DNA of 49,085 bases from an uncultured Pelagibacteraceae bacterium (GTDB lineage Bacteria; Pseudomonadota; Alphaproteobacteria; Pelagibacterales; Pelagibacteraceae), in contig CACOQC010000005.1 of assembly GCA_902629215.1 (NCBI GenBank), positions 1 to 49,085 of the forward strand. The letters run 5' to 3'. Shown piece by piece: positions 1 through 49,085 of this stretch. Position numbers and translations under genes: made by a program. Below the pieces are notes generated by a model. That model did not search any database, was not told where the DNA came from, and saw nothing but the letters and a program-made list of their open reading frames with translations. How positions within the stretch are numbered: the first letter of the stretch is position 1; the number at the start of each line of letters is the position of its first letter.

Positions 1-658
1 TTGTTTGAGTAGCGGCGGGAGTTTCAATCTTTGGAGTTTCTGAAACTACTTGATCATTATTTTGAATAATATTTTCTTCAACTTTAACTTCATTATTATT
101 TTCAGTTTCTTTAACTTGATTTTTTAATTTTTCACTCTCTTCATGAACATCATCAAACCATTTTTCTAAAATAGGTATTGCTTCTTCTAAATTTGTTGTA
201 CCTGAAGATGAAATTTTCTGTTTTCCATCAATATAAAGTCTTCCAACCCAATTTTTTGATTTTAGCTCACCCTTATATTTATCTTGTCTTACATATATAT
301 GTAGTCTTCCATCCTTTTTATGAATTACTTGATGGCTAGATCCACCATTTTCTTCTTTTTTTTCATCAGAAGCATCTAAAACTTCTGTTTGTTCTTGGTT
401 TTGATCATTATTATCGTTTACTGATGAAGTTGTTTCATTACTTTGTGTCTCTAGAGTTTTATTTTCCTCATTATTTTCATTTGATTGTATTAAATTTTCA
501 TTTTGATCATTACCCTGATTTGTTTCAGTAGGTTCATTATTATTAGGAGTATTTTCGCCTTCTGGTTGATTATTTTTATCAACTTCAGATTGATTCTCTT
601 CATTTGAGGTAGATGGCTCCTCAATAATATTTTTTTTATCGTCTTCTTGATCTGACAT
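1..658 (-). CDS. Acidic Asn/Gln-rich protein with integrase-arm-like DNA-binding segment (3' end outside window)
   Basis: Open frame from ATG at 658 to the window edge, 219 codons seen, no stop. The first ~115 residues are low-complexity and acidic (Asn, Gln, Glu, Asp, Thr), probably disordered. A compact segment follows at about residues 118-175. It contains GRLHIYV, then WVGRLYIDGKQK, then SSGTTNLEEA and a helix ending KWFDDV. This beta-beta-beta-helix pattern (aromatic-x-x-R, G-K-x-K, S-x-G-T, E-E-A) resembles the AP2-like arm-binding domain at the N-terminus of tyrosine integrases; the resemblance is by eye only. No catalytic recombinase domain is visible, though the C-terminus is missing. 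The acidic low-complexity composition resumes after the segment. The repeat array at 676-1013 begins 18 bases upstream of the start codon, so autoregulation or array binding is possible (inference). Confidence 0.7.
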   Translation of the reverse strand, partial: MSDQEDDKKNIIEEPSTSNEENQSEVDKNNQPEGENTPNNNEPTETNQGNDQNENLIQSNENNEENKTLETQSNETTSSVNDNNDQNQEQTEVLDASDEKKEENGGSSHQVIHKKDGRLHIYVRQDKYKGELKSKNWVGRLYIDGKQKISSSGTTNLEEAIPILEKWFDDVHEESEKLKNQVKETENNNEVKVEENIIQNNDQVVSETPKIETPAATQT

Positions 659-675
659 AATTTTTTTTAATTCAT

Positions 676-1013
676 TTTTTCTAACACAATATCGAATCTC
701 TAACACAAAGTTAGGTTACAGTCTAACACAAAATTGTAAGTTGCATGCTCATATTGGGTCTTTTTTCAAAAAAACAAGTAAAATCAACACTTTTTCACTT
801 AAAAAAAATTTCAATCAAATTTTTAAATTTTCTAGTTATTCATAATTACTCTAACACAAATGAAAAAATTTTATTGTGTTAGAGTAAAATTAATTTGTGT
901 TAGAGTTTTTATTCAAAATGAAAAAATAAAAAAGCTAATAAAATCAACAATAATTGAATTTTTGATAAAAATTAGTGATTTTGTGTTAGAGTATAATTTT
1001 TTTGTGTTAGAGA
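676..1013. repeat. Eight-copy 13-bp repeat array, four copies in each orientation
   Basis: Consensus ACTCTAACACAAA. The 9-bp core CTAACACAA occurs at 681-689, 700-708, 723-731 and 851-859. Its reverse complement TTGTGTTAG occurs at 874-882, 895-903, 981-989 and 1002-1010. All cores are exact; flanks vary slightly. Neighbouring cores are 19, 23, 23, 21 and 21 bp apart, with two longer gaps of 128 and 86 bp. Most copies therefore lie about two helical turns apart on one DNA face. Orientation flips once, between 859 and 874. The array fills the intergenic region upstream of the left-edge gene and looks like a protein-binding array: operator, partition-like site or iteron-like site. The binding protein is unknown. 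Confidence 0.85.
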
Positions 1014-1059
1014 TAAATATTTTTATTAATTTTTTTTTAAAATTGTTCCTTGAACGACG

Positions 1060-1209
1060 ATTTAAGAGAAAATTTTATCAAAATTTCTAATTTCTACTAA
1101 AAATTGAAAGATTTTTTTATAAATTTTTATTTTTTTTCAATTTAAGAGTGTATTTTTATAAAAATTTTTAATTTTAGTAAAAAATAAAAAAAATCTTCTT
1201 ATAATTTTC
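1060..1209. repeat. Imperfect ~70-bp direct repeat, 80-bp period
   Basis: The segment starting at 1060 with ATTTAAGAG recurs at 1140 with the same nine bases. Both continue with a similar run of T-rich, AAAATTT, TAATTT, ACTAAAAA/GTAAAAAA and GATTTTTT/AATCTTCT blocks. The first nine bases match exactly and the rest only with gaps. In DNA this AT-rich, some of the similarity may be chance. Confidence 0.4.
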
Positions 1210-1229
1210 TTAAGATTACCTTTTTAATA

Positions 1230-1532
1230 CTAATTTGGATTACCTTTTATGTCAGTTGTTAATTCCTGATAAATTAAAACTGAAATAGTGTTTAAATTTT
1301 TTACAATTCTTTCAAAATCCCAAGTGAGATCAACATCATTGCAATTTAATTCTTTAAAATAATATACTTCTGCCAATGGTAGAGCTGGAGTTATATCTTC
1401 TGCAATAATATTTAACTGATTTGTTTTTTTTTCAATTGTAAAGTTATATCTACAAACATTTGAAGTGGCCCAATATAAAAGAGAAGAAATAATTATTGCA
1501 ATAAAAATCATTACTTTACTTATTCCAAACAT
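1230..1532 (-). CDS. Small membrane-anchored hypothetical protein
   Basis: 100 residues, ATG start, 10 bp downstream of the phosphatase gene stop on the same strand, so probably co-transcribed with it. Residues about 5-25 form one hydrophobic N-terminal segment (IFIAIIISSLLYWATSNVC), a signal peptide or membrane anchor. The remaining ~75 residues would be periplasmic and are mostly polar, with cysteines near 27 and 64. The family is not recognised. Its position behind an RsbU-like phosphatase gives no firm functional hint. Confidence 0.65.
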   Translation of the reverse strand: MFGISKVMIFIAIIISSLLYWATSNVCRYNFTIEKKTNQLNIIAEDITPALPLAEVYYFKELNCNDVDLTWDFERIVKNLNTISVLIYQELTTDIKGNPN

Positions 1533-1542
1533 AAAAAGTAAA

Positions 1543-2892
1543 TTAAATTCCGTCTACAACTACAATTGTTAAATCATCTTTTTGTATTCGACCAGATTTA
1601 ATTATATCTTCGATAATTTTATTTAATCTGTCGTGATTAGGAATGTGATGATATTTTTTTATATAATCTTTAAATCCATCTGACTCTAGCATGTCTCCTT
1701 TAGTATCTTTAATTTCAGTTATACCATCTGTAAAAATATACATTGAACTATTTGAAAAATTAATTTTAGTTTCTTTAAATTTAAATTTAGGTGCAATACC
1801 TAGAGGTGGTCCTGCTTCTTCAAAATTAGAAAAGTTTCCGTCTTTAGAATAAATTAATGGAGGTTCATGCCCTGCATTAGATAAAGTTAATTCTTTTTTA
1901 TTGCTATCGTAAATTCCTATTAACATTGTCACAAACATTCCTCTTGATGTTGTTTCACATATTTCTGTATTTAAAATATTTAAAAGTTCTGCTGCTGAAT
2001 AATTTGTTTTACTTAAGCATCTATAAAGACTTGATGCTTTAGACATCAACAAAGATGATTTAATTCCTTTACCAGAAACATCTGCAACACCAAATCCGTA
2101 AATACCTTCAGATAGTTTTGCAAAATTATAAAAATCTCCTGAAACAACTTTTGCTGGGATATTAATTCCTGCAATTGGAAAATTTTCTTTTTTGTTTTGC
2201 GATAATAATGTTTTTTGTATTTCACCAACTATTTCTATTTCTTTTTGTAATCTATTTTTATCAATTAAATCTTTTGCCATCTTTGCATTTCTAATTGCTA
2301 AAGCTGCAGGACCAGATAAAGTTTCTAAAAGTTTTCTATCGTTCTCTTCAAAAAGTTTATTGCTTGTTTTTTTATTTAAGCAATGAATAACTCCAATACA
2401 TTCATCTGATACAATTAAAGGTGAACATAAAACTGAATAAGTAGTAAAATTTGTTTTGTTATCTAAATCAAAATAAAATTCAGCAATTTCTCTAACATCT
2501 TTTCTTACGTCGCCAACTCTAATACATTTTTTCATTACTGCTGCTTTACCCATAACTCCTTGTGTTATAGGAATTTCAAAATCTTCTAGATAGGCTTGAT
2601 GTTTAGAAGCTATACACTGAAATGTTTGAGTCTTGTCATCTATTAAAAAAATATTAGCAGCTTGAGCATTAATTCTTTTAATAATTAGTTCTAATGAATT
2701 ATTTAATGTTTCTTTTAGATCAAGAGATTTTGCAAACTCTTGATTCATTATTGTAATTAATTCTAAATCTTTACCACTCGTATCTTCAACTTTATTTGTT
2801 TCCTTTTTTTTTGCGCCAAAAAACATGTTATTTATAAATTGATATTCGTTATATTTTTGATATTTTTGTAATTGATGGAAATCATTATTCAT
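1543..2892 (-). CDS. GAF-domain PP2C-type (RsbU/SpoIIE-like) serine/threonine phosphatase
   Basis: 449 residues, ATG start. A GAF-like sensor domain covers about residues 50-205. It is joined by a helical linker (about 205-235) to a PPM/SpoIIE phosphatase domain to the C-terminus. Phosphatase motifs seen are GDFYN (252-256), ADVSGKG (270-276), NAGHEPP and FTDGITE. The usual second Asp of the GDxxD metal motif is Asn here, so activity could be altered. Proteins of this design dephosphorylate anti-anti-sigma-like partners in partner-switching signalling; no partner kinase or STAS gene is visible. It is cytoplasmic, with no membrane segment. It lies divergent to pilD across 99 bp, at the edge of the pilus genes. 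A link to pili is inference only. Confidence 0.85.
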   Translation of the reverse strand: MNNDFHQLQKYQKYNEYQFINNMFFGAKKKETNKVEDTSGKDLELITIMNQEFAKSLDLKETLNNSLELIIKRINAQAANIFLIDDKTQTFQCIASKHQAYLEDFEIPITQGVMGKAAVMKKCIRVGDVRKDVREIAEFYFDLDNKTNFTTYSVLCSPLIVSDECIGVIHCLNKKTSNKLFEENDRKLLETLSGPAALAIRNAKMAKDLIDKNRLQKEIEIVGEIQKTLLSQNKKENFPIAGINIPAKVVSGDFYNFAKLSEGIYGFGVADVSGKGIKSSLLMSKASSLYRCLSKTNYSAAELLNILNTEICETTSRGMFVTMLIGIYDSNKKELTLSNAGHEPPLIYSKDGNFSNFEEAGPPLGIAPKFKFKETKINFSNSSMYIFTDGITEIKDTKGDMLESDGFKDYIKKYHHIPNHDRLNKIIEDIIKSGRIQKDDLTIVVVDGI

Positions 2893-2991
2893 GCGCCTAA
2901 TTTCTATTTACACCTAACAGATGCAATTATGTTTGTGCAATACTGTATTAATGGGCTCATAGATCTATCCTCTCAAATTAAACTATAAATT

Positions 2992-3756
2992 GTGATCTAT
3001 ATTATAGTATTTATCTTCGGAAGTATATGGGGAAGTTTTAGTAATGTCTGTATACATAGAATCCCTAAAGATATGAGTGTTGTAAAGGGAAGATCATTCT
3101 GTCCTTCATGCAACAAACAAATTAAATGGTACAATAACATTCCTCTGCTATCTTTTATAATCTTAAAAGCTCGGTGCCAAGAATGTTCAGCCAAAATTAA
3201 TACAAAATATTTTTTAGTTGAGTTTATTTCTGGTCTAAATTTTGTTTTGATATTCTATTTATTCGGTATCTCATTAACAACGCTTCTGTTTTTTATTTTA
3301 AGTATATGTTTTCTAATTATTTTTTTTATAGATCTAAAACATTTTATAATCCCAAACGAACTTACATATCCTTTAATGCTTATTGGTTTTCTAAAATCAT
3401 TTGATCCTAATCTTAATTATCATTTGTTTCCAAATTTTATCAATTCATTAATAGGTGGAATTTTTGGTTACGTAATAATTTGGTTAATAATTTTTATTTA
3501 TAAAAAATTAAGAAACAAAGAAGGAATGGGTTTAGGTGATGCAAAATTACTTTCGGTAATTGGTTTTTGGTTTGGCTGGATATCTATTCCGTTTGTAATA
3601 TTTTTTTCATCAGTTGTTGCTTTAATGAGTGTAATTCCTGATTTAATAAGAAATAAAAAAAAACTTTCATCGCAAATACCTTTCGGGCCTTTTATTATTA
3701 TTGGTAATTTAATTTTTCTTTTTTTGTTTGATCAAATTAAATTATTCTTAAATTAA
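2992..3756 (+). CDS. pilD: Type IV prepilin peptidase / N-methyltransferase PilD
   Basis: 254 residues with a GTG start; no upstream ATG fits. It is a polytopic inner-membrane aspartyl protease that cleaves the leader of prepilins after Gly and methylates the new N-terminus. Visible marks are the two CxxC pairs of the cytoplasmic zinc loop (CPSC and CQEC), the first catalytic Asp region (IDLKHFIIPNELT) and the GLGDAKL motif carrying the second Asp. About eight hydrophobic segments are present. Its substrates are presumably the pseudopilins encoded at 10101-13281 on the other strand, plus a major pilin not in this window. The length is normal for the family. Confidence 0.93.
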   Translation: MIYIIVFIFGSIWGSFSNVCIHRIPKDMSVVKGRSFCPSCNKQIKWYNNIPLLSFIILKARCQECSAKINTKYFLVEFISGLNFVLIFYLFGISLTTLLFFILSICFLIIFFIDLKHFIIPNELTYPLMLIGFLKSFDPNLNYHLFPNFINSLIGGIFGYVIIWLIIFIYKKLRNKEGMGLGDAKLLSVIGFWFGWISIPFVIFFSSVVALMSVIPDLIRNKKKLSSQIPFGPFIIIGNLIFLFLFDQIKLFLN

Positions 3757-3820
3757 AATTTTACCCACATTGATCAGCAAATTGTTAGAATTTTATTTTA
3801 AATGATATTATAAAGTAAAT

Positions 3821-4531
3821 ATGAAAAAATTTTTGTCTATAATTATAATTTTACCAATTTGTTTTTATTTATTTATTGAATTCATTGGAGATAGATTTAT
3901 TAAAAATATATTACAAAATAATATATCAAGTTCATTAAACAGAGAAGTATCAATTGAAAAATTAAATATAGATTATTTAAGTGGAGAAGCAGACGCTAAA
4001 GGGATTAAGTTGTTAAATAAAAAGTTTGAAGGTTATTTAGTTAATATAGAGTCAGTTAAAGTAAATTTAGATGCATTCTCAATTTTTTCTAACAACATTA
4101 TAATAAATGATGTGTTGTTAAAAGATATTAGTGTAAATTATTATTTTGATTATGCTGAACAAAAAATTATAGATAACGTAAGATCTCTTCAAGATGATCT
4201 AACATATAGAACTTCAAGTTCTGAATCTAATAAATACTTTAATATTCAAAATCTTGATGTAAAAAATATTTCTTTATCGATATTGTCTCCAGATTTTAAT
4301 ATTGATAAAACCTTTTCACTTAAAGACATGAGCTTTAATAACATTGGTAATACTAAAAAGAGTAATGATTATAAAGATACTTTAAAAAAAGTTTTTAATG
4401 AAACTGTTGATACAATCAAAGAAAAAATAATTAATAATAATTTTTTAGATAAAATTCAAAATTTCAATACAGAGGATTTAGAAGATAAGGTAAAAGATAA
4501 ACTGAAAAATAAACTTAAAAAGTTAATAAAT
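3821..4531 (+). CDS. Short AsmA-like membrane-anchored periplasmic protein
   Basis: 237 residues before the stop. An N-terminal hydrophobic anchor (about 4-22) is followed by a region like the N-terminus of AsmA/TamB-type proteins. This includes NREVSIEKLNIDYLSGEA, then a repeated pattern of short beta strands (LVNIESVKVNLDAFS, IINDVLLKDISVNYYFD). Family members bridge inner and outer membranes or affect lipid transport. This copy is much shorter than AsmA, and its C-terminal 60 residues are lysine-rich and helical. It is followed by a 77-codon gene whose GTG overlaps the stop codon by one base, suggesting co-translation. Assignment to AsmA-like is by pattern only. Confidence 0.7.
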
Positions 4532-4533
4532 TA

Positions 4534-4767
4534 GTGGAAACTTTTTTATTCATTAATATTATTATTACAGCCTTAAATATATTTATTCTAGCTTATGCTT
4601 ACTCTTTAAAATTTTTTCCAATCAAATGGCGTAAGAAAGTTAATCAAGATACTCTTGTGGGTTTGGCTATCATATTTATAACTATGTTAAATATGTTTAT
4701 GTGGATAATTTATTTTTATTATGAAATTTTTGATCCTTTAAAAGAAATTAAAGAACTCATTACTTAA
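4534..4767 (+). CDS. Small two-helix membrane protein, unknown function
   Basis: 77 residues. The GTG start shares one base with the stop codon (TAG) of the AsmA-like gene, a typical coupled arrangement. Two hydrophobic segments (about 4-26 and 41-64) are separated by a basic loop (PIKWRKKVNQD), which predicts an inner-membrane hairpin. The gene ends 2 bp from the end of the convergent pilY1 gene, with no recognisable terminator hairpin between them. The family is not recognised. Confidence 0.65.
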   Translation: METFLFINIIITALNIFILAYAYSLKFFPIKWRKKVNQDTLVGLAIIFITMLNMFMWIIYFYYEIFDPLKEIKELIT

Positions 4768-4769
4768 TA

Positions 4770-7700
4770 TTAGAAGCCTGTATCTCTCCAGCCACCCTTA
4801 TTACTTAAGACTTCACCGGCAATAGCTAGTATTGAATATAATGTATCAGGATTTTCACTAGGTCCGGCAACGTTAGCATATAGCTTGTCACCAAAAATTA
4901 CCAATTCTGATAAGACACCTTCTCTTACAAATGTACAGGCTCCAGCATTGGCAGCACTACCTTTTACTAACTCATGTGAATTGTTAGTACCACATTCATC
5001 ATCTGAGGCACAAATAAAGGCATTTCCTATATTACATCTATTTGCTCCTGGTGGTGGTTCATAAACAGGAAAATACACCTGACCTTTAAATAAAGTTGGT
5101 GGAGCTGAAACTTTCCTATAACTTGCTTCTCCTCCTTGTCCTACTGTGCCATCCGAATTTATTGAAGTTCCATTTAAATATATTACCCAACCATCTTCAC
5201 TAGATGGACAATCATCTCCACTAGAGTCACCTGTTACATCGGAACAAACACTTAAATCATCAATTGATTTTGCAGCATTAGCACCTGTATGTGCAAGTTC
5301 TCTAAAATTAGAATCCGTCTCTTTAGGAATGGTTACATTGTTTAAGTGTTTAAAGTATGGATAATCTCTATCTCTTATTCCATACAAAATGTTGTCCATC
5401 AATGCACTTCTATCCCCTAACTTACCAAAGTCACCTGTTCCGCCAAACAACCAAAAATCTTTTGTATCTACGCCAACTCCTGCATCCATACCAAAGAATG
5501 TATAACGTTTATTTTGTTCCGATGCATTCAATCTAAATAGGGTAGTCTGATCAAACATTTGTGCATTATTTTTCTTAGAGTCAGTCAAATTAATTTTTGT
5601 TATCTTACCTTCTCTATCATTAACATAAACCATTGCACCCCGCCAAGGTATACCAAACGCAGTATCAGGCGTAATTACGATAGGGGTTGTTGGAATAGCA
5701 TTATTAATATTACTTCCATTTGCTGTTGGAATAACATTATTTCCTATTGTTACACCATTAGGATCTGTATCAATAATTGTCATTGGTCCTGAATTTATTT
5801 CGCCACCATAAATTCTTGCAGGGTGAGACATATCATCTAGTTCAATTGCAAATACAGAAGAGCCAGCGCATAAATTATTATTTGCTAAACCTGCACCCAT
5901 TATTGCAACGTATTTGTCGTTTGCTCTTTGACTTTCTTCACCTGGAACATCAGATGGCAATCTCACTATTCTTGGAGTAGACCATGTTTCACCTAAAGTA
6001 CTGTAATCTAAAGTCGGTGGTAATCCAGAAGCTACTGTACATGATGATTGTATAAAGAAATTATTTGTATTTGCTGGTTCAACTGTGCTTCCTCCACCAG
6101 GGTTATATGTCTTAGCATCAGCAAAAGTTATTTCAAAACGACCATTAATCATTCTAGCTGAACTAAATGGGACTGGCACGAACTCTCCATCAATTAATTC
6201 TGATACAGTCAGTTGATCAGCAGCAATTGTTGTTCCATCAGCTACTGGGAAACTAATATCATCAAATGTAAAAGTGGTACCTTGATAACAAGAATTTGTT
6301 CCATCTACAAAAAAAGTTCCACTTGTAGCATCAGCATTACTCTGACAAGGCGCAATATTATCTTGAACAGTTGTCGTAGTTACTGGTGGATCAGCAAATA
6401 GATCATACCCATCATCATCTATAGCTTGACTTAAGTTAGCATCTGCTTTTTGAGCTTCTAGAGATTTTTCAATACTTGCAGAACTTGAAAAGTATTCATA
6501 TTCAGTAATACTTCCCTCATCATCTGCAATGTAGACAACACTGTTTACATAATCGTTAAACACAGAGAACATGTGCAATGGTCCTTTACCAGCTTTAACA
6601 ATAGGGTTTGTGACATCTAGAACTGAAAAACCTGCTCCCCCTCGACCATATGGAACGAAAAGAAGTGTGTGCCAACTCTTTCCATCTTCTATTTGGCCAT
6701 CTATAGTTAAACCTTTCATAAAAACATCATGAACAACTGGTGATCCATCAACACCAAAAATTGCATTAGTTCCTCCTTTGGTGCCATCAACTCTACCGTC
6801 AAGTTCGTCATTAATTAGAATAGGTAATTTACCTGCTATAAATGGTGGAATAAATGCCCACTCCTCTCTTCCTGTTTCTGCGTTAATAGCGTGCAACATT
6901 CCACTATTAGAACCTGCATAAAGAACATTTCTTCTTGTGTTGTGTGTTGCCATGAAGCTTTGGTAATTATTTATAGTTCTAAAGTAAGCTTCTTGATTAT
7001 TATCTGTAAATTGTGTGCTACCATCAGGTGCTCCAATTTCAATTAATTGAGAATGATAAATATCACCTAACACATGATTTCTCACTTCAGTAATATTGCA
7101 ATCACCATCGTAATCAAAATAATCTGTTCCTTTCATAAAATTAACCAAACCTTCTAATTCATCTGTAGTCCCATTAGATCCAACTCCTGTACAGTGTGAC
7201 GAGGCGTTATGGTAATCATCTAGTCGAAAACCAAGTCTTAAAAACAGATTATTAATTCCATTTAAATTTTCAGTATCTGTATTAAAATTATCCCAATTAC
7301 CGATATAGCTGACTTCCGGCATAGCCGTCCAAATATTTCTGCTATCACTAGAACCTGCAGCAGTTGATTGTTCTTTTATTTTTTCAGCTGCGTCCCAATT
7401 TCCTGGGAAATCTGCATCATGTTCTACTGTTCCATCAGGGTTTAATCCCTTCTTCAAAATAGTTCCTTGCCATTCACCAAATTGCTCGTAAGCAAATTGA
7501 GCTTGATACAAAGAACCACCCTCTTGAATGGTTGCAGTAATTGAAGGTGCGGTAAATGAAAGTCTTTCAGCAAGAATCTGTCTTATTTTTGATTGTAATT
7601 GAGTTTTGAGTTGCTCTGGAGTATCTGCAACTATAGTTGGCTCACAATCGGTACTATTTGCATCATCACAAGATCCAATACGTGCTAAATTGTCGAATAA

Positions 7701-9509
7701 TTGCATTCCCCTTGCTCTAATACCGCCGCCATAAGCTACAAATAAAGTTTTTACTCCTAATGTAGTTCTTAATTGCTCAATTCTTTGAGCTGCAAACCCT
7801 GCTTGACCCTGTGTGCCTGTATTGGTCATCATTCCATCACCAATTACAATTATATAATTTAATTGACAATCTGAGTTTGGATCAAAAGCTTCGTTGTCCC
7901 CTGAAAAGTAATAGTCATGAGCCATTTCTGAAAACGAATTTGCATCTGTTCCCCATTCTACACCAAGACTGGCTAAAATAGGCAAAGTTCTAGCTGCACC
8001 CTCGGAACTTATTCCAACATTTATACATGAATTTTTAGTACACTGATTACTTTTTCCAGTAGTGTGATCTCCTATCCAACCAGAATAATATGTACACATT
8101 GAACCATTGCTATGACACCATGCGCCTCCTCCTGGACGATCACGTCTGCCTAAATTACCCATTCCCGCATTCCAATGACCAAAACCAAAATCTGCACCAG
8201 AAGTCAAAGTACTATCAGTTAGTAAGCTTGAAATTGCTTCTTTGGCACCAGTCCATCTAGTAACATCTCCTCCACCAACTTGATTTTGCCACATGGTATC
8301 TCTATTTGCAGACGTGAATAATGTTGAATTTAATTCATCTACATGTGATTCATTAGAGTAAAGTAGTCGATTACCCACTACCCTTACACCATGTACACCT
8401 CTGCTAATTCTTATACTATCAGCATTCAAGCCACCCGCTGTTCCAGAATTTTTTAAAGAACCACTTGTACCAGCACTAACTCTGACAGGACAATCTCTTG
8501 TGCTTGACCATTCATGTTTATCTATTCTAGTATCATTCCATCTACCACCATAAAAAATATCATCATCATTCTCATCAATATCAAAAACGTCCATATTGGC
8601 AAAACATTGTCTAAATGGATTATTGGTATTTGCTGGAAGTGCATTTACGCCTGCACCGTTAGTGTATCCAAATACCCAGCCACTTTTTGATACATATACT
8701 TCTGATGCATTATCTGTAACTCTAATTCGACCTCCATCCCAAAGTCTTCCATAAAGATCACCTCTTCCTTTACCTCGTCCTTGTATTTGTGCACAAGTTC
8801 CAGCAGTAAAGTTACAAGTAAGCATAAACGCATTTTTATTACCACCTCCACCCATTCCATAAGCATAAATAGCTGGACCACCAGCTTGTGAATTGAAGGC
8901 TATGTCGAAACCTCTAAAATTCCTAATACTATTTCCAGTAATAGCTAATCGACATTTATAATCTTCATCTAAAGCAAAAATATATGGAGCTCTATCTTCG
9001 TTGTGGAATCCAACAAATAATAAGTTTTCCCCACTAATGTTTGTTCCACCAACAGTTACGTTAGAAACATATTGCACCTCATGAAATCGTTTATATGCAC
9101 CAATATTAAAATTTTGAGATATATTTGTGTTTGCTCCAATTCGCCAGTCACATGTAGCTGTGGTTTGACCCCCCGTAAACCACACATCTCTTGTATAACT
9201 TGTGTTGGTAGTTTGTTTTATGCCTGTAAAATTTATTCTTACTCCATCTGAATCAAATAAATATAGTCCTCCCCTTTTTTTGTCTACTGATGACAAGACT
9301 TTATTTCCATTGCCATCTATTGTCATTGAGGAAATTCTCGGATTACCTCCACCAATTTTATTATTCATACTTGCAGAGCTATCTAAGAGTATTAGTATAT
9401 TAGCTGGCACATCACCCTCTCCTGATCCTGGAGGGACCGGCTTAGAGTTTGCTATCTGATTTAAATTCAGAAAAAAAACTAAAACTAAAAAATATTTAAA
9501 AACTCTCAT
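4770..9509 (-). CDS. pilY1: Type IV pilus tip adhesin / assembly protein PilY1
   Basis: About 1579 residues. The ATG at 9509 is preferred over a TTG one codon upstream; it overlaps the preceding stop by one base. A signal peptide (to about residue 22) is followed by a von Willebrand A fold, with the MIDAS start DSSAS at about 43-47. An unusually long insertion (about 75-415) precedes the rest of the VWA, which includes GAKEAI and IIVIGDGMMTN at about 552-562. The PilY1 C-terminal domain then starts with LGDIYHSQ and continues as a propeller (RRNVLYAGSNSGMLHAINA). An acidic loop DYDGDCNITE at about 800-808 could bind calcium, as in Pseudomonas PilY1. PilY1 caps the minor-pilin complex and mediates adhesion and retraction control. 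It is the last gene of the pilus operon. Confidence 0.93.
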   Translation of the reverse strand: MRVFKYFLVLVFFLNLNQIANSKPVPPGSGEGDVPANILILLDSSASMNNKIGGGNPRISSMTIDGNGNKVLSSVDKKRGGLYLFDSDGVRINFTGIKQTTNTSYTRDVWFTGGQTTATCDWRIGANTNISQNFNIGAYKRFHEVQYVSNVTVGGTNISGENLLFVGFHNEDRAPYIFALDEDYKCRLAITGNSIRNFRGFDIAFNSQAGGPAIYAYGMGGGGNKNAFMLTCNFTAGTCAQIQGRGKGRGDLYGRLWDGGRIRVTDNASEVYVSKSGWVFGYTNGAGVNALPANTNNPFRQCFANMDVFDIDENDDDIFYGGRWNDTRIDKHEWSSTRDCPVRVSAGTSGSLKNSGTAGGLNADSIRISRGVHGVRVVGNRLLYSNESHVDELNSTLFTSANRDTMWQNQVGGGDVTRWTGAKEAISSLLTDSTLTSGADFGFGHWNAGMGNLGRRDRPGGGAWCHSNGSMCTYYSGWIGDHTTGKSNQCTKNSCINVGISSEGAARTLPILASLGVEWGTDANSFSEMAHDYYFSGDNEAFDPNSDCQLNYIIVIGDGMMTNTGTQGQAGFAAQRIEQLRTTLGVKTLFVAYGGGIRARGMQLFDNLARIGSCDDANSTDCEPTIVADTPEQLKTQLQSKIRQILAERLSFTAPSITATIQEGGSLYQAQFAYEQFGEWQGTILKKGLNPDGTVEHDADFPGNWDAAEKIKEQSTAAGSSDSRNIWTAMPEVSYIGNWDNFNTDTENLNGINNLFLRLGFRLDDYHNASSHCTGVGSNGTTDELEGLVNFMKGTDYFDYDGDCNITEVRNHVLGDIYHSQLIEIGAPDGSTQFTDNNQEAYFRTINNYQSFMATHNTRRNVLYAGSNSGMLHAINAETGREEWAFIPPFIAGKLPILINDELDGRVDGTKGGTNAIFGVDGSPVVHDVFMKGLTIDGQIEDGKSWHTLLFVPYGRGGAGFSVLDVTNPIVKAGKGPLHMFSVFNDYVNSVVYIADDEGSITEYEYFSSSASIEKSLEAQKADANLSQAIDDDGYDLFADPPVTTTTVQDNIAPCQSNADATSGTFFVDGTNSCYQGTTFTFDDISFPVADGTTIAADQLTVSELIDGEFVPVPFSSARMINGRFEITFADAKTYNPGGGSTVEPANTNNFFIQSSCTVASGLPPTLDYSTLGETWSTPRIVRLPSDVPGEESQRANDKYVAIMGAGLANNNLCAGSSVFAIELDDMSHPARIYGGEINSGPMTIIDTDPNGVTIGNNVIPTANGSNINNAIPTTPIVITPDTAFGIPWRGAMVYVNDREGKITKINLTDSKKNNAQMFDQTTLFRLNASEQNKRYTFFGMDAGVGVDTKDFWLFGGTGDFGKLGDRSALMDNILYGIRDRDYPYFKHLNNVTIPKETDSNFRELAHTGANAAKSIDDLSVCSDVTGDSSGDDCPSSEDGWVIYLNGTSINSDGTVGQGGEASYRKVSAPPTLFKGQVYFPVYEPPPGANRCNIGNAFICASDDECGTNNSHELVKGSAANAGACTFVREGVLSELVIFGDKLYANVAGPSENPDTLYSILAIAGEVLSNKGGWRDTGF

Positions 9510-10027
9510 CAATTTGTTATCTGTAAAATATCACTTTGAATTAAAAAATCTTGGTAATCAGCATTAGTAAGTTCTAATGTTTCGTATATCCCATCAGGCT
9601 CATCTATTTTACCATATATAATAATATTATCACCAAAACTTATATCTATTGCTCCCACCCAATCCTCTTCTTTAGCTTTTTCATCATCTAGCCCAAAATT
9701 ATTTTGAGCAAACTGATAAATTTTATTTGTATTTTTAGCTTCCAAAGCTTCTACTTGAATCCCAATTAGTTTTTTTTCTCTAACATAAACTTTTAAAAAA
9801 GTTTCATCTAAAAGAGGATCATCACATAAATTAGGTGTATCAAATTCAACAAGCACAGTATCGCTTCCATAATCATCTTCTGCAGCTAGAGTAAATAGAT
9901 CATACTTGTCTCCTAATGAAGTAATAGATGTGCCCATATTTTCTTTTACAAAATTACAGGCATTAGAGATAGATGTTAAACTGAAGATTAAAGCAATTAC
10001 AAAATTAATTTTTATAATAAATTTCAT
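9509..10027 (-). CDS. Exported hypothetical protein within the minor pilin operon
   Basis: 172 residues, ATG start. A classical Sec signal peptide lies at about 1-23, ending SNA before CNF. There is no prepilin-type leader, so this is not a pilin. The mature part is acidic, with two cysteines (after the signal and near residue 68). Beta strands alternate with an acidic helix near 105-120. Its TGA shares a base with the pilY1 ATG, which strongly couples the two. It occupies the place where PilE or a PilY1 partner sits in other operons. A periplasmic chaperone or tip subunit working with PilY1 is inferred from position alone; the family is not recognised. Confidence 0.75.
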   Translation of the reverse strand: MKFIIKINFVIALIFSLTSISNACNFVKENMGTSITSLGDKYDLFTLAAEDDYGSDTVLVEFDTPNLCDDPLLDETFLKVYVREKKLIGIQVEALEAKNTNKIYQFAQNNFGLDDEKAKEEDWVGAIDISFGDNIIIYGKIDEPDGIYETLELTNADYQDFLIQSDILQITN

Positions 10028-10100
10028 GTATTAAAAAATTATAACTTTTTCATTAAATTATAAAAATATTTAAAATTGTCCAAACTATCCATTTTGGGTA

Positions 10101-10892
10101 TTAGCTAGATAATATAACTAAGGATTCTAATGGAATCAAGATTTCAGGATCATCAAAATCATCAAGATCAGTTCCTTTTGGCATCAAATACCCACATCCA
10201 TATAATTTATAAGCAGTGCCTTGACGTTGAACATTGGTTGATGTTTTTTTTAAACTAGTGCCTGCTCCTTTAAAAGTTGAACTTCCAACATTGATTGCAA
10301 AATACTCCCATCTATATCTTTGCATATGTTCAATTTCAGCGTTGGATGCACTTTCAGATACAAGGATTGGTTCTATTAGTTCACCAAAATTCCAATTTTC
10401 CTGTTGTACTGCAACAAGAACATTTCCACTATTATCTCTCACTAAATTTCTAAAACTGTTAGAGCATGGAGTACCTCGTAAAGTTTCGATATTTATCGGT
10501 ATGCCTCTTCCAATAGGCCAAGGTGCGCTTGCATCAGTATGCCTTGCAAATCCTCCATTAGCTACCGCTTTTGCTCTTAACTCATCCATGTAATTAGTGT
10601 GAGCTTCCAATTCTTCTTGACTAGCACCAGCACCTGGAGCGGGAAGAGTAGCTTGATCTCTTACTGGATCAACCCATGGACCGATCATTTCATTGATCAA
10701 ATATTTTTCAGCTTCAATTAAAGCATGCTCTGCAACGTAAAAAGTTTGTTGATACTCGTCACTAGTGTTATTACTTTGATGGTCAGTTGAAGAAATAACA
10801 ATCAAGGCCCCACCCATTAAAGACATCACTAATAAAAGCACAAGGGATAAAATAAGTGTAAAACCTTTTTGACTTTTTCTGTTTTTATTCAT
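10101..10892 (-). CDS. pilX: Minor pilin PilX-like
   Basis: 263 residues. A short basic leader (NKNRKSQKG) is followed by the type III signal FTLILSLVLLLVMSLMGGAL, with PilD cleavage expected after Gly10. Position 5 of the mature protein is Leu rather than the conserved Glu, as in PilX and GspK-type pseudopilins that sit at the fibre tip. The globular part is about 220 residues, with cysteines near 142 and 233. The start ATG overlaps the pilW stop by one base (TAATG). Together with the pilV, pilW and fimU-like products it should form the priming tip complex that carries PilY1. Confidence 0.85.
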   Translation of the reverse strand: MNKNRKSQKGFTLILSLVLLLVMSLMGGALIVISSTDHQSNNTSDEYQQTFYVAEHALIEAEKYLINEMIGPWVDPVRDQATLPAPGAGASQEELEAHTNYMDELRAKAVANGGFARHTDASAPWPIGRGIPINIETLRGTPCSNSFRNLVRDNSGNVLVAVQQENWNFGELIEPILVSESASNAEIEHMQRYRWEYFAINVGSSTFKGAGTSLKKTSTNVQRQGTAYKLYGCGYLMPKGTDLDDFDDPEILIPLESLVILSS

Positions 10893-11836
10893 TAAAAAAT
10901 CCTATCATCAACAATATTTCTTGTATGAACAGTCACTACAACGCTATCTCTAAGATATCTATCAGAAAATTTTCTGATCGTTCTTGAAAATCCACTTAAT
11001 TCTCTTTCTTTACCAGCTCGTGCATCAAATCTAAAAAATTCTTTCTCAGATCTAAATGAGATCCTAATGTCTACTGATCTTACTTTGTATAAGTTTTCTC
11101 TTCCTGCTTGAGATGATGGGTTCGGATAAGGCGTAAGTAGTCTTCCCTCTTGATCGAGTGCTATAAATTCCATATCCTCAACATAATCTCTAACTAACTG
11201 AGCATGATAACATTCCGAACAATCATTTGGCCCGACCCAATCTCCCTCTTCTGGCCAACTTGCTGTATTACTAGTTCGTGCTTGCCGCCAACTAATCTTT
11301 GATTTATAGATTGCATATCGAGGATTGCTCCCATCACTATCGGTAACTGGTATTGCGTAATAAGTTACTTTATATCTCTTGTAAGGCTGGAGTGGGTCAA
11401 GTTGATTAAAATCATCATAGACAATATGAATTTTATCACAACATAGATCAGCTGCGTTATGTTTAACCACTGGTGATGGAACAGTATCAATAAGATTATG
11501 ACCTAGAGAATTTGGTATAATAACTACAGGGTCATGACTTTCTGCTATAGATGTTGCACCACCAATAAATTGTAAATAACTTTGTTCGGGATAATCCAAT
11601 GTGTTAGTTCCTAAATAATATTTAAATCCTGACATTCTGACATCTCTTATTAGCAGTTCCACTAAATCTCTTGATGATCTACTAATTTTTGCTTTATCAA
11701 CAACTTGGTTGTAAGTGGTATTTACAATAGAGTAAGTGGTATACATTGCTGCCATCATTAAAGAGGAGACAACAATTCCAATCAAAATTTCAACTAAAGT
11801 AAGTCCCAAAATGTTTTTAATATATTTCTTTTTCAT
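10892..11836 (-). CDS. pilW: Minor pilin PilW-like
   Basis: 314 residues, ATG start. The leader MKKKYIKNILG precedes LTLVEILIGIVVSSLMMAAM, with the conserved Glu at mature position 5. The length fits PilW-type minor pilins, which are larger than the others. The globular domain holds two cysteine pairs (CC near 131 and a CSEC near 205) and a C-terminal strand-rich region (YKVRSVDIRISFRSEKEF). It is encoded 13 bp after the pilV stop. It acts in the inner membrane and then in the pilus tip as part of the assembly-priming complex. Confidence 0.88.
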   Translation of the reverse strand: MKKKYIKNILGLTLVEILIGIVVSSLMMAAMYTTYSIVNTTYNQVVDKAKISRSSRDLVELLIRDVRMSGFKYYLGTNTLDYPEQSYLQFIGGATSIAESHDPVVIIPNSLGHNLIDTVPSPVVKHNAADLCCDKIHIVYDDFNQLDPLQPYKRYKVTYYAIPVTDSDGSNPRYAIYKSKISWRQARTSNTASWPEEGDWVGPNDCSECYHAQLVRDYVEDMEFIALDQEGRLLTPYPNPSSQAGRENLYKVRSVDIRISFRSEKEFFRFDARAGKERELSGFSRTIRKFSDRYLRDSVVVTVHTRNIVDDRIF

Positions 11837-11849
11837 TTAACCACTTGGA

Positions 11850-12539
11850 TCATTCTGTTTTAATTTTATAATCAGACTGGAAATAGAGAAATTTTCTTTT
11901 TCTTCCATCATTTAAAAACATCTCAACTCGGCCTATATAAATGGGTTCATCAAATACAAAATCTTGGTTATGAGTGCAGCTATCCCATCTACATACTGAA
12001 AATATTTCTAAGCTTTTTCTCTCATTATTGCTCTTACATTTTAAAAATCTATTTTCATTAAATATCAGATCCCATTTTGCCTGTTTATTTCTAGGTGCAT
12101 CAATGTTTTGTGTTTCATAAATATTTTCCTGTTTTGAGGAACTAGTTGCTACATTGTTTGTATCTGTTGCATTTGCATTAAGAGTAGACCCACCACAATT
12201 TAAATTAGCTTGCCAAGCATTATTTTCTATGTGCTCAGAGAATTTAACAACTCCACTTGCATCAGCTCCGCTGGCTAATGATATAGATCCATCCGGATTA
12301 TATATAATATCCTCACTATTGGAATTGATGCCAAACAAACTATTTTTACTACCAATAACATCTTCGGCAATCATGCCTGTTAAATAATTTGCTTTAGTTC
12401 GTTCTCCTGAATTATCAATCGACTGAACTGAAAAGTTCGTCATCTGCAATATTGCTATGAAACCAATACCAACTATAGCAGTAGATACCAATGCCTCTAA
12501 AATTGATACACCAGAATTATTGGATCTTTTTTTTTTCAT
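11850..12539 (-). CDS. pilV: Minor pilin PilV-like
   Basis: 229 residues from the ATG at 12539. A TTG four codons upstream would overlap the fimU stop and is less likely. The lysine/arginine-rich leader KKKRSNNSG is followed by VSILEALVSTAIVGIGFIAI, with Glu at mature position 5. Cysteines near residues 115, 168, 182 and 187 could form disulfides. It lies directly behind the fimU-like gene with 1 bp between stop and start. It is expected to be one of the four pseudopilins that nucleate the pilus under PilY1. Confidence 0.86.
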   Translation of the reverse strand: MKKKRSNNSGVSILEALVSTAIVGIGFIAILQMTNFSVQSIDNSGERTKANYLTGMIAEDVIGSKNSLFGINSNSEDIIYNPDGSISLASGADASGVVKFSEHIENNAWQANLNCGGSTLNANATDTNNVATSSSKQENIYETQNIDAPRNKQAKWDLIFNENRFLKCKSNNERKSLEIFSVCRWDSCTHNQDFVFDEPIYIGRVEMFLNDGRKRKFLYFQSDYKIKTE

Positions 12540-12540
12540 A

Positions 12541-13281
12541 TTATTGAGCAACCCATTCTAAATCTCTTTTGTTCCATTTCTCAAGCGTAATATTACCAAA
12601 TCTTGACCATTCAATTGCATATAAATGATCGTGTTCAGTTGTTGGTTGACCCGTTGCAGGATCCACATCACACGCTGTTCTGGTATTAGATCGATTACAA
12701 ATAAATAAAAAATTATCAACAATCATCTCACTACCTAATGCAGAAACAAGTTCGCCATTGCCACTAAACCATTGATCATTTTTGCCAAAACAAACTGCCC
12801 CAATTCCACTTGTCCAAGTTGTGGCAACATCTTCTAAAATTATTTGTCTTACTTCAATTGCATCTAGATCAATAATTCTGTTTCTATCAGGATCAGGATC
12901 ATCAGTCCAATAATCCTCATCTACAATGTTGCATCTATTGTTTATATCAGTCCACCAAGCGTCTGTGCCTCTATTAAGCTTGGTTGCAAGTGTATCCGCA
13001 TCCATTCCTTTTGAAGTTATAATCAAACCTTCATCTGTACCATTTGCTAATGTTCCTTCTTCTATGTCCACTTGAACAAAAGCGTATTGCCCTCTTTGAG
13101 TTTGTGAATATATTCCTTGTATTAGAGATTTAATTTGAATGACTGCACTTCTTGTTTCCCTATCTTTTCGCCATTCATTGAAATTTGGATAACCAACTGC
13201 AGATAGCACTCCAATAATTACAATGACAACAATTAATTCAAGGAGATTAAAACCTTTAATTTTCTCGTCCTGCGCTCGCAT
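12541..13281 (-). CDS. Minor pilin, FimU/GspH-like
   Basis: 246 residues. The leader MRAQDEKIKG is followed by FNLLELIVVIVIIGVLSAVGYPNF, a textbook type III signal with Glu at mature position 5. After the hydrophobic helix comes a GspH-like region (WRKDRETRSAVIQIKSLIQG) typical of FimU. The globular domain contains four cysteines. Its start lies 26 bp inside the end of pilT in another frame, so translation is probably coupled to pilT. It is the first pseudopilin gene of the operon, the usual place for fimU. It could equally be annotated gspH-like; the exact subtype is uncertain. Confidence 0.83.
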   Translation of the reverse strand: MRAQDEKIKGFNLLELIVVIVIIGVLSAVGYPNFNEWRKDRETRSAVIQIKSLIQGIYSQTQRGQYAFVQVDIEEGTLANGTDEGLIITSKGMDADTLATKLNRGTDAWWTDINNRCNIVDEDYWTDDPDPDRNRIIDLDAIEVRQIILEDVATTWTSGIGAVCFGKNDQWFSGNGELVSALGSEMIVDNFLFICNRSNTRTACDVDPATGQPTTEHDHLYAIEWSRFGNITLEKWNKRDLEWVAQ

Positions 13282-14269
13282 CTATCTTTCCTGCTTTTAC
13301 TAAATCTTCTAAAGATTTGGTCATTGTGATCATACCATCTTTTACAGCAGTTTGCATGATGCTTGGAATTTGATGAATTTTAGATTCTCTTATCAAGTTT
13401 TGAATTGGAGGTGTACACTTCATCACTTCAAAAGCACCACAACGGCCTTGACCATCTTTAGTCTTGAGGAGTCTTTGAGTTACTACCATTTTTAAAGAAG
13501 TAGAAATTTGTGCTCGTATTTGCGCTTGTTGCTCTGGCGGAAAGACGTCTATAATTCTGTTAATCGTACTTGGTGCACCACTTGTGTGTAACGTGCCAAA
13601 TACTAAATGTCCTGTTTCAGCAGCAGTCAAAGCAAGTGATACTGTTTCTAAATCTCTCATCTCACCAACTAAAATTACATCAGGATCTTCTCGAAGAGCT
13701 GCTTTTAATGCAGTAGCAAAAGTTTGTGTTTGCTTACCAACCTCTCTATGAGAAACAATGCTCTTTAAATCTTTGTGGATAAACTCGACAGGATCTTCGA
13801 CAGTTATTATATTTGAAGTTCTTGTTTTATTAATTTCATTTACTATTGCTGCAAGCGTTGTAGATTTACCTGAACCAGTGGGACCGGTCACTAACACTAA
13901 ACCTTTGTGCATATCAATTATATCATAAAGCACTGGTGGTAAATCAAATTGATCCATAGTTGGAATTACACTCTCTACTCTTCTTAATACTGCAGCTGGA
14001 CCTTGAATAGTTTTGTAAAAGTTTGCTCTAAATCTAAGTCCACTTAATGTAACTGATGAGTCTAGCTCATGAGTATCTTGAAATCTTTTCATTTCAATTT
14101 CATTGCAATTTGTTGATAATAAGTCCTGAAGGTCTTGAGCTTTAACCATAACATCAGGTATCTTATGAATTTCACCAGTTTGTCTATATGCAAGCGGCCA
14201 GCCAGTTCTTATATGAAAGTCAGAAATTTTTTTATTGTTTTTTGCTAGTTCTTCTAATTTTTCAAACAT
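13256..14269 (-). CDS. pilT: Type IV pilus retraction ATPase PilT
   Basis: 337 residues, ATG start. This is a hexameric cytoplasmic ATPase that depolymerises the pilus. It has an N-terminal PAS-like domain (about 1-100), Walker A GPTGSGKST (129-137), an Asp-box region (TVEDPVEF), Walker B DPDVILVGEMRD (195-206), a His box (ETGHLVFGTLHTS) and the PilT-specific AIRNLIRE-like stretch, here PIQNLIRE. This separates it from PilB and PilU. It is the first gene of the pilus operon in this window. Its promoter should lie in the 183-bp divergent spacer to the outer-membrane protein gene. Confidence 0.95.
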   Translation of the reverse strand: MFEKLEELAKNNKKISDFHIRTGWPLAYRQTGEIHKIPDVMVKAQDLQDLLSTNCNEIEMKRFQDTHELDSSVTLSGLRFRANFYKTIQGPAAVLRRVESVIPTMDQFDLPPVLYDIIDMHKGLVLVTGPTGSGKSTTLAAIVNEINKTRTSNIITVEDPVEFIHKDLKSIVSHREVGKQTQTFATALKAALREDPDVILVGEMRDLETVSLALTAAETGHLVFGTLHTSGAPSTINRIIDVFPPEQQAQIRAQISTSLKMVVTQRLLKTKDGQGRCGAFEVMKCTPPIQNLIRESKIHQIPSIMQTAVKDGMITMTKSLEDLVKAGKIDASAGREN

Positions 14270-14452
14270 AATTATTTTTATCTAGAAATTTAATTAATAA
14301 CAAGATTATACTTTTTTAATAAATCACAAAGGAATTAATTGCCCATATTGGTCTAAAAAATCAATAATTTCTCACCAAATTTAGGCATAATTTTTAATGA
14401 ATTAAATCTATAATCATTTAAAAAAAGCTACAGTTTTTGAAAATTGTAAGAA

Positions 14453-16606
14453 ATGAAGGTTTTTATAAAAAATTTAATTATAAAATTTTTTAAGATAATT
14501 ATTTTAATTAGTCTTATTTTGCCAAGTTCAATTATTTTGCCAAGTTCAATTACTTTTGCAGCTGTAAAAGGATTTGTTGACAGTAAACAGGTAAATCAAA
14601 GACGTCCAATGGGAGTAGCCTTTAATACAAGTGGAACTAAAATGTTTGTTGTTGGAACAGTTGAAAATAAAATTTTTGAGTTTGATTTGACCAATGGTTT
14701 TGATGTTTCAACAGCTACAAAAAATTCTAATGAGTGTGACTTTTCAAGCCAAGCTACTGATGTAGTAGACATCGATTTTAATTCAGATGGAACTAAATTA
14801 TTTCTTGCAGACCAAGACCAAACTGCTGATAATGATCACACGATAGAAGAGTTTAACTTAACTACTGCATATGATGTTTCATCTTGCGTGCATGTGAATG
14901 AACATTTTGCAGGTGATTTTGAATTAGTTGGTATCGCATTTAATACTAGTGGGACAAAATTATTTATTTTTGATGAAACAAGTAACAGTTTGATAAAACA
15001 ATATTCACTAAATAGTCCTTATAATCTATCAAACCCAACTCTTCAAAAACAATCAACTGGAACAAGTAGCAAAACCTTTGAAACTATTGAACCTCAACCA
15101 ACAGGATTTGCTTTTAGTTCTGATGGCTCTAAAATGTTCATAACTGGAAAAAATAAAGATAAAGTTCAAGAATTCAACTTAAGTACGCCATTTGATTTAT
15201 CGAGTGTCTCAAAGACGGGAGCTTATGATATTTCTGATGAAATAGATATTGTTAGCGGAATATCATTCAGTAATGATGGTCTTAAAATGTTTGTCATAGA
15301 CTCAAAGAATAATGATGCTAACAAAGATGTTAATGAATATGATTTAACTTGCGGTTTTGGAGTAGAGGATTGTATTGATCCAACTGCTAATAAAGATGAT
15401 GTTGCTTCTATCGAAACTCAGTCTGAAACTACCAAAAAAATTATTCAACATACAACATATCCAGTAATCAATCGTATGGAATGGTTAAGACGAAATAAAG
15501 GAAGAATTAATTTAACTAATCAAAACATTAAATTTCAATTCAATAATACAATTATGAATTCTTTATCGAAAACGTTAATTCCTCTTTATTTTTCCAATGA
15601 TGGTAATAATGAAAAGAATTTTCAAAATTCAAACTGGTCTTTTTGGAGCGAAGGAACCATCAGTATTGGAAGTACGGGTGATACTGGTCAATCTTCATCA
15701 AAAAGTATAAATACTTCAGCCATTACTCTTGGAGCTGATAAAAAAGGTGATGATAATATTATGAGAGGTATTGCTTTAAGATTTGGTACTGATGATGTTG
15801 ATGTTGGAGACCTTGGAAGTGCTTTAGATATGAGTTCATTTAGCTTAACCTTTTATGAAAGTAGACCAAAAGGAGAGCAAAGATTTACAGATCATTTAGT
15901 AGGTGTAAGTTTTTTAAATTCAAATTTAATTAATAATAGTGGCTCTATTTCAACAGATGGTGAAAGATATGGTGAACAATTATATGGATCTTTAAGTTTA
16001 AGAGATACATTTTCAAAAAATCAATTTAATTTTACTCCTAAATTAAAAATCAATTATGGCATAACACATTTAGGAGCATACACAGAAACTGGTGCTACAG
16101 GATTAAACTTAGAATATGATGATCAATACATTGGAAACTTTACTTCTTCTTTGGGAACAAGTTTAGATAACACTTATGATTTTAAAATGGGGTCTTTTAT
16201 TCCATATTTTGATTTTGAATATTATGCTGACATGAGTCCGTCCTCACAACAAAAATTTTCTTATGTCTCTAGTGGTGAAAGTTTTACTTTAAGAAATATA
16301 AATAATTCTACTCATAATATGATAGGTGGGATTGGATTTGATTTTATATCTGAAAATGGTTTAACCCTAATGACTAAATACACTAGAGATCAGTCCAAAA
16401 ATAATAAAAATGATAACTTTATTATTGCTTTAGATTACAGAGGTTCTCAAAGATCTTCTTATGCAATGTCCATTGAGGATACCTCGGCTAAGCTTTCACA
16501 TAATAAAGAATTAAATGGTTTCAAAATTAACATAGATAGTCACTATGATTTATTTGGCAATGAACCTGATTATGGGGTTTATTTAAAAATTTCGAATATA
16601 AATTAA
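14453..16606 (+). CDS. Propeller-plus-barrel outer-membrane protein (autotransporter-like)
   Basis: 717 residues. The signal peptide (about 1-37) contains a perfect doubling of ILPSSI. Five repeats follow at about 50-300, each with a core like GVAFNTSGTKMFVVG ... EFDLTTPFDVS, consistent with blades of a beta-propeller. The last ~250 residues show alternating amphipathic strands rich in Tyr, Phe and Gly and end in YGVYLKISNIN, as in autotransporter-type barrels. A passenger exposed on the cell surface and held by a C-terminal barrel is therefore likely. The ligand is unknown. It stands alone on the plus strand between the pilus operon and a minus-strand gene series. Confidence 0.75.
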   Translation: MKVFIKNLIIKFFKIIILISLILPSSIILPSSITFAAVKGFVDSKQVNQRRPMGVAFNTSGTKMFVVGTVENKIFEFDLTNGFDVSTATKNSNECDFSSQATDVVDIDFNSDGTKLFLADQDQTADNDHTIEEFNLTTAYDVSSCVHVNEHFAGDFELVGIAFNTSGTKLFIFDETSNSLIKQYSLNSPYNLSNPTLQKQSTGTSSKTFETIEPQPTGFAFSSDGSKMFITGKNKDKVQEFNLSTPFDLSSVSKTGAYDISDEIDIVSGISFSNDGLKMFVIDSKNNDANKDVNEYDLTCGFGVEDCIDPTANKDDVASIETQSETTKKIIQHTTYPVINRMEWLRRNKGRINLTNQNIKFQFNNTIMNSLSKTLIPLYFSNDGNNEKNFQNSNWSFWSEGTISIGSTGDTGQSSSKSINTSAITLGADKKGDDNIMRGIALRFGTDDVDVGDLGSALDMSSFSLTFYESRPKGEQRFTDHLVGVSFLNSNLINNSGSISTDGERYGEQLYGSLSLRDTFSKNQFNFTPKLKINYGITHLGAYTETGATGLNLEYDDQYIGNFTSSLGTSLDNTYDFKMGSFIPYFDFEYYADMSPSSQQKFSYVSSGESFTLRNINNSTHNMIGGIGFDFISENGLTLMTKYTRDQSKNNKNDNFIIALDYRGSQRSSYAMSIEDTSAKLSHNKELNGFKINIDSHYDLFGNEPDYGVYLKISNIN
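14516..14551 (+). repeat. 18-bp perfect tandem duplication inside a signal peptide
   Basis: The unit ATTTTGCCAAGTTCAATT occurs twice with no gap (14516-14533 and 14534-14551). It is in frame and encodes ILPSSI twice at residues 22-33 of the outer-membrane protein. This lengthens the hydrophobic and c-region part of the signal peptide by six residues. It is probably a slippage product. Confidence 0.9.
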
Positions 16607-16619
16607 AGTAAATTTTAGA

Positions 16620-16961
16620 TTAGAAAAAAATATAATAAATTACCCAAACAATTAAAGTATATTCAAAAAAAGATTTAGTTAATTGAAGATTTTTTTCACT
16701 AAATTTTGAGATTAAAAATTTACTTAAAAAATGAAAACCTATGTGAACAATTATTATTCCAGCTATAATTCCTATAATAGTGTATTGAATTGAAAAATTT
16801 TTATAACCAAAATAGCAAGCTGCAAGTAATGTTAGCCAAGAAACGTTAGAAATAAATACTTTAAATATTAGGCCTGCTTTTTTACTAAAGACAGATTGTG
16901 TTTTAATAATTGAATATGACCAAATAATACCAATTAAAAAAGTAGCATATTTTAATATCAT
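16620..16961 (-). CDS. Small multi-pass membrane protein, unknown function
   Basis: 113 residues with about four hydrophobic segments (about 3-15, 33-48, 57-80, 95-113) and short basic loops. It overlaps the end of the upstream gene by 4 bp (ATGA-type), so the two are likely translated together. The family is not recognised. It is the last gene of the long minus-strand series and lies 13 bp from the convergent outer-membrane protein gene. No terminator hairpin is evident. Confidence 0.65.
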   Translation of the reverse strand: MILKYATFLIGIIWSYSIIKTQSVFSKKAGLIFKVFISNVSWLTLLAACYFGYKNFSIQYTIIGIIAGIIIVHIGFHFLSKFLISKFSEKNLQLTKSFFEYTLIVWVIYYIFF

Positions 16962-17302
16962 TCAATAACCTCAAGCTCTTCAATGATACTAACAATTTTA
17001 TTACCCTTAAGAACTGCATTTACACGGGCACATTCATAATATGCAAATGAGGTTTCTTCTGCAATTTGTTTCATTTCTAAACATTTAGATCTACTCGCAG
17101 TGAACAAATGTTCTGTAAGTGATGGAGGGTCACCTAAATACATCATAAGACCAATTACTTCACCTTCTTTTTCAAAATCAGCTTTTTCTTCCAACTCGGC
17201 TACTCTATCTCCAACACCAATTTCAAAATTTTTAAATGCTACGTAACCTTTGTAAATTACAAAAACTAAAACTAAATAAAAAACTATCTTAATCTTGCTC
17301 AT
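16958..17302 (-). CDS. Membrane-anchored hypothetical protein
   Basis: 114 residues. One N-terminal hydrophobic helix (about 4-20) is followed by a short charged heptad-like stretch (VAELEEKADFEKE) and a compact domain with cysteines near 75 and 93. The soluble part should face the periplasm. It lies 9 bp downstream of msrB and overlaps the next gene by 4 bp, which suggests one transcript with msrB. The family is not recognised. Confidence 0.65.
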   Translation of the reverse strand: MSKIKIVFYLVLVFVIYKGYVAFKNFEIGVGDRVAELEEKADFEKEGEVIGLMMYLGDPPSLTEHLFTASRSKCLEMKQIAEETSFAYYECARVNAVLKGNKIVSIIEELEVIE

Positions 17303-17311
17303 TTTAAGAAA

Positions 17312-17683
17312 TTATTTTACTTCTTTAAAAACTAAACATACACCATTATTACAATATCTTTTTCCCGTAGGTTGTGGCCCATCGTCAAAAATGTGCCCAT
17401 GATGGGCGTTACAATTTTTACAATGATACTCTGTTCTAGCATAACCTAATAAATGATCTGTCTTAGTTTCAAAAACATTTGGTAGTGATTGATAAAATGA
17501 CGGCCAACCCGATCCACTTTCATATTTTGTTTTGGAGTCAAATAATTTTATATCACAATTAGCACAATGATAACTACCTTCTCTTTTTTCATTATTTAAC
17601 TCACTTGTGCCAGGTGGTTCAGTGCCATCTTCAAACATTACCAATTGTTGTTCGGCTGTAAGATTTGGATTTTTTTTATTCAT
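17312..17683 (-). CDS. msrB: Peptide methionine-R-sulfoxide reductase MsrB
   Basis: 123 residues, near the usual length of single-domain MsrB. It reduces the R form of methionine sulfoxide in proteins. Two zinc CxxC pairs are visible (CANC and CKNC), along with SGWPSFY, the HHGHIF block and the active-site RYCNNGVCLVF with the catalytic Cys. There is no signal peptide, so it is cytoplasmic. The stop of the upstream HDAC-like gene lies 4 bp before its start. No MsrA is seen nearby. Confidence 0.95.
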   Translation of the reverse strand: MNKKNPNLTAEQQLVMFEDGTEPPGTSELNNEKREGSYHCANCDIKLFDSKTKYESGSGWPSFYQSLPNVFETKTDHLLGYARTEYHCKNCNAHHGHIFDDGPQPTGKRYCNNGVCLVFKEVK

Positions 17684-17687
17684 TTGA

Positions 17688-18581
17688 TTATATTAATTTA
17701 GCACACGATTGATGTAAAAAAGAATGTAATTCAACTAATTTATTAAAGTCTTTATTGTATCCCCCACCTAAAACCCCACATAGAGGAACACCTTTAGAAA
17801 AAAAATTTTCTGTAACAATTTCATCTCTTTCCCTTATTCCTTCATCTGAAATCTTTAATTTACCAAGACGATCATTAAAATGAATGTCAACACCTGCAAT
17901 ATAAAAAACATAATCGAAATTTTCTTCATTTAATTGGTTTAAATAAAATTTAAGTAATTTGATATATTGTCCATCTTCCATATTATCATCAAGCTCTACG
18001 TCTAAATCACTGATAGATTTCTTGGCTGGATAATTTGATTTAGAATGCATACTAAAAGTAAATACATTTCTGTTATCTTTAAATATATCGGCACTGCCAT
18101 TTCCTTGATGAACATCTAAATCCACAATTAAAATTCTGCCAGCTAATCCTCGATCTAATAAATATTGAGCAGCTACAGCTACATCATTGAAAACACAATA
18201 ACCAGCACCGCCTTCAAAATTAGCATGATGACTTCCTCCTGCAGTATTACAGGCAACGCCATTTTTTATTGCAAGTTTTGATGCCAAAACTGTGCCACCT
18301 GTTGCTACTAGTGACCTTTGAACTACACTATCAACTAATGGGAAGCCAATTTTTTTAATTGTAATTTCATCTAAAGTTTTATTTTTAACATTTTTAATAT
18401 ATTGCTCTGAATGAGCCCTTTTTAAAGTTTCCTCAGAACAAGCAACAGGTTTATGAAATTTATTAACTATCTTATTCTTTATTAAGTAATTAGCTAGTTC
18501 ACCAAATTTATTTATTGGAAATTTATGGTCATCACCAATCTTTGCAAAATAATCCTCATGATTTACAACAGATAAATCCAT
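17688..18581 (-). CDS. Histone-deacetylase-family amidohydrolase
   Basis: 297 residues, ATG start. It is a zinc amidohydrolase of the HDAC / acetoin-utilisation / acetylpolyamine amidohydrolase superfamily. Active-site motifs seen are the paired His in GGSHHA (115-120), zinc ligands in DLDVHQGNGSAD (154-165) and the later Asp in AGVDIHFNDRLG. The short form with HKFPINKF near the start resembles class IV (HDAC11-like) members. Bacterial substrates are usually acetylated polyamines or small amides; the true substrate here is unknown. It sits in a tight series with a hydroxyacid dehydrogenase (2-bp gap) and msrB. Confidence 0.88.
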   Translation of the reverse strand: MDLSVVNHEDYFAKIGDDHKFPINKFGELANYLIKNKIVNKFHKPVACSEETLKRAHSEQYIKNVKNKTLDEITIKKIGFPLVDSVVQRSLVATGGTVLASKLAIKNGVACNTAGGSHHANFEGGAGYCVFNDVAVAAQYLLDRGLAGRILIVDLDVHQGNGSADIFKDNRNVFTFSMHSKSNYPAKKSISDLDVELDDNMEDGQYIKLLKFYLNQLNEENFDYVFYIAGVDIHFNDRLGKLKISDEGIRERDEIVTENFFSKGVPLCGVLGGGYNKDFNKLVELHSFLHQSCAKLI

Positions 18582-18583
18582 AC

Positions 18584-19534
18584 TTATTCAATAACACGAA
18601 TTGGTTTTCCATTAACACAGGCTTCCAGTGACTCGATCATTTGATTGTAAAAAATGTTGTAGTTTTCTGCAGTTACATAACCTATGTGAGGCATTAATAA
18701 TGCGTTGGGTAAAAATCTTAGCTTATTATTTTCTGGTAAAGGCTCTTTTTCATAAACATCAAGACCAGCGCCTGCAATTTCGTTAGTGGATAACGCAATT
18801 ATTAAATCATCTTCATTTACAATTGGCCCTCTTGAAGTGTTAATTAGAAAAGCTGTCTTTTTCATTTTATCTAGTTCTTTTAAAGTAATACAATCTTTAT
18901 ATCTTTCACCACCCTGAACATGAATTGATAAAAAGTCAGAATTTTTAATCAAATCGTCTTTACTACAGGGTAATACATCCAACTCCTTACATTTATCTAA
19001 ACTTAAATTCTCACTCCAAGCCATAACTTGCATGCCAAATGCTTTACCTATTTTAGCAACTTGTGATCCTACTCTGCCTAAACCAATTAACCCTAATATT
19101 TTTCCCTTAAGTTCAATACCTACTGTTGTTTGCCAATAACCTTGGTACATATTATCTATTTCTTCTTTAAAATTTCTCGCCAAGCCTAAAATCAAACCCC
19201 AAGTTAATTCAGGAGTTGGATTAATATTAATTTCGGTACCACTCACTATTATTTTTCTTTTTTTGGCTGCCTCTAAATCTATTGAGTTATTTCTTGTGCC
19301 ACTAGTAATTATAAATTTTAGTTTACTTAAGTTATCAATCAAATTTTTTGACATTGGAGTTCTCTCTCGCATTATTAACAATGCTTCAAAATCTGACAAT
19401 TGTTCAATAGCATCAGCCTCATCAGTAAAAGGTTCACTAAAAATCTTAATTTCATATTTGCCAGATAATTTTTCAATATCAACAAACTGTTGAGAAACAT
19501 TTTGATAATCATCTAAGATTGCAACTTTAAGCAT
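18584..19534 (-). CDS. D-2-hydroxyacid dehydrogenase (NAD-dependent)
   Basis: 316 residues. The Rossmann motif GLIGLGRVGSQVA is at about 147-159. INTSRGPIVNEDDL carries the substrate Arg, a Glu follows in the YEKEPLP block, and the catalytic His is in MPHIGYVT. The family covers phosphoglycerate, glyoxylate and formate dehydrogenases; the sequence is too generic to name the substrate. It overlaps the transporter gene by 8 bp. With the neighbouring exporter and D-amino-acid-oxidase-like protein, it may handle 2-oxo or D-amino acids (inference). Confidence 0.88.
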   Translation of the reverse strand: MLKVAILDDYQNVSQQFVDIEKLSGKYEIKIFSEPFTDEADAIEQLSDFEALLIMRERTPMSKNLIDNLSKLKFIITSGTRNNSIDLEAAKKRKIIVSGTEININPTPELTWGLILGLARNFKEEIDNMYQGYWQTTVGIELKGKILGLIGLGRVGSQVAKIGKAFGMQVMAWSENLSLDKCKELDVLPCSKDDLIKNSDFLSIHVQGGERYKDCITLKELDKMKKTAFLINTSRGPIVNEDDLIIALSTNEIAGAGLDVYEKEPLPENNKLRFLPNALLMPHIGYVTAENYNIFYNQMIESLEACVNGKPIRVIE

Positions 19535-20420
19535 TTTTAATTTCCTTATTTGATAAAAATAAACCTAATATAATTAAAATTGCTCCAATCAAATGAAAAA
19601 ATTGAAATATTTCATTATAAATTAATATAGCCATGATAGAGCTAAACAAAGGTATAAGAGATAATGAAATTCCTGCTCTATTTGCACCAATAATAGATAC
19701 AGCCCCTGCCCAACAATAATATGACCCAATGCTCGGAAAAAGGGCTAAGAATATTAAAGTATAAACTAAATTAGTATCAAACTTTATTACTTGTCCATTC
19801 GAGAGCTCATACAAAAATTGTGGAAAAACACTTATTAACCCAAACGTGCAAATAACATGAACCAAAGTTAATAATGGTAAAGAAAATTTCTTTTTCTTTA
19901 AAAGAGTTGAGTATATTCCCCAAGTAAGAACACCTCCTATCATTATTAAATCTCCCTTGTTAAAATTAAGTGAGAGTAAAATATCCAGTTTAAGTTTGGT
20001 AACAATTGCTAGAATTCCACCTACTGAAATAATAAGACCTAAAATTTGAAATTTATTAGTTTTTTCAATTTTGAATAAAAAACAAAGTAAAATTATTATA
20101 GCTGGGATAGCAGCATTAAAAAGAGATGCGTTAATTACCTGAGTATGAATTAAAGACAAGTATGTAAAAGAGTTAAATAGACCAACACTTGTTAATCCCA
20201 AAAAAAATAATAAAGGTAAATTATCTAGAATAGTATTTTTGTATTTAATAATTTCTTTATAAGTAAAAGGTAACAGTATAATCCAAACAAGTGACCAACG
20301 ATAAAATACTAAAGACAAAGGAGGAATTTCTGAAAAAAAAGCATACTTTCCTACCATAAAGTTACCAGCCCAAAATAAGGATGCACAAACCAGCATCACA
20401 TATGCTTTAATGTTTTGCAT
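19527..20420 (-). CDS. EamA/DMT-family transporter
   Basis: 297 residues with about ten hydrophobic helices in two EamA-like halves. The first half opens with SLFWAGNFMVGKYAF and the second with GGVLTWGIYSTLLKK. Members typically export amino acids or other small metabolites across the inner membrane. It overlaps the downstream hydroxyacid dehydrogenase gene by 8 bp and follows the oxidase gene by 3 bp, suggesting a three-gene metabolic unit. Substrate unknown. Confidence 0.88.
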   Translation of the reverse strand: MQNIKAYVMLVCASLFWAGNFMVGKYAFFSEIPPLSLVFYRWSLVWIILLPFTYKEIIKYKNTILDNLPLLFFLGLTSVGLFNSFTYLSLIHTQVINASLFNAAIPAIIILLCFLFKIEKTNKFQILGLIISVGGILAIVTKLKLDILLSLNFNKGDLIMIGGVLTWGIYSTLLKKKKFSLPLLTLVHVICTFGLISVFPQFLYELSNGQVIKFDTNLVYTLIFLALFPSIGSYYCWAGAVSIIGANRAGISLSLIPLFSSIMAILIYNEIFQFFHLIGAILIILGLFLSNKEIKNA

Positions 20421-20423
20421 GAA

Positions 20424-21665
20424 TTAATTAAATCTTATAGAGCTATAAGGATCTAAATTTAAATTGGTATTTTCTTTAGCTATCATTCCAGATACAATCT
20501 TGCCGGAAATTGGGCCTAATGTCCATCCTAAATGATGATGGCCAAAACAATAAAATACATTTTTGTAATTTTTAGACGGTCCCATTACAGGTAGAAAATC
20601 TGGTAAGGTGGGCCTAAAGCCTAACCATTCATCTTCATGTTCTGGAAGATCTCCCAACATATATTTTGCATTATTTATTAAATTTTTAATTCTAGATTTT
20701 GACAAAGGATTATCTAAACCACCAAACTCAACTGTGCCTACTACTCTTAACCCCTGTTCCATGGGCGTAATACCAAATCCTCTATTTGAAAAAATAACTG
20801 GTCTATTCAAAAGATGATCGCAATTTTTAAAATGAACATGATAACCTCTTTCTGTATCTAATGGTATTTTTTCATCTAAATTATCAGTAAGTTTTTTAGA
20901 AAAAGCACCACAAGCAATTACAATTTTATCAAACTTATATTTTTCATTGTCTGTAACAAAAATAGGTTTTTCATTTTCAAATTTAATATCATTAATATTT
21001 TTTTTCTCAAATTTTCCACCTTTTTTTAAAAATAATTCAAAAAACTTTAAAAGAATTTTTTTTGGATTCCTTGCGTGCCTTGCGTAAGGATAATAAACAC
21101 CTGCATGATAAAATGGTTTAATATTTGGTTCCAAATCATGAATCTCATCTTTAGAAACTAATTGTTGTTTAACACCAAGTTCATCTCTTACTCTAATTTC
21201 TAATTCTCTGCTCTTTAAATCTTTATCATTCCAAATATATAAAATACCTTTATTTTCAACTAACCCCTCTAATTCAATTTCATCAAACAATTCATCATAA
21301 GCAGGTAATGCTAAATCTAAAATTTGATGCATATTTTTTGCCGTATGCATCATTTTATTTTTAGTTGTATTAAAAATAAATTTAAAAAACCAAGGCAACA
21401 TTTTTGGCACGTAATTCCATTTTAGTGCCAAAGGCCCTGTTGAACTTAATAACATAGCAGGCACATCAGCAAGCACATCTGTTCTATTTAATGATAAAGA
21501 AGCATAAGGTGAAAAGTGACCGGCATTACCATAGGATGCTGCTGGACTTCCCGGTTCATCTCGGTCAAAAATTGTTACGTTGAAACCTTTTTTTTGAAGA
21601 AATAATGCGTTTGAAATTCCCTGAATACCAGCACCAACTATACCGATGTTCAATTTTTCACTCAT
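20424..21665 (-). CDS. FAD-dependent D-amino acid dehydrogenase-like oxidoreductase
   Basis: 413 residues from the ATG at 21665; a TTG five codons upstream is possible but unlikely. The N-terminal dinucleotide fold reads NIGIVGAGIQGISNALFLQK and the acidic end of the second strand is DRDEPG. A DadA-like GNAGHFSPY follows, and the C-terminal FAD block is FGHHHLGWTLGPISG. DadA enzymes oxidise D-amino acids to 2-oxo acids and ammonia at the membrane. A sarcosine- or glycine-oxidase-like role is the main alternative. It is the first gene of a unit with the EamA exporter and the hydroxyacid dehydrogenase. Confidence 0.85.
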   Translation of the reverse strand: MSEKLNIGIVGAGIQGISNALFLQKKGFNVTIFDRDEPGSPAASYGNAGHFSPYASLSLNRTDVLADVPAMLLSSTGPLALKWNYVPKMLPWFFKFIFNTTKNKMMHTAKNMHQILDLALPAYDELFDEIELEGLVENKGILYIWNDKDLKSRELEIRVRDELGVKQQLVSKDEIHDLEPNIKPFYHAGVYYPYARHARNPKKILLKFFELFLKKGGKFEKKNINDIKFENEKPIFVTDNEKYKFDKIVIACGAFSKKLTDNLDEKIPLDTERGYHVHFKNCDHLLNRPVIFSNRGFGITPMEQGLRVVGTVEFGGLDNPLSKSRIKNLINNAKYMLGDLPEHEDEWLGFRPTLPDFLPVMGPSKNYKNVFYCFGHHHLGWTLGPISGKIVSGMIAKENTNLNLDPYSSIRFN

Positions 21666-21715
21666 ATAAATTTTATACAATTTATTTTTAGATAAAGTTA
21701 AGCGACAAATTATAC

Positions 21716-22843
21716 TTAAGCAATCATTTGCTGATTATGAACTCTAGCACTCATAACTATTCCAAAACCAATCATTGTCGCAAGCATTGAGGATCCTCCA
21801 TAAGACATGATAGGCAGAGGTGATCCAACTATAGGTAGTAAACCCAAAACCATACTCATATTTATTGTAATAAATACAAAAATTGCAGCACCGAAACTAT
21901 AACAAAAGATCTTTGCAAAATAACTTCTGCAATTAGCACCTATTGCAACAATTCTATAAATAATAATTACATAAATAACTAAAAGAATAGCAGATCCGAC
22001 AAAACCAAATTCTTCAGAAAAAAGTGTAAAAATAAAGTCAGTGTGCTTTTCTGGTAAAAATTCTAAATAACTTTGTGTTCCCTTTAAAAATCCTTTACCA
22101 AATATTCCTCCAGAACCAACAGCAATTTTTGATTGAATTATTTGATATCCTGCTCCCAAAGGATCTCTATCTGGGTTTAAAAAAGTTAATACTCTTAACT
22201 TCTGATAGGGTTTTAAAAAAGCAATTATAAAGGGTAATGAAATTACAAAACCTAACATTGTATAAATAAAATATTTGTGATTGATGCCGGCAAACCACAA
22301 AACTGCTATACCGCTTATAGCAATTAAAACAGACGTACCTAAATCAGGTTGCACAATTACTAGACCCATTGGCAAGATAATAATAATCAAAGACGTTAGA
22401 ATTGTATAAATTGAGTTTACGTTTTCTAATTTCATTCTATGAAAATATTTTGCCAAACACAAAATGATTACAATTTTCATTAGTTCAGAAGGTTGAAGAT
22501 TAATAAAATAAAGATTAATCCATCTTTGTGATCCAGATGAGGTTATACCAAATAAATAAGTAGCAACCAATAAACCAATAACAGCTAAATAAGAAAGGTA
22601 ACCTATTGAAAACCAGTATTTAATATTGATAAATGACATTATTAACATCATAATCGTAAATACAACTAATTTTGTAAAATGACTTTTAGTATGAAATAGA
22701 ATTTCACCTCCATCAGTTGAATACATTGTTGCTAAACTTATAAAACCTAGCAATAAGATACAAATTAATAAAACATAATCATAATTTCTAAATTTTTGGA
22801 AAAAATTTAATCTATTTGTTGTTAATCTTGTATGTTGATACAT
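21716..22843 (-). CDS. rodA: Rod-shape peptidoglycan glycosyltransferase RodA
   Basis: 375 residues with about ten membrane segments, a SEDS-family polymerase that extends lateral-wall peptidoglycan with PBP2. It shows the family landmarks VQPDLGTSVLIA, then FLPEKHTDFIFT, and the C-terminal SYGGSSMLATMIGFGI. It starts immediately after the mrdA stop, as in most rod operons. The length is close to E. coli RodA (370). It is the last gene of the mre block. Confidence 0.95.
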   Translation of the reverse strand: MYQHTRLTTNRLNFFQKFRNYDYVLLICILLLGFISLATMYSTDGGEILFHTKSHFTKLVVFTIMMLIMSFINIKYWFSIGYLSYLAVIGLLVATYLFGITSSGSQRWINLYFINLQPSELMKIVIILCLAKYFHRMKLENVNSIYTILTSLIIIILPMGLVIVQPDLGTSVLIAISGIAVLWFAGINHKYFIYTMLGFVISLPFIIAFLKPYQKLRVLTFLNPDRDPLGAGYQIIQSKIAVGSGGIFGKGFLKGTQSYLEFLPEKHTDFIFTLFSEEFGFVGSAILLVIYVIIIYRIVAIGANCRSYFAKIFCYSFGAAIFVFITINMSMVLGLLPIVGSPLPIMSYGGSSMLATMIGFGIVMSARVHNQQMIA

Positions 22844-24727
22844 TTATATCTCCAAATATTTTTTATCATTTATAGATTGTCTAATCTTATGTCGATCAAT
22901 TACTAATTTGAATAATTTTTTGGCCATCGGTGCCGCAGTAGTACTTCCACTACCTCCATGTTCAACAATTACACTAAGGGCATATCTTGGATTTTTATAA
23001 GGACCGTATGCTATGTAAAGAGCATGATCTCTTTCTTCATAAGGAATTTCAAAAGTTTTTAAATCTAATTCACGATCTTTTTCTGTAATCTTTTTTACCT
23101 GTGCTGTTCCAGTTTTTCCAGCAAATTGATATTCTGGATTATCAATTCTAGATTTGTATGAAGTTCCTCTTACCTCATTTGTTGAAGCAAACATTGCATC
23201 TTGAACAATTTTGATATTTCTATAATTTTGATATAACGGCGAAAATTTATCGATTGGATCTTGTTTATTCTCATCATCTACCACTATTTTTGGATAAATC
23301 TTGTGTCCCCCATTACCAATTTGAGCAGTCATTAAACATAATTGTATAGGAGTTGTTTGAATATAGCCTTGACCAATTCCAGTTATTATTGTTTCTCCCA
23401 ATAACCATCCCTGACCCAATGCATTTTTTTTCCATTGAGTGTTTGGAATTAAACCTCTTTTTTCAATACTGAATAAATCTCCAAAAACTTCTTTTCCTAA
23501 TCCAAACTTTTTAGCTGTTTCACTTAACTTATCTACCCCTAGTTTACGCGCTATTTCATAAAAATATATATCACAAGATTGTTTCATGGCGTTTCTTAAA
23601 TTCATAAATCCATGTCCCTCTTTTTTCCAACAATGATAAGTCTGACCATATAATTCCATTGGATGTTTATGTCCTCTACAATTAACAGTAAATTTAGTAT
23701 TAACGATTCCATTCTCTAAAGCTGATAAAGCAACAATAGGTTTGATTGTTGAACCAGGTGAATAGTTTCCTTGTAAAGTCTTGTTTACTAAAGGCTTCAT
23801 AGGATCATTACGAATTAATTGCCAATCATCTTTGCTAATACCAAAAACAAACAAATTTGGATCAAATGATGGAGATGAATGCATCGCAACTATATCCCCA
23901 GTGTAAATATCCATTACACATATAGAGCCAGCCTGATCTTTTAGTAATTCATTTGCTAATTTTTGGACTTCGGTATCAATTGTAAGACGTAAAGTTTTTC
24001 CTTTTTCTCCTTTTTGGAACTCTAATTGACTAATTCTTCTGCCATATGCATTTACTTCATATCTTTCGATATCATTACTACCAATCAATTTTTCTTCAAA
24101 AGATTTTTCTAAACCAACTTTTCCAACTTTAAGACCTGGAACAAAGTTTTTCTTTATTACTTCTGTCTTTTCAATATCGACTTGGTTAGCTTGACTAACA
24201 TAACCAATTAGATGTGTGAAATTTTCTTTAAATGGATAATTTCTTGAAATTGAAATCACAGGTTTTACACCATTTAAATCATACAAATGATTATTTATCT
24301 TTGAAAATTTTTGCCAATCTAAATTATCTGATACAATTAAAGTTTCCCATGGTTTAATTTCATTTTTCTTCTTTAATACTTTTTTAAATTCTTTATCAGA
24401 TAATTCTAGCAAATCTTTTATTCGATAAATTACATATCTAAAATCATCAACTTGCTCAGGAATAATATGGAGTTGATAAGCTTCAAAATTTCCAGCAATA
24501 ACATTGCCAAAATAATCATGAAACTCCCCTCTGACTGGAGCTAATTTCCATTCTCTAATTCTGTTTTTGTCAGAGAGTGTTAAATATTTTTTGTTTTCTT
24601 TTACTTGTAAAAAAAATAGTCGGCTCACTATTCCTATCATTATAAAAAATTTTAAAGAACCAGTTATGAACATTCTTCTATTGATAGAATTGAGTTTTTT
24701 TACATTGTCACTAGAAGAATTAATCAT
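22844..24727 (-). CDS. mrdA: Penicillin-binding protein 2 (transpeptidase)
   Basis: 627 residues. One N-terminal membrane anchor (about 22-42) is followed by the PBP dimerisation domain and the transpeptidase domain. Active-site motifs are SPGSTIKP with the nucleophile Ser326 and Lys329, SCD at 384-386 and KTGTAQ at 538-543. Partner of RodA in cell elongation; acts in the periplasm. It overlaps mreD by 8 bp. Confidence 0.96.
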   Translation of the reverse strand: MINSSSDNVKKLNSINRRMFITGSLKFFIMIGIVSRLFFLQVKENKKYLTLSDKNRIREWKLAPVRGEFHDYFGNVIAGNFEAYQLHIIPEQVDDFRYVIYRIKDLLELSDKEFKKVLKKKNEIKPWETLIVSDNLDWQKFSKINNHLYDLNGVKPVISISRNYPFKENFTHLIGYVSQANQVDIEKTEVIKKNFVPGLKVGKVGLEKSFEEKLIGSNDIERYEVNAYGRRISQLEFQKGEKGKTLRLTIDTEVQKLANELLKDQAGSICVMDIYTGDIVAMHSSPSFDPNLFVFGISKDDWQLIRNDPMKPLVNKTLQGNYSPGSTIKPIVALSALENGIVNTKFTVNCRGHKHPMELYGQTYHCWKKEGHGFMNLRNAMKQSCDIYFYEIARKLGVDKLSETAKKFGLGKEVFGDLFSIEKRGLIPNTQWKKNALGQGWLLGETIITGIGQGYIQTTPIQLCLMTAQIGNGGHKIYPKIVVDDENKQDPIDKFSPLYQNYRNIKIVQDAMFASTNEVRGTSYKSRIDNPEYQFAGKTGTAQVKKITEKDRELDLKTFEIPYEERDHALYIAYGPYKNPRYALSVIVEHGGSGSTTAAPMAKKLFKLVIDRHKIRQSINDKKYLEI

Positions 24728-25226
24728 TTAAACCTTTCAAGTAGTATTTAAATAATGATACAAAAATTATGTAAAATGAAAATGTAAAAAAAGTGTTAAC
24801 TAAATAATTCATTAAAATTAAATCAAAAGAAAAGAATAACGTTAAAATAGAATAGTTTAGAGAATTAATTAAACTTATTATAAATAAAAAATAAAACCAA
24901 TCTTTCATAGGATTAGGTCTTATTGTAATATTTCTTAAATATGCTGTAGCTATACATATCAATGTATAGGACAAACTACTTAAACCTAGGGGTAGACCTA
25001 CTACAGTATCATTAAATAATCCCGCTATGAATACAAGAATATAGTCGAAATGTTTAAAATCTTTCAAGGTAAAAAAGAAAATTAAAATAAATGGAAAATT
25101 AAAAGAAAAATATTCTAAATTTAAATAATTAAAGTCAAATTCATTTAATACAGATATATATAAAATAAGTATAGGTAACCAAGAATAAAGTTTTAAAAAT
25201 GATCCTTTAGTTCTTAAACTAACCAT
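24720..25226 (-). CDS. mreD: Rod shape-determining membrane protein MreD
   Basis: 168 residues, almost entirely hydrophobic, with about five to six membrane helices. MreD sequences are poorly conserved; the FNDTVVGLPLGLSSLSY stretch and the position between mreC and mrdA identify it. It overlaps mreC by 8 bp and mrdA by 8 bp. It works in the inner membrane with MreB, MreC, PBP2 and RodA. Confidence 0.9.
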   Translation of the reverse strand: MVSLRTKGSFLKLYSWLPILILYISVLNEFDFNYLNLEYFSFNFPFILIFFFTLKDFKHFDYILVFIAGLFNDTVVGLPLGLSSLSYTLICIATAYLRNITIRPNPMKDWFYFLFIISLINSLNYSILTLFFSFDLILMNYLVNTFFTFSFYIIFVSLFKYYLKGLND

Positions 25227-26448
25227 CGATTTTTCCTTTTCTTAAAACACAATTTTTATATTCTGGGCTGCCAACAATAAAACCTTTATTATTAAATAAT
25301 GATTTTCTACACTTGTGGCCATATGTTAAATTTAATCTTAAAAATTTTAATTCTTCAGTATCTAAATTAAATTGACTTATTGTTCTATTTTGAGATGAAA
25401 TTTCATTATTTAAACTTAACACTTTATAATTAAGATTGTTTATTTCACTTTTTAAATTTTCATTTTCTTTTTGAAATTTTTTATTTGATTCCTCAATGAT
25501 GCTAAGTTCATCCTCTAAGATCTTTAATTTTGCATCCAAAGGATTATTTTTATCGACATTGTCATCATTTGTTTCCTGTGCAGTTTGTAAAATATTTGTT
25601 TGAGTAATTATTTCTGCAAAAACATATTTTAATTGAGAAAAATCACTGTAAAATTCAACTTTGTACTCATTTGTCGAATTCTTTTCATAAGATTTTAATT
25701 TACCAATAGGAACTCCACTTTTAAAGATAGCTCCAGTACCTGATGTATAGACTATACTATCATCTATTAATTGATCTGAAAGACCAGACTTTATATACTT
25801 AATCTTACCATTATCTCCTCCACTGCCAGTTACAATTGCTTGGATATTTTGAGGGGCTATCGTCACTGGGACATTTGAATTTAAATCAGATAGTAATAAT
25901 ACTCTTGATGTTTTGTAATTTACTTCAATAACTCTTCCAACCAAATAAGATTGGTCATAAATATTAGTTCCAATTCTGATGTTATCTTTACTGCCTTTGT
26001 TGATAATAATACTTTTTAAAAAAGGACTATCATGATCAACAATAATTTTGGCTAATATTTTATTAGAACTTGATACATAATCATTTATTAATTCTTTTAA
26101 TTCTCTATTTTCATATTCTGTAATTTCATTTGATACATAATTTGATTTAAGGCTTTCTAATTCAGCCGTATTTTTTTTATATTTGTTAAAAAAGGTTGTG
26201 TAGTCTTTTACTTGTATAAAACTATCTTTAATAAAATTTTCAGGCACTGAAACTATAAATGAAGATCTGTAAACTAATTCATTAATTACAGCCTTAGAAT
26301 ATCTTATTACTTTAAAATCTAAACTAGAGAGAATGACTATAATTAAAGAAAAAAATACTAGTGTAAGTAATGAAAATTTTTGTTGAGTACTTTTTTTTAA
26401 AAAAGCAGATCGAATTGCAATTATAAAATCATCTCTGCTTGATGCCAT
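25219..26448 (-). CDS. mreC: Rod shape-determining protein MreC with long C-terminal extension
   Basis: 409 residues. A membrane anchor (about 24-42) and a short coiled coil (about 85-125) lead to the MreC beta domain (about 130-285). The last ~120 residues are an extension: an acidic linker, a coiled coil (about 303-360) and a tail with Cys380, GF at 389-390, GSPEY at 393-397 and Cys400. That tail resembles a short C...GFxxGTxxYxxC motif I associate with exported alphaproteobacterial proteins (from memory). It is a periplasmic scaffold that activates PBP2. It overlaps mreD by 8 bp and follows mreB by 5 bp. Confidence 0.92.
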   Translation of the reverse strand: MASSRDDFIIAIRSAFLKKSTQQKFSLLTLVFFSLIIVILSSLDFKVIRYSKAVINELVYRSSFIVSVPENFIKDSFIQVKDYTTFFNKYKKNTAELESLKSNYVSNEITEYENRELKELINDYVSSSNKILAKIIVDHDSPFLKSIIINKGSKDNIRIGTNIYDQSYLVGRVIEVNYKTSRVLLLSDLNSNVPVTIAPQNIQAIVTGSGGDNGKIKYIKSGLSDQLIDDSIVYTSGTGAIFKSGVPIGKLKSYEKNSTNEYKVEFYSDFSQLKYVFAEIITQTNILQTAQETNDDNVDKNNPLDAKLKILEDELSIIEESNKKFQKENENLKSEINNLNYKVLSLNNEISSQNRTISQFNLDTEELKFLRLNLTYGHKCRKSLFNNKGFIVGSPEYKNCVLRKGKIDG

Positions 26449-26453
26449 TGCTC

Positions 26454-27488
<1,035 letters not shown>

Positions 27489-29063
27489 CTAAATACCTCT
27501 CATTTTTTCTTTTTCCTGTTCCATTGCAGGAGCAGTTTTTTCTCTTTTTAAAATCATTTTATTTAAAGCAGCAATGTAAGCATTTGCTGATGCAACTAAT
27601 GTATCTGTATCCGCAGCCTGACCAACAGTTGTTTTACCATTTTCCTCAATACGAACACTTACAGTTGCTTGAGCATCAGTACCTTCTGTTACAGCATGTA
27701 CTTGATACAATTGAAGATTAACATCATGTGGATACAAATTCTTTATACATTTAAAAATGGCATCAACAGGCCCATCTCCTGTCTCAGTTGCTGATTTTAT
27801 TTGTCCATTAACATCTAAAGTCATATCTGCTTTTTGAGGTTCTCCTGTGCCCGCAAATACCTTTAATGATTTCAAAACTATAGTGTTTGCCTTGTTGTCT
27901 AACACCAAACTATCATCCACTAGAGCTATAATATCTTCATCGTATATATGTTTTTTCTTGTCGGCTAAAATTTTAAACTTTCCAAATGCATTTTCTATTA
28001 CATCATCTGTTAAATCTGCATATCCAAGACTTATTAATTTATCTTTAAAAGCGTGTCTACCTGAGTGTTTACCCATCACTAAAGAAGTTTGTTTTACTCC
28101 AACACTTTCTGGCGTCATAATTTCGTAAGTGTTTCTATTTTTTAACATTCCATCTTGATGAATACCTGACTCATGAGCAAAAGCATTTTTTCCAACTATT
28201 GCTTTATTGAATTGAACAGGAAAACCTGTAACATTTGAAACTAATTTTGATGCTTTGCTTAATAATGTTGTATTAATCCCTGTTTCGTAAGGCATTAAAT
28301 CATTTCTAGTTCTTATTGCCATTACAACTTCTTCTAAAGCAGCATTACCAGCTCTTTCACCAATACCATTGATTGTACATTCAATTTGTCTTGCACCAGC
28401 TTGAATTCCTGCCAAAGAATTTGCAACTGCTAAACCTAAATCATTATGACAATGTGTAGATAATATTGCTTTATCAATATTTGGAACTTTATTTAATAAC
28501 GTTTCAATAATCTTAGTGAATTCTGATGGAACCGTATAACCTACTGTATCAGGAATATTAATTGTTTTTGCACCTGATTTAATTGCAAGTTCAACTGTTT
28601 TGCACATGTAGTCCATATCAGTTCTTGTTCCATCTTCACAAGACCATTCAACATCATCAGTTAAATTTCTTGCATAAGTTACATGCTCTTTAATAGATTC
28701 ATAAACTTGTTCGGGAGTCTTATTAAGTTTATGTTTCATGTGAAGTGGACTTGTAGAAATAAAAGTATGAATTCTAAATCTTGGTGCATGCTTTAACGCT
28801 TCATAGCACCTATCTATATCTTTTTTTGAATGTCTAGCTAACCCACAAGGAATAGATTTTTTTAAAACTTTACTGATTGCAGATACTGCTTCAAAATCAC
28901 CTGGAGATGCAATTGGAAAACCTGCCTCTATAATATCAATACCTAACTCGTCAAAAACTCTAGAGATTTGAATTTTTTCCTCAAGACTCATAGATGCTCC
29001 TGGTGATTGTTCACCATCACGCATCGTTGTATCAAATATAAAAACTCTATCTTTATTAGCCAT
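27489..29063 (-). CDS. leuA: 2-isopropylmalate synthase
   Basis: 524 residues, the full-length form with a C-terminal regulatory domain. It condenses acetyl-CoA with 2-oxoisovalerate, the first step of leucine synthesis. The N-terminal signature FDTTMRDGEQSPGASM, the metal-site HCHNDLGLAVANS and the GIGERAGNAALEEV block are present. The ~130 C-terminal residues match the leucine-feedback domain. It is preceded by a 76-bp gap after ilvC that could hold a promoter; none is convincing. Confidence 0.96.
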   Translation of the reverse strand: MANKDRVFIFDTTMRDGEQSPGASMSLEEKIQISRVFDELGIDIIEAGFPIASPGDFEAVSAISKVLKKSIPCGLARHSKKDIDRCYEALKHAPRFRIHTFISTSPLHMKHKLNKTPEQVYESIKEHVTYARNLTDDVEWSCEDGTRTDMDYMCKTVELAIKSGAKTINIPDTVGYTVPSEFTKIIETLLNKVPNIDKAILSTHCHNDLGLAVANSLAGIQAGARQIECTINGIGERAGNAALEEVVMAIRTRNDLMPYETGINTTLLSKASKLVSNVTGFPVQFNKAIVGKNAFAHESGIHQDGMLKNRNTYEIMTPESVGVKQTSLVMGKHSGRHAFKDKLISLGYADLTDDVIENAFGKFKILADKKKHIYDEDIIALVDDSLVLDNKANTIVLKSLKVFAGTGEPQKADMTLDVNGQIKSATETGDGPVDAIFKCIKNLYPHDVNLQLYQVHAVTEGTDAQATVSVRIEENGKTTVGQAADTDTLVASANAYIAALNKMILKREKTAPAMEQEKEKMRGI

Positions 29064-29139
29064 AACTAAAAAAATTTGAAAATCTATAATACAATCTCTA
29101 TTAGAAATTGCAAAATGTTTATCCTAAAAATACCTAGAA

Positions 29140-30180
<1,041 letters not shown>

Positions 30181-30729
30181 TTAATTAAATACTTTATCTC
30201 CTCTTGTCATTGCGACTGCACCTGTTCTTGAAACGCTCACTAATCCAAATTTCTTTAAATTCTTACTCATTTTGTCTATTTCTCTTCTAAGTGCTGTAAT
30301 TTGTATAACATTAGATTTTTTTGTTTTATCCAATATTACAGCATTATATTTTTTACAAGCATTAATAGCCTTTTTTATTTTATTTGAATTCCCAACTACT
30401 TTAAATAAAGCCATTTCTTTAAATATAACACTTTTGTCATTTCTTTTAAAATCTGCAACTTTATGAACTGGTACTAATTTCCTTAATTGAAGTTTTATTT
30501 GATCAATCACTTGTGGTGTTCCAGTAGTTACAATAGTGATCCTAGAAATATTTTTTTTTGCATCAACTTCAGCTACTGCTAAAGATTCAATGTTATATCC
30601 TCTTCCAGAAAATAAACCTACAACTCTTGCTAAAACACCTGCTTCATTATCAACCCAAACTACAATGATATGTTTATCTGATTTTTCTTTTTTTGTAGAA
30701 ACACTATATGCTGATTTTGGATTTGCCAT
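30181..30729 (-). CDS. ilvN: Acetolactate synthase small (regulatory) subunit
   Basis: 182 residues, also named ilvH in other systems. The N-terminal ACT domain (IIVVWVDNEAGVLARVVGLFSGRGYNI region) binds valine for feedback inhibition. A C-terminal ACT-like domain ends in ALRREIDKMSKNLKKFGLVSVSRTG. It starts 2 bp after the ilvB stop, as usual for the two-subunit enzyme. Confidence 0.95.
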   Translation of the reverse strand: MANPKSAYSVSTKKEKSDKHIIVVWVDNEAGVLARVVGLFSGRGYNIESLAVAEVDAKKNISRITIVTTGTPQVIDQIKLQLRKLVPVHKVADFKRNDKSVIFKEMALFKVVGNSNKIKKAINACKKYNAVILDKTKKSNVIQITALRREIDKMSKNLKKFGLVSVSRTGAVAMTRGDKVFN

Positions 30730-30731
30730 AA

Positions 30732-32498
30732 CTATACTAATGCTTTGCCTTTACCGGTAATTTTGTTTTCTTCTTTTTCACTAGGTCCCAAAATCATTTG
30801 ATTGTGAGGTTTACCTGACGGTATCATAGGAAAACAATTTTCATTAGGATCCACTCGGCAATCAAAAATAACTGGACCGTCAAATTGAACCATTTCTTTA
30901 ATTTTTTCATCAAGTTCACTTGGTTTGTCTGCCATAATTCCTTTACAGCCATAAGCCTCTGCCAATTTAATAAAATCAGGTAAAGCCTCTGAATAACTTT
31001 CTGAATAATTTTTTTCATGAAGTAATTCTTGCCATTGTCTAACCATTCCCATGTATTGATTATTCAAAATAAAAATTTTAATTGGTAAGTTATACTGAAC
31101 TGCAGTTGACATCTCTTGCATGGTCATCAAAACTGAAGCTTCTCCTGCAATATCAATTACTAGTTTTTTTGGATGAGCAATTTGAACTCCAACAGCAGCT
31201 GGTAATCCATATCCCATTGTACCTAGTCCTCCTGAGGTCATCCAACGATTAGGTTTATTAAATTTATAATGTTGAGCTGCCCACATTTGGTGCTGACCTA
31301 CTTCAGTTGTAATAAATGTATCTTTATCTTTAGTAAGCTCATAAAGTCTTTGAACAGCATGTTGTGGTTTGATATTTTCATCGCTATTTTTAAAATTCAA
31401 AGAATTTTTTGTTCTCCATTTTTGAATTTGTTCCCACCATTTTGATATTTTTTGTTTATTTGATTTATTCAAATCAATTTTTTTACTTTTTAAAGTTTTA
31501 TTAATTCCTTTAAGCACATCATTAACATCTCCAACTAATGCTAAATCAACTTTAATAATTTTGTTAATTGAAGATGGATCAATATCAATATGTACTTTTT
31601 TTGAATTTGGTGAAAATTCATCAATCTTACCTGTTATCCTGTCATCAAATCTTGCTCCAATATTGATTAATAAATCACAATCATGCATGGCATTATTAGC
31701 CTCATATGTTCCATGCATACCAAGCATTCCTAAAAATTGATTATCATCACCAGGATATGCTCCAAGACCTTGTAGTGTTGAAGTTATTGGAAAGCCAGTT
31801 AGTTGTACTAACTCTCTTAATGACTCACTTGCCTCAGGGCCAGAATTAATTACACCCCCACCAGAATAGAAAATTGGTTTTTTTGATTTGTTCATCAAAT
31901 CAATTAAATTATCAATATCTTTTTGTGAAAAGATATTTAATGACTTGCCATTTAACTTTTTTTGAATTTTTGGTTTTGAATAACTTATTTTAGCAAATTG
32001 AATATCTTTAGGTATATCAACTAGTACAGGTCCCGGTCTTCCTGTTGTTGCAACTCTAAATGCTTCGTGAAGTGTTTTAGATAAATCTTTTATATCTTTT
32101 ACTAACCAATTATGTTTTGTACAAGGTCTAGTGATCCCAGTTGTATCACATTCTTGAAAAGCATCAGTTCCAATTAAATGTGTTGGCACTTGTCCAGAAA
32201 TACAAACTAATGGAACAGAATCCATATATGCGTCTGTTAAGGCAGTTACAACGTTGGTTGCTCCTGGTCCTGAAGTAACCAAAACAACACCTGGTTTTCC
32301 AGATGATCTTGCGTAACCTTCAGCAGCATGTCCTGCTCCCTGTTCATGTCTTACTAAAATATGTTTTATTGAAGAGTGGTTTTTTAATTCGTCGTAAATT
32401 GGTAAAACTGCTCCGCCCGGATATCCAAAAATAAATTCAACACCTTGGTCCTCAAGACATTTAAAAACAACTTCAGCTCCTGAATATAATTTAGACAT
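30732..32498 (-). CDS. ilvB: Acetolactate synthase large (catalytic) subunit
   Basis: 588 residues. This ThDP, FAD and magnesium enzyme makes acetolactate and acetohydroxybutyrate. The catalytic Glu52 lies in VRHEQGAGHAAEGYA. The FAD domain and the C-terminal ThDP domain (FILNNQYMGMVRQWQ) are intact. In the ThDP/magnesium motif the usual Gly-Asp-Gly/Ala is Gly-Glu-Ala (Glu453; codon 31140-31142), a conservative but notable change. A weak promoter-like pair (TTGACC and TAGATT, 18-bp spacing) lies in the 53-bp gap upstream. Confidence 0.96.
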   Translation of the reverse strand: MSKLYSGAEVVFKCLEDQGVEFIFGYPGGAVLPIYDELKNHSSIKHILVRHEQGAGHAAEGYARSSGKPGVVLVTSGPGATNVVTALTDAYMDSVPLVCISGQVPTHLIGTDAFQECDTTGITRPCTKHNWLVKDIKDLSKTLHEAFRVATTGRPGPVLVDIPKDIQFAKISYSKPKIQKKLNGKSLNIFSQKDIDNLIDLMNKSKKPIFYSGGGVINSGPEASESLRELVQLTGFPITSTLQGLGAYPGDDNQFLGMLGMHGTYEANNAMHDCDLLINIGARFDDRITGKIDEFSPNSKKVHIDIDPSSINKIIKVDLALVGDVNDVLKGINKTLKSKKIDLNKSNKQKISKWWEQIQKWRTKNSLNFKNSDENIKPQHAVQRLYELTKDKDTFITTEVGQHQMWAAQHYKFNKPNRWMTSGGLGTMGYGLPAAVGVQIAHPKKLVIDIAGEASVLMTMQEMSTAVQYNLPIKIFILNNQYMGMVRQWQELLHEKNYSESYSEALPDFIKLAEAYGCKGIMADKPSELDEKIKEMVQFDGPVIFDCRVDPNENCFPMIPSGKPHNQMILGPSEKEENKITGKGKALV

Positions 32499-32551
32499 TC
32501 ATGCAATCTAGCTGAAGTTGTACTAATTGGTCAAGGCTAACTACGTGATAT

Positions 32552-33460
32552 CTAAATTTTTTTTAAAAATTTTTTTACTCCCGTTGGCTTTAATTGTTTC
32601 CAATCCAGCATATGACCTCTCCTCCATGTAGCCTGTCTTTTTGCATATTGTCTAGTCTTTATTGAGATTTTTTCAATAACTTCATCTATTTCGATCTTTT
32701 TATTCAAATAATCTTTTATTTCAGCAATGCCTATAGCCTTACTGGAAGTCTTATTTTTAGAAACTTTTAGTCCTATAAATTTTTTTACCTCTGAAATTAC
32801 CCTTTTTTTGAACATTTCCTCAGCACGAAATTTTATCCTCGAGATTAATTCATCTCTTGGGTAATCAATATAAATTTTATAAAAATGATTTTTTTGGTAA
32901 TTGGATTTTGTATTTTTAAACCAGTCAAAAAGAGACTTTTTGGTATAATATTTTACCTCATAGGCTCGAATAGTTCTTTGAGTGTCTGAAGGATTAATAT
33001 GATTTTTTGCTACAGGATCTAATTTAATTAATCTTGAAAAAAAATTTTTAGGTCCAATTTTTTTATGCAAAGATCGAATTTTTTTTCTTACTTTTAAAGG
33101 TATATTAGGAATAATAACTAATCCATCAGTTAAGGCCTTAAAATAAAGACCTGTACCTCCAACAATAATTGGAGTTTTATTTCTTTTTTTTATATCTAAA
33201 ATTTTTTGACTGGCTAATTTTAACCAATCACCTGTAGAAAAATTCTTTTTTACACTAACAAAACCATATAAATGATGTTTAATTTTTTGATAATCTTTTT
33301 GAAGTAGTCTAGCTGATAAAATTTTAAATTCTTTATATACTTGCATGCTATCTGCATTGACTATTTCTCCTTTAATTTTTTTAGCAAGTTTGATTGCGAA
33401 CAAAGATTTTCCGGATGCAGTGGGACCATATATTAGAATAATTTTGGATCTTAAATCCAT
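32552..33460 (-). CDS. miaA: tRNA dimethylallyltransferase MiaA
   Basis: 302 residues. It adds the dimethylallyl group to A37 of tRNAs that read codons starting with U. The P-loop GPTASGKSLFAIKLA (12-26), then NADSMQVYKEF and VGGTGLYFKALTDG are diagnostic. The RQYAKRQATWRR block near the C-terminus matches the family (RQLAKRQLTWLR type). It lies 3 bp downstream of degP, in a neighbourhood with hflK and hflC resembling the E. coli miaA-hfq-hflX-hflKC cluster, but without hfq. Confidence 0.95.
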   Translation of the reverse strand: MDLRSKIILIYGPTASGKSLFAIKLAKKIKGEIVNADSMQVYKEFKILSARLLQKDYQKIKHHLYGFVSVKKNFSTGDWLKLASQKILDIKKRNKTPIIVGGTGLYFKALTDGLVIIPNIPLKVRKKIRSLHKKIGPKNFFSRLIKLDPVAKNHINPSDTQRTIRAYEVKYYTKKSLFDWFKNTKSNYQKNHFYKIYIDYPRDELISRIKFRAEEMFKKRVISEVKKFIGLKVSKNKTSSKAIGIAEIKDYLNKKIEIDEVIEKISIKTRQYAKRQATWRRGHMLDWKQLKPTGVKKFLKKI

Positions 33461-33463
33461 ATA

Positions 33464-34873
33464 TTAATCTAATTTAATTCCAATATATCTTTTTTGATTT
33501 TGGCTGTTATAAATCACCAGCAGTATTGTTTTTTGATTACTATTTAAAACCTGTTTAACAACTTGTTTTAAATCATTTACCGTCCTAATCTTTTTCTTTT
33601 GAGCCTCTAGTATAATGCTATTTACTTCAATTGAATTTAATAAAAGACTTTTGTCATCAATTTTAGTTATAACAAGTCCTGAAGTTTGGTTTGGTAAATT
33701 TCTAGATTTAATATCTTCTTTAGTAATTTCTCTTACAGATATTTTCAAATCTTCAATAAATAATTCTTTTGGAGCTTCTTTCTTTTCTGCAACTTTAAAG
33801 TCTTCAGAAGTTTCTAATCTTCCCAATGTAATAGTTTTAATTATTTCTTTTTTATTTCTCCAAATTTTTACTTTTACACTTTTACCAACTTTAGTTTTTG
33901 CCACTATCATCGGTAATTCTTTCATCTGTTGAATTGCTTGACCATCAAACTCAAGAATAATATCTCCTGATTTAACTCCAGCTTTTTCAGATGGACTATT
34001 TTCTGCAACACTTGCTACCAATGCTCCTCTAGGATTACCTAAATTTTCTACTTCAGCAATTTCTTTTGTTACATCTTGAATTCTTACACCTAACCATCCT
34101 CTTTTTGTTTCTCCAAATTCAATTAATTGATCAATAACTTGTTTGGCACTATTTGAGGGAATTGCAAATCCAATACCAACATTTCCACTTCTACCTAAAA
34201 TAGCCGTGTTGATTCCAATAACATCTCCATCCATATTAAATAATGGTCCACCAGAATTTCCTTGGTTTATTGAAGCATCAGTTTGAATATAATCTTCGTA
34301 TCTAGACAATCCAATAGATCTATTTCTAGCTGAGATTATTCCTGAGGTAACTGTGCCGCCTAACCCAAATGGATTACCAATTGCAACTACCCAATCACCA
34401 ATTCTAGCTTTGTCTGAGTTTCCAAAATTTACAGGAATAAACTTTTCATTAGTTTCAATTTGAAGAACTGCGATATCAGATAATGGATCTGCGCCAATAA
34501 CTTTTGCTTTAAATTTTTTTTCACCATTAACCTGGACAACAATATCCTCAGCACCATCAATCACATGATTGTTTGTTACTACAATTCCTTTCTCATCTAT
34601 AATAAAACCTGAGCCTAAAGCTGAAGATTGTTTTTCTTGGGGTGTCCCAAAATCTTTAAACATGTCACCGAATGGTGATCCTGGAGGAAATTCAAAACCT
34701 GGAAATGGATTACTTTTTGTTACTACTGTTTGTGTTGTTGAAATATTAACTACAGATGGCATCAATTTTTCAGCTAAATCCGCAAATGATCCTGGTGTAG
34801 TTTGAGAATTTGATACTAAAGAAAAGCTAAACGTAAATATTAATGTATAGAAAATTGCTTTTATCTTATTCAT
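33464..34873 (-). CDS. degP: Periplasmic serine protease / chaperone of the DegP (HtrA/Do) family
   Basis: 469 residues. A signal peptide (about 1-22) precedes a trypsin-like domain with catalytic His103 (TNNHVID), Asp133 (LSDIAVL) and Ser207 (GNSGGPLF). Two PDZ domains follow; the second is short. It degrades or refolds damaged envelope proteins. It stands next to hflK and hflC, which control the membrane protease FtsH, so this stretch is an envelope quality-control unit. It could be degQ-like; the subtype is not certain. Confidence 0.94.
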   Translation of the reverse strand: MNKIKAIFYTLIFTFSFSLVSNSQTTPGSFADLAEKLMPSVVNISTTQTVVTKSNPFPGFEFPPGSPFGDMFKDFGTPQEKQSSALGSGFIIDEKGIVVTNNHVIDGAEDIVVQVNGEKKFKAKVIGADPLSDIAVLQIETNEKFIPVNFGNSDKARIGDWVVAIGNPFGLGGTVTSGIISARNRSIGLSRYEDYIQTDASINQGNSGGPLFNMDGDVIGINTAILGRSGNVGIGFAIPSNSAKQVIDQLIEFGETKRGWLGVRIQDVTKEIAEVENLGNPRGALVASVAENSPSEKAGVKSGDIILEFDGQAIQQMKELPMIVAKTKVGKSVKVKIWRNKKEIIKTITLGRLETSEDFKVAEKKEAPKELFIEDLKISVREITKEDIKSRNLPNQTSGLVITKIDDKSLLLNSIEVNSIILEAQKKKIRTVNDLKQVVKQVLNSNQKTILLVIYNSQNQKRYIGIKLD

Positions 34874-34874
34874 G

Positions 34875-35060
34875 CTAATTTTTTGCGTAATAAATAATAA
34901 TAAATCCTATTATTGCAAAAATTAATCCGCCAGTTCTAAGTTGACTGTCCTTGATTAACTCAAGCTTTTTCAACATACTTCTCATTTTTGATGGAAATAT
35001 GGCATAAAGAATTCCCTCAATAAAAAAAAATAAACCGAAGGCTATTATTAATTCCTTCAT
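34875..35060 (-). CDS. DUF2065-type small membrane protein
   Basis: 61 residues with two hydrophobic helices (about 2-22 and 43-58) and a basic middle. The pattern FFFIEGILYAIFPSKMRSML followed by RTGGLIFAIIGFIIIYYA fits DUF2065, which is often found between hflC and neighbouring genes in proteobacteria. It lies 7 bp after hflC and 1 bp before degP. Its function is unknown; an accessory of the HflKC complex is a fair guess. Confidence 0.85.
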   Translation of the reverse strand: MKELIIAFGLFFFIEGILYAIFPSKMRSMLKKLELIKDSQLRTGGLIFAIIGFIIIYYAKN

Positions 35061-35067
35061 ATAAGGA

Positions 35068-35937
35068 TTATTCTGTTTTTGGTTTTATATTCCCAAAAAA
35101 TTTAAAGAATTCACTATCCGGTGATAGTATTAAAGATGTTTCTCCACCTATCAAAGCCTTTTCATATGCTTGCATTGCTCTGTAAAACGCAAAAAATTCT
35201 GGGTCTTGGCCAAAAGCATTTGCAAAAATTTTATTTCTTTGACCGTCACCTTCACCTTTCATAATTTCTGATTTTTTTTGTGCATCAGCCAAAATGACTG
35301 TAACCTCTTTATCCGCAGTTGATGTAATTGTAACTGCCATTTCCGCTCCTCTTGCTCTAAATTCTTTTGCTTCTCTTTCCCTTTCAGTTTGCATTCTTCT
35401 AAAAATTGCATCACTGTTTGCTTGAGGAAGATCTGCTCTTTTTATTCTTACATCAACAATTTTGATACCAAAGTTTTCCGCTTCTGTATTTACACCTTCT
35501 TGAATTAAAGACATTTGTTTTGTTCTATCTTCTGATAAAAGAGTTTGAAGTTCTTGTTGACCTAAAACATTTCTAATTCTTGAATTGATAATTGTAGCTA
35601 ACCTTGATCTTGCAACTCTTTCATTGCCAACAGAAATATAAAATTTAAGTGGGTCAACAATCTGAAATCTTGCAAAAGCATCAACTATTAATCTTTTTTG
35701 GTCAGATGCAATTACTTCTTCTGGCGGAGTATCTAGATTTAAAATTCTTTTATCTAAAAATACTACGTTTTGAATAAAAGGAATTTTAAAATTTAAACCA
35801 GGTTTTAATATAATTCTTTTTGGATCACCAAACTGAAGAACGATTGCCTGATTAACTTCTTTGACAATAAATATTGAAAAGAAGATTGTTACCGCTATTG
35901 CAACAACTATTCCAGCTATAATTTTTCCAGCATTCAT
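35068..35937 (-). CDS. hflC: FtsH regulator HflC (SPFH domain)
   Basis: 289 residues. One N-terminal membrane helix (about 5-25) is followed by an SPFH/prohibitin domain (VNQAIVLQFGDPKRIILKPG region) and a long helical tail with RAEMAV and DAQKKSEIMKGEGDGQR. With HflK it forms a large cage around FtsH in the inner membrane. It starts 1 bp after the hflK stop. Confidence 0.95.
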   Translation of the reverse strand: MNAGKIIAGIVVAIAVTIFFSIFIVKEVNQAIVLQFGDPKRIILKPGLNFKIPFIQNVVFLDKRILNLDTPPEEVIASDQKRLIVDAFARFQIVDPLKFYISVGNERVARSRLATIINSRIRNVLGQQELQTLLSEDRTKQMSLIQEGVNTEAENFGIKIVDVRIKRADLPQANSDAIFRRMQTEREREAKEFRARGAEMAVTITSTADKEVTVILADAQKKSEIMKGEGDGQRNKIFANAFGQDPEFFAFYRAMQAYEKALIGGETSLILSPDSEFFKFFGNIKPKTE

Positions 35938-35938
35938 T

Positions 35939-37048
35939 TTAATTCATTGCTTTCTTTTTTTGTAATTCAGGTAATGGTAAATACGGTACTACTCCTGAAC
36001 CAGCATTTTTCTCAATAATAACTTTATCAATATCCGCTAAAACTTTTTCCATTGTTTCTAAATACATTCTTTCTTGAGTAACTGATTTAGCATTCTTATA
36101 TTCATTATAGATTGCTAAAAATCTACTAGCTTCACCCTCTGCTTTAGCTACAACTTCTTTCTTATAAGCTTCTGCTGCTTGTAAAATTTTTTGTGCTTCC
36201 CCTCGAGCTCTTGGAATTACATCATTAGCATATGCTTCAGCTTCGTTTTTGGATCTTTCCATATCAGCTCTAGCTGCTTGTACATCTCTGAATGCATCAA
36301 TAACTTGATCAGGTGGGTCAGCTTTTTGTGTTTGTACTTGTGTAATTTGAATACCACTTGTGTATTCATCTAAAATTTTTTGAATTATTTCTTGAGTATC
36401 AGTTTCTATAACCGATCTTCCTTCTGTTAAAATTGGCTGAATGTCAGATCTTGCTATTACTTCTCTCATTGCAGTTTCAGCTGCAGCTTTTACTGTTCCT
36501 TCTGGATCTTGTATTTTAAATAAAAAATTTCCCGCATCTTTAATTACCCAAAAAACTGAAAAATCTATATTAACAATATTTTCATCTCCAGTTAACATCA
36601 AGCTTTCTTGAGGAACATCAGCAACGCCACCTGATGAAGAAAATCCACTATCTCTCTCAGATCTAAAACCTATATCAATTCTGTTAACTTTTGTTACTTT
36701 GGGTGTTAACACTGACTCAATTGGAAAAGGAATATGATAGTTCAATCCTGGTTGAGTTGTTTTTACAAATTTTCCAAATCTTAATACAACACCTTGCTCA
36801 TCCGGCAAAACTCTATAAAGACCACTTGCCAACCAAACAAACCCTAAAATTATTAAAACTAAAATCGCCTGTTTTCCACCTGATGAACTTCCCCCGGGTA
36901 AAAATCTTTTTATTTTTTCTTGAAATTCTCTGATTATCTTATCTACGTCTGGGGGTGTTGGACCTCTTCCAGATCCGTTTCCACTACCTCCACCTCCTGG
37001 AGGAGATCCCCATGGACTACCGCCTCTTTGTTGAAAATCATCAGACAT
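35939..37048 (-). CDS. hflK: FtsH regulator HflK (SPFH domain)
   Basis: 369 residues. A Gly/Pro/Ser-rich N-terminus (about 1-35) precedes a membrane helix (about 62-80), an SPFH domain (LPDEQGVVLRFGKFVKTTQPG) and a coiled-coil tail rich in Ala, Glu and Lys. It pairs with HflC and is first in the series. Its promoter should lie in the 50-bp divergent gap to mrp. Confidence 0.95.
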   Translation of the reverse strand: MSDDFQQRGGSPWGSPPGGGGSGNGSGRGPTPPDVDKIIREFQEKIKRFLPGGSSSGGKQAILVLIILGFVWLASGLYRVLPDEQGVVLRFGKFVKTTQPGLNYHIPFPIESVLTPKVTKVNRIDIGFRSERDSGFSSSGGVADVPQESLMLTGDENIVNIDFSVFWVIKDAGNFLFKIQDPEGTVKAAAETAMREVIARSDIQPILTEGRSVIETDTQEIIQKILDEYTSGIQITQVQTQKADPPDQVIDAFRDVQAARADMERSKNEAEAYANDVIPRARGEAQKILQAAEAYKKEVVAKAEGEASRFLAIYNEYKNAKSVTQERMYLETMEKVLADIDKVIIEKNAGSGVVPYLPLPELQKKKAMN

Positions 37049-37098
37049 ACACTATCTATATAGTGTCTAATTAATTAAAAACAAGTTAAGATCAAATC

Positions 37099-37923
37099 AT
37101 GACAGATAAAAAGCCCGAACTTAGTGCCGCAATGAAAAATAAGGTAGAACCAAAGGTTTTTAAGAAAAATCCAATTATTGGAACGAAATTTACTATAGCA
37201 ATTTCAAGTGCAAAAGGTGGTGTTGGTAAATCCACATTTGCAACTAATCTAGCACTAGCGTTGAAGCAAATTGGCTGCAAAGTTGGAATACTGGATGCTG
37301 ATATATATGGTCCATCAATTCCTAAAATGTTTGGAATTAATGAGAAACCAAAAAGTGATGGCCAAAAATTAGATCCCATAATCAAATATGATATTCAATG
37401 TATGTCAATAGGCTTTCTAGCTGACCAACAAACACCAATGATTTGGCGAGGGCCTATGGTAACAAGTGCAATTAAAACATTTACACAAAAAGTAAACTGG
37501 AAAAATTTAGATTTTATAATTGTAGATATGCCACCAGGTACAGGTGATACCCAACTTACATTTTCTCAAGAAATAAAAATGGATGGTGCAATCATTGTCT
37601 CTACCCCACAAGAAGTTGCTTTATTAGATGTTAAAAGAGGAATTAAGATGTTTGATAAACTGGGAGTAAAAATTTTAGGTCTAGTAGATAACATGAGTTT
37701 TTTTAAAGCTGATGATGGAAAAAAATATCATCTTTTTGGTGAAGGTGGAGTTAAAAAAACTGCCGAGGAATTCAGTAAGGAATTTTTAGGTGAAATACCA
37801 ATTAATCCTAATGTAGGAAAATCAGGAGATAACGGAAAACCAATTGTTGAAGAAAACCCAGATAATGAAATTTCAAAGATTTATTTAGATTTTGCAAAAA
37901 AAATCAAATCAACTTATCTTTAA
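37099..37923 (+). CDS. mrp: Mrp/ApbC-type iron-sulfur carrier P-loop ATPase
   Basis: 274 residues. It has the deviant Walker [21 protein letters not shown] at about 35-54, then [13 protein letters not shown] and [11 protein letters not shown]. Family members transfer Fe-S clusters to apoproteins. The usual N-terminal DUF59/MIP18-like domain is absent, replaced by ~30 lysine-rich residues. A metal-binding CxxC near the C-terminus is not evident; the corresponding place reads [17 protein letters not shown]. Its 3' end overlaps thyX by 20 bp, tail to tail. Confidence 0.9.
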
Positions 37924-38851
37924 GATTAAACGCCTCCATTAATTCATTCCACTCTCTCTTAGATAATCCAGACTCTTCCACTGTAGGATTTTCTCCTTTA
38001 ATTAATTTTTGAAGTATTATTTTTCCTTTAGCAGATACTTCAGTTCCACCCACTCTATAGTCCATAAATGCTTCATAAGTGATTGGAACCCATTTTTTTA
38101 AAGTATCCAACATTATATCAGCATATACTCTTATTTCGTATTGAGCGTGGTGATCCGCTCTCAATCTTAAGAAGTTCATCAAATTCAATAAATCTGTTTT
38201 CCAATACCACTGAGTATAAGTATTTAAAGTTAAATTCATTCTTGCAAGTTCTCTTGCTAATCCTTTTTTGTTTTCATTAATGGTGGATCCATCATATCTT
38301 TCATTAAGCATTGTCTCATAATTTGCATAAGTTCTTTCTGCATCATTTTTTAAAAGTTCCAAAACTTCTTTAGCTTGCTCACCTTCCAATACATCACCTC
38401 TACCTTGTCTATTGCTTGTTGATTGAGCAGCTAGATTTTCAGATGTTGGAAGATAAAATTCTTTATCTAAAATTGAGTACCTAGCTGAATATTCGTTTAC
38501 ATTGGCTGTTCTATGTCTAATCCATTGACGTGCAATAAAAATTGGAAGTTTTATATGGTATTTAATTTCACACATCTCAAAAGGAGTGCTATGCCAATGG
38601 CGCATTAAATATTTAATTAAACCAGCATCAGTTGATACTTGTTTAGTTCCTTTTCCGTACGAAACTCTAGCTGATTGAACTATTGAAGTGTCATCACCCA
38701 TATAATCAACCACCCTAATAAAACCATGGTCTAAGGCTGGTATTGCTTCATATAAGATTTTTTCTAACTCTGTAGCGGTTACTCTTTTAGTATTGTTGCT
38801 CTGTGATTGTTGATTTTTTATCTCTTCTTGTTGTTCTTTAGTTAATTTCAT
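37904..38851 (-). CDS. thyX: Flavin-dependent thymidylate synthase ThyX
   Basis: 315 residues from the ATG at 38851 ([10 protein letters not shown]). A longer open frame reaching 38974 would run through the tmRNA acceptor piece and is rejected. ThyX makes dTMP using FAD, NADPH and methylene-tetrahydrofolate. The ThyX motif [11 protein letters not shown] is at 112-122, and the downstream [18 protein letters not shown] matches the family C-terminal block. The length fits alphaproteobacterial ThyX. It is convergent with mrp and divergent from ssrA. Confidence 0.95.
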
Positions 38852-39067
38852 GATTGTTATTGAATCTCTAGTAATTCCTTTTATATTAATAAAGTTGGTT
38901 TTCCAACTATGACGATAAACGAATTTCGTAATAACCATTGCGGACGTGGGGGCAGTACCCACCACCTCCACCATTTACAACTTATGGGGGTGAACTAGAT
39001 TCGACGGGTGACTAAAGGCTATTCTTTCGTTCGGAATTGTTCCTCCGTAACGGGCTAATTTATAATT

Positions 39068-39097
39068 GCTAACGAAAGTTACGCACTTGCTGCTTAA
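39068..39097 (+). other. tmRNA proteolysis tag reading frame (ANESYALAA)
   Basis: The resume codon GCT at 39068 opens nine sense codons reading ANESYALAA, then TAA at 39095-39097. The C-terminal ALAA is the standard ClpXP/ClpAP recognition end. The tag is short and closer to the gammaproteobacterial ANDENYALAA than to the longer AVAA-ending tags of many alphaproteobacteria. Confidence 0.9.
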
Positions 39098-39127
39098 TTA
39101 ACTTTGTTAATTAGGTAAACGGGGTTT

Positions 39128-39152
39128 GGGGCACCTGGCAACAGAACGCCCC
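39128..39152 (+). repeat. Direct repeat copy 1 (ssrA 3' end, attL-like)
   Basis: A 25-bp segment, part of the functional tmRNA, forming its final GGGGC/GCCCC stem. It matches 39787-39811 at every base. Confidence 0.95.
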
Positions 39153-39199
39153 TACTTATTCTAATATTTTCTTTATTTTATTTAATTTAATTTATATTT

Positions 39200-39216
39200 G
39201 GCACACTGCCGGCACA
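39200..39216 (+). repeat. Paired GGCACA repeat, left end
   Basis: GGCACA-N5-GGCACA with an 11-bp period, lying just after the stop of the enclosed gene. The same design recurs at 39710-39726 in the same orientation with a different N5. Helically phased direct repeats of this type are common as integrase arm sites; that role is inferred. Confidence 0.7.
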
Positions 39217-39217
39217 A

Positions 39218-39589
39218 TTATTGTCCTTTATATTGACCGTAAGTACCCATAATTGCATTTTGCATCACTTCTTCAAATTTTTTATAATCTTTCTTTGAAA
39301 GTGCGTATCTTGGAAAATAATCTTTAATATTATATTCGTTAAATTTAGAATGCATTTCTAACTCTTTATCGTATTCTTCGGGCCAATTATTGTCTTTTGC
39401 AATTCTATACAACATATTTAAACCTTTAAGATTATTATCATTAAACATTTCAGCTAAATTTAATATTTGATCTGGGTGATGTTTTGGATCAATTAAAACA
39501 ATAGCTTTGGCATTATCTAATGCTTTTTTTAAAAATTTTAATGCCTTAGCAATATCCTTAGCTTCTTTTGATTTAAACAGTCCAAACAT
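39218..39589 (-). CDS. Hypothetical protein carried between the ssrA repeats
   Basis: 123 residues, ATG start, reading towards ssrA. The product is charged and mainly helical, with no signal peptide or membrane segment. It opens MFGLFKSKEAKDIAKALKF and continues with a helix pair around IDPKHHPDQILNLAEMF. The C-terminal part is rich in Tyr, Lys and Glu. No family is recognised. As the only gene in the putative element, it is its cargo. Confidence 0.7.
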   Translation of the reverse strand: MFGLFKSKEAKDIAKALKFLKKALDNAKAIVLIDPKHHPDQILNLAEMFNDNNLKGLNMLYRIAKDNNWPEEYDKELEMHSKFNEYNIKDYFPRYALSKKDYKKFEEVMQNAIMGTYGQYKGQ

Positions 39590-39709
39590 TATAAAATTTT
39601 AATATTAATTTTTTAGTAAGTTTATATAAGAAGTATATTAGATAAGCTGGCAATATATAAAATAGAAATAATTCTGTTATCATTCATTTAAACTATCACA
39701 AAAAAGATT

Positions 39710-39726
39710 GGCACAATTCTGGCACA
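39710..39726 (+). repeat. Paired GGCACA repeat, right end
   Basis: Second GGCACA-N5-GGCACA pair (39710-39715 and 39721-39726), same orientation and spacing as the left pair. It lies in the 197-bp region between the start of the enclosed gene and the second ssrA repeat. Confidence 0.7.
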
Positions 39727-39758
39727 CTTTTCTTTAAATTTATCGTTTTTCAATTCAA

Positions 39759-39774
39759 ATTATTCGCGAATAAT
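39759..39774. repeat. 16-bp perfect palindrome
   Basis: ATTATTCGCGAATAAT is self-complementary over all 16 bases and lies 12 bp before the second ssrA repeat. It could be a dimeric protein operator or part of a recombination site; the sequence alone does not decide. Confidence 0.75.
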
Positions 39775-39786
39775 GGTACTTTGTTC

Positions 39787-39811
39787 GGGGCACCTGGCAA
39801 CAGAACGCCCC
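39787..39811 (+). repeat. Direct repeat copy 2 (attR-like) and possible terminator stem
   Basis: Exact copy of the 25-bp ssrA 3' end. Its GGGGC/GCCCC stem is followed by a T-rich run (39813-39836) that overlaps the end of ppdK, so it may have been the original ssrA terminator. Confidence 0.9.
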
Positions 39812-39816
39812 CATTC

Positions 39817-42483
39817 CTATTTTTTATTTTTTTTTAATTCTGCTTGAGCTGCAGCCAATCTAGCTATTGGCACTCTGTAAGGTGAACAAGATACATAATT
39901 CAAACCTGCTTTTGAACAAAAAAGAATACTTTTTGGATCACCTCCATGTTCACCACAAATTCCTAATTTAATTTTTTTGTTTTGTCTTTTTCCTTTTTCT
40001 ACAGCTAATTCTATTAAATCTTCAACCCCTTCATCTATTGAAATAAATGGATCTATGGAAAATATCTTGTTATCAATATAATCATTTAAAAATTTACCAC
40101 TATCATCTCGACTAATTCCAAAAGTAGTCTGTGTTAAATCATTAGTACCAAAACTAAAAAATTCTGCATGTTTAGCAATATCTTTTGCTTTAATTGCTGC
40201 TCTAGGTAATTCAATCATAGTTCCAACCAAGTAGTCTACTTTTAATTTATTTTCCTTCTCTACTTGTCCAGCCACTCTAATTACCAAATCCTTCATGATT
40301 TTTATTTCTGCTTCAGTTGAAACAAGTGGGATCATTATTTCAGGAAAAGCAAATTTTTTTTTACTCTTTTTGAGCTCAGATAATGCCTCAAAAATCGCTC
40401 TACATTGCATTTCATAAATCTCAGGAAAAGAAATACCTAGTCTACAACCTCTATGGCCAAGCATTGGATTTTGTTCATGAAGTTCATCAATTCGAGAGTT
40501 TAGTTCTTTTTTCTCTATACCAATAACATTTGCAACCTCAGAAATTTCTTTTTCAGATTTTGGTAAAAACTCATGCAATGGTGGATCTAATAATCTTACA
40601 GTAACTGGTAGACCGTGCATAATTTTAAATATTTCCATAAAATCTTTTTTTTGATGTGGTAAAAGTTTTTCTAAAGCATTTAATCTATCTTCTTGGGTTT
40701 TTGATAAAATCATTTCTCTTACAGATAAAATTCTTTCCTCATCAAAAAACATATGCTCTGTTCTACAAAGACCTATTCCTTCAGCGCCAAAATCTCTTGC
40801 AGTTTTAGTATCTGAAGGAGTTTCAGAATTTGTTCTCACTTTTAATTTTCTAATGCTATCAGCCCATCTCATTAATTTTGAAAAATCTCCTGATATTTCA
40901 GGTTTAACAGTTGGAACAGTACCTAAAATTATTCTTCCACTAGATCCATCAATAGTGATTGTGTCACCTTCTTTTACTTCAATTGAAGATGTTTTAAAAA
41001 ATTTTTGTTCATAGTTAATATCTATTTCACTAGAACCAGAGACACATGGTCTACCCATACCTCTTGCGACAACTGCAGCATGACTAGTCATTCCACCCCT
41101 AGCTGTTAAAATACCTTTAGCAGCATGCATGCCTTGAATATCTTCCGGGGATGTCTCAACTCTTACCAAAATAGTATCTTGCATCATATCATTTAATCTT
41201 TCTGCTTCCTCGGAAGTAAAAACTACCTTTCCACTTGCTGCACCTGGGGATGCTGGCAAGCCATTTGCAATAACTTTAATAAAGCTTTTTTCATCTAAAG
41301 TTGGATGTAATAATGTGTCTAAAGAATTTGGATCTATTCTTAGAACAGCTTCATTTTTAGAAATTAATTTTTCATTAACCATGTCAACTGCAATTTTAAC
41401 TGCTGATTTTGACGTTCTTTTTCCTGAACGAGTTTGTAATATCCAAAGTTTATTATTTTCTACTGTAAATTCTACATCTTGCATGTCTTTATAATGTTTT
41501 TCTAATTTTTTTAAAATTCTGTATAATTCAGAATATACTTTAGGCATCGACTCCTCCATTGATGCCTCTTTAACTTTTGCCTCTTTTTTTGCTTTTCTAG
41601 TAATGTACTGTGGAGTTCTTGTGCCTGCTACTACATCCTCTCCTTGAGCATTAATCAAATATTCTCCATAAATATTATTTGATCCATCTGAAGGGTTTCG
41701 AGTAAATACTACGCCAGTAGCACAATCATTACCCATATTTCCAAAAACCATTGATTGAACATTTACTGCTGTTCCCCATTCTGAGGGAATTTGATTTAAT
41801 TTTCTATAAACTTTAGCTCTATTACTTTCCCATGATAAAAAAACTGCTCTTATTGCACCAAATAATTGTTGATTAACATCTTGAGGAAAATCCTTTTTAG
41901 ATTTTTCTTTTACAGTATCTTTGAAATCTTTTATTAACCCATCCCAATCATTCTCATCTAGATCAGTATCTAAAAGGACACCTTTGGTTAGTTTATAATT
42001 TTCAATCAATTCCTCAAAATGATAACTTTCAACACCCATAACTACATTTCCATACATTTGAATAAATCTTCTATAACTGTCTTTAGCAAACCTTCCATTG
42101 GATGTTTTTTTAGAAAGCGCAACTACTGTTTTATCATTCAGTCCAAGATTTAAAATTGTATCCATCATGCCTGGCATTGAAACTCTAGCTCCTGATCTAA
42201 CTGATAAAAGAAGGGGATTCTTTAAGTCACCAAATTTTTTGGATACATCTTTTTCTATAACTTTAAGCTCTTTTTTAATTTCATTTATTAATTTAGAATT
42301 TAATCTTTTTTTATCTTTATAAAAAATCTCACAAACTTTTGTGGATATTGTAAATCCAGGTGGCACGGGTAATCCCATTCTGCCCATTTCTGATAAATTT
42401 GCCCCTTTACCTCCTAAAAAATTTTTTGGATTCTTGATCTTTTTTGTGTCTTTTGACTTAAAATTTAGAATTAACTTATTCAT
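39817..42483 (-). CDS. ppdK: Pyruvate, phosphate dikinase
   Basis: 888 residues, full length. It interconverts pyruvate, ATP and phosphate with phosphoenolpyruvate, AMP and diphosphate. The N-terminal ATP-grasp domain starts near FLGGKGANLSEMGRMGLPVPPGF. The swivelling phospho-His468 sits in GGMTSHAAVVARGMG. The C-terminal PEP-binding barrel includes GAEGIGLCRTEHMFF and the active-site CGEHGGDP. In cells like these it probably supports gluconeogenesis or pyrophosphate-linked glycolysis. It overlaps glyS by 8 bp. Confidence 0.97.
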   Translation of the reverse strand: MNKLILNFKSKDTKKIKNPKNFLGGKGANLSEMGRMGLPVPPGFTISTKVCEIFYKDKKRLNSKLINEIKKELKVIEKDVSKKFGDLKNPLLLSVRSGARVSMPGMMDTILNLGLNDKTVVALSKKTSNGRFAKDSYRRFIQMYGNVVMGVESYHFEELIENYKLTKGVLLDTDLDENDWDGLIKDFKDTVKEKSKKDFPQDVNQQLFGAIRAVFLSWESNRAKVYRKLNQIPSEWGTAVNVQSMVFGNMGNDCATGVVFTRNPSDGSNNIYGEYLINAQGEDVVAGTRTPQYITRKAKKEAKVKEASMEESMPKVYSELYRILKKLEKHYKDMQDVEFTVENNKLWILQTRSGKRTSKSAVKIAVDMVNEKLISKNEAVLRIDPNSLDTLLHPTLDEKSFIKVIANGLPASPGAASGKVVFTSEEAERLNDMMQDTILVRVETSPEDIQGMHAAKGILTARGGMTSHAAVVARGMGRPCVSGSSEIDINYEQKFFKTSSIEVKEGDTITIDGSSGRIILGTVPTVKPEISGDFSKLMRWADSIRKLKVRTNSETPSDTKTARDFGAEGIGLCRTEHMFFDEERILSVREMILSKTQEDRLNALEKLLPHQKKDFMEIFKIMHGLPVTVRLLDPPLHEFLPKSEKEISEVANVIGIEKKELNSRIDELHEQNPMLGHRGCRLGISFPEIYEMQCRAIFEALSELKKSKKKFAFPEIMIPLVSTEAEIKIMKDLVIRVAGQVEKENKLKVDYLVGTMIELPRAAIKAKDIAKHAEFFSFGTNDLTQTTFGISRDDSGKFLNDYIDNKIFSIDPFISIDEGVEDLIELAVEKGKRQNKKIKLGICGEHGGDPKSILFCSKAGLNYVSCSPYRVPIARLAAAQAELKKNKK

Positions 42484-44548
42484 TAGTAGCTTTTAACAAT
42501 TGAAAATTTGTAAAATTTTGGAATGTTTTACATAACATATTAATAAGTTCCAATCGATTTTTTCTTAAAGTCTCATTTTCTTCATTTACTTTTACATTGT
42601 CAAAAAATTCGAAGATCTCTTTTCTAGCATTAGCTAAAATTGATAGTGATTTTTCATAATTTTCATCATTATTTATAGTAGAATAATACTTATTAATTTC
42701 ATTTACCTTTTTATATAAATTTTTTTCAAAATCACTTTTAAAAATTCCTGGATCAGTTGTATTATCCATTTCAATTTTTTTATTTTTCATCTCATTATCT
42801 AATATGTTAGAAGCTCTTTTAAAACTAGAAGTAATATCTATACCAATTTGATTATTTATTATTTTATTAAGACATCGTGCCTTTTCATAAGATGAAAACA
42901 ATTTATTTAGTGAAAAAGTAGATATTATAGCATCGATTATATCATACCGTATCTCCTTTTCTTTTAAATAGTGTTTAAATCTATCTTTCAGAAAATCTTT
43001 TAACTCTTTTTGTAAATTTTTGTTAGAAAGATAAAAACCTTGATCTTCATATAAACTTGAAGAATAATTCAATAAATCATTTATTTTTAAGTTTTTTTTA
43101 TTTTCTATTATAGTTCTAATGATGCCAAGTGCTGCTCTCCTAAGTGCTAAAGGATCTTTCGAGCTTGTTGGTTTTTCATTTATTCCAAAAAAACCAACAA
43201 TGGTATCTATTTTATCAGTAATCGATAAAGCAACACTAAATGGTTTTTTAGGAATTTTAGAATTAAGTCCAATTGGTAAGTATTGTTCAGTTAGAGCTGA
43301 CGAAATATCTTTATCAAATCCTTGATAAGCTGAGAAATATCCACCCATTAGACCTTGAAGTTCAGGGAATTCGCCAACTAACTCAGAAGTCAAATCTGTT
43401 TTACAAATCGTTGCTGACAACTCAACTTTCTGTTTACTTATCAATAATTCATCTGAAATCATGCCGCCAATTTTTCTCATTCGTTGTACTTTATCAAAAT
43501 AATTTCCAAGACCTTTGAAAAAATTCATAGATTTTAATTCTGACACTTTCTTAACTAAATTTTGAGCTTTATCTTTGTTCCAAAAAAATTCTGCATCATT
43601 CAATCTTGCTTCTACCACCCTTTCATTTCCTATCTTAATTAGACCTTTGTTATCTTTTCTGTTGGCAACAATCAAAAATTCATTAGTAATTTGATTTTTA
43701 TCGTTGAAAGTTGGAAAATATTTTTGATGTGTCTCCATTGTTAAAATCAAAATTTCTTTAGGGATAGATAAAAATTTTTTATCAAAACTACATAATAAAA
43801 CATTTGGACTCTCTACTAAATTTACAACCTCATCAATTAATTTAGGATTATCATTAATTTTTAATCCCTTTTTAGCCAAAATTTTTAAAAAATTTCGATT
43901 TATTATTTTTAGTCTTTTATTTTGATCGATAAATACTCCCTGTTTTTCAAAAAACTTTTGATAAGATTTAAAGTTATCAAATGTTTTTTTCTTTTCTTCA
44001 AGATCCTTATCCACAAAAGTTGAATTTGAAGAAACAATGTGATGAAAATTAAAACTAACTATTTTTTTATCAAATACTGACAAAATTGATTTTAATGGTC
44101 TTCCCCAATTTAGGTCAAACTCACCCCATTTCATTGACTTTTTCCATTGATATTCACCTAAAATTTTCGGAATAAAATCTAGTAAAAGATCATGTGTTTT
44201 TAATAATTTTGACTCTGTTTTATAGAAGTAAAATTCACCTTTTTCTATTTTTTTTTTATATAAACTTTTTTTATTAATCTTGTTAGATCTAATAAAACCC
44301 TCAATTGCTTTTTCTGGGGCTTCAGTCTTAGGTCCTCTAATTTCTTCAGTTTTGATTTTAATTTGTTTGTCTAAACCTTCAAAAACTACAACTAATCTGT
44401 TTGGTGAGGAAAATGAAAAATTTTTTTTAAATTTAATCAATCTTTGATCAAACAAATTTTTAAAATCATCTAAAATTTTTTTTCTTAAACTTTTCTGAAG
44501 TTCAGCAGGAATTTCTTCACTAAAAAGCTCTAAAAAAAATTCTGACAT
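42476..44548 (-). CDS. glyS: Glycyl-tRNA synthetase beta subunit
   Basis: 690 residues. It begins EFFLELFSEEIPAELQ, the GlyS hallmark, and contains the NRKDNKG region and the C-terminal anticodon-binding part. It forms the alpha2-beta2 bacterial enzyme with GlyQ, encoded 1 bp upstream. It is lysine-rich, reflecting the AT-rich genome. Confidence 0.96.
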   Translation of the reverse strand: MSEFFLELFSEEIPAELQKSLRKKILDDFKNLFDQRLIKFKKNFSFSSPNRLVVVFEGLDKQIKIKTEEIRGPKTEAPEKAIEGFIRSNKINKKSLYKKKIEKGEFYFYKTESKLLKTHDLLLDFIPKILGEYQWKKSMKWGEFDLNWGRPLKSILSVFDKKIVSFNFHHIVSSNSTFVDKDLEEKKKTFDNFKSYQKFFEKQGVFIDQNKRLKIINRNFLKILAKKGLKINDNPKLIDEVVNLVESPNVLLCSFDKKFLSIPKEILILTMETHQKYFPTFNDKNQITNEFLIVANRKDNKGLIKIGNERVVEARLNDAEFFWNKDKAQNLVKKVSELKSMNFFKGLGNYFDKVQRMRKIGGMISDELLISKQKVELSATICKTDLTSELVGEFPELQGLMGGYFSAYQGFDKDISSALTEQYLPIGLNSKIPKKPFSVALSITDKIDTIVGFFGINEKPTSSKDPLALRRAALGIIRTIIENKKNLKINDLLNYSSSLYEDQGFYLSNKNLQKELKDFLKDRFKHYLKEKEIRYDIIDAIISTFSLNKLFSSYEKARCLNKIINNQIGIDITSSFKRASNILDNEMKNKKIEMDNTTDPGIFKSDFEKNLYKKVNEINKYYSTINNDENYEKSLSILANARKEIFEFFDNVKVNEENETLRKNRLELINMLCKTFQNFTNFQLLKATNE

Positions 44549-44549
44549 T

Positions 44550-45431
44550 CTATACTTGTGAGTCTATCCAAACTGCTGCTACTGATTTTGTTATTTCTCT
44601 TATTCTACTTATATACTCAGCTCTTTGTGCAACACTAATGACACCTCTTGCATCCAGTATATTAAAAATATGACTTGCTTTTAAACACTGGTCATACGCA
44701 GGTAAAGATATTTTTTTTTCAACCAATGATTTTGCTTCACTTTCAAACATATCAAAAATTTTAAAAAGATTGCCAGTATTTGCATGATCAAAATTATACG
44801 CAGAAAACTCTTTTTCAGCTTGATGAAAAACTTCTCTATATTCTATACCATCGTTGTTCCAAATTAAATCATAAACATTTTTTTTCTGTTGTGTAAACAT
44901 ACAAATTCTTTCTAAGCCATAAGTTATTTCAACTGAGATAGGTTTGCACTCGAAACCAGCCATTTGTTGAAAATATGTGAATTGAGTAATTTCCATTCCA
45001 TCACACCAAACTTCCCATCCAAGTCCTGCTGCACCAAGTGTAGGACTTTCCCAATCATCCTCAACAAACCTAATATCATGGTCTTTATGATCAATGCCTA
45101 TAACTGACAAACTATTTAAATAAAGTTTTTTAATATTTGTTGGAGAGGGTTTTATTATCACTTGAAATTGATAATAATGTTGAAGTCTATTAGGGTTGTC
45201 ACCGTATCTACCATCTGTTGGTCTTCTTGATGGTTGTACATAAGCAGCTTTCCACGGATTAGGTCCCAAAGATCTTAAAGTGGTTGCTGGATGAAATGTT
45301 CCAGCTCCAACTTCCATATCATAAGGTTGTAAAATCACACAACCATGTTTACTCCAAAATTTTTGTAAATTTAAAATTATATCTTGAAAAGTTTGATGCT
45401 TAAGTTTTTTTTTATCTTTTTTAGAGGCCAT
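44550..45431 (-). CDS. glyQ: Glycyl-tRNA synthetase alpha subunit
   Basis: 293 residues, the normal length. Motifs seen are [46 protein letters not shown] and [19 protein letters not shown]. It charges tRNA-Gly together with GlyS. Its start overlaps the upstream peptidase gene by 11 bp. Confidence 0.97.
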
Positions 45432-46227
45432 ATTTTTGCCAAACAGATTTTTCTTCTAATATATTTACAAATTGATCTACATGATCGTTTGAAGCTGAAA
45501 ACTTTTTACTTAACCAACTTTTAGTTTTTTCAAATTTTTTGATGACTACATCTTCTCCAAATTTTTCTCTTAAAATTTGATGAGCATCACCGATTTCATC
45601 AATCAAACCAAGATCTTTAGCTTTAGCACCAGACCAAAATTCTCCTGAAAATAATTCTATTTCTTTTTTTTTTAATTTAGAACCTCTGCTTTTTTCAACG
45701 ACATTAATAAAATCTTTATGTAAATCTAATTGAATATTTTTTAGTCTTTCAATGTCCTCTTTTTTTTCTTCAAGAAAAGGATCTAAGGTACTTTTATTTT
45801 TACCAGCTGTATGAACTCTTCTCTCAACTCCTATTTTTTTTATTAATTCAGTAAATCCAAAAGATGAATAAATTACACCTATGGATCCTATAATTGAACT
45901 AGAGTTTGCATATATTTCATCTCCAGCACATGCAATTAAATAACCTCCAGATGCTGCCACATCTTCTGCAAAAACTATTACTTTTTTTTTATTTTTATGG
46001 GCTTGTTGTCTAATAAAATTATAAATTAAGTGTGACTGAACTGGAGATCCTCCTGGTGAATTAATCGTAATTGCTACACAAGGTGCTTTTTTTACTGAAA
46101 ATGCCTTAGAAATAATTTCCTCTTGACCAGAAAAGTCTATTCCTTGTTTAAATTTTCCAACGTTACCAATCACACCACTTAATTTAATATGTGGAACTAT
46201 TTTTTTCTTTTTTAAAAAAGAGAGCAT
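45421..46227 (-). CDS. S49-family signal peptide peptidase (SppA/SohB-like)
   Basis: 268 residues. It is a ClpP-fold serine protease with the [10 protein letters not shown] oxyanion region, the catalytic Ser in [13 protein letters not shown] and the probable general-base Lys in [31 protein letters not shown] is conserved. No N-terminal membrane helix is visible, unlike classical SppA, so it is probably cytoplasmic or peripheral. It clears cleaved signal peptides or membrane protein fragments. It is first in a unit with glyQ, glyS and ppdK, divergent to the prenyl synthase gene. Confidence 0.9.
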
Positions 46228-46262
46228 TTTAGATCTTTATAGAATTTTCATATGAATATAAA

Positions 46263-46307
46263 GACACCTTATAATTGAAGATTCAGGTGCGTCAATTGAT
46301 AGGTGTC
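46263..46307. promoter_or_regulatory. Inverted repeat in a divergent promoter region
   Basis: Arms 46263-46278 (GACACCTTATAATTGA) and 46292-46307 (TCAATTGATAGGTGTC) pair at 13 of 16 positions around a 13-base loop. It sits in the 113-bp spacer between the divergent peptidase and polyprenyl synthase genes. It could be an operator or an mRNA leader hairpin. There is no T run, so a terminator is unlikely. Confidence 0.55.
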
Positions 46308-46340
46308 AAATGAAACTTTTTGTACTAATTTGCTGACTAA

Positions 46341-47354
46341 ATGGGAAGTGTAATTCAATTAAAAAACAAAATTAACAATTCTTACTTTCAACTAAAAAAT
46401 TCAGTTGAAGATAAGTTATTTTTAGTCGAAGAAAAAATTAAATCAAAATTAGAAAGCAACGTTGATTTAGTTCAAAAGATGACTGATTATCATCTAGATA
46501 CAGGTGGCAAAAGATTAAGGGCCTTGCTTACTTTAGTCTCTGCAAAATTATGTGGATATAAAAAAGGGGTAAGAGACATTAATTTAGCAGCTTGTGTTGA
46601 GCTTATTCATTCAGCGACTTTAATGCATGATGATGTGATAGATAATGGCTCAGTAAGAAGAGGAAAAAAAACATTGAACAAAATTTGGGGTAACCATTCT
46701 TCTGTCTTGGTGGGTGACTATTTACTCAGTAGATGTTTTGAGATGATGGTAGAGGATGGAAATATTGAAGTTTTGAAATTATTATCCTCAACTTCCTCAA
46801 AAATTGCACAAGGTGAAGTTTTACAACTGCAGCATAAAGGTGAGATAGATATGTTGGAAGAAACTTATTTAAAAATTATTTCTGCAAAAACTGCTGAATT
46901 ATTTGCAGCGGCAACTAAAGTTGGTGCAATATTATCAGGAGTGGAAACAAAAGAGAAAGAGGCTTTAGAGTTTTATGGAAAAAATCTTGGACTAACTTTT
47001 CAAATAGCTGATGATACTTTGGATTATAATTCAGAATTAAAGTTGTTTGGGAAAAAAATTGGTAAAGATTTTTACGAAGGAAAAATTACACTGCCAATAA
47101 TTTTATTATTTCAAAAGGCTGATCATGCTGAAAAAGAAAGACTAAGGAAAATTTTTTTAAATAACAATAGAGAAGAAAGTAACTTGAAATATACTTTATC
47201 CTTAATAAAAAAATATAATATTATTAATAATTGCTATCAAAAAGCACACCATTATATCAATCTAGCCTCTAATTCATTATCTGTGTTCGATGACAGTGAG
47301 GAAAAAACTATTTTAGAAAATCTAACATCATTTAGTTTATCCAGGGATTTTTAA
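46341..47354 (+). CDS. ispB: Polyprenyl (octaprenyl-type) diphosphate synthase
   Basis: 337 residues. It is a trans-isoprenyl chain-elongating enzyme that makes the ubiquinone side chain. The first aspartate-rich motif is LMHDDVIDNGSVRRGK (95-110), the second is QIADDTLDYN, and GGKRLRALLTL is also present. Large-chain synthases have small residues before the first motif, here ATLMHDD, consistent with a long product; the exact length is unknown. Its 3' end overlaps pdxH by 4 bp, tail to tail. Confidence 0.93.
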   Translation: MGSVIQLKNKINNSYFQLKNSVEDKLFLVEEKIKSKLESNVDLVQKMTDYHLDTGGKRLRALLTLVSAKLCGYKKGVRDINLAACVELIHSATLMHDDVIDNGSVRRGKKTLNKIWGNHSSVLVGDYLLSRCFEMMVEDGNIEVLKLLSSTSSKIAQGEVLQLQHKGEIDMLEETYLKIISAKTAELFAAATKVGAILSGVETKEKEALEFYGKNLGLTFQIADDTLDYNSELKLFGKKIGKDFYEGKITLPIILLFQKADHAEKERLRKIFLNNNREESNLKYTLSLIKKYNIINNCYQKAHHYINLASNSLSVFDDSEEKTILENLTSFSLSRDF

Positions 47355-47977
47355 GGACTTAAAAGACTTTTAGCCCAATTATTATTTTCATCCAAAATAT
47401 ACTTCAATCTTTCGTGAATTCTATTATCTCCATCCAACCAAAATTCAATACTAGAAGGTTTTAGATTCCAGCCTGACCAGTAACTTGGCCTTGGTACTTT
47501 ATCCTTATCTTTAAATTTATTTTTGAATTCTTCTATAGTATTTAAAAGCTCGTCTCTACTTTTTAAAATAGTACTTTGTTTTGAAGCCCAAGCACCTATT
47601 CTGCTTTCATAAGCTCTAGAGTTATAATATTCATCAGCTGTCTTATCATCTACCTGGCTTAAAGTTCCAACTATTCTTATTTGTCTTAGTAGGCTTTTCC
47701 AATGAAAACACATTGTAGCATTTGGATTTTCTTTAATTTCATTTCCCTTCTGACTATTCAAATTTGTATAAAAAATGAATCCATTTTCATTATACTCTTT
47801 TAAAAGGACCATTCTTACTGAGGGAATTCCTTCTTTGTTAGCTGTGCCTAAAGCAAGAGCATTTGGATCGTTTATTTCTTTCTTTTTGGCCTCATCAAAC
47901 CAATTCTGAAATAATTCAAAAGGATTATCAAGATCTAAAAAGCATTTATTAAGCCCTAATAAGTTTTTTTGATTCAT
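47351..47977 (-). CDS. pdxH: Pyridoxamine 5'-phosphate oxidase
   Basis: 208 residues. This FMN enzyme makes pyridoxal 5'-phosphate. Characteristic parts are PSVRMVLLKEYNENGFIFYT, then NSQKGNEIKENPNATMCFHW, the RPSYWSGW segment and the C-terminal signature PSSIEFWLDGDNRIHERL. It is divergent from aroC across 33 bp. Confidence 0.96.
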   Translation of the reverse strand: MNQKNLLGLNKCFLDLDNPFELFQNWFDEAKKKEINDPNALALGTANKEGIPSVRMVLLKEYNENGFIFYTNLNSQKGNEIKENPNATMCFHWKSLLRQIRIVGTLSQVDDKTADEYYNSRAYESRIGAWASKQSTILKSRDELLNTIEEFKNKFKDKDKVPRPSYWSGWNLKPSSIEFWLDGDNRIHERLKYILDENNNWAKSLLSP

Positions 47978-48010
47978 AATTTAAACAAAATAATCTATAC
48001 AATATAAATA

Positions 48011-49085
48011 ATGTCATTTAATACTTTTGGAAAGGTTTTTCGTTTCACTACTTGGGGAGAGTCCCATGGTCCTGCTATTGGTTGTGTAATTGATGGTTGT
48101 CCGCCATTAATTCAATTAAAAGAAGCAGATATTCAGAGAGAATTAGATAAAAGAAAGCCCGGACAATCAAAATTCACTACCCAAAGAAGAGAGAGCGATA
48201 AGGTTCAAATTCTTTCTGGGGTTTTTGAGGGTAAAACAACTGGAACTCCCATATCGTTAATAATCCATAATGAAGACATGCGCTCAAAAGATTACAATAA
48301 TATTAAAGATAAATTTAGACCTGGACATGCTGATTTTACCTATTACAAAAAATATGGAATTAGAGATTATAGAGGAGGTGGTAGATCATCTGCTAGAGAA
48401 ACTGCAGCTAGAGTTGCTGCTGGAGCTGTAGCTAAAAAAGTTTTAGAGAAAAAATTAGGAAAAAAATTTAAAATTTCTGGAGCTGTAACACAACTAGGTA
48501 TTCTTGGATGTGACACAACAAAATGGGATGACAGGATTATCTATAAAAATCCATTTTTTTGTCCAGATAAATCAATGTTAAAAATTTGGGAAAAATATTT
48601 ATTGAGCATAAGAAAAGCAGGCTCTTCATGTGGAGCAATAATTGAAATAAGGGCAAATGGTGTTCCAGCTGGCTTGGGGGCTCCTATATATTCAAAATTA
48701 GATTCTGACATTGCTTCAGCCTTGATGAGCATTAATGCTGTTAAAGGTGTGAATATCGGCTCAGGTATGAACTCAGCTAAATTGTCCGGAGAAGAAAATT
48801 CTGATGAAATTTCACAAAATAAAAAAATGACTAAATTTAAATCAAATCATGCAGGTGGTATTCTTGGGGGTATTTCCTCAGGTCAAGAAATAATTGCGTC
48901 TTTTGCAGTAAAACCGACATCATCTATTTTAAAAAGTAGAAAAACTATTAACAAATTTGGAAAAAATACGAGTATCTCAGTTAAAGGAAGACATGATCCT
49001 TGTGTGGGTATCAGGGCTGTACCTGTTGGAGAGGCAATGCTTTCTTGTGTTTTATTAGATCATTATCTAATGAATAAAGCACAAT
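48011..49085 (+). CDS. aroC: Chorismate synthase (3' end outside window)
   Basis: 358 codons from the ATG at 48011 to the window edge, no stop yet; the family is about 360 residues, so nearly all is present. It makes chorismate from EPSP with reduced FMN, the last step of the shikimate pathway. [20 protein letters not shown] and [19 protein letters not shown] are diagnostic, as are [14 protein letters not shown] and [13 protein letters not shown]. Confidence 0.97.

Follow-up and report, generated by a model that had tools for sequence, protein, structure and literature searches.

Among the closest described systems is the intS integrase gene of prophage KplE1, whose product is reported to repress its own gene, and a layout in which arm-type sites overlap the promoter has been reported for many tRNA-linked integrases (PMC2951348). 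As in that account of intS, the SAR11 pilM gene described here combines an integrase-type DNA-binding domain with arm-type sites near its own promoter (PMC2951348), but in SAR11 the domain is carried by a pilus assembly protein without the recombinase part, and its array has eight sites in an inverted layout without a tRNA attachment site. The arm domains of P4-like integrases (PDB 3jtz, 3rmp and 3ju0) consist of beta strands followed by one helix, as does the model of the SAR11 domain, although the latter has no PDB match by sequence and its structural Z-scores are in the chance range. With regard to the pilus, the long form of the SAR11 protein resembles PilM and PilN of type IV pilus systems in its PilM_2 and PilN matches and in the secretin and PilB-type ATPase genes that follow, but unlike ordinary PilM/PilN it unites both in a single chain that also bears a domain of DNA-binding type. 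In Sulfolobus, membrane-bound transcription factors are reported to control type IV pili surface structures (PMC6396743); the SAR11 candidate would share with these the membrane-bound state and the action on pilus-type genes, but they are transcription factors by the title of that report, whereas the SAR11 candidate is a pilus assembly protein (PMC6396743). Within SAR11, an adhesin gene has been described as adjoining type IV pilus genes, together with pilus-like filaments in cells (PMC12636525). Full-text literature searches that covered pili of SAR11, autoregulation of PilM, domestication of arm domains and SAR11 PilM-PilN fusions gave no description of such a locus, and while integrase arm domains, operator arrays and PilM are each of a known kind, their combination appears to be new.

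We consider it quite probable that a type IV pilus operon has its operator in the array upstream of pilM, which would be made up of arm-type sites and bound by the N-terminal domain of the first gene's product, a PilM-PilN fusion. It is the most likely reading based on the co-occurrence of domain and array, the integrase homology of the domain, and the words found in one genome with both systems (G154), each of which is presented below.

The array and the gene at the left edge of the window

The window, i.e. the whole stretch of 49,085 nucleotides that was analysed, belongs to a genome of 1.06 Mb in 47 contigs (84% complete). The eight exact CTAACACAA cores of the original prediction were all recovered, on the plus strand at 681, 700, 723 and 851 and on the minus strand at 874, 895, 981 and 1002, and the sole flip in orientation is located between 859 and 874, as had been stated. 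The 49-kb window has no further exact CTAACACAA beyond these eight, and genome-wide there are 14 copies, 8 of which are inside the array; at the rate of the other 6 copies, the probability of at least 8 in 330 bp is ~4e-27, which bears out the claim that the array is too ordered for chance. The 11-mer CTCTAACACAA has six copies in the window genome, every one in the array. The longer 13-mer given originally, ACTCTAACACAAA, is exact at only three of the eight sites and has one mismatch at four more. The random scatter over the genome that had been named as evidence against the prediction was not observed, the 11-mer being confined to the array.

Neighbouring sites were said to be mostly 19-23 bp apart, which is true for five of the seven start-to-start distances (19, 23, 128, 23, 21, 86 and 21 bp), the other two being long gaps of 128 and 86 bp. 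The sites thus form a proximal cluster of three plus-strand CTAACACAA (681..731, with sites at 681-689, 700-708 and 723-731), a middle cluster with the single inversion (851..903, with 851-859 on the plus strand and 874-882 and 895-903 on the minus strand), and a distal cluster on the minus strand (981..1010, with sites at 981-989 and 1002-1010). Counted from the pilM start codon, the proximal sites are about 31, 50 and 73 bp ahead. The exclusion of CRISPR also stands, as sites in both orientations with spacings of 19-128 bp contrast with direct repeats with regular spacers. A DNA uptake sequence was considered and rejected, since the six copies of CTCTAACACAA are confined to the array and not scattered in very many copies, and Rfam gave no match at the array.

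The array is directly upstream of the left-edge gene, which starts at 658 on the minus strand and of which the window has the 5' part (2..658, 219 aa), truncated where the contig begins. Low-complexity sequence makes up most of these 219 residues, apart from one conserved stretch of 72 residues between two low-complexity stretches (119..334, minus strand), which contains a putative integrase-type (arm-binding-like) domain. The long-form orthologues have ~750-840 residues and are PilM fused to PilN: two orthologues match PilM_2 (PF11104) with 63.0 and 62.8 bits against a cut-off of 27, and PilN (PF05137) is above the cut-off in one and just below it in the other. In relatives, the next genes are by their position pilO-, pilP-, pilQ-, pilB- and pilC-like. 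In the window genome, contig C29 (L104) begins with the PilM body; two genes that have no Pfam match occupy the pilO and pilP places after it, and then come a secretin and a T2SSE (PilB-type) ATPase gene. From relatives we infer that C29 adjoins the contig of the window, C5.

Conservation of layout and helical phase

Relatives of the domain were collected from named SAR11 genomes and the best 80 of 160 were used, with at least 450 bp of upstream sequence present in 57 loci and the other 23 cut by contig ends (5 with 1-2 bp upstream and no site, 18 with 2-6 sites). All 57 loci contain at least three sites, and hence the array is kept in sister genomes with the same gene, which was the second issue raised by the original prediction. 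Eight sites are present in 29 loci, seven in 21, six in 5, and five and three in one locus each, and the plus-then-minus order with one inversion is found in 56/57 loci, with L154 as the exception. For the alignment of upstream regions the window was added and L168 was excluded, and removal of near-copies reduced these 57 regions to 48. The invariance of the core in these 48 upstreams is by construction of the search, but the T before the core is conserved in 99% and the C preceding it in 82%. Most adjacent sites of the same orientation are separated by 20-23 bp, and the spacing at the inversion is 23 or 24 bp in 45/48.

As L153 and L154 have differing layouts, they were excluded from the phase and slot counts, which leaves 46 upstreams. 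Here a period of 10.7 bp was the best for 503 same-orientation distances, with a vector strength of 0.85, in agreement with the proposed placement on one face of the DNA. The cluster-to-cluster distances group about one helical turn apart (159-161 vs 169-174 bp, e.g. 160 vs 171), and evolution alters the gaps mainly by whole helical turns, as would be expected for proteins that have to meet on one face of the DNA. The proximal position has at least one site in each of the 46 aligned relatives, and the nearest site is most often at -30/-31.

Sites for IHF consist of an A-tract, a spacer and WATCAANNNNTTR. Both long gaps of the window contain an IHF-like element on the plus strand (A-tract, 8 bp, AATCAA) at 768..787 in the 128-bp gap and at 928..947 in the 86-bp gap, with a presumed role in bending and with the TTR part unmatched. 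The pattern of A-tract, 8 bp and WATCAA was present in 47 of the 48 upstreams, with 73 copies vs 6.4 expected from shuffles, for a pattern picked post hoc in related loci, and there are two HU/IHF-family genes in the window genome. Just upstream of the proximal cluster there is also a conserved block (742..760, minus strand, reading GACCCAATATGAGCATGCA on the gene strand), which may be a promoter element. A scan for the sigma-70 consensus promoter found none at the array, this block included, and in a sigma-32-like reading of the block, what would be the -35 part is a portion of the IHF-like element and is inverted in some loci.

Co-occurrence of the array with the N-terminal domain

We scanned 61 genomes for CTCTAACACAA, and every cluster adjoined an orthologue of the left-edge gene (in 9 genomes), with single strays elsewhere, which is the distribution that the original prediction had associated with a dedicated operator. 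The domain is found in the same number of these genomes (9/61), all nine with at least three exact 11-mers adjoining, while the other genomes contain 0-2 copies of the 11-mer; G016 and G028 also have strays elsewhere. This was expanded to 397 genomes of the order, a set which overlaps with the 57 named loci and is not independent of these, where closely spaced direct pairs of sites were found in 66 genomes, the domain in 71 and the PilM body in 119. All 66 genomes with direct pairs carry both PilM and the extra N-terminal domain, and direct pairs are absent from all 50 genomes with PilM but without a domain match (including G148, cut by a contig end, and G424, a fragment) and from all 278 genomes without PilM (Fisher P 7e-70 for pairs vs domain, with kinship ignored). 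Five of the 71 genomes with the domain lack pairs: G235 has four sites without a close direct pair, in G372 and G282 the pairs are missing at contig ends, in G271 the domain is on an integrase only, and in G257 there is a weak domain match with stops, outside its short PilM.

Direct pairs are thus missing from 331 of the 397 genomes, and since the array is missing in most genomes of the order, it would not have a general role in segregation. Of the roles proposed originally, that of an operator is favoured, with clusters and pairs tracking the left-edge gene, that in replication is left unsupported, and a partition-like role by tethering of DNA keeps a small probability (see below). Iterons recur at about two helical turns, and the similar recurrence of the sites would suit a replication origin or plasmid-style iterons, but most genomes of the order lack the array, and where present it goes with one pilus gene, so that we find this scarcely credible.

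In a PilM tree of the 68 usable loci, with the array scored as present at two or more sites per locus and with L250, L192 and L104 dropped as contig ends hide their domain or array, the domain and array agree in 68/68 loci. Both traits change three times, each time jointly; the corresponding sign test gives p 0.25, significance being unreachable with only three independent changes. L265 is a long form nested among short ones, and has sites. No repeated word was found in the promoters of short-form PilM in 8 loci, these being 8 of 13, while the other 5, missed by the anchor, entered the tree. Alternatively, a regulator encoded elsewhere could bind the array, with the PilM N-terminal domain binding something else and travelling with the operon. 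Co-occurrence is partly due to shared ancestry, with three independent changes, and other regulators are surely present in the genome, both of which fit such a regulator, but the joint shift of domain and array in each of the three changes and the short-form promoters without any such array make it distinctly unlikely, and the words at the integrases (see below) argue against it as well. A local regulator gene upstream of pilM in L046 and L049 was also considered as the binder, and was rejected since it is absent from that place in the window, L048 and L052.

Two variants of the locus were noted. One genome (G378) has one long and one short PilM (L202, L239), and in other SAR11 genera (L189, L193-L199) a divergent PilM begins with the domain, and the same 9-bp word is arranged differently there.

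The N-terminal domain and its relatives on integrases

Two tyrosine integrases of SAR11 (L187 and L188) were also found with the domain profile (E 7e-27 and 1e-25); their N-termini are 51% identical to the domain of the window, and they carry the PF00589 catalytic domain. By sequence comparison the domain is homologous to the N-terminus of these integrases, and it is this homology which carries the kinship, not the fold comparison. The model from a diverse alignment (pLDDT 90.8) has four strands and a helix. With VIA-align, the second model had 3jtz, the arm-type domain of the HPI integrase, as first match (Z 5.9, rmsd 2.2 over 57 residues), with the arm-domain matches (Z 4.9-5.9) tied with unrelated folds and others within one Z unit; for the first model CapZ was above the arm domains, and CapZ and AcrIF proteins were above or beside them. 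Foldseek against the PDB gave no match below E 0.2 for either model, with no integrase among the best 50 matches listed. The modelled fold is consistent with arm-type-binding domains, a weak likeness with Z in the chance range.

Searches with the N-terminal domain gave no Pfam match, no PDB match of note by sequence, and only weak matches in NCBIfam and PHROGs (best E 0.0019, phrog_17986, unknown function). The phage and plasmid collections had no match, and no viral contigs were found with either the PilM domain or the full integrase as query. A wider alignment did retrieve five viral contigs (IMG/VR, L234-L238) with the same domain on proteins of 112-116 residues, where it is followed by a C-terminal hydrophobic stretch and no site array adjoins.

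The stretches flanking the domain diverge widely among long forms, and the domain itself is under strong purifying selection (pN 0.042, pS 0.644; 7 diverse long forms, 60 codons). This selection bears on whether the array could be the remnant attachment site of an integrative element, fused into the operon and without present function. An att region with its integrase gene would be expected to leave behind an integrase-type domain and arm-type words, but next to the selection on the domain, the words are near-invariant with their helical phase kept across lineages, the window has no tRNA (a search for the tRNA-type core gave one tmRNA, 38 kb away), and the long form lacks the integrase catalytic part, with no match to PF00589 in two long PilM proteins using Pfam. 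Such a remnant is hence very improbable.

The full integrases found with the domain are two proteins of 418 and 423 residues, in G154 and G271; as they are 69% identical and both at tRNA-Leu(CAA), with a 5' fragment of the tRNA on the opposite side, they count nearly as one case. They are flanked by CTCTTACACAA words, which differ by one base from the pilM word (10/11 identical). The integrative element is ~4.9 kb long and was seen in two SAR11 genomes (L271:4484-9424; L272), with a tyrosine integrase and a serine resolvase gene. The single genome known to hold both the pilM long form and an integrase is G154, where CTCTWACACAA has ten copies genome-wide, six CTCTAACACAA and four CTCTTACACAA: the six A-forms are all at the pilM array, while the element of the integrase accounts for all four T-forms, in a span of 4.9 kb, and around this element a 24-bp direct repeat consisting of two T-form words has its copies 4.9 kb apart. 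In G271, the element has two of the three CTCTTACACAA, the third being a stray, and in G372, without a full integrase match, both copies are strays. Single T-forms therefore arise by chance at about one or two per genome, and the four T-forms of G154 within 5 kb, plus six words in the array, do not look like chance. For a regulator encoded elsewhere it would be unexpected that the words beside the sole other full-length bearer of the domain are 10/11 identical and otherwise absent from G154.

Possible mode of action of the array

Going beyond the original prediction, which named no binder, the likely binder is the left-edge gene's own product, via its integrase-type arm-binding domain; we strongly infer from homology and word distribution that this domain physically binds the words of the array. 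Autoregulation of pilM by its own product is likely by analogy, and many SAR11 bacteria probably have a pilus machine that governs how much of itself is made. Several copies of PilM-PilN would hold the 11-bp CTCTAACACAA words on one face of the DNA, and IHF or HU would probably bend both long gaps and thereby let the three clusters meet as in an integrase-att complex. Negative autoregulation would be the commonest outcome to expect, because the proximal sites are 30-75 bp before the start codon, where the promoter, start site or leader must be, and such repression has been shown for integrases with arm sites overlapping the promoter; together with the DNA folding, it is suggested by analogy with KplE1 intS.

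The PilN part has one hydrophobic, membrane-spanning-like stretch (by eye), and the N-terminal domain is thus presumably cytoplasmic and membrane-tethered. This would also be compatible with an array which chiefly tethers DNA, with membrane PilM-PilN holding the operon at the pilus base for local membrane-protein insertion, positioning or segregation, and regulation being secondary. Eight clustered sites suit anchoring, and in the five viral contigs the domain is likewise part of a small protein that has a hydrophobic stretch at its C-terminus, but the array is located in the promoter region, where the start codon most often follows 30-31 bp after the nearest site, and most genomes of the order lack pairs altogether; we therefore regard tethering as the chief function as doubtful. 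A wider form of the operator reading is offered tentatively: an integrase DNA-grip and its docking words may have been recruited such that the promoter is bound by the assembled pilus platforms it serves, in an intasome-like complex at the membrane with IHF-bent DNA, coupling assembly, transcription and locus position in one switch. Beside the live integrase of G154, the one-base change in the word would then separate the two systems.

SAR11 is among the most abundant bacterial groups of the ocean and is known for its few regulators. If the operator reading is true, it would provide a compact feedback switch for type IV pili and an example of a host that regulates with parts taken from a mobile element, and the A and T variants of the word would be a natural pair of near-orthogonal DNA codes. 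The question of when SAR11 makes pili also becomes directly testable.

Other features of the pilus gene neighbourhood

Further pilus genes in the window are a PilY1 match, a PilT-type ATPase, a prepilin peptidase and a protein with an N-methylation motif, and there is a tmRNA gene at 38879-39188. A gene for a GAF-SpoIIE phosphatase (1543-2892) adjoins the pilus genes. In relatives, pilC has STAS-like and HATPase-like genes (by eye) next to it (L048:1102-1838, L052:17686-18398), and the pilus cluster perhaps includes a partner-switch module.
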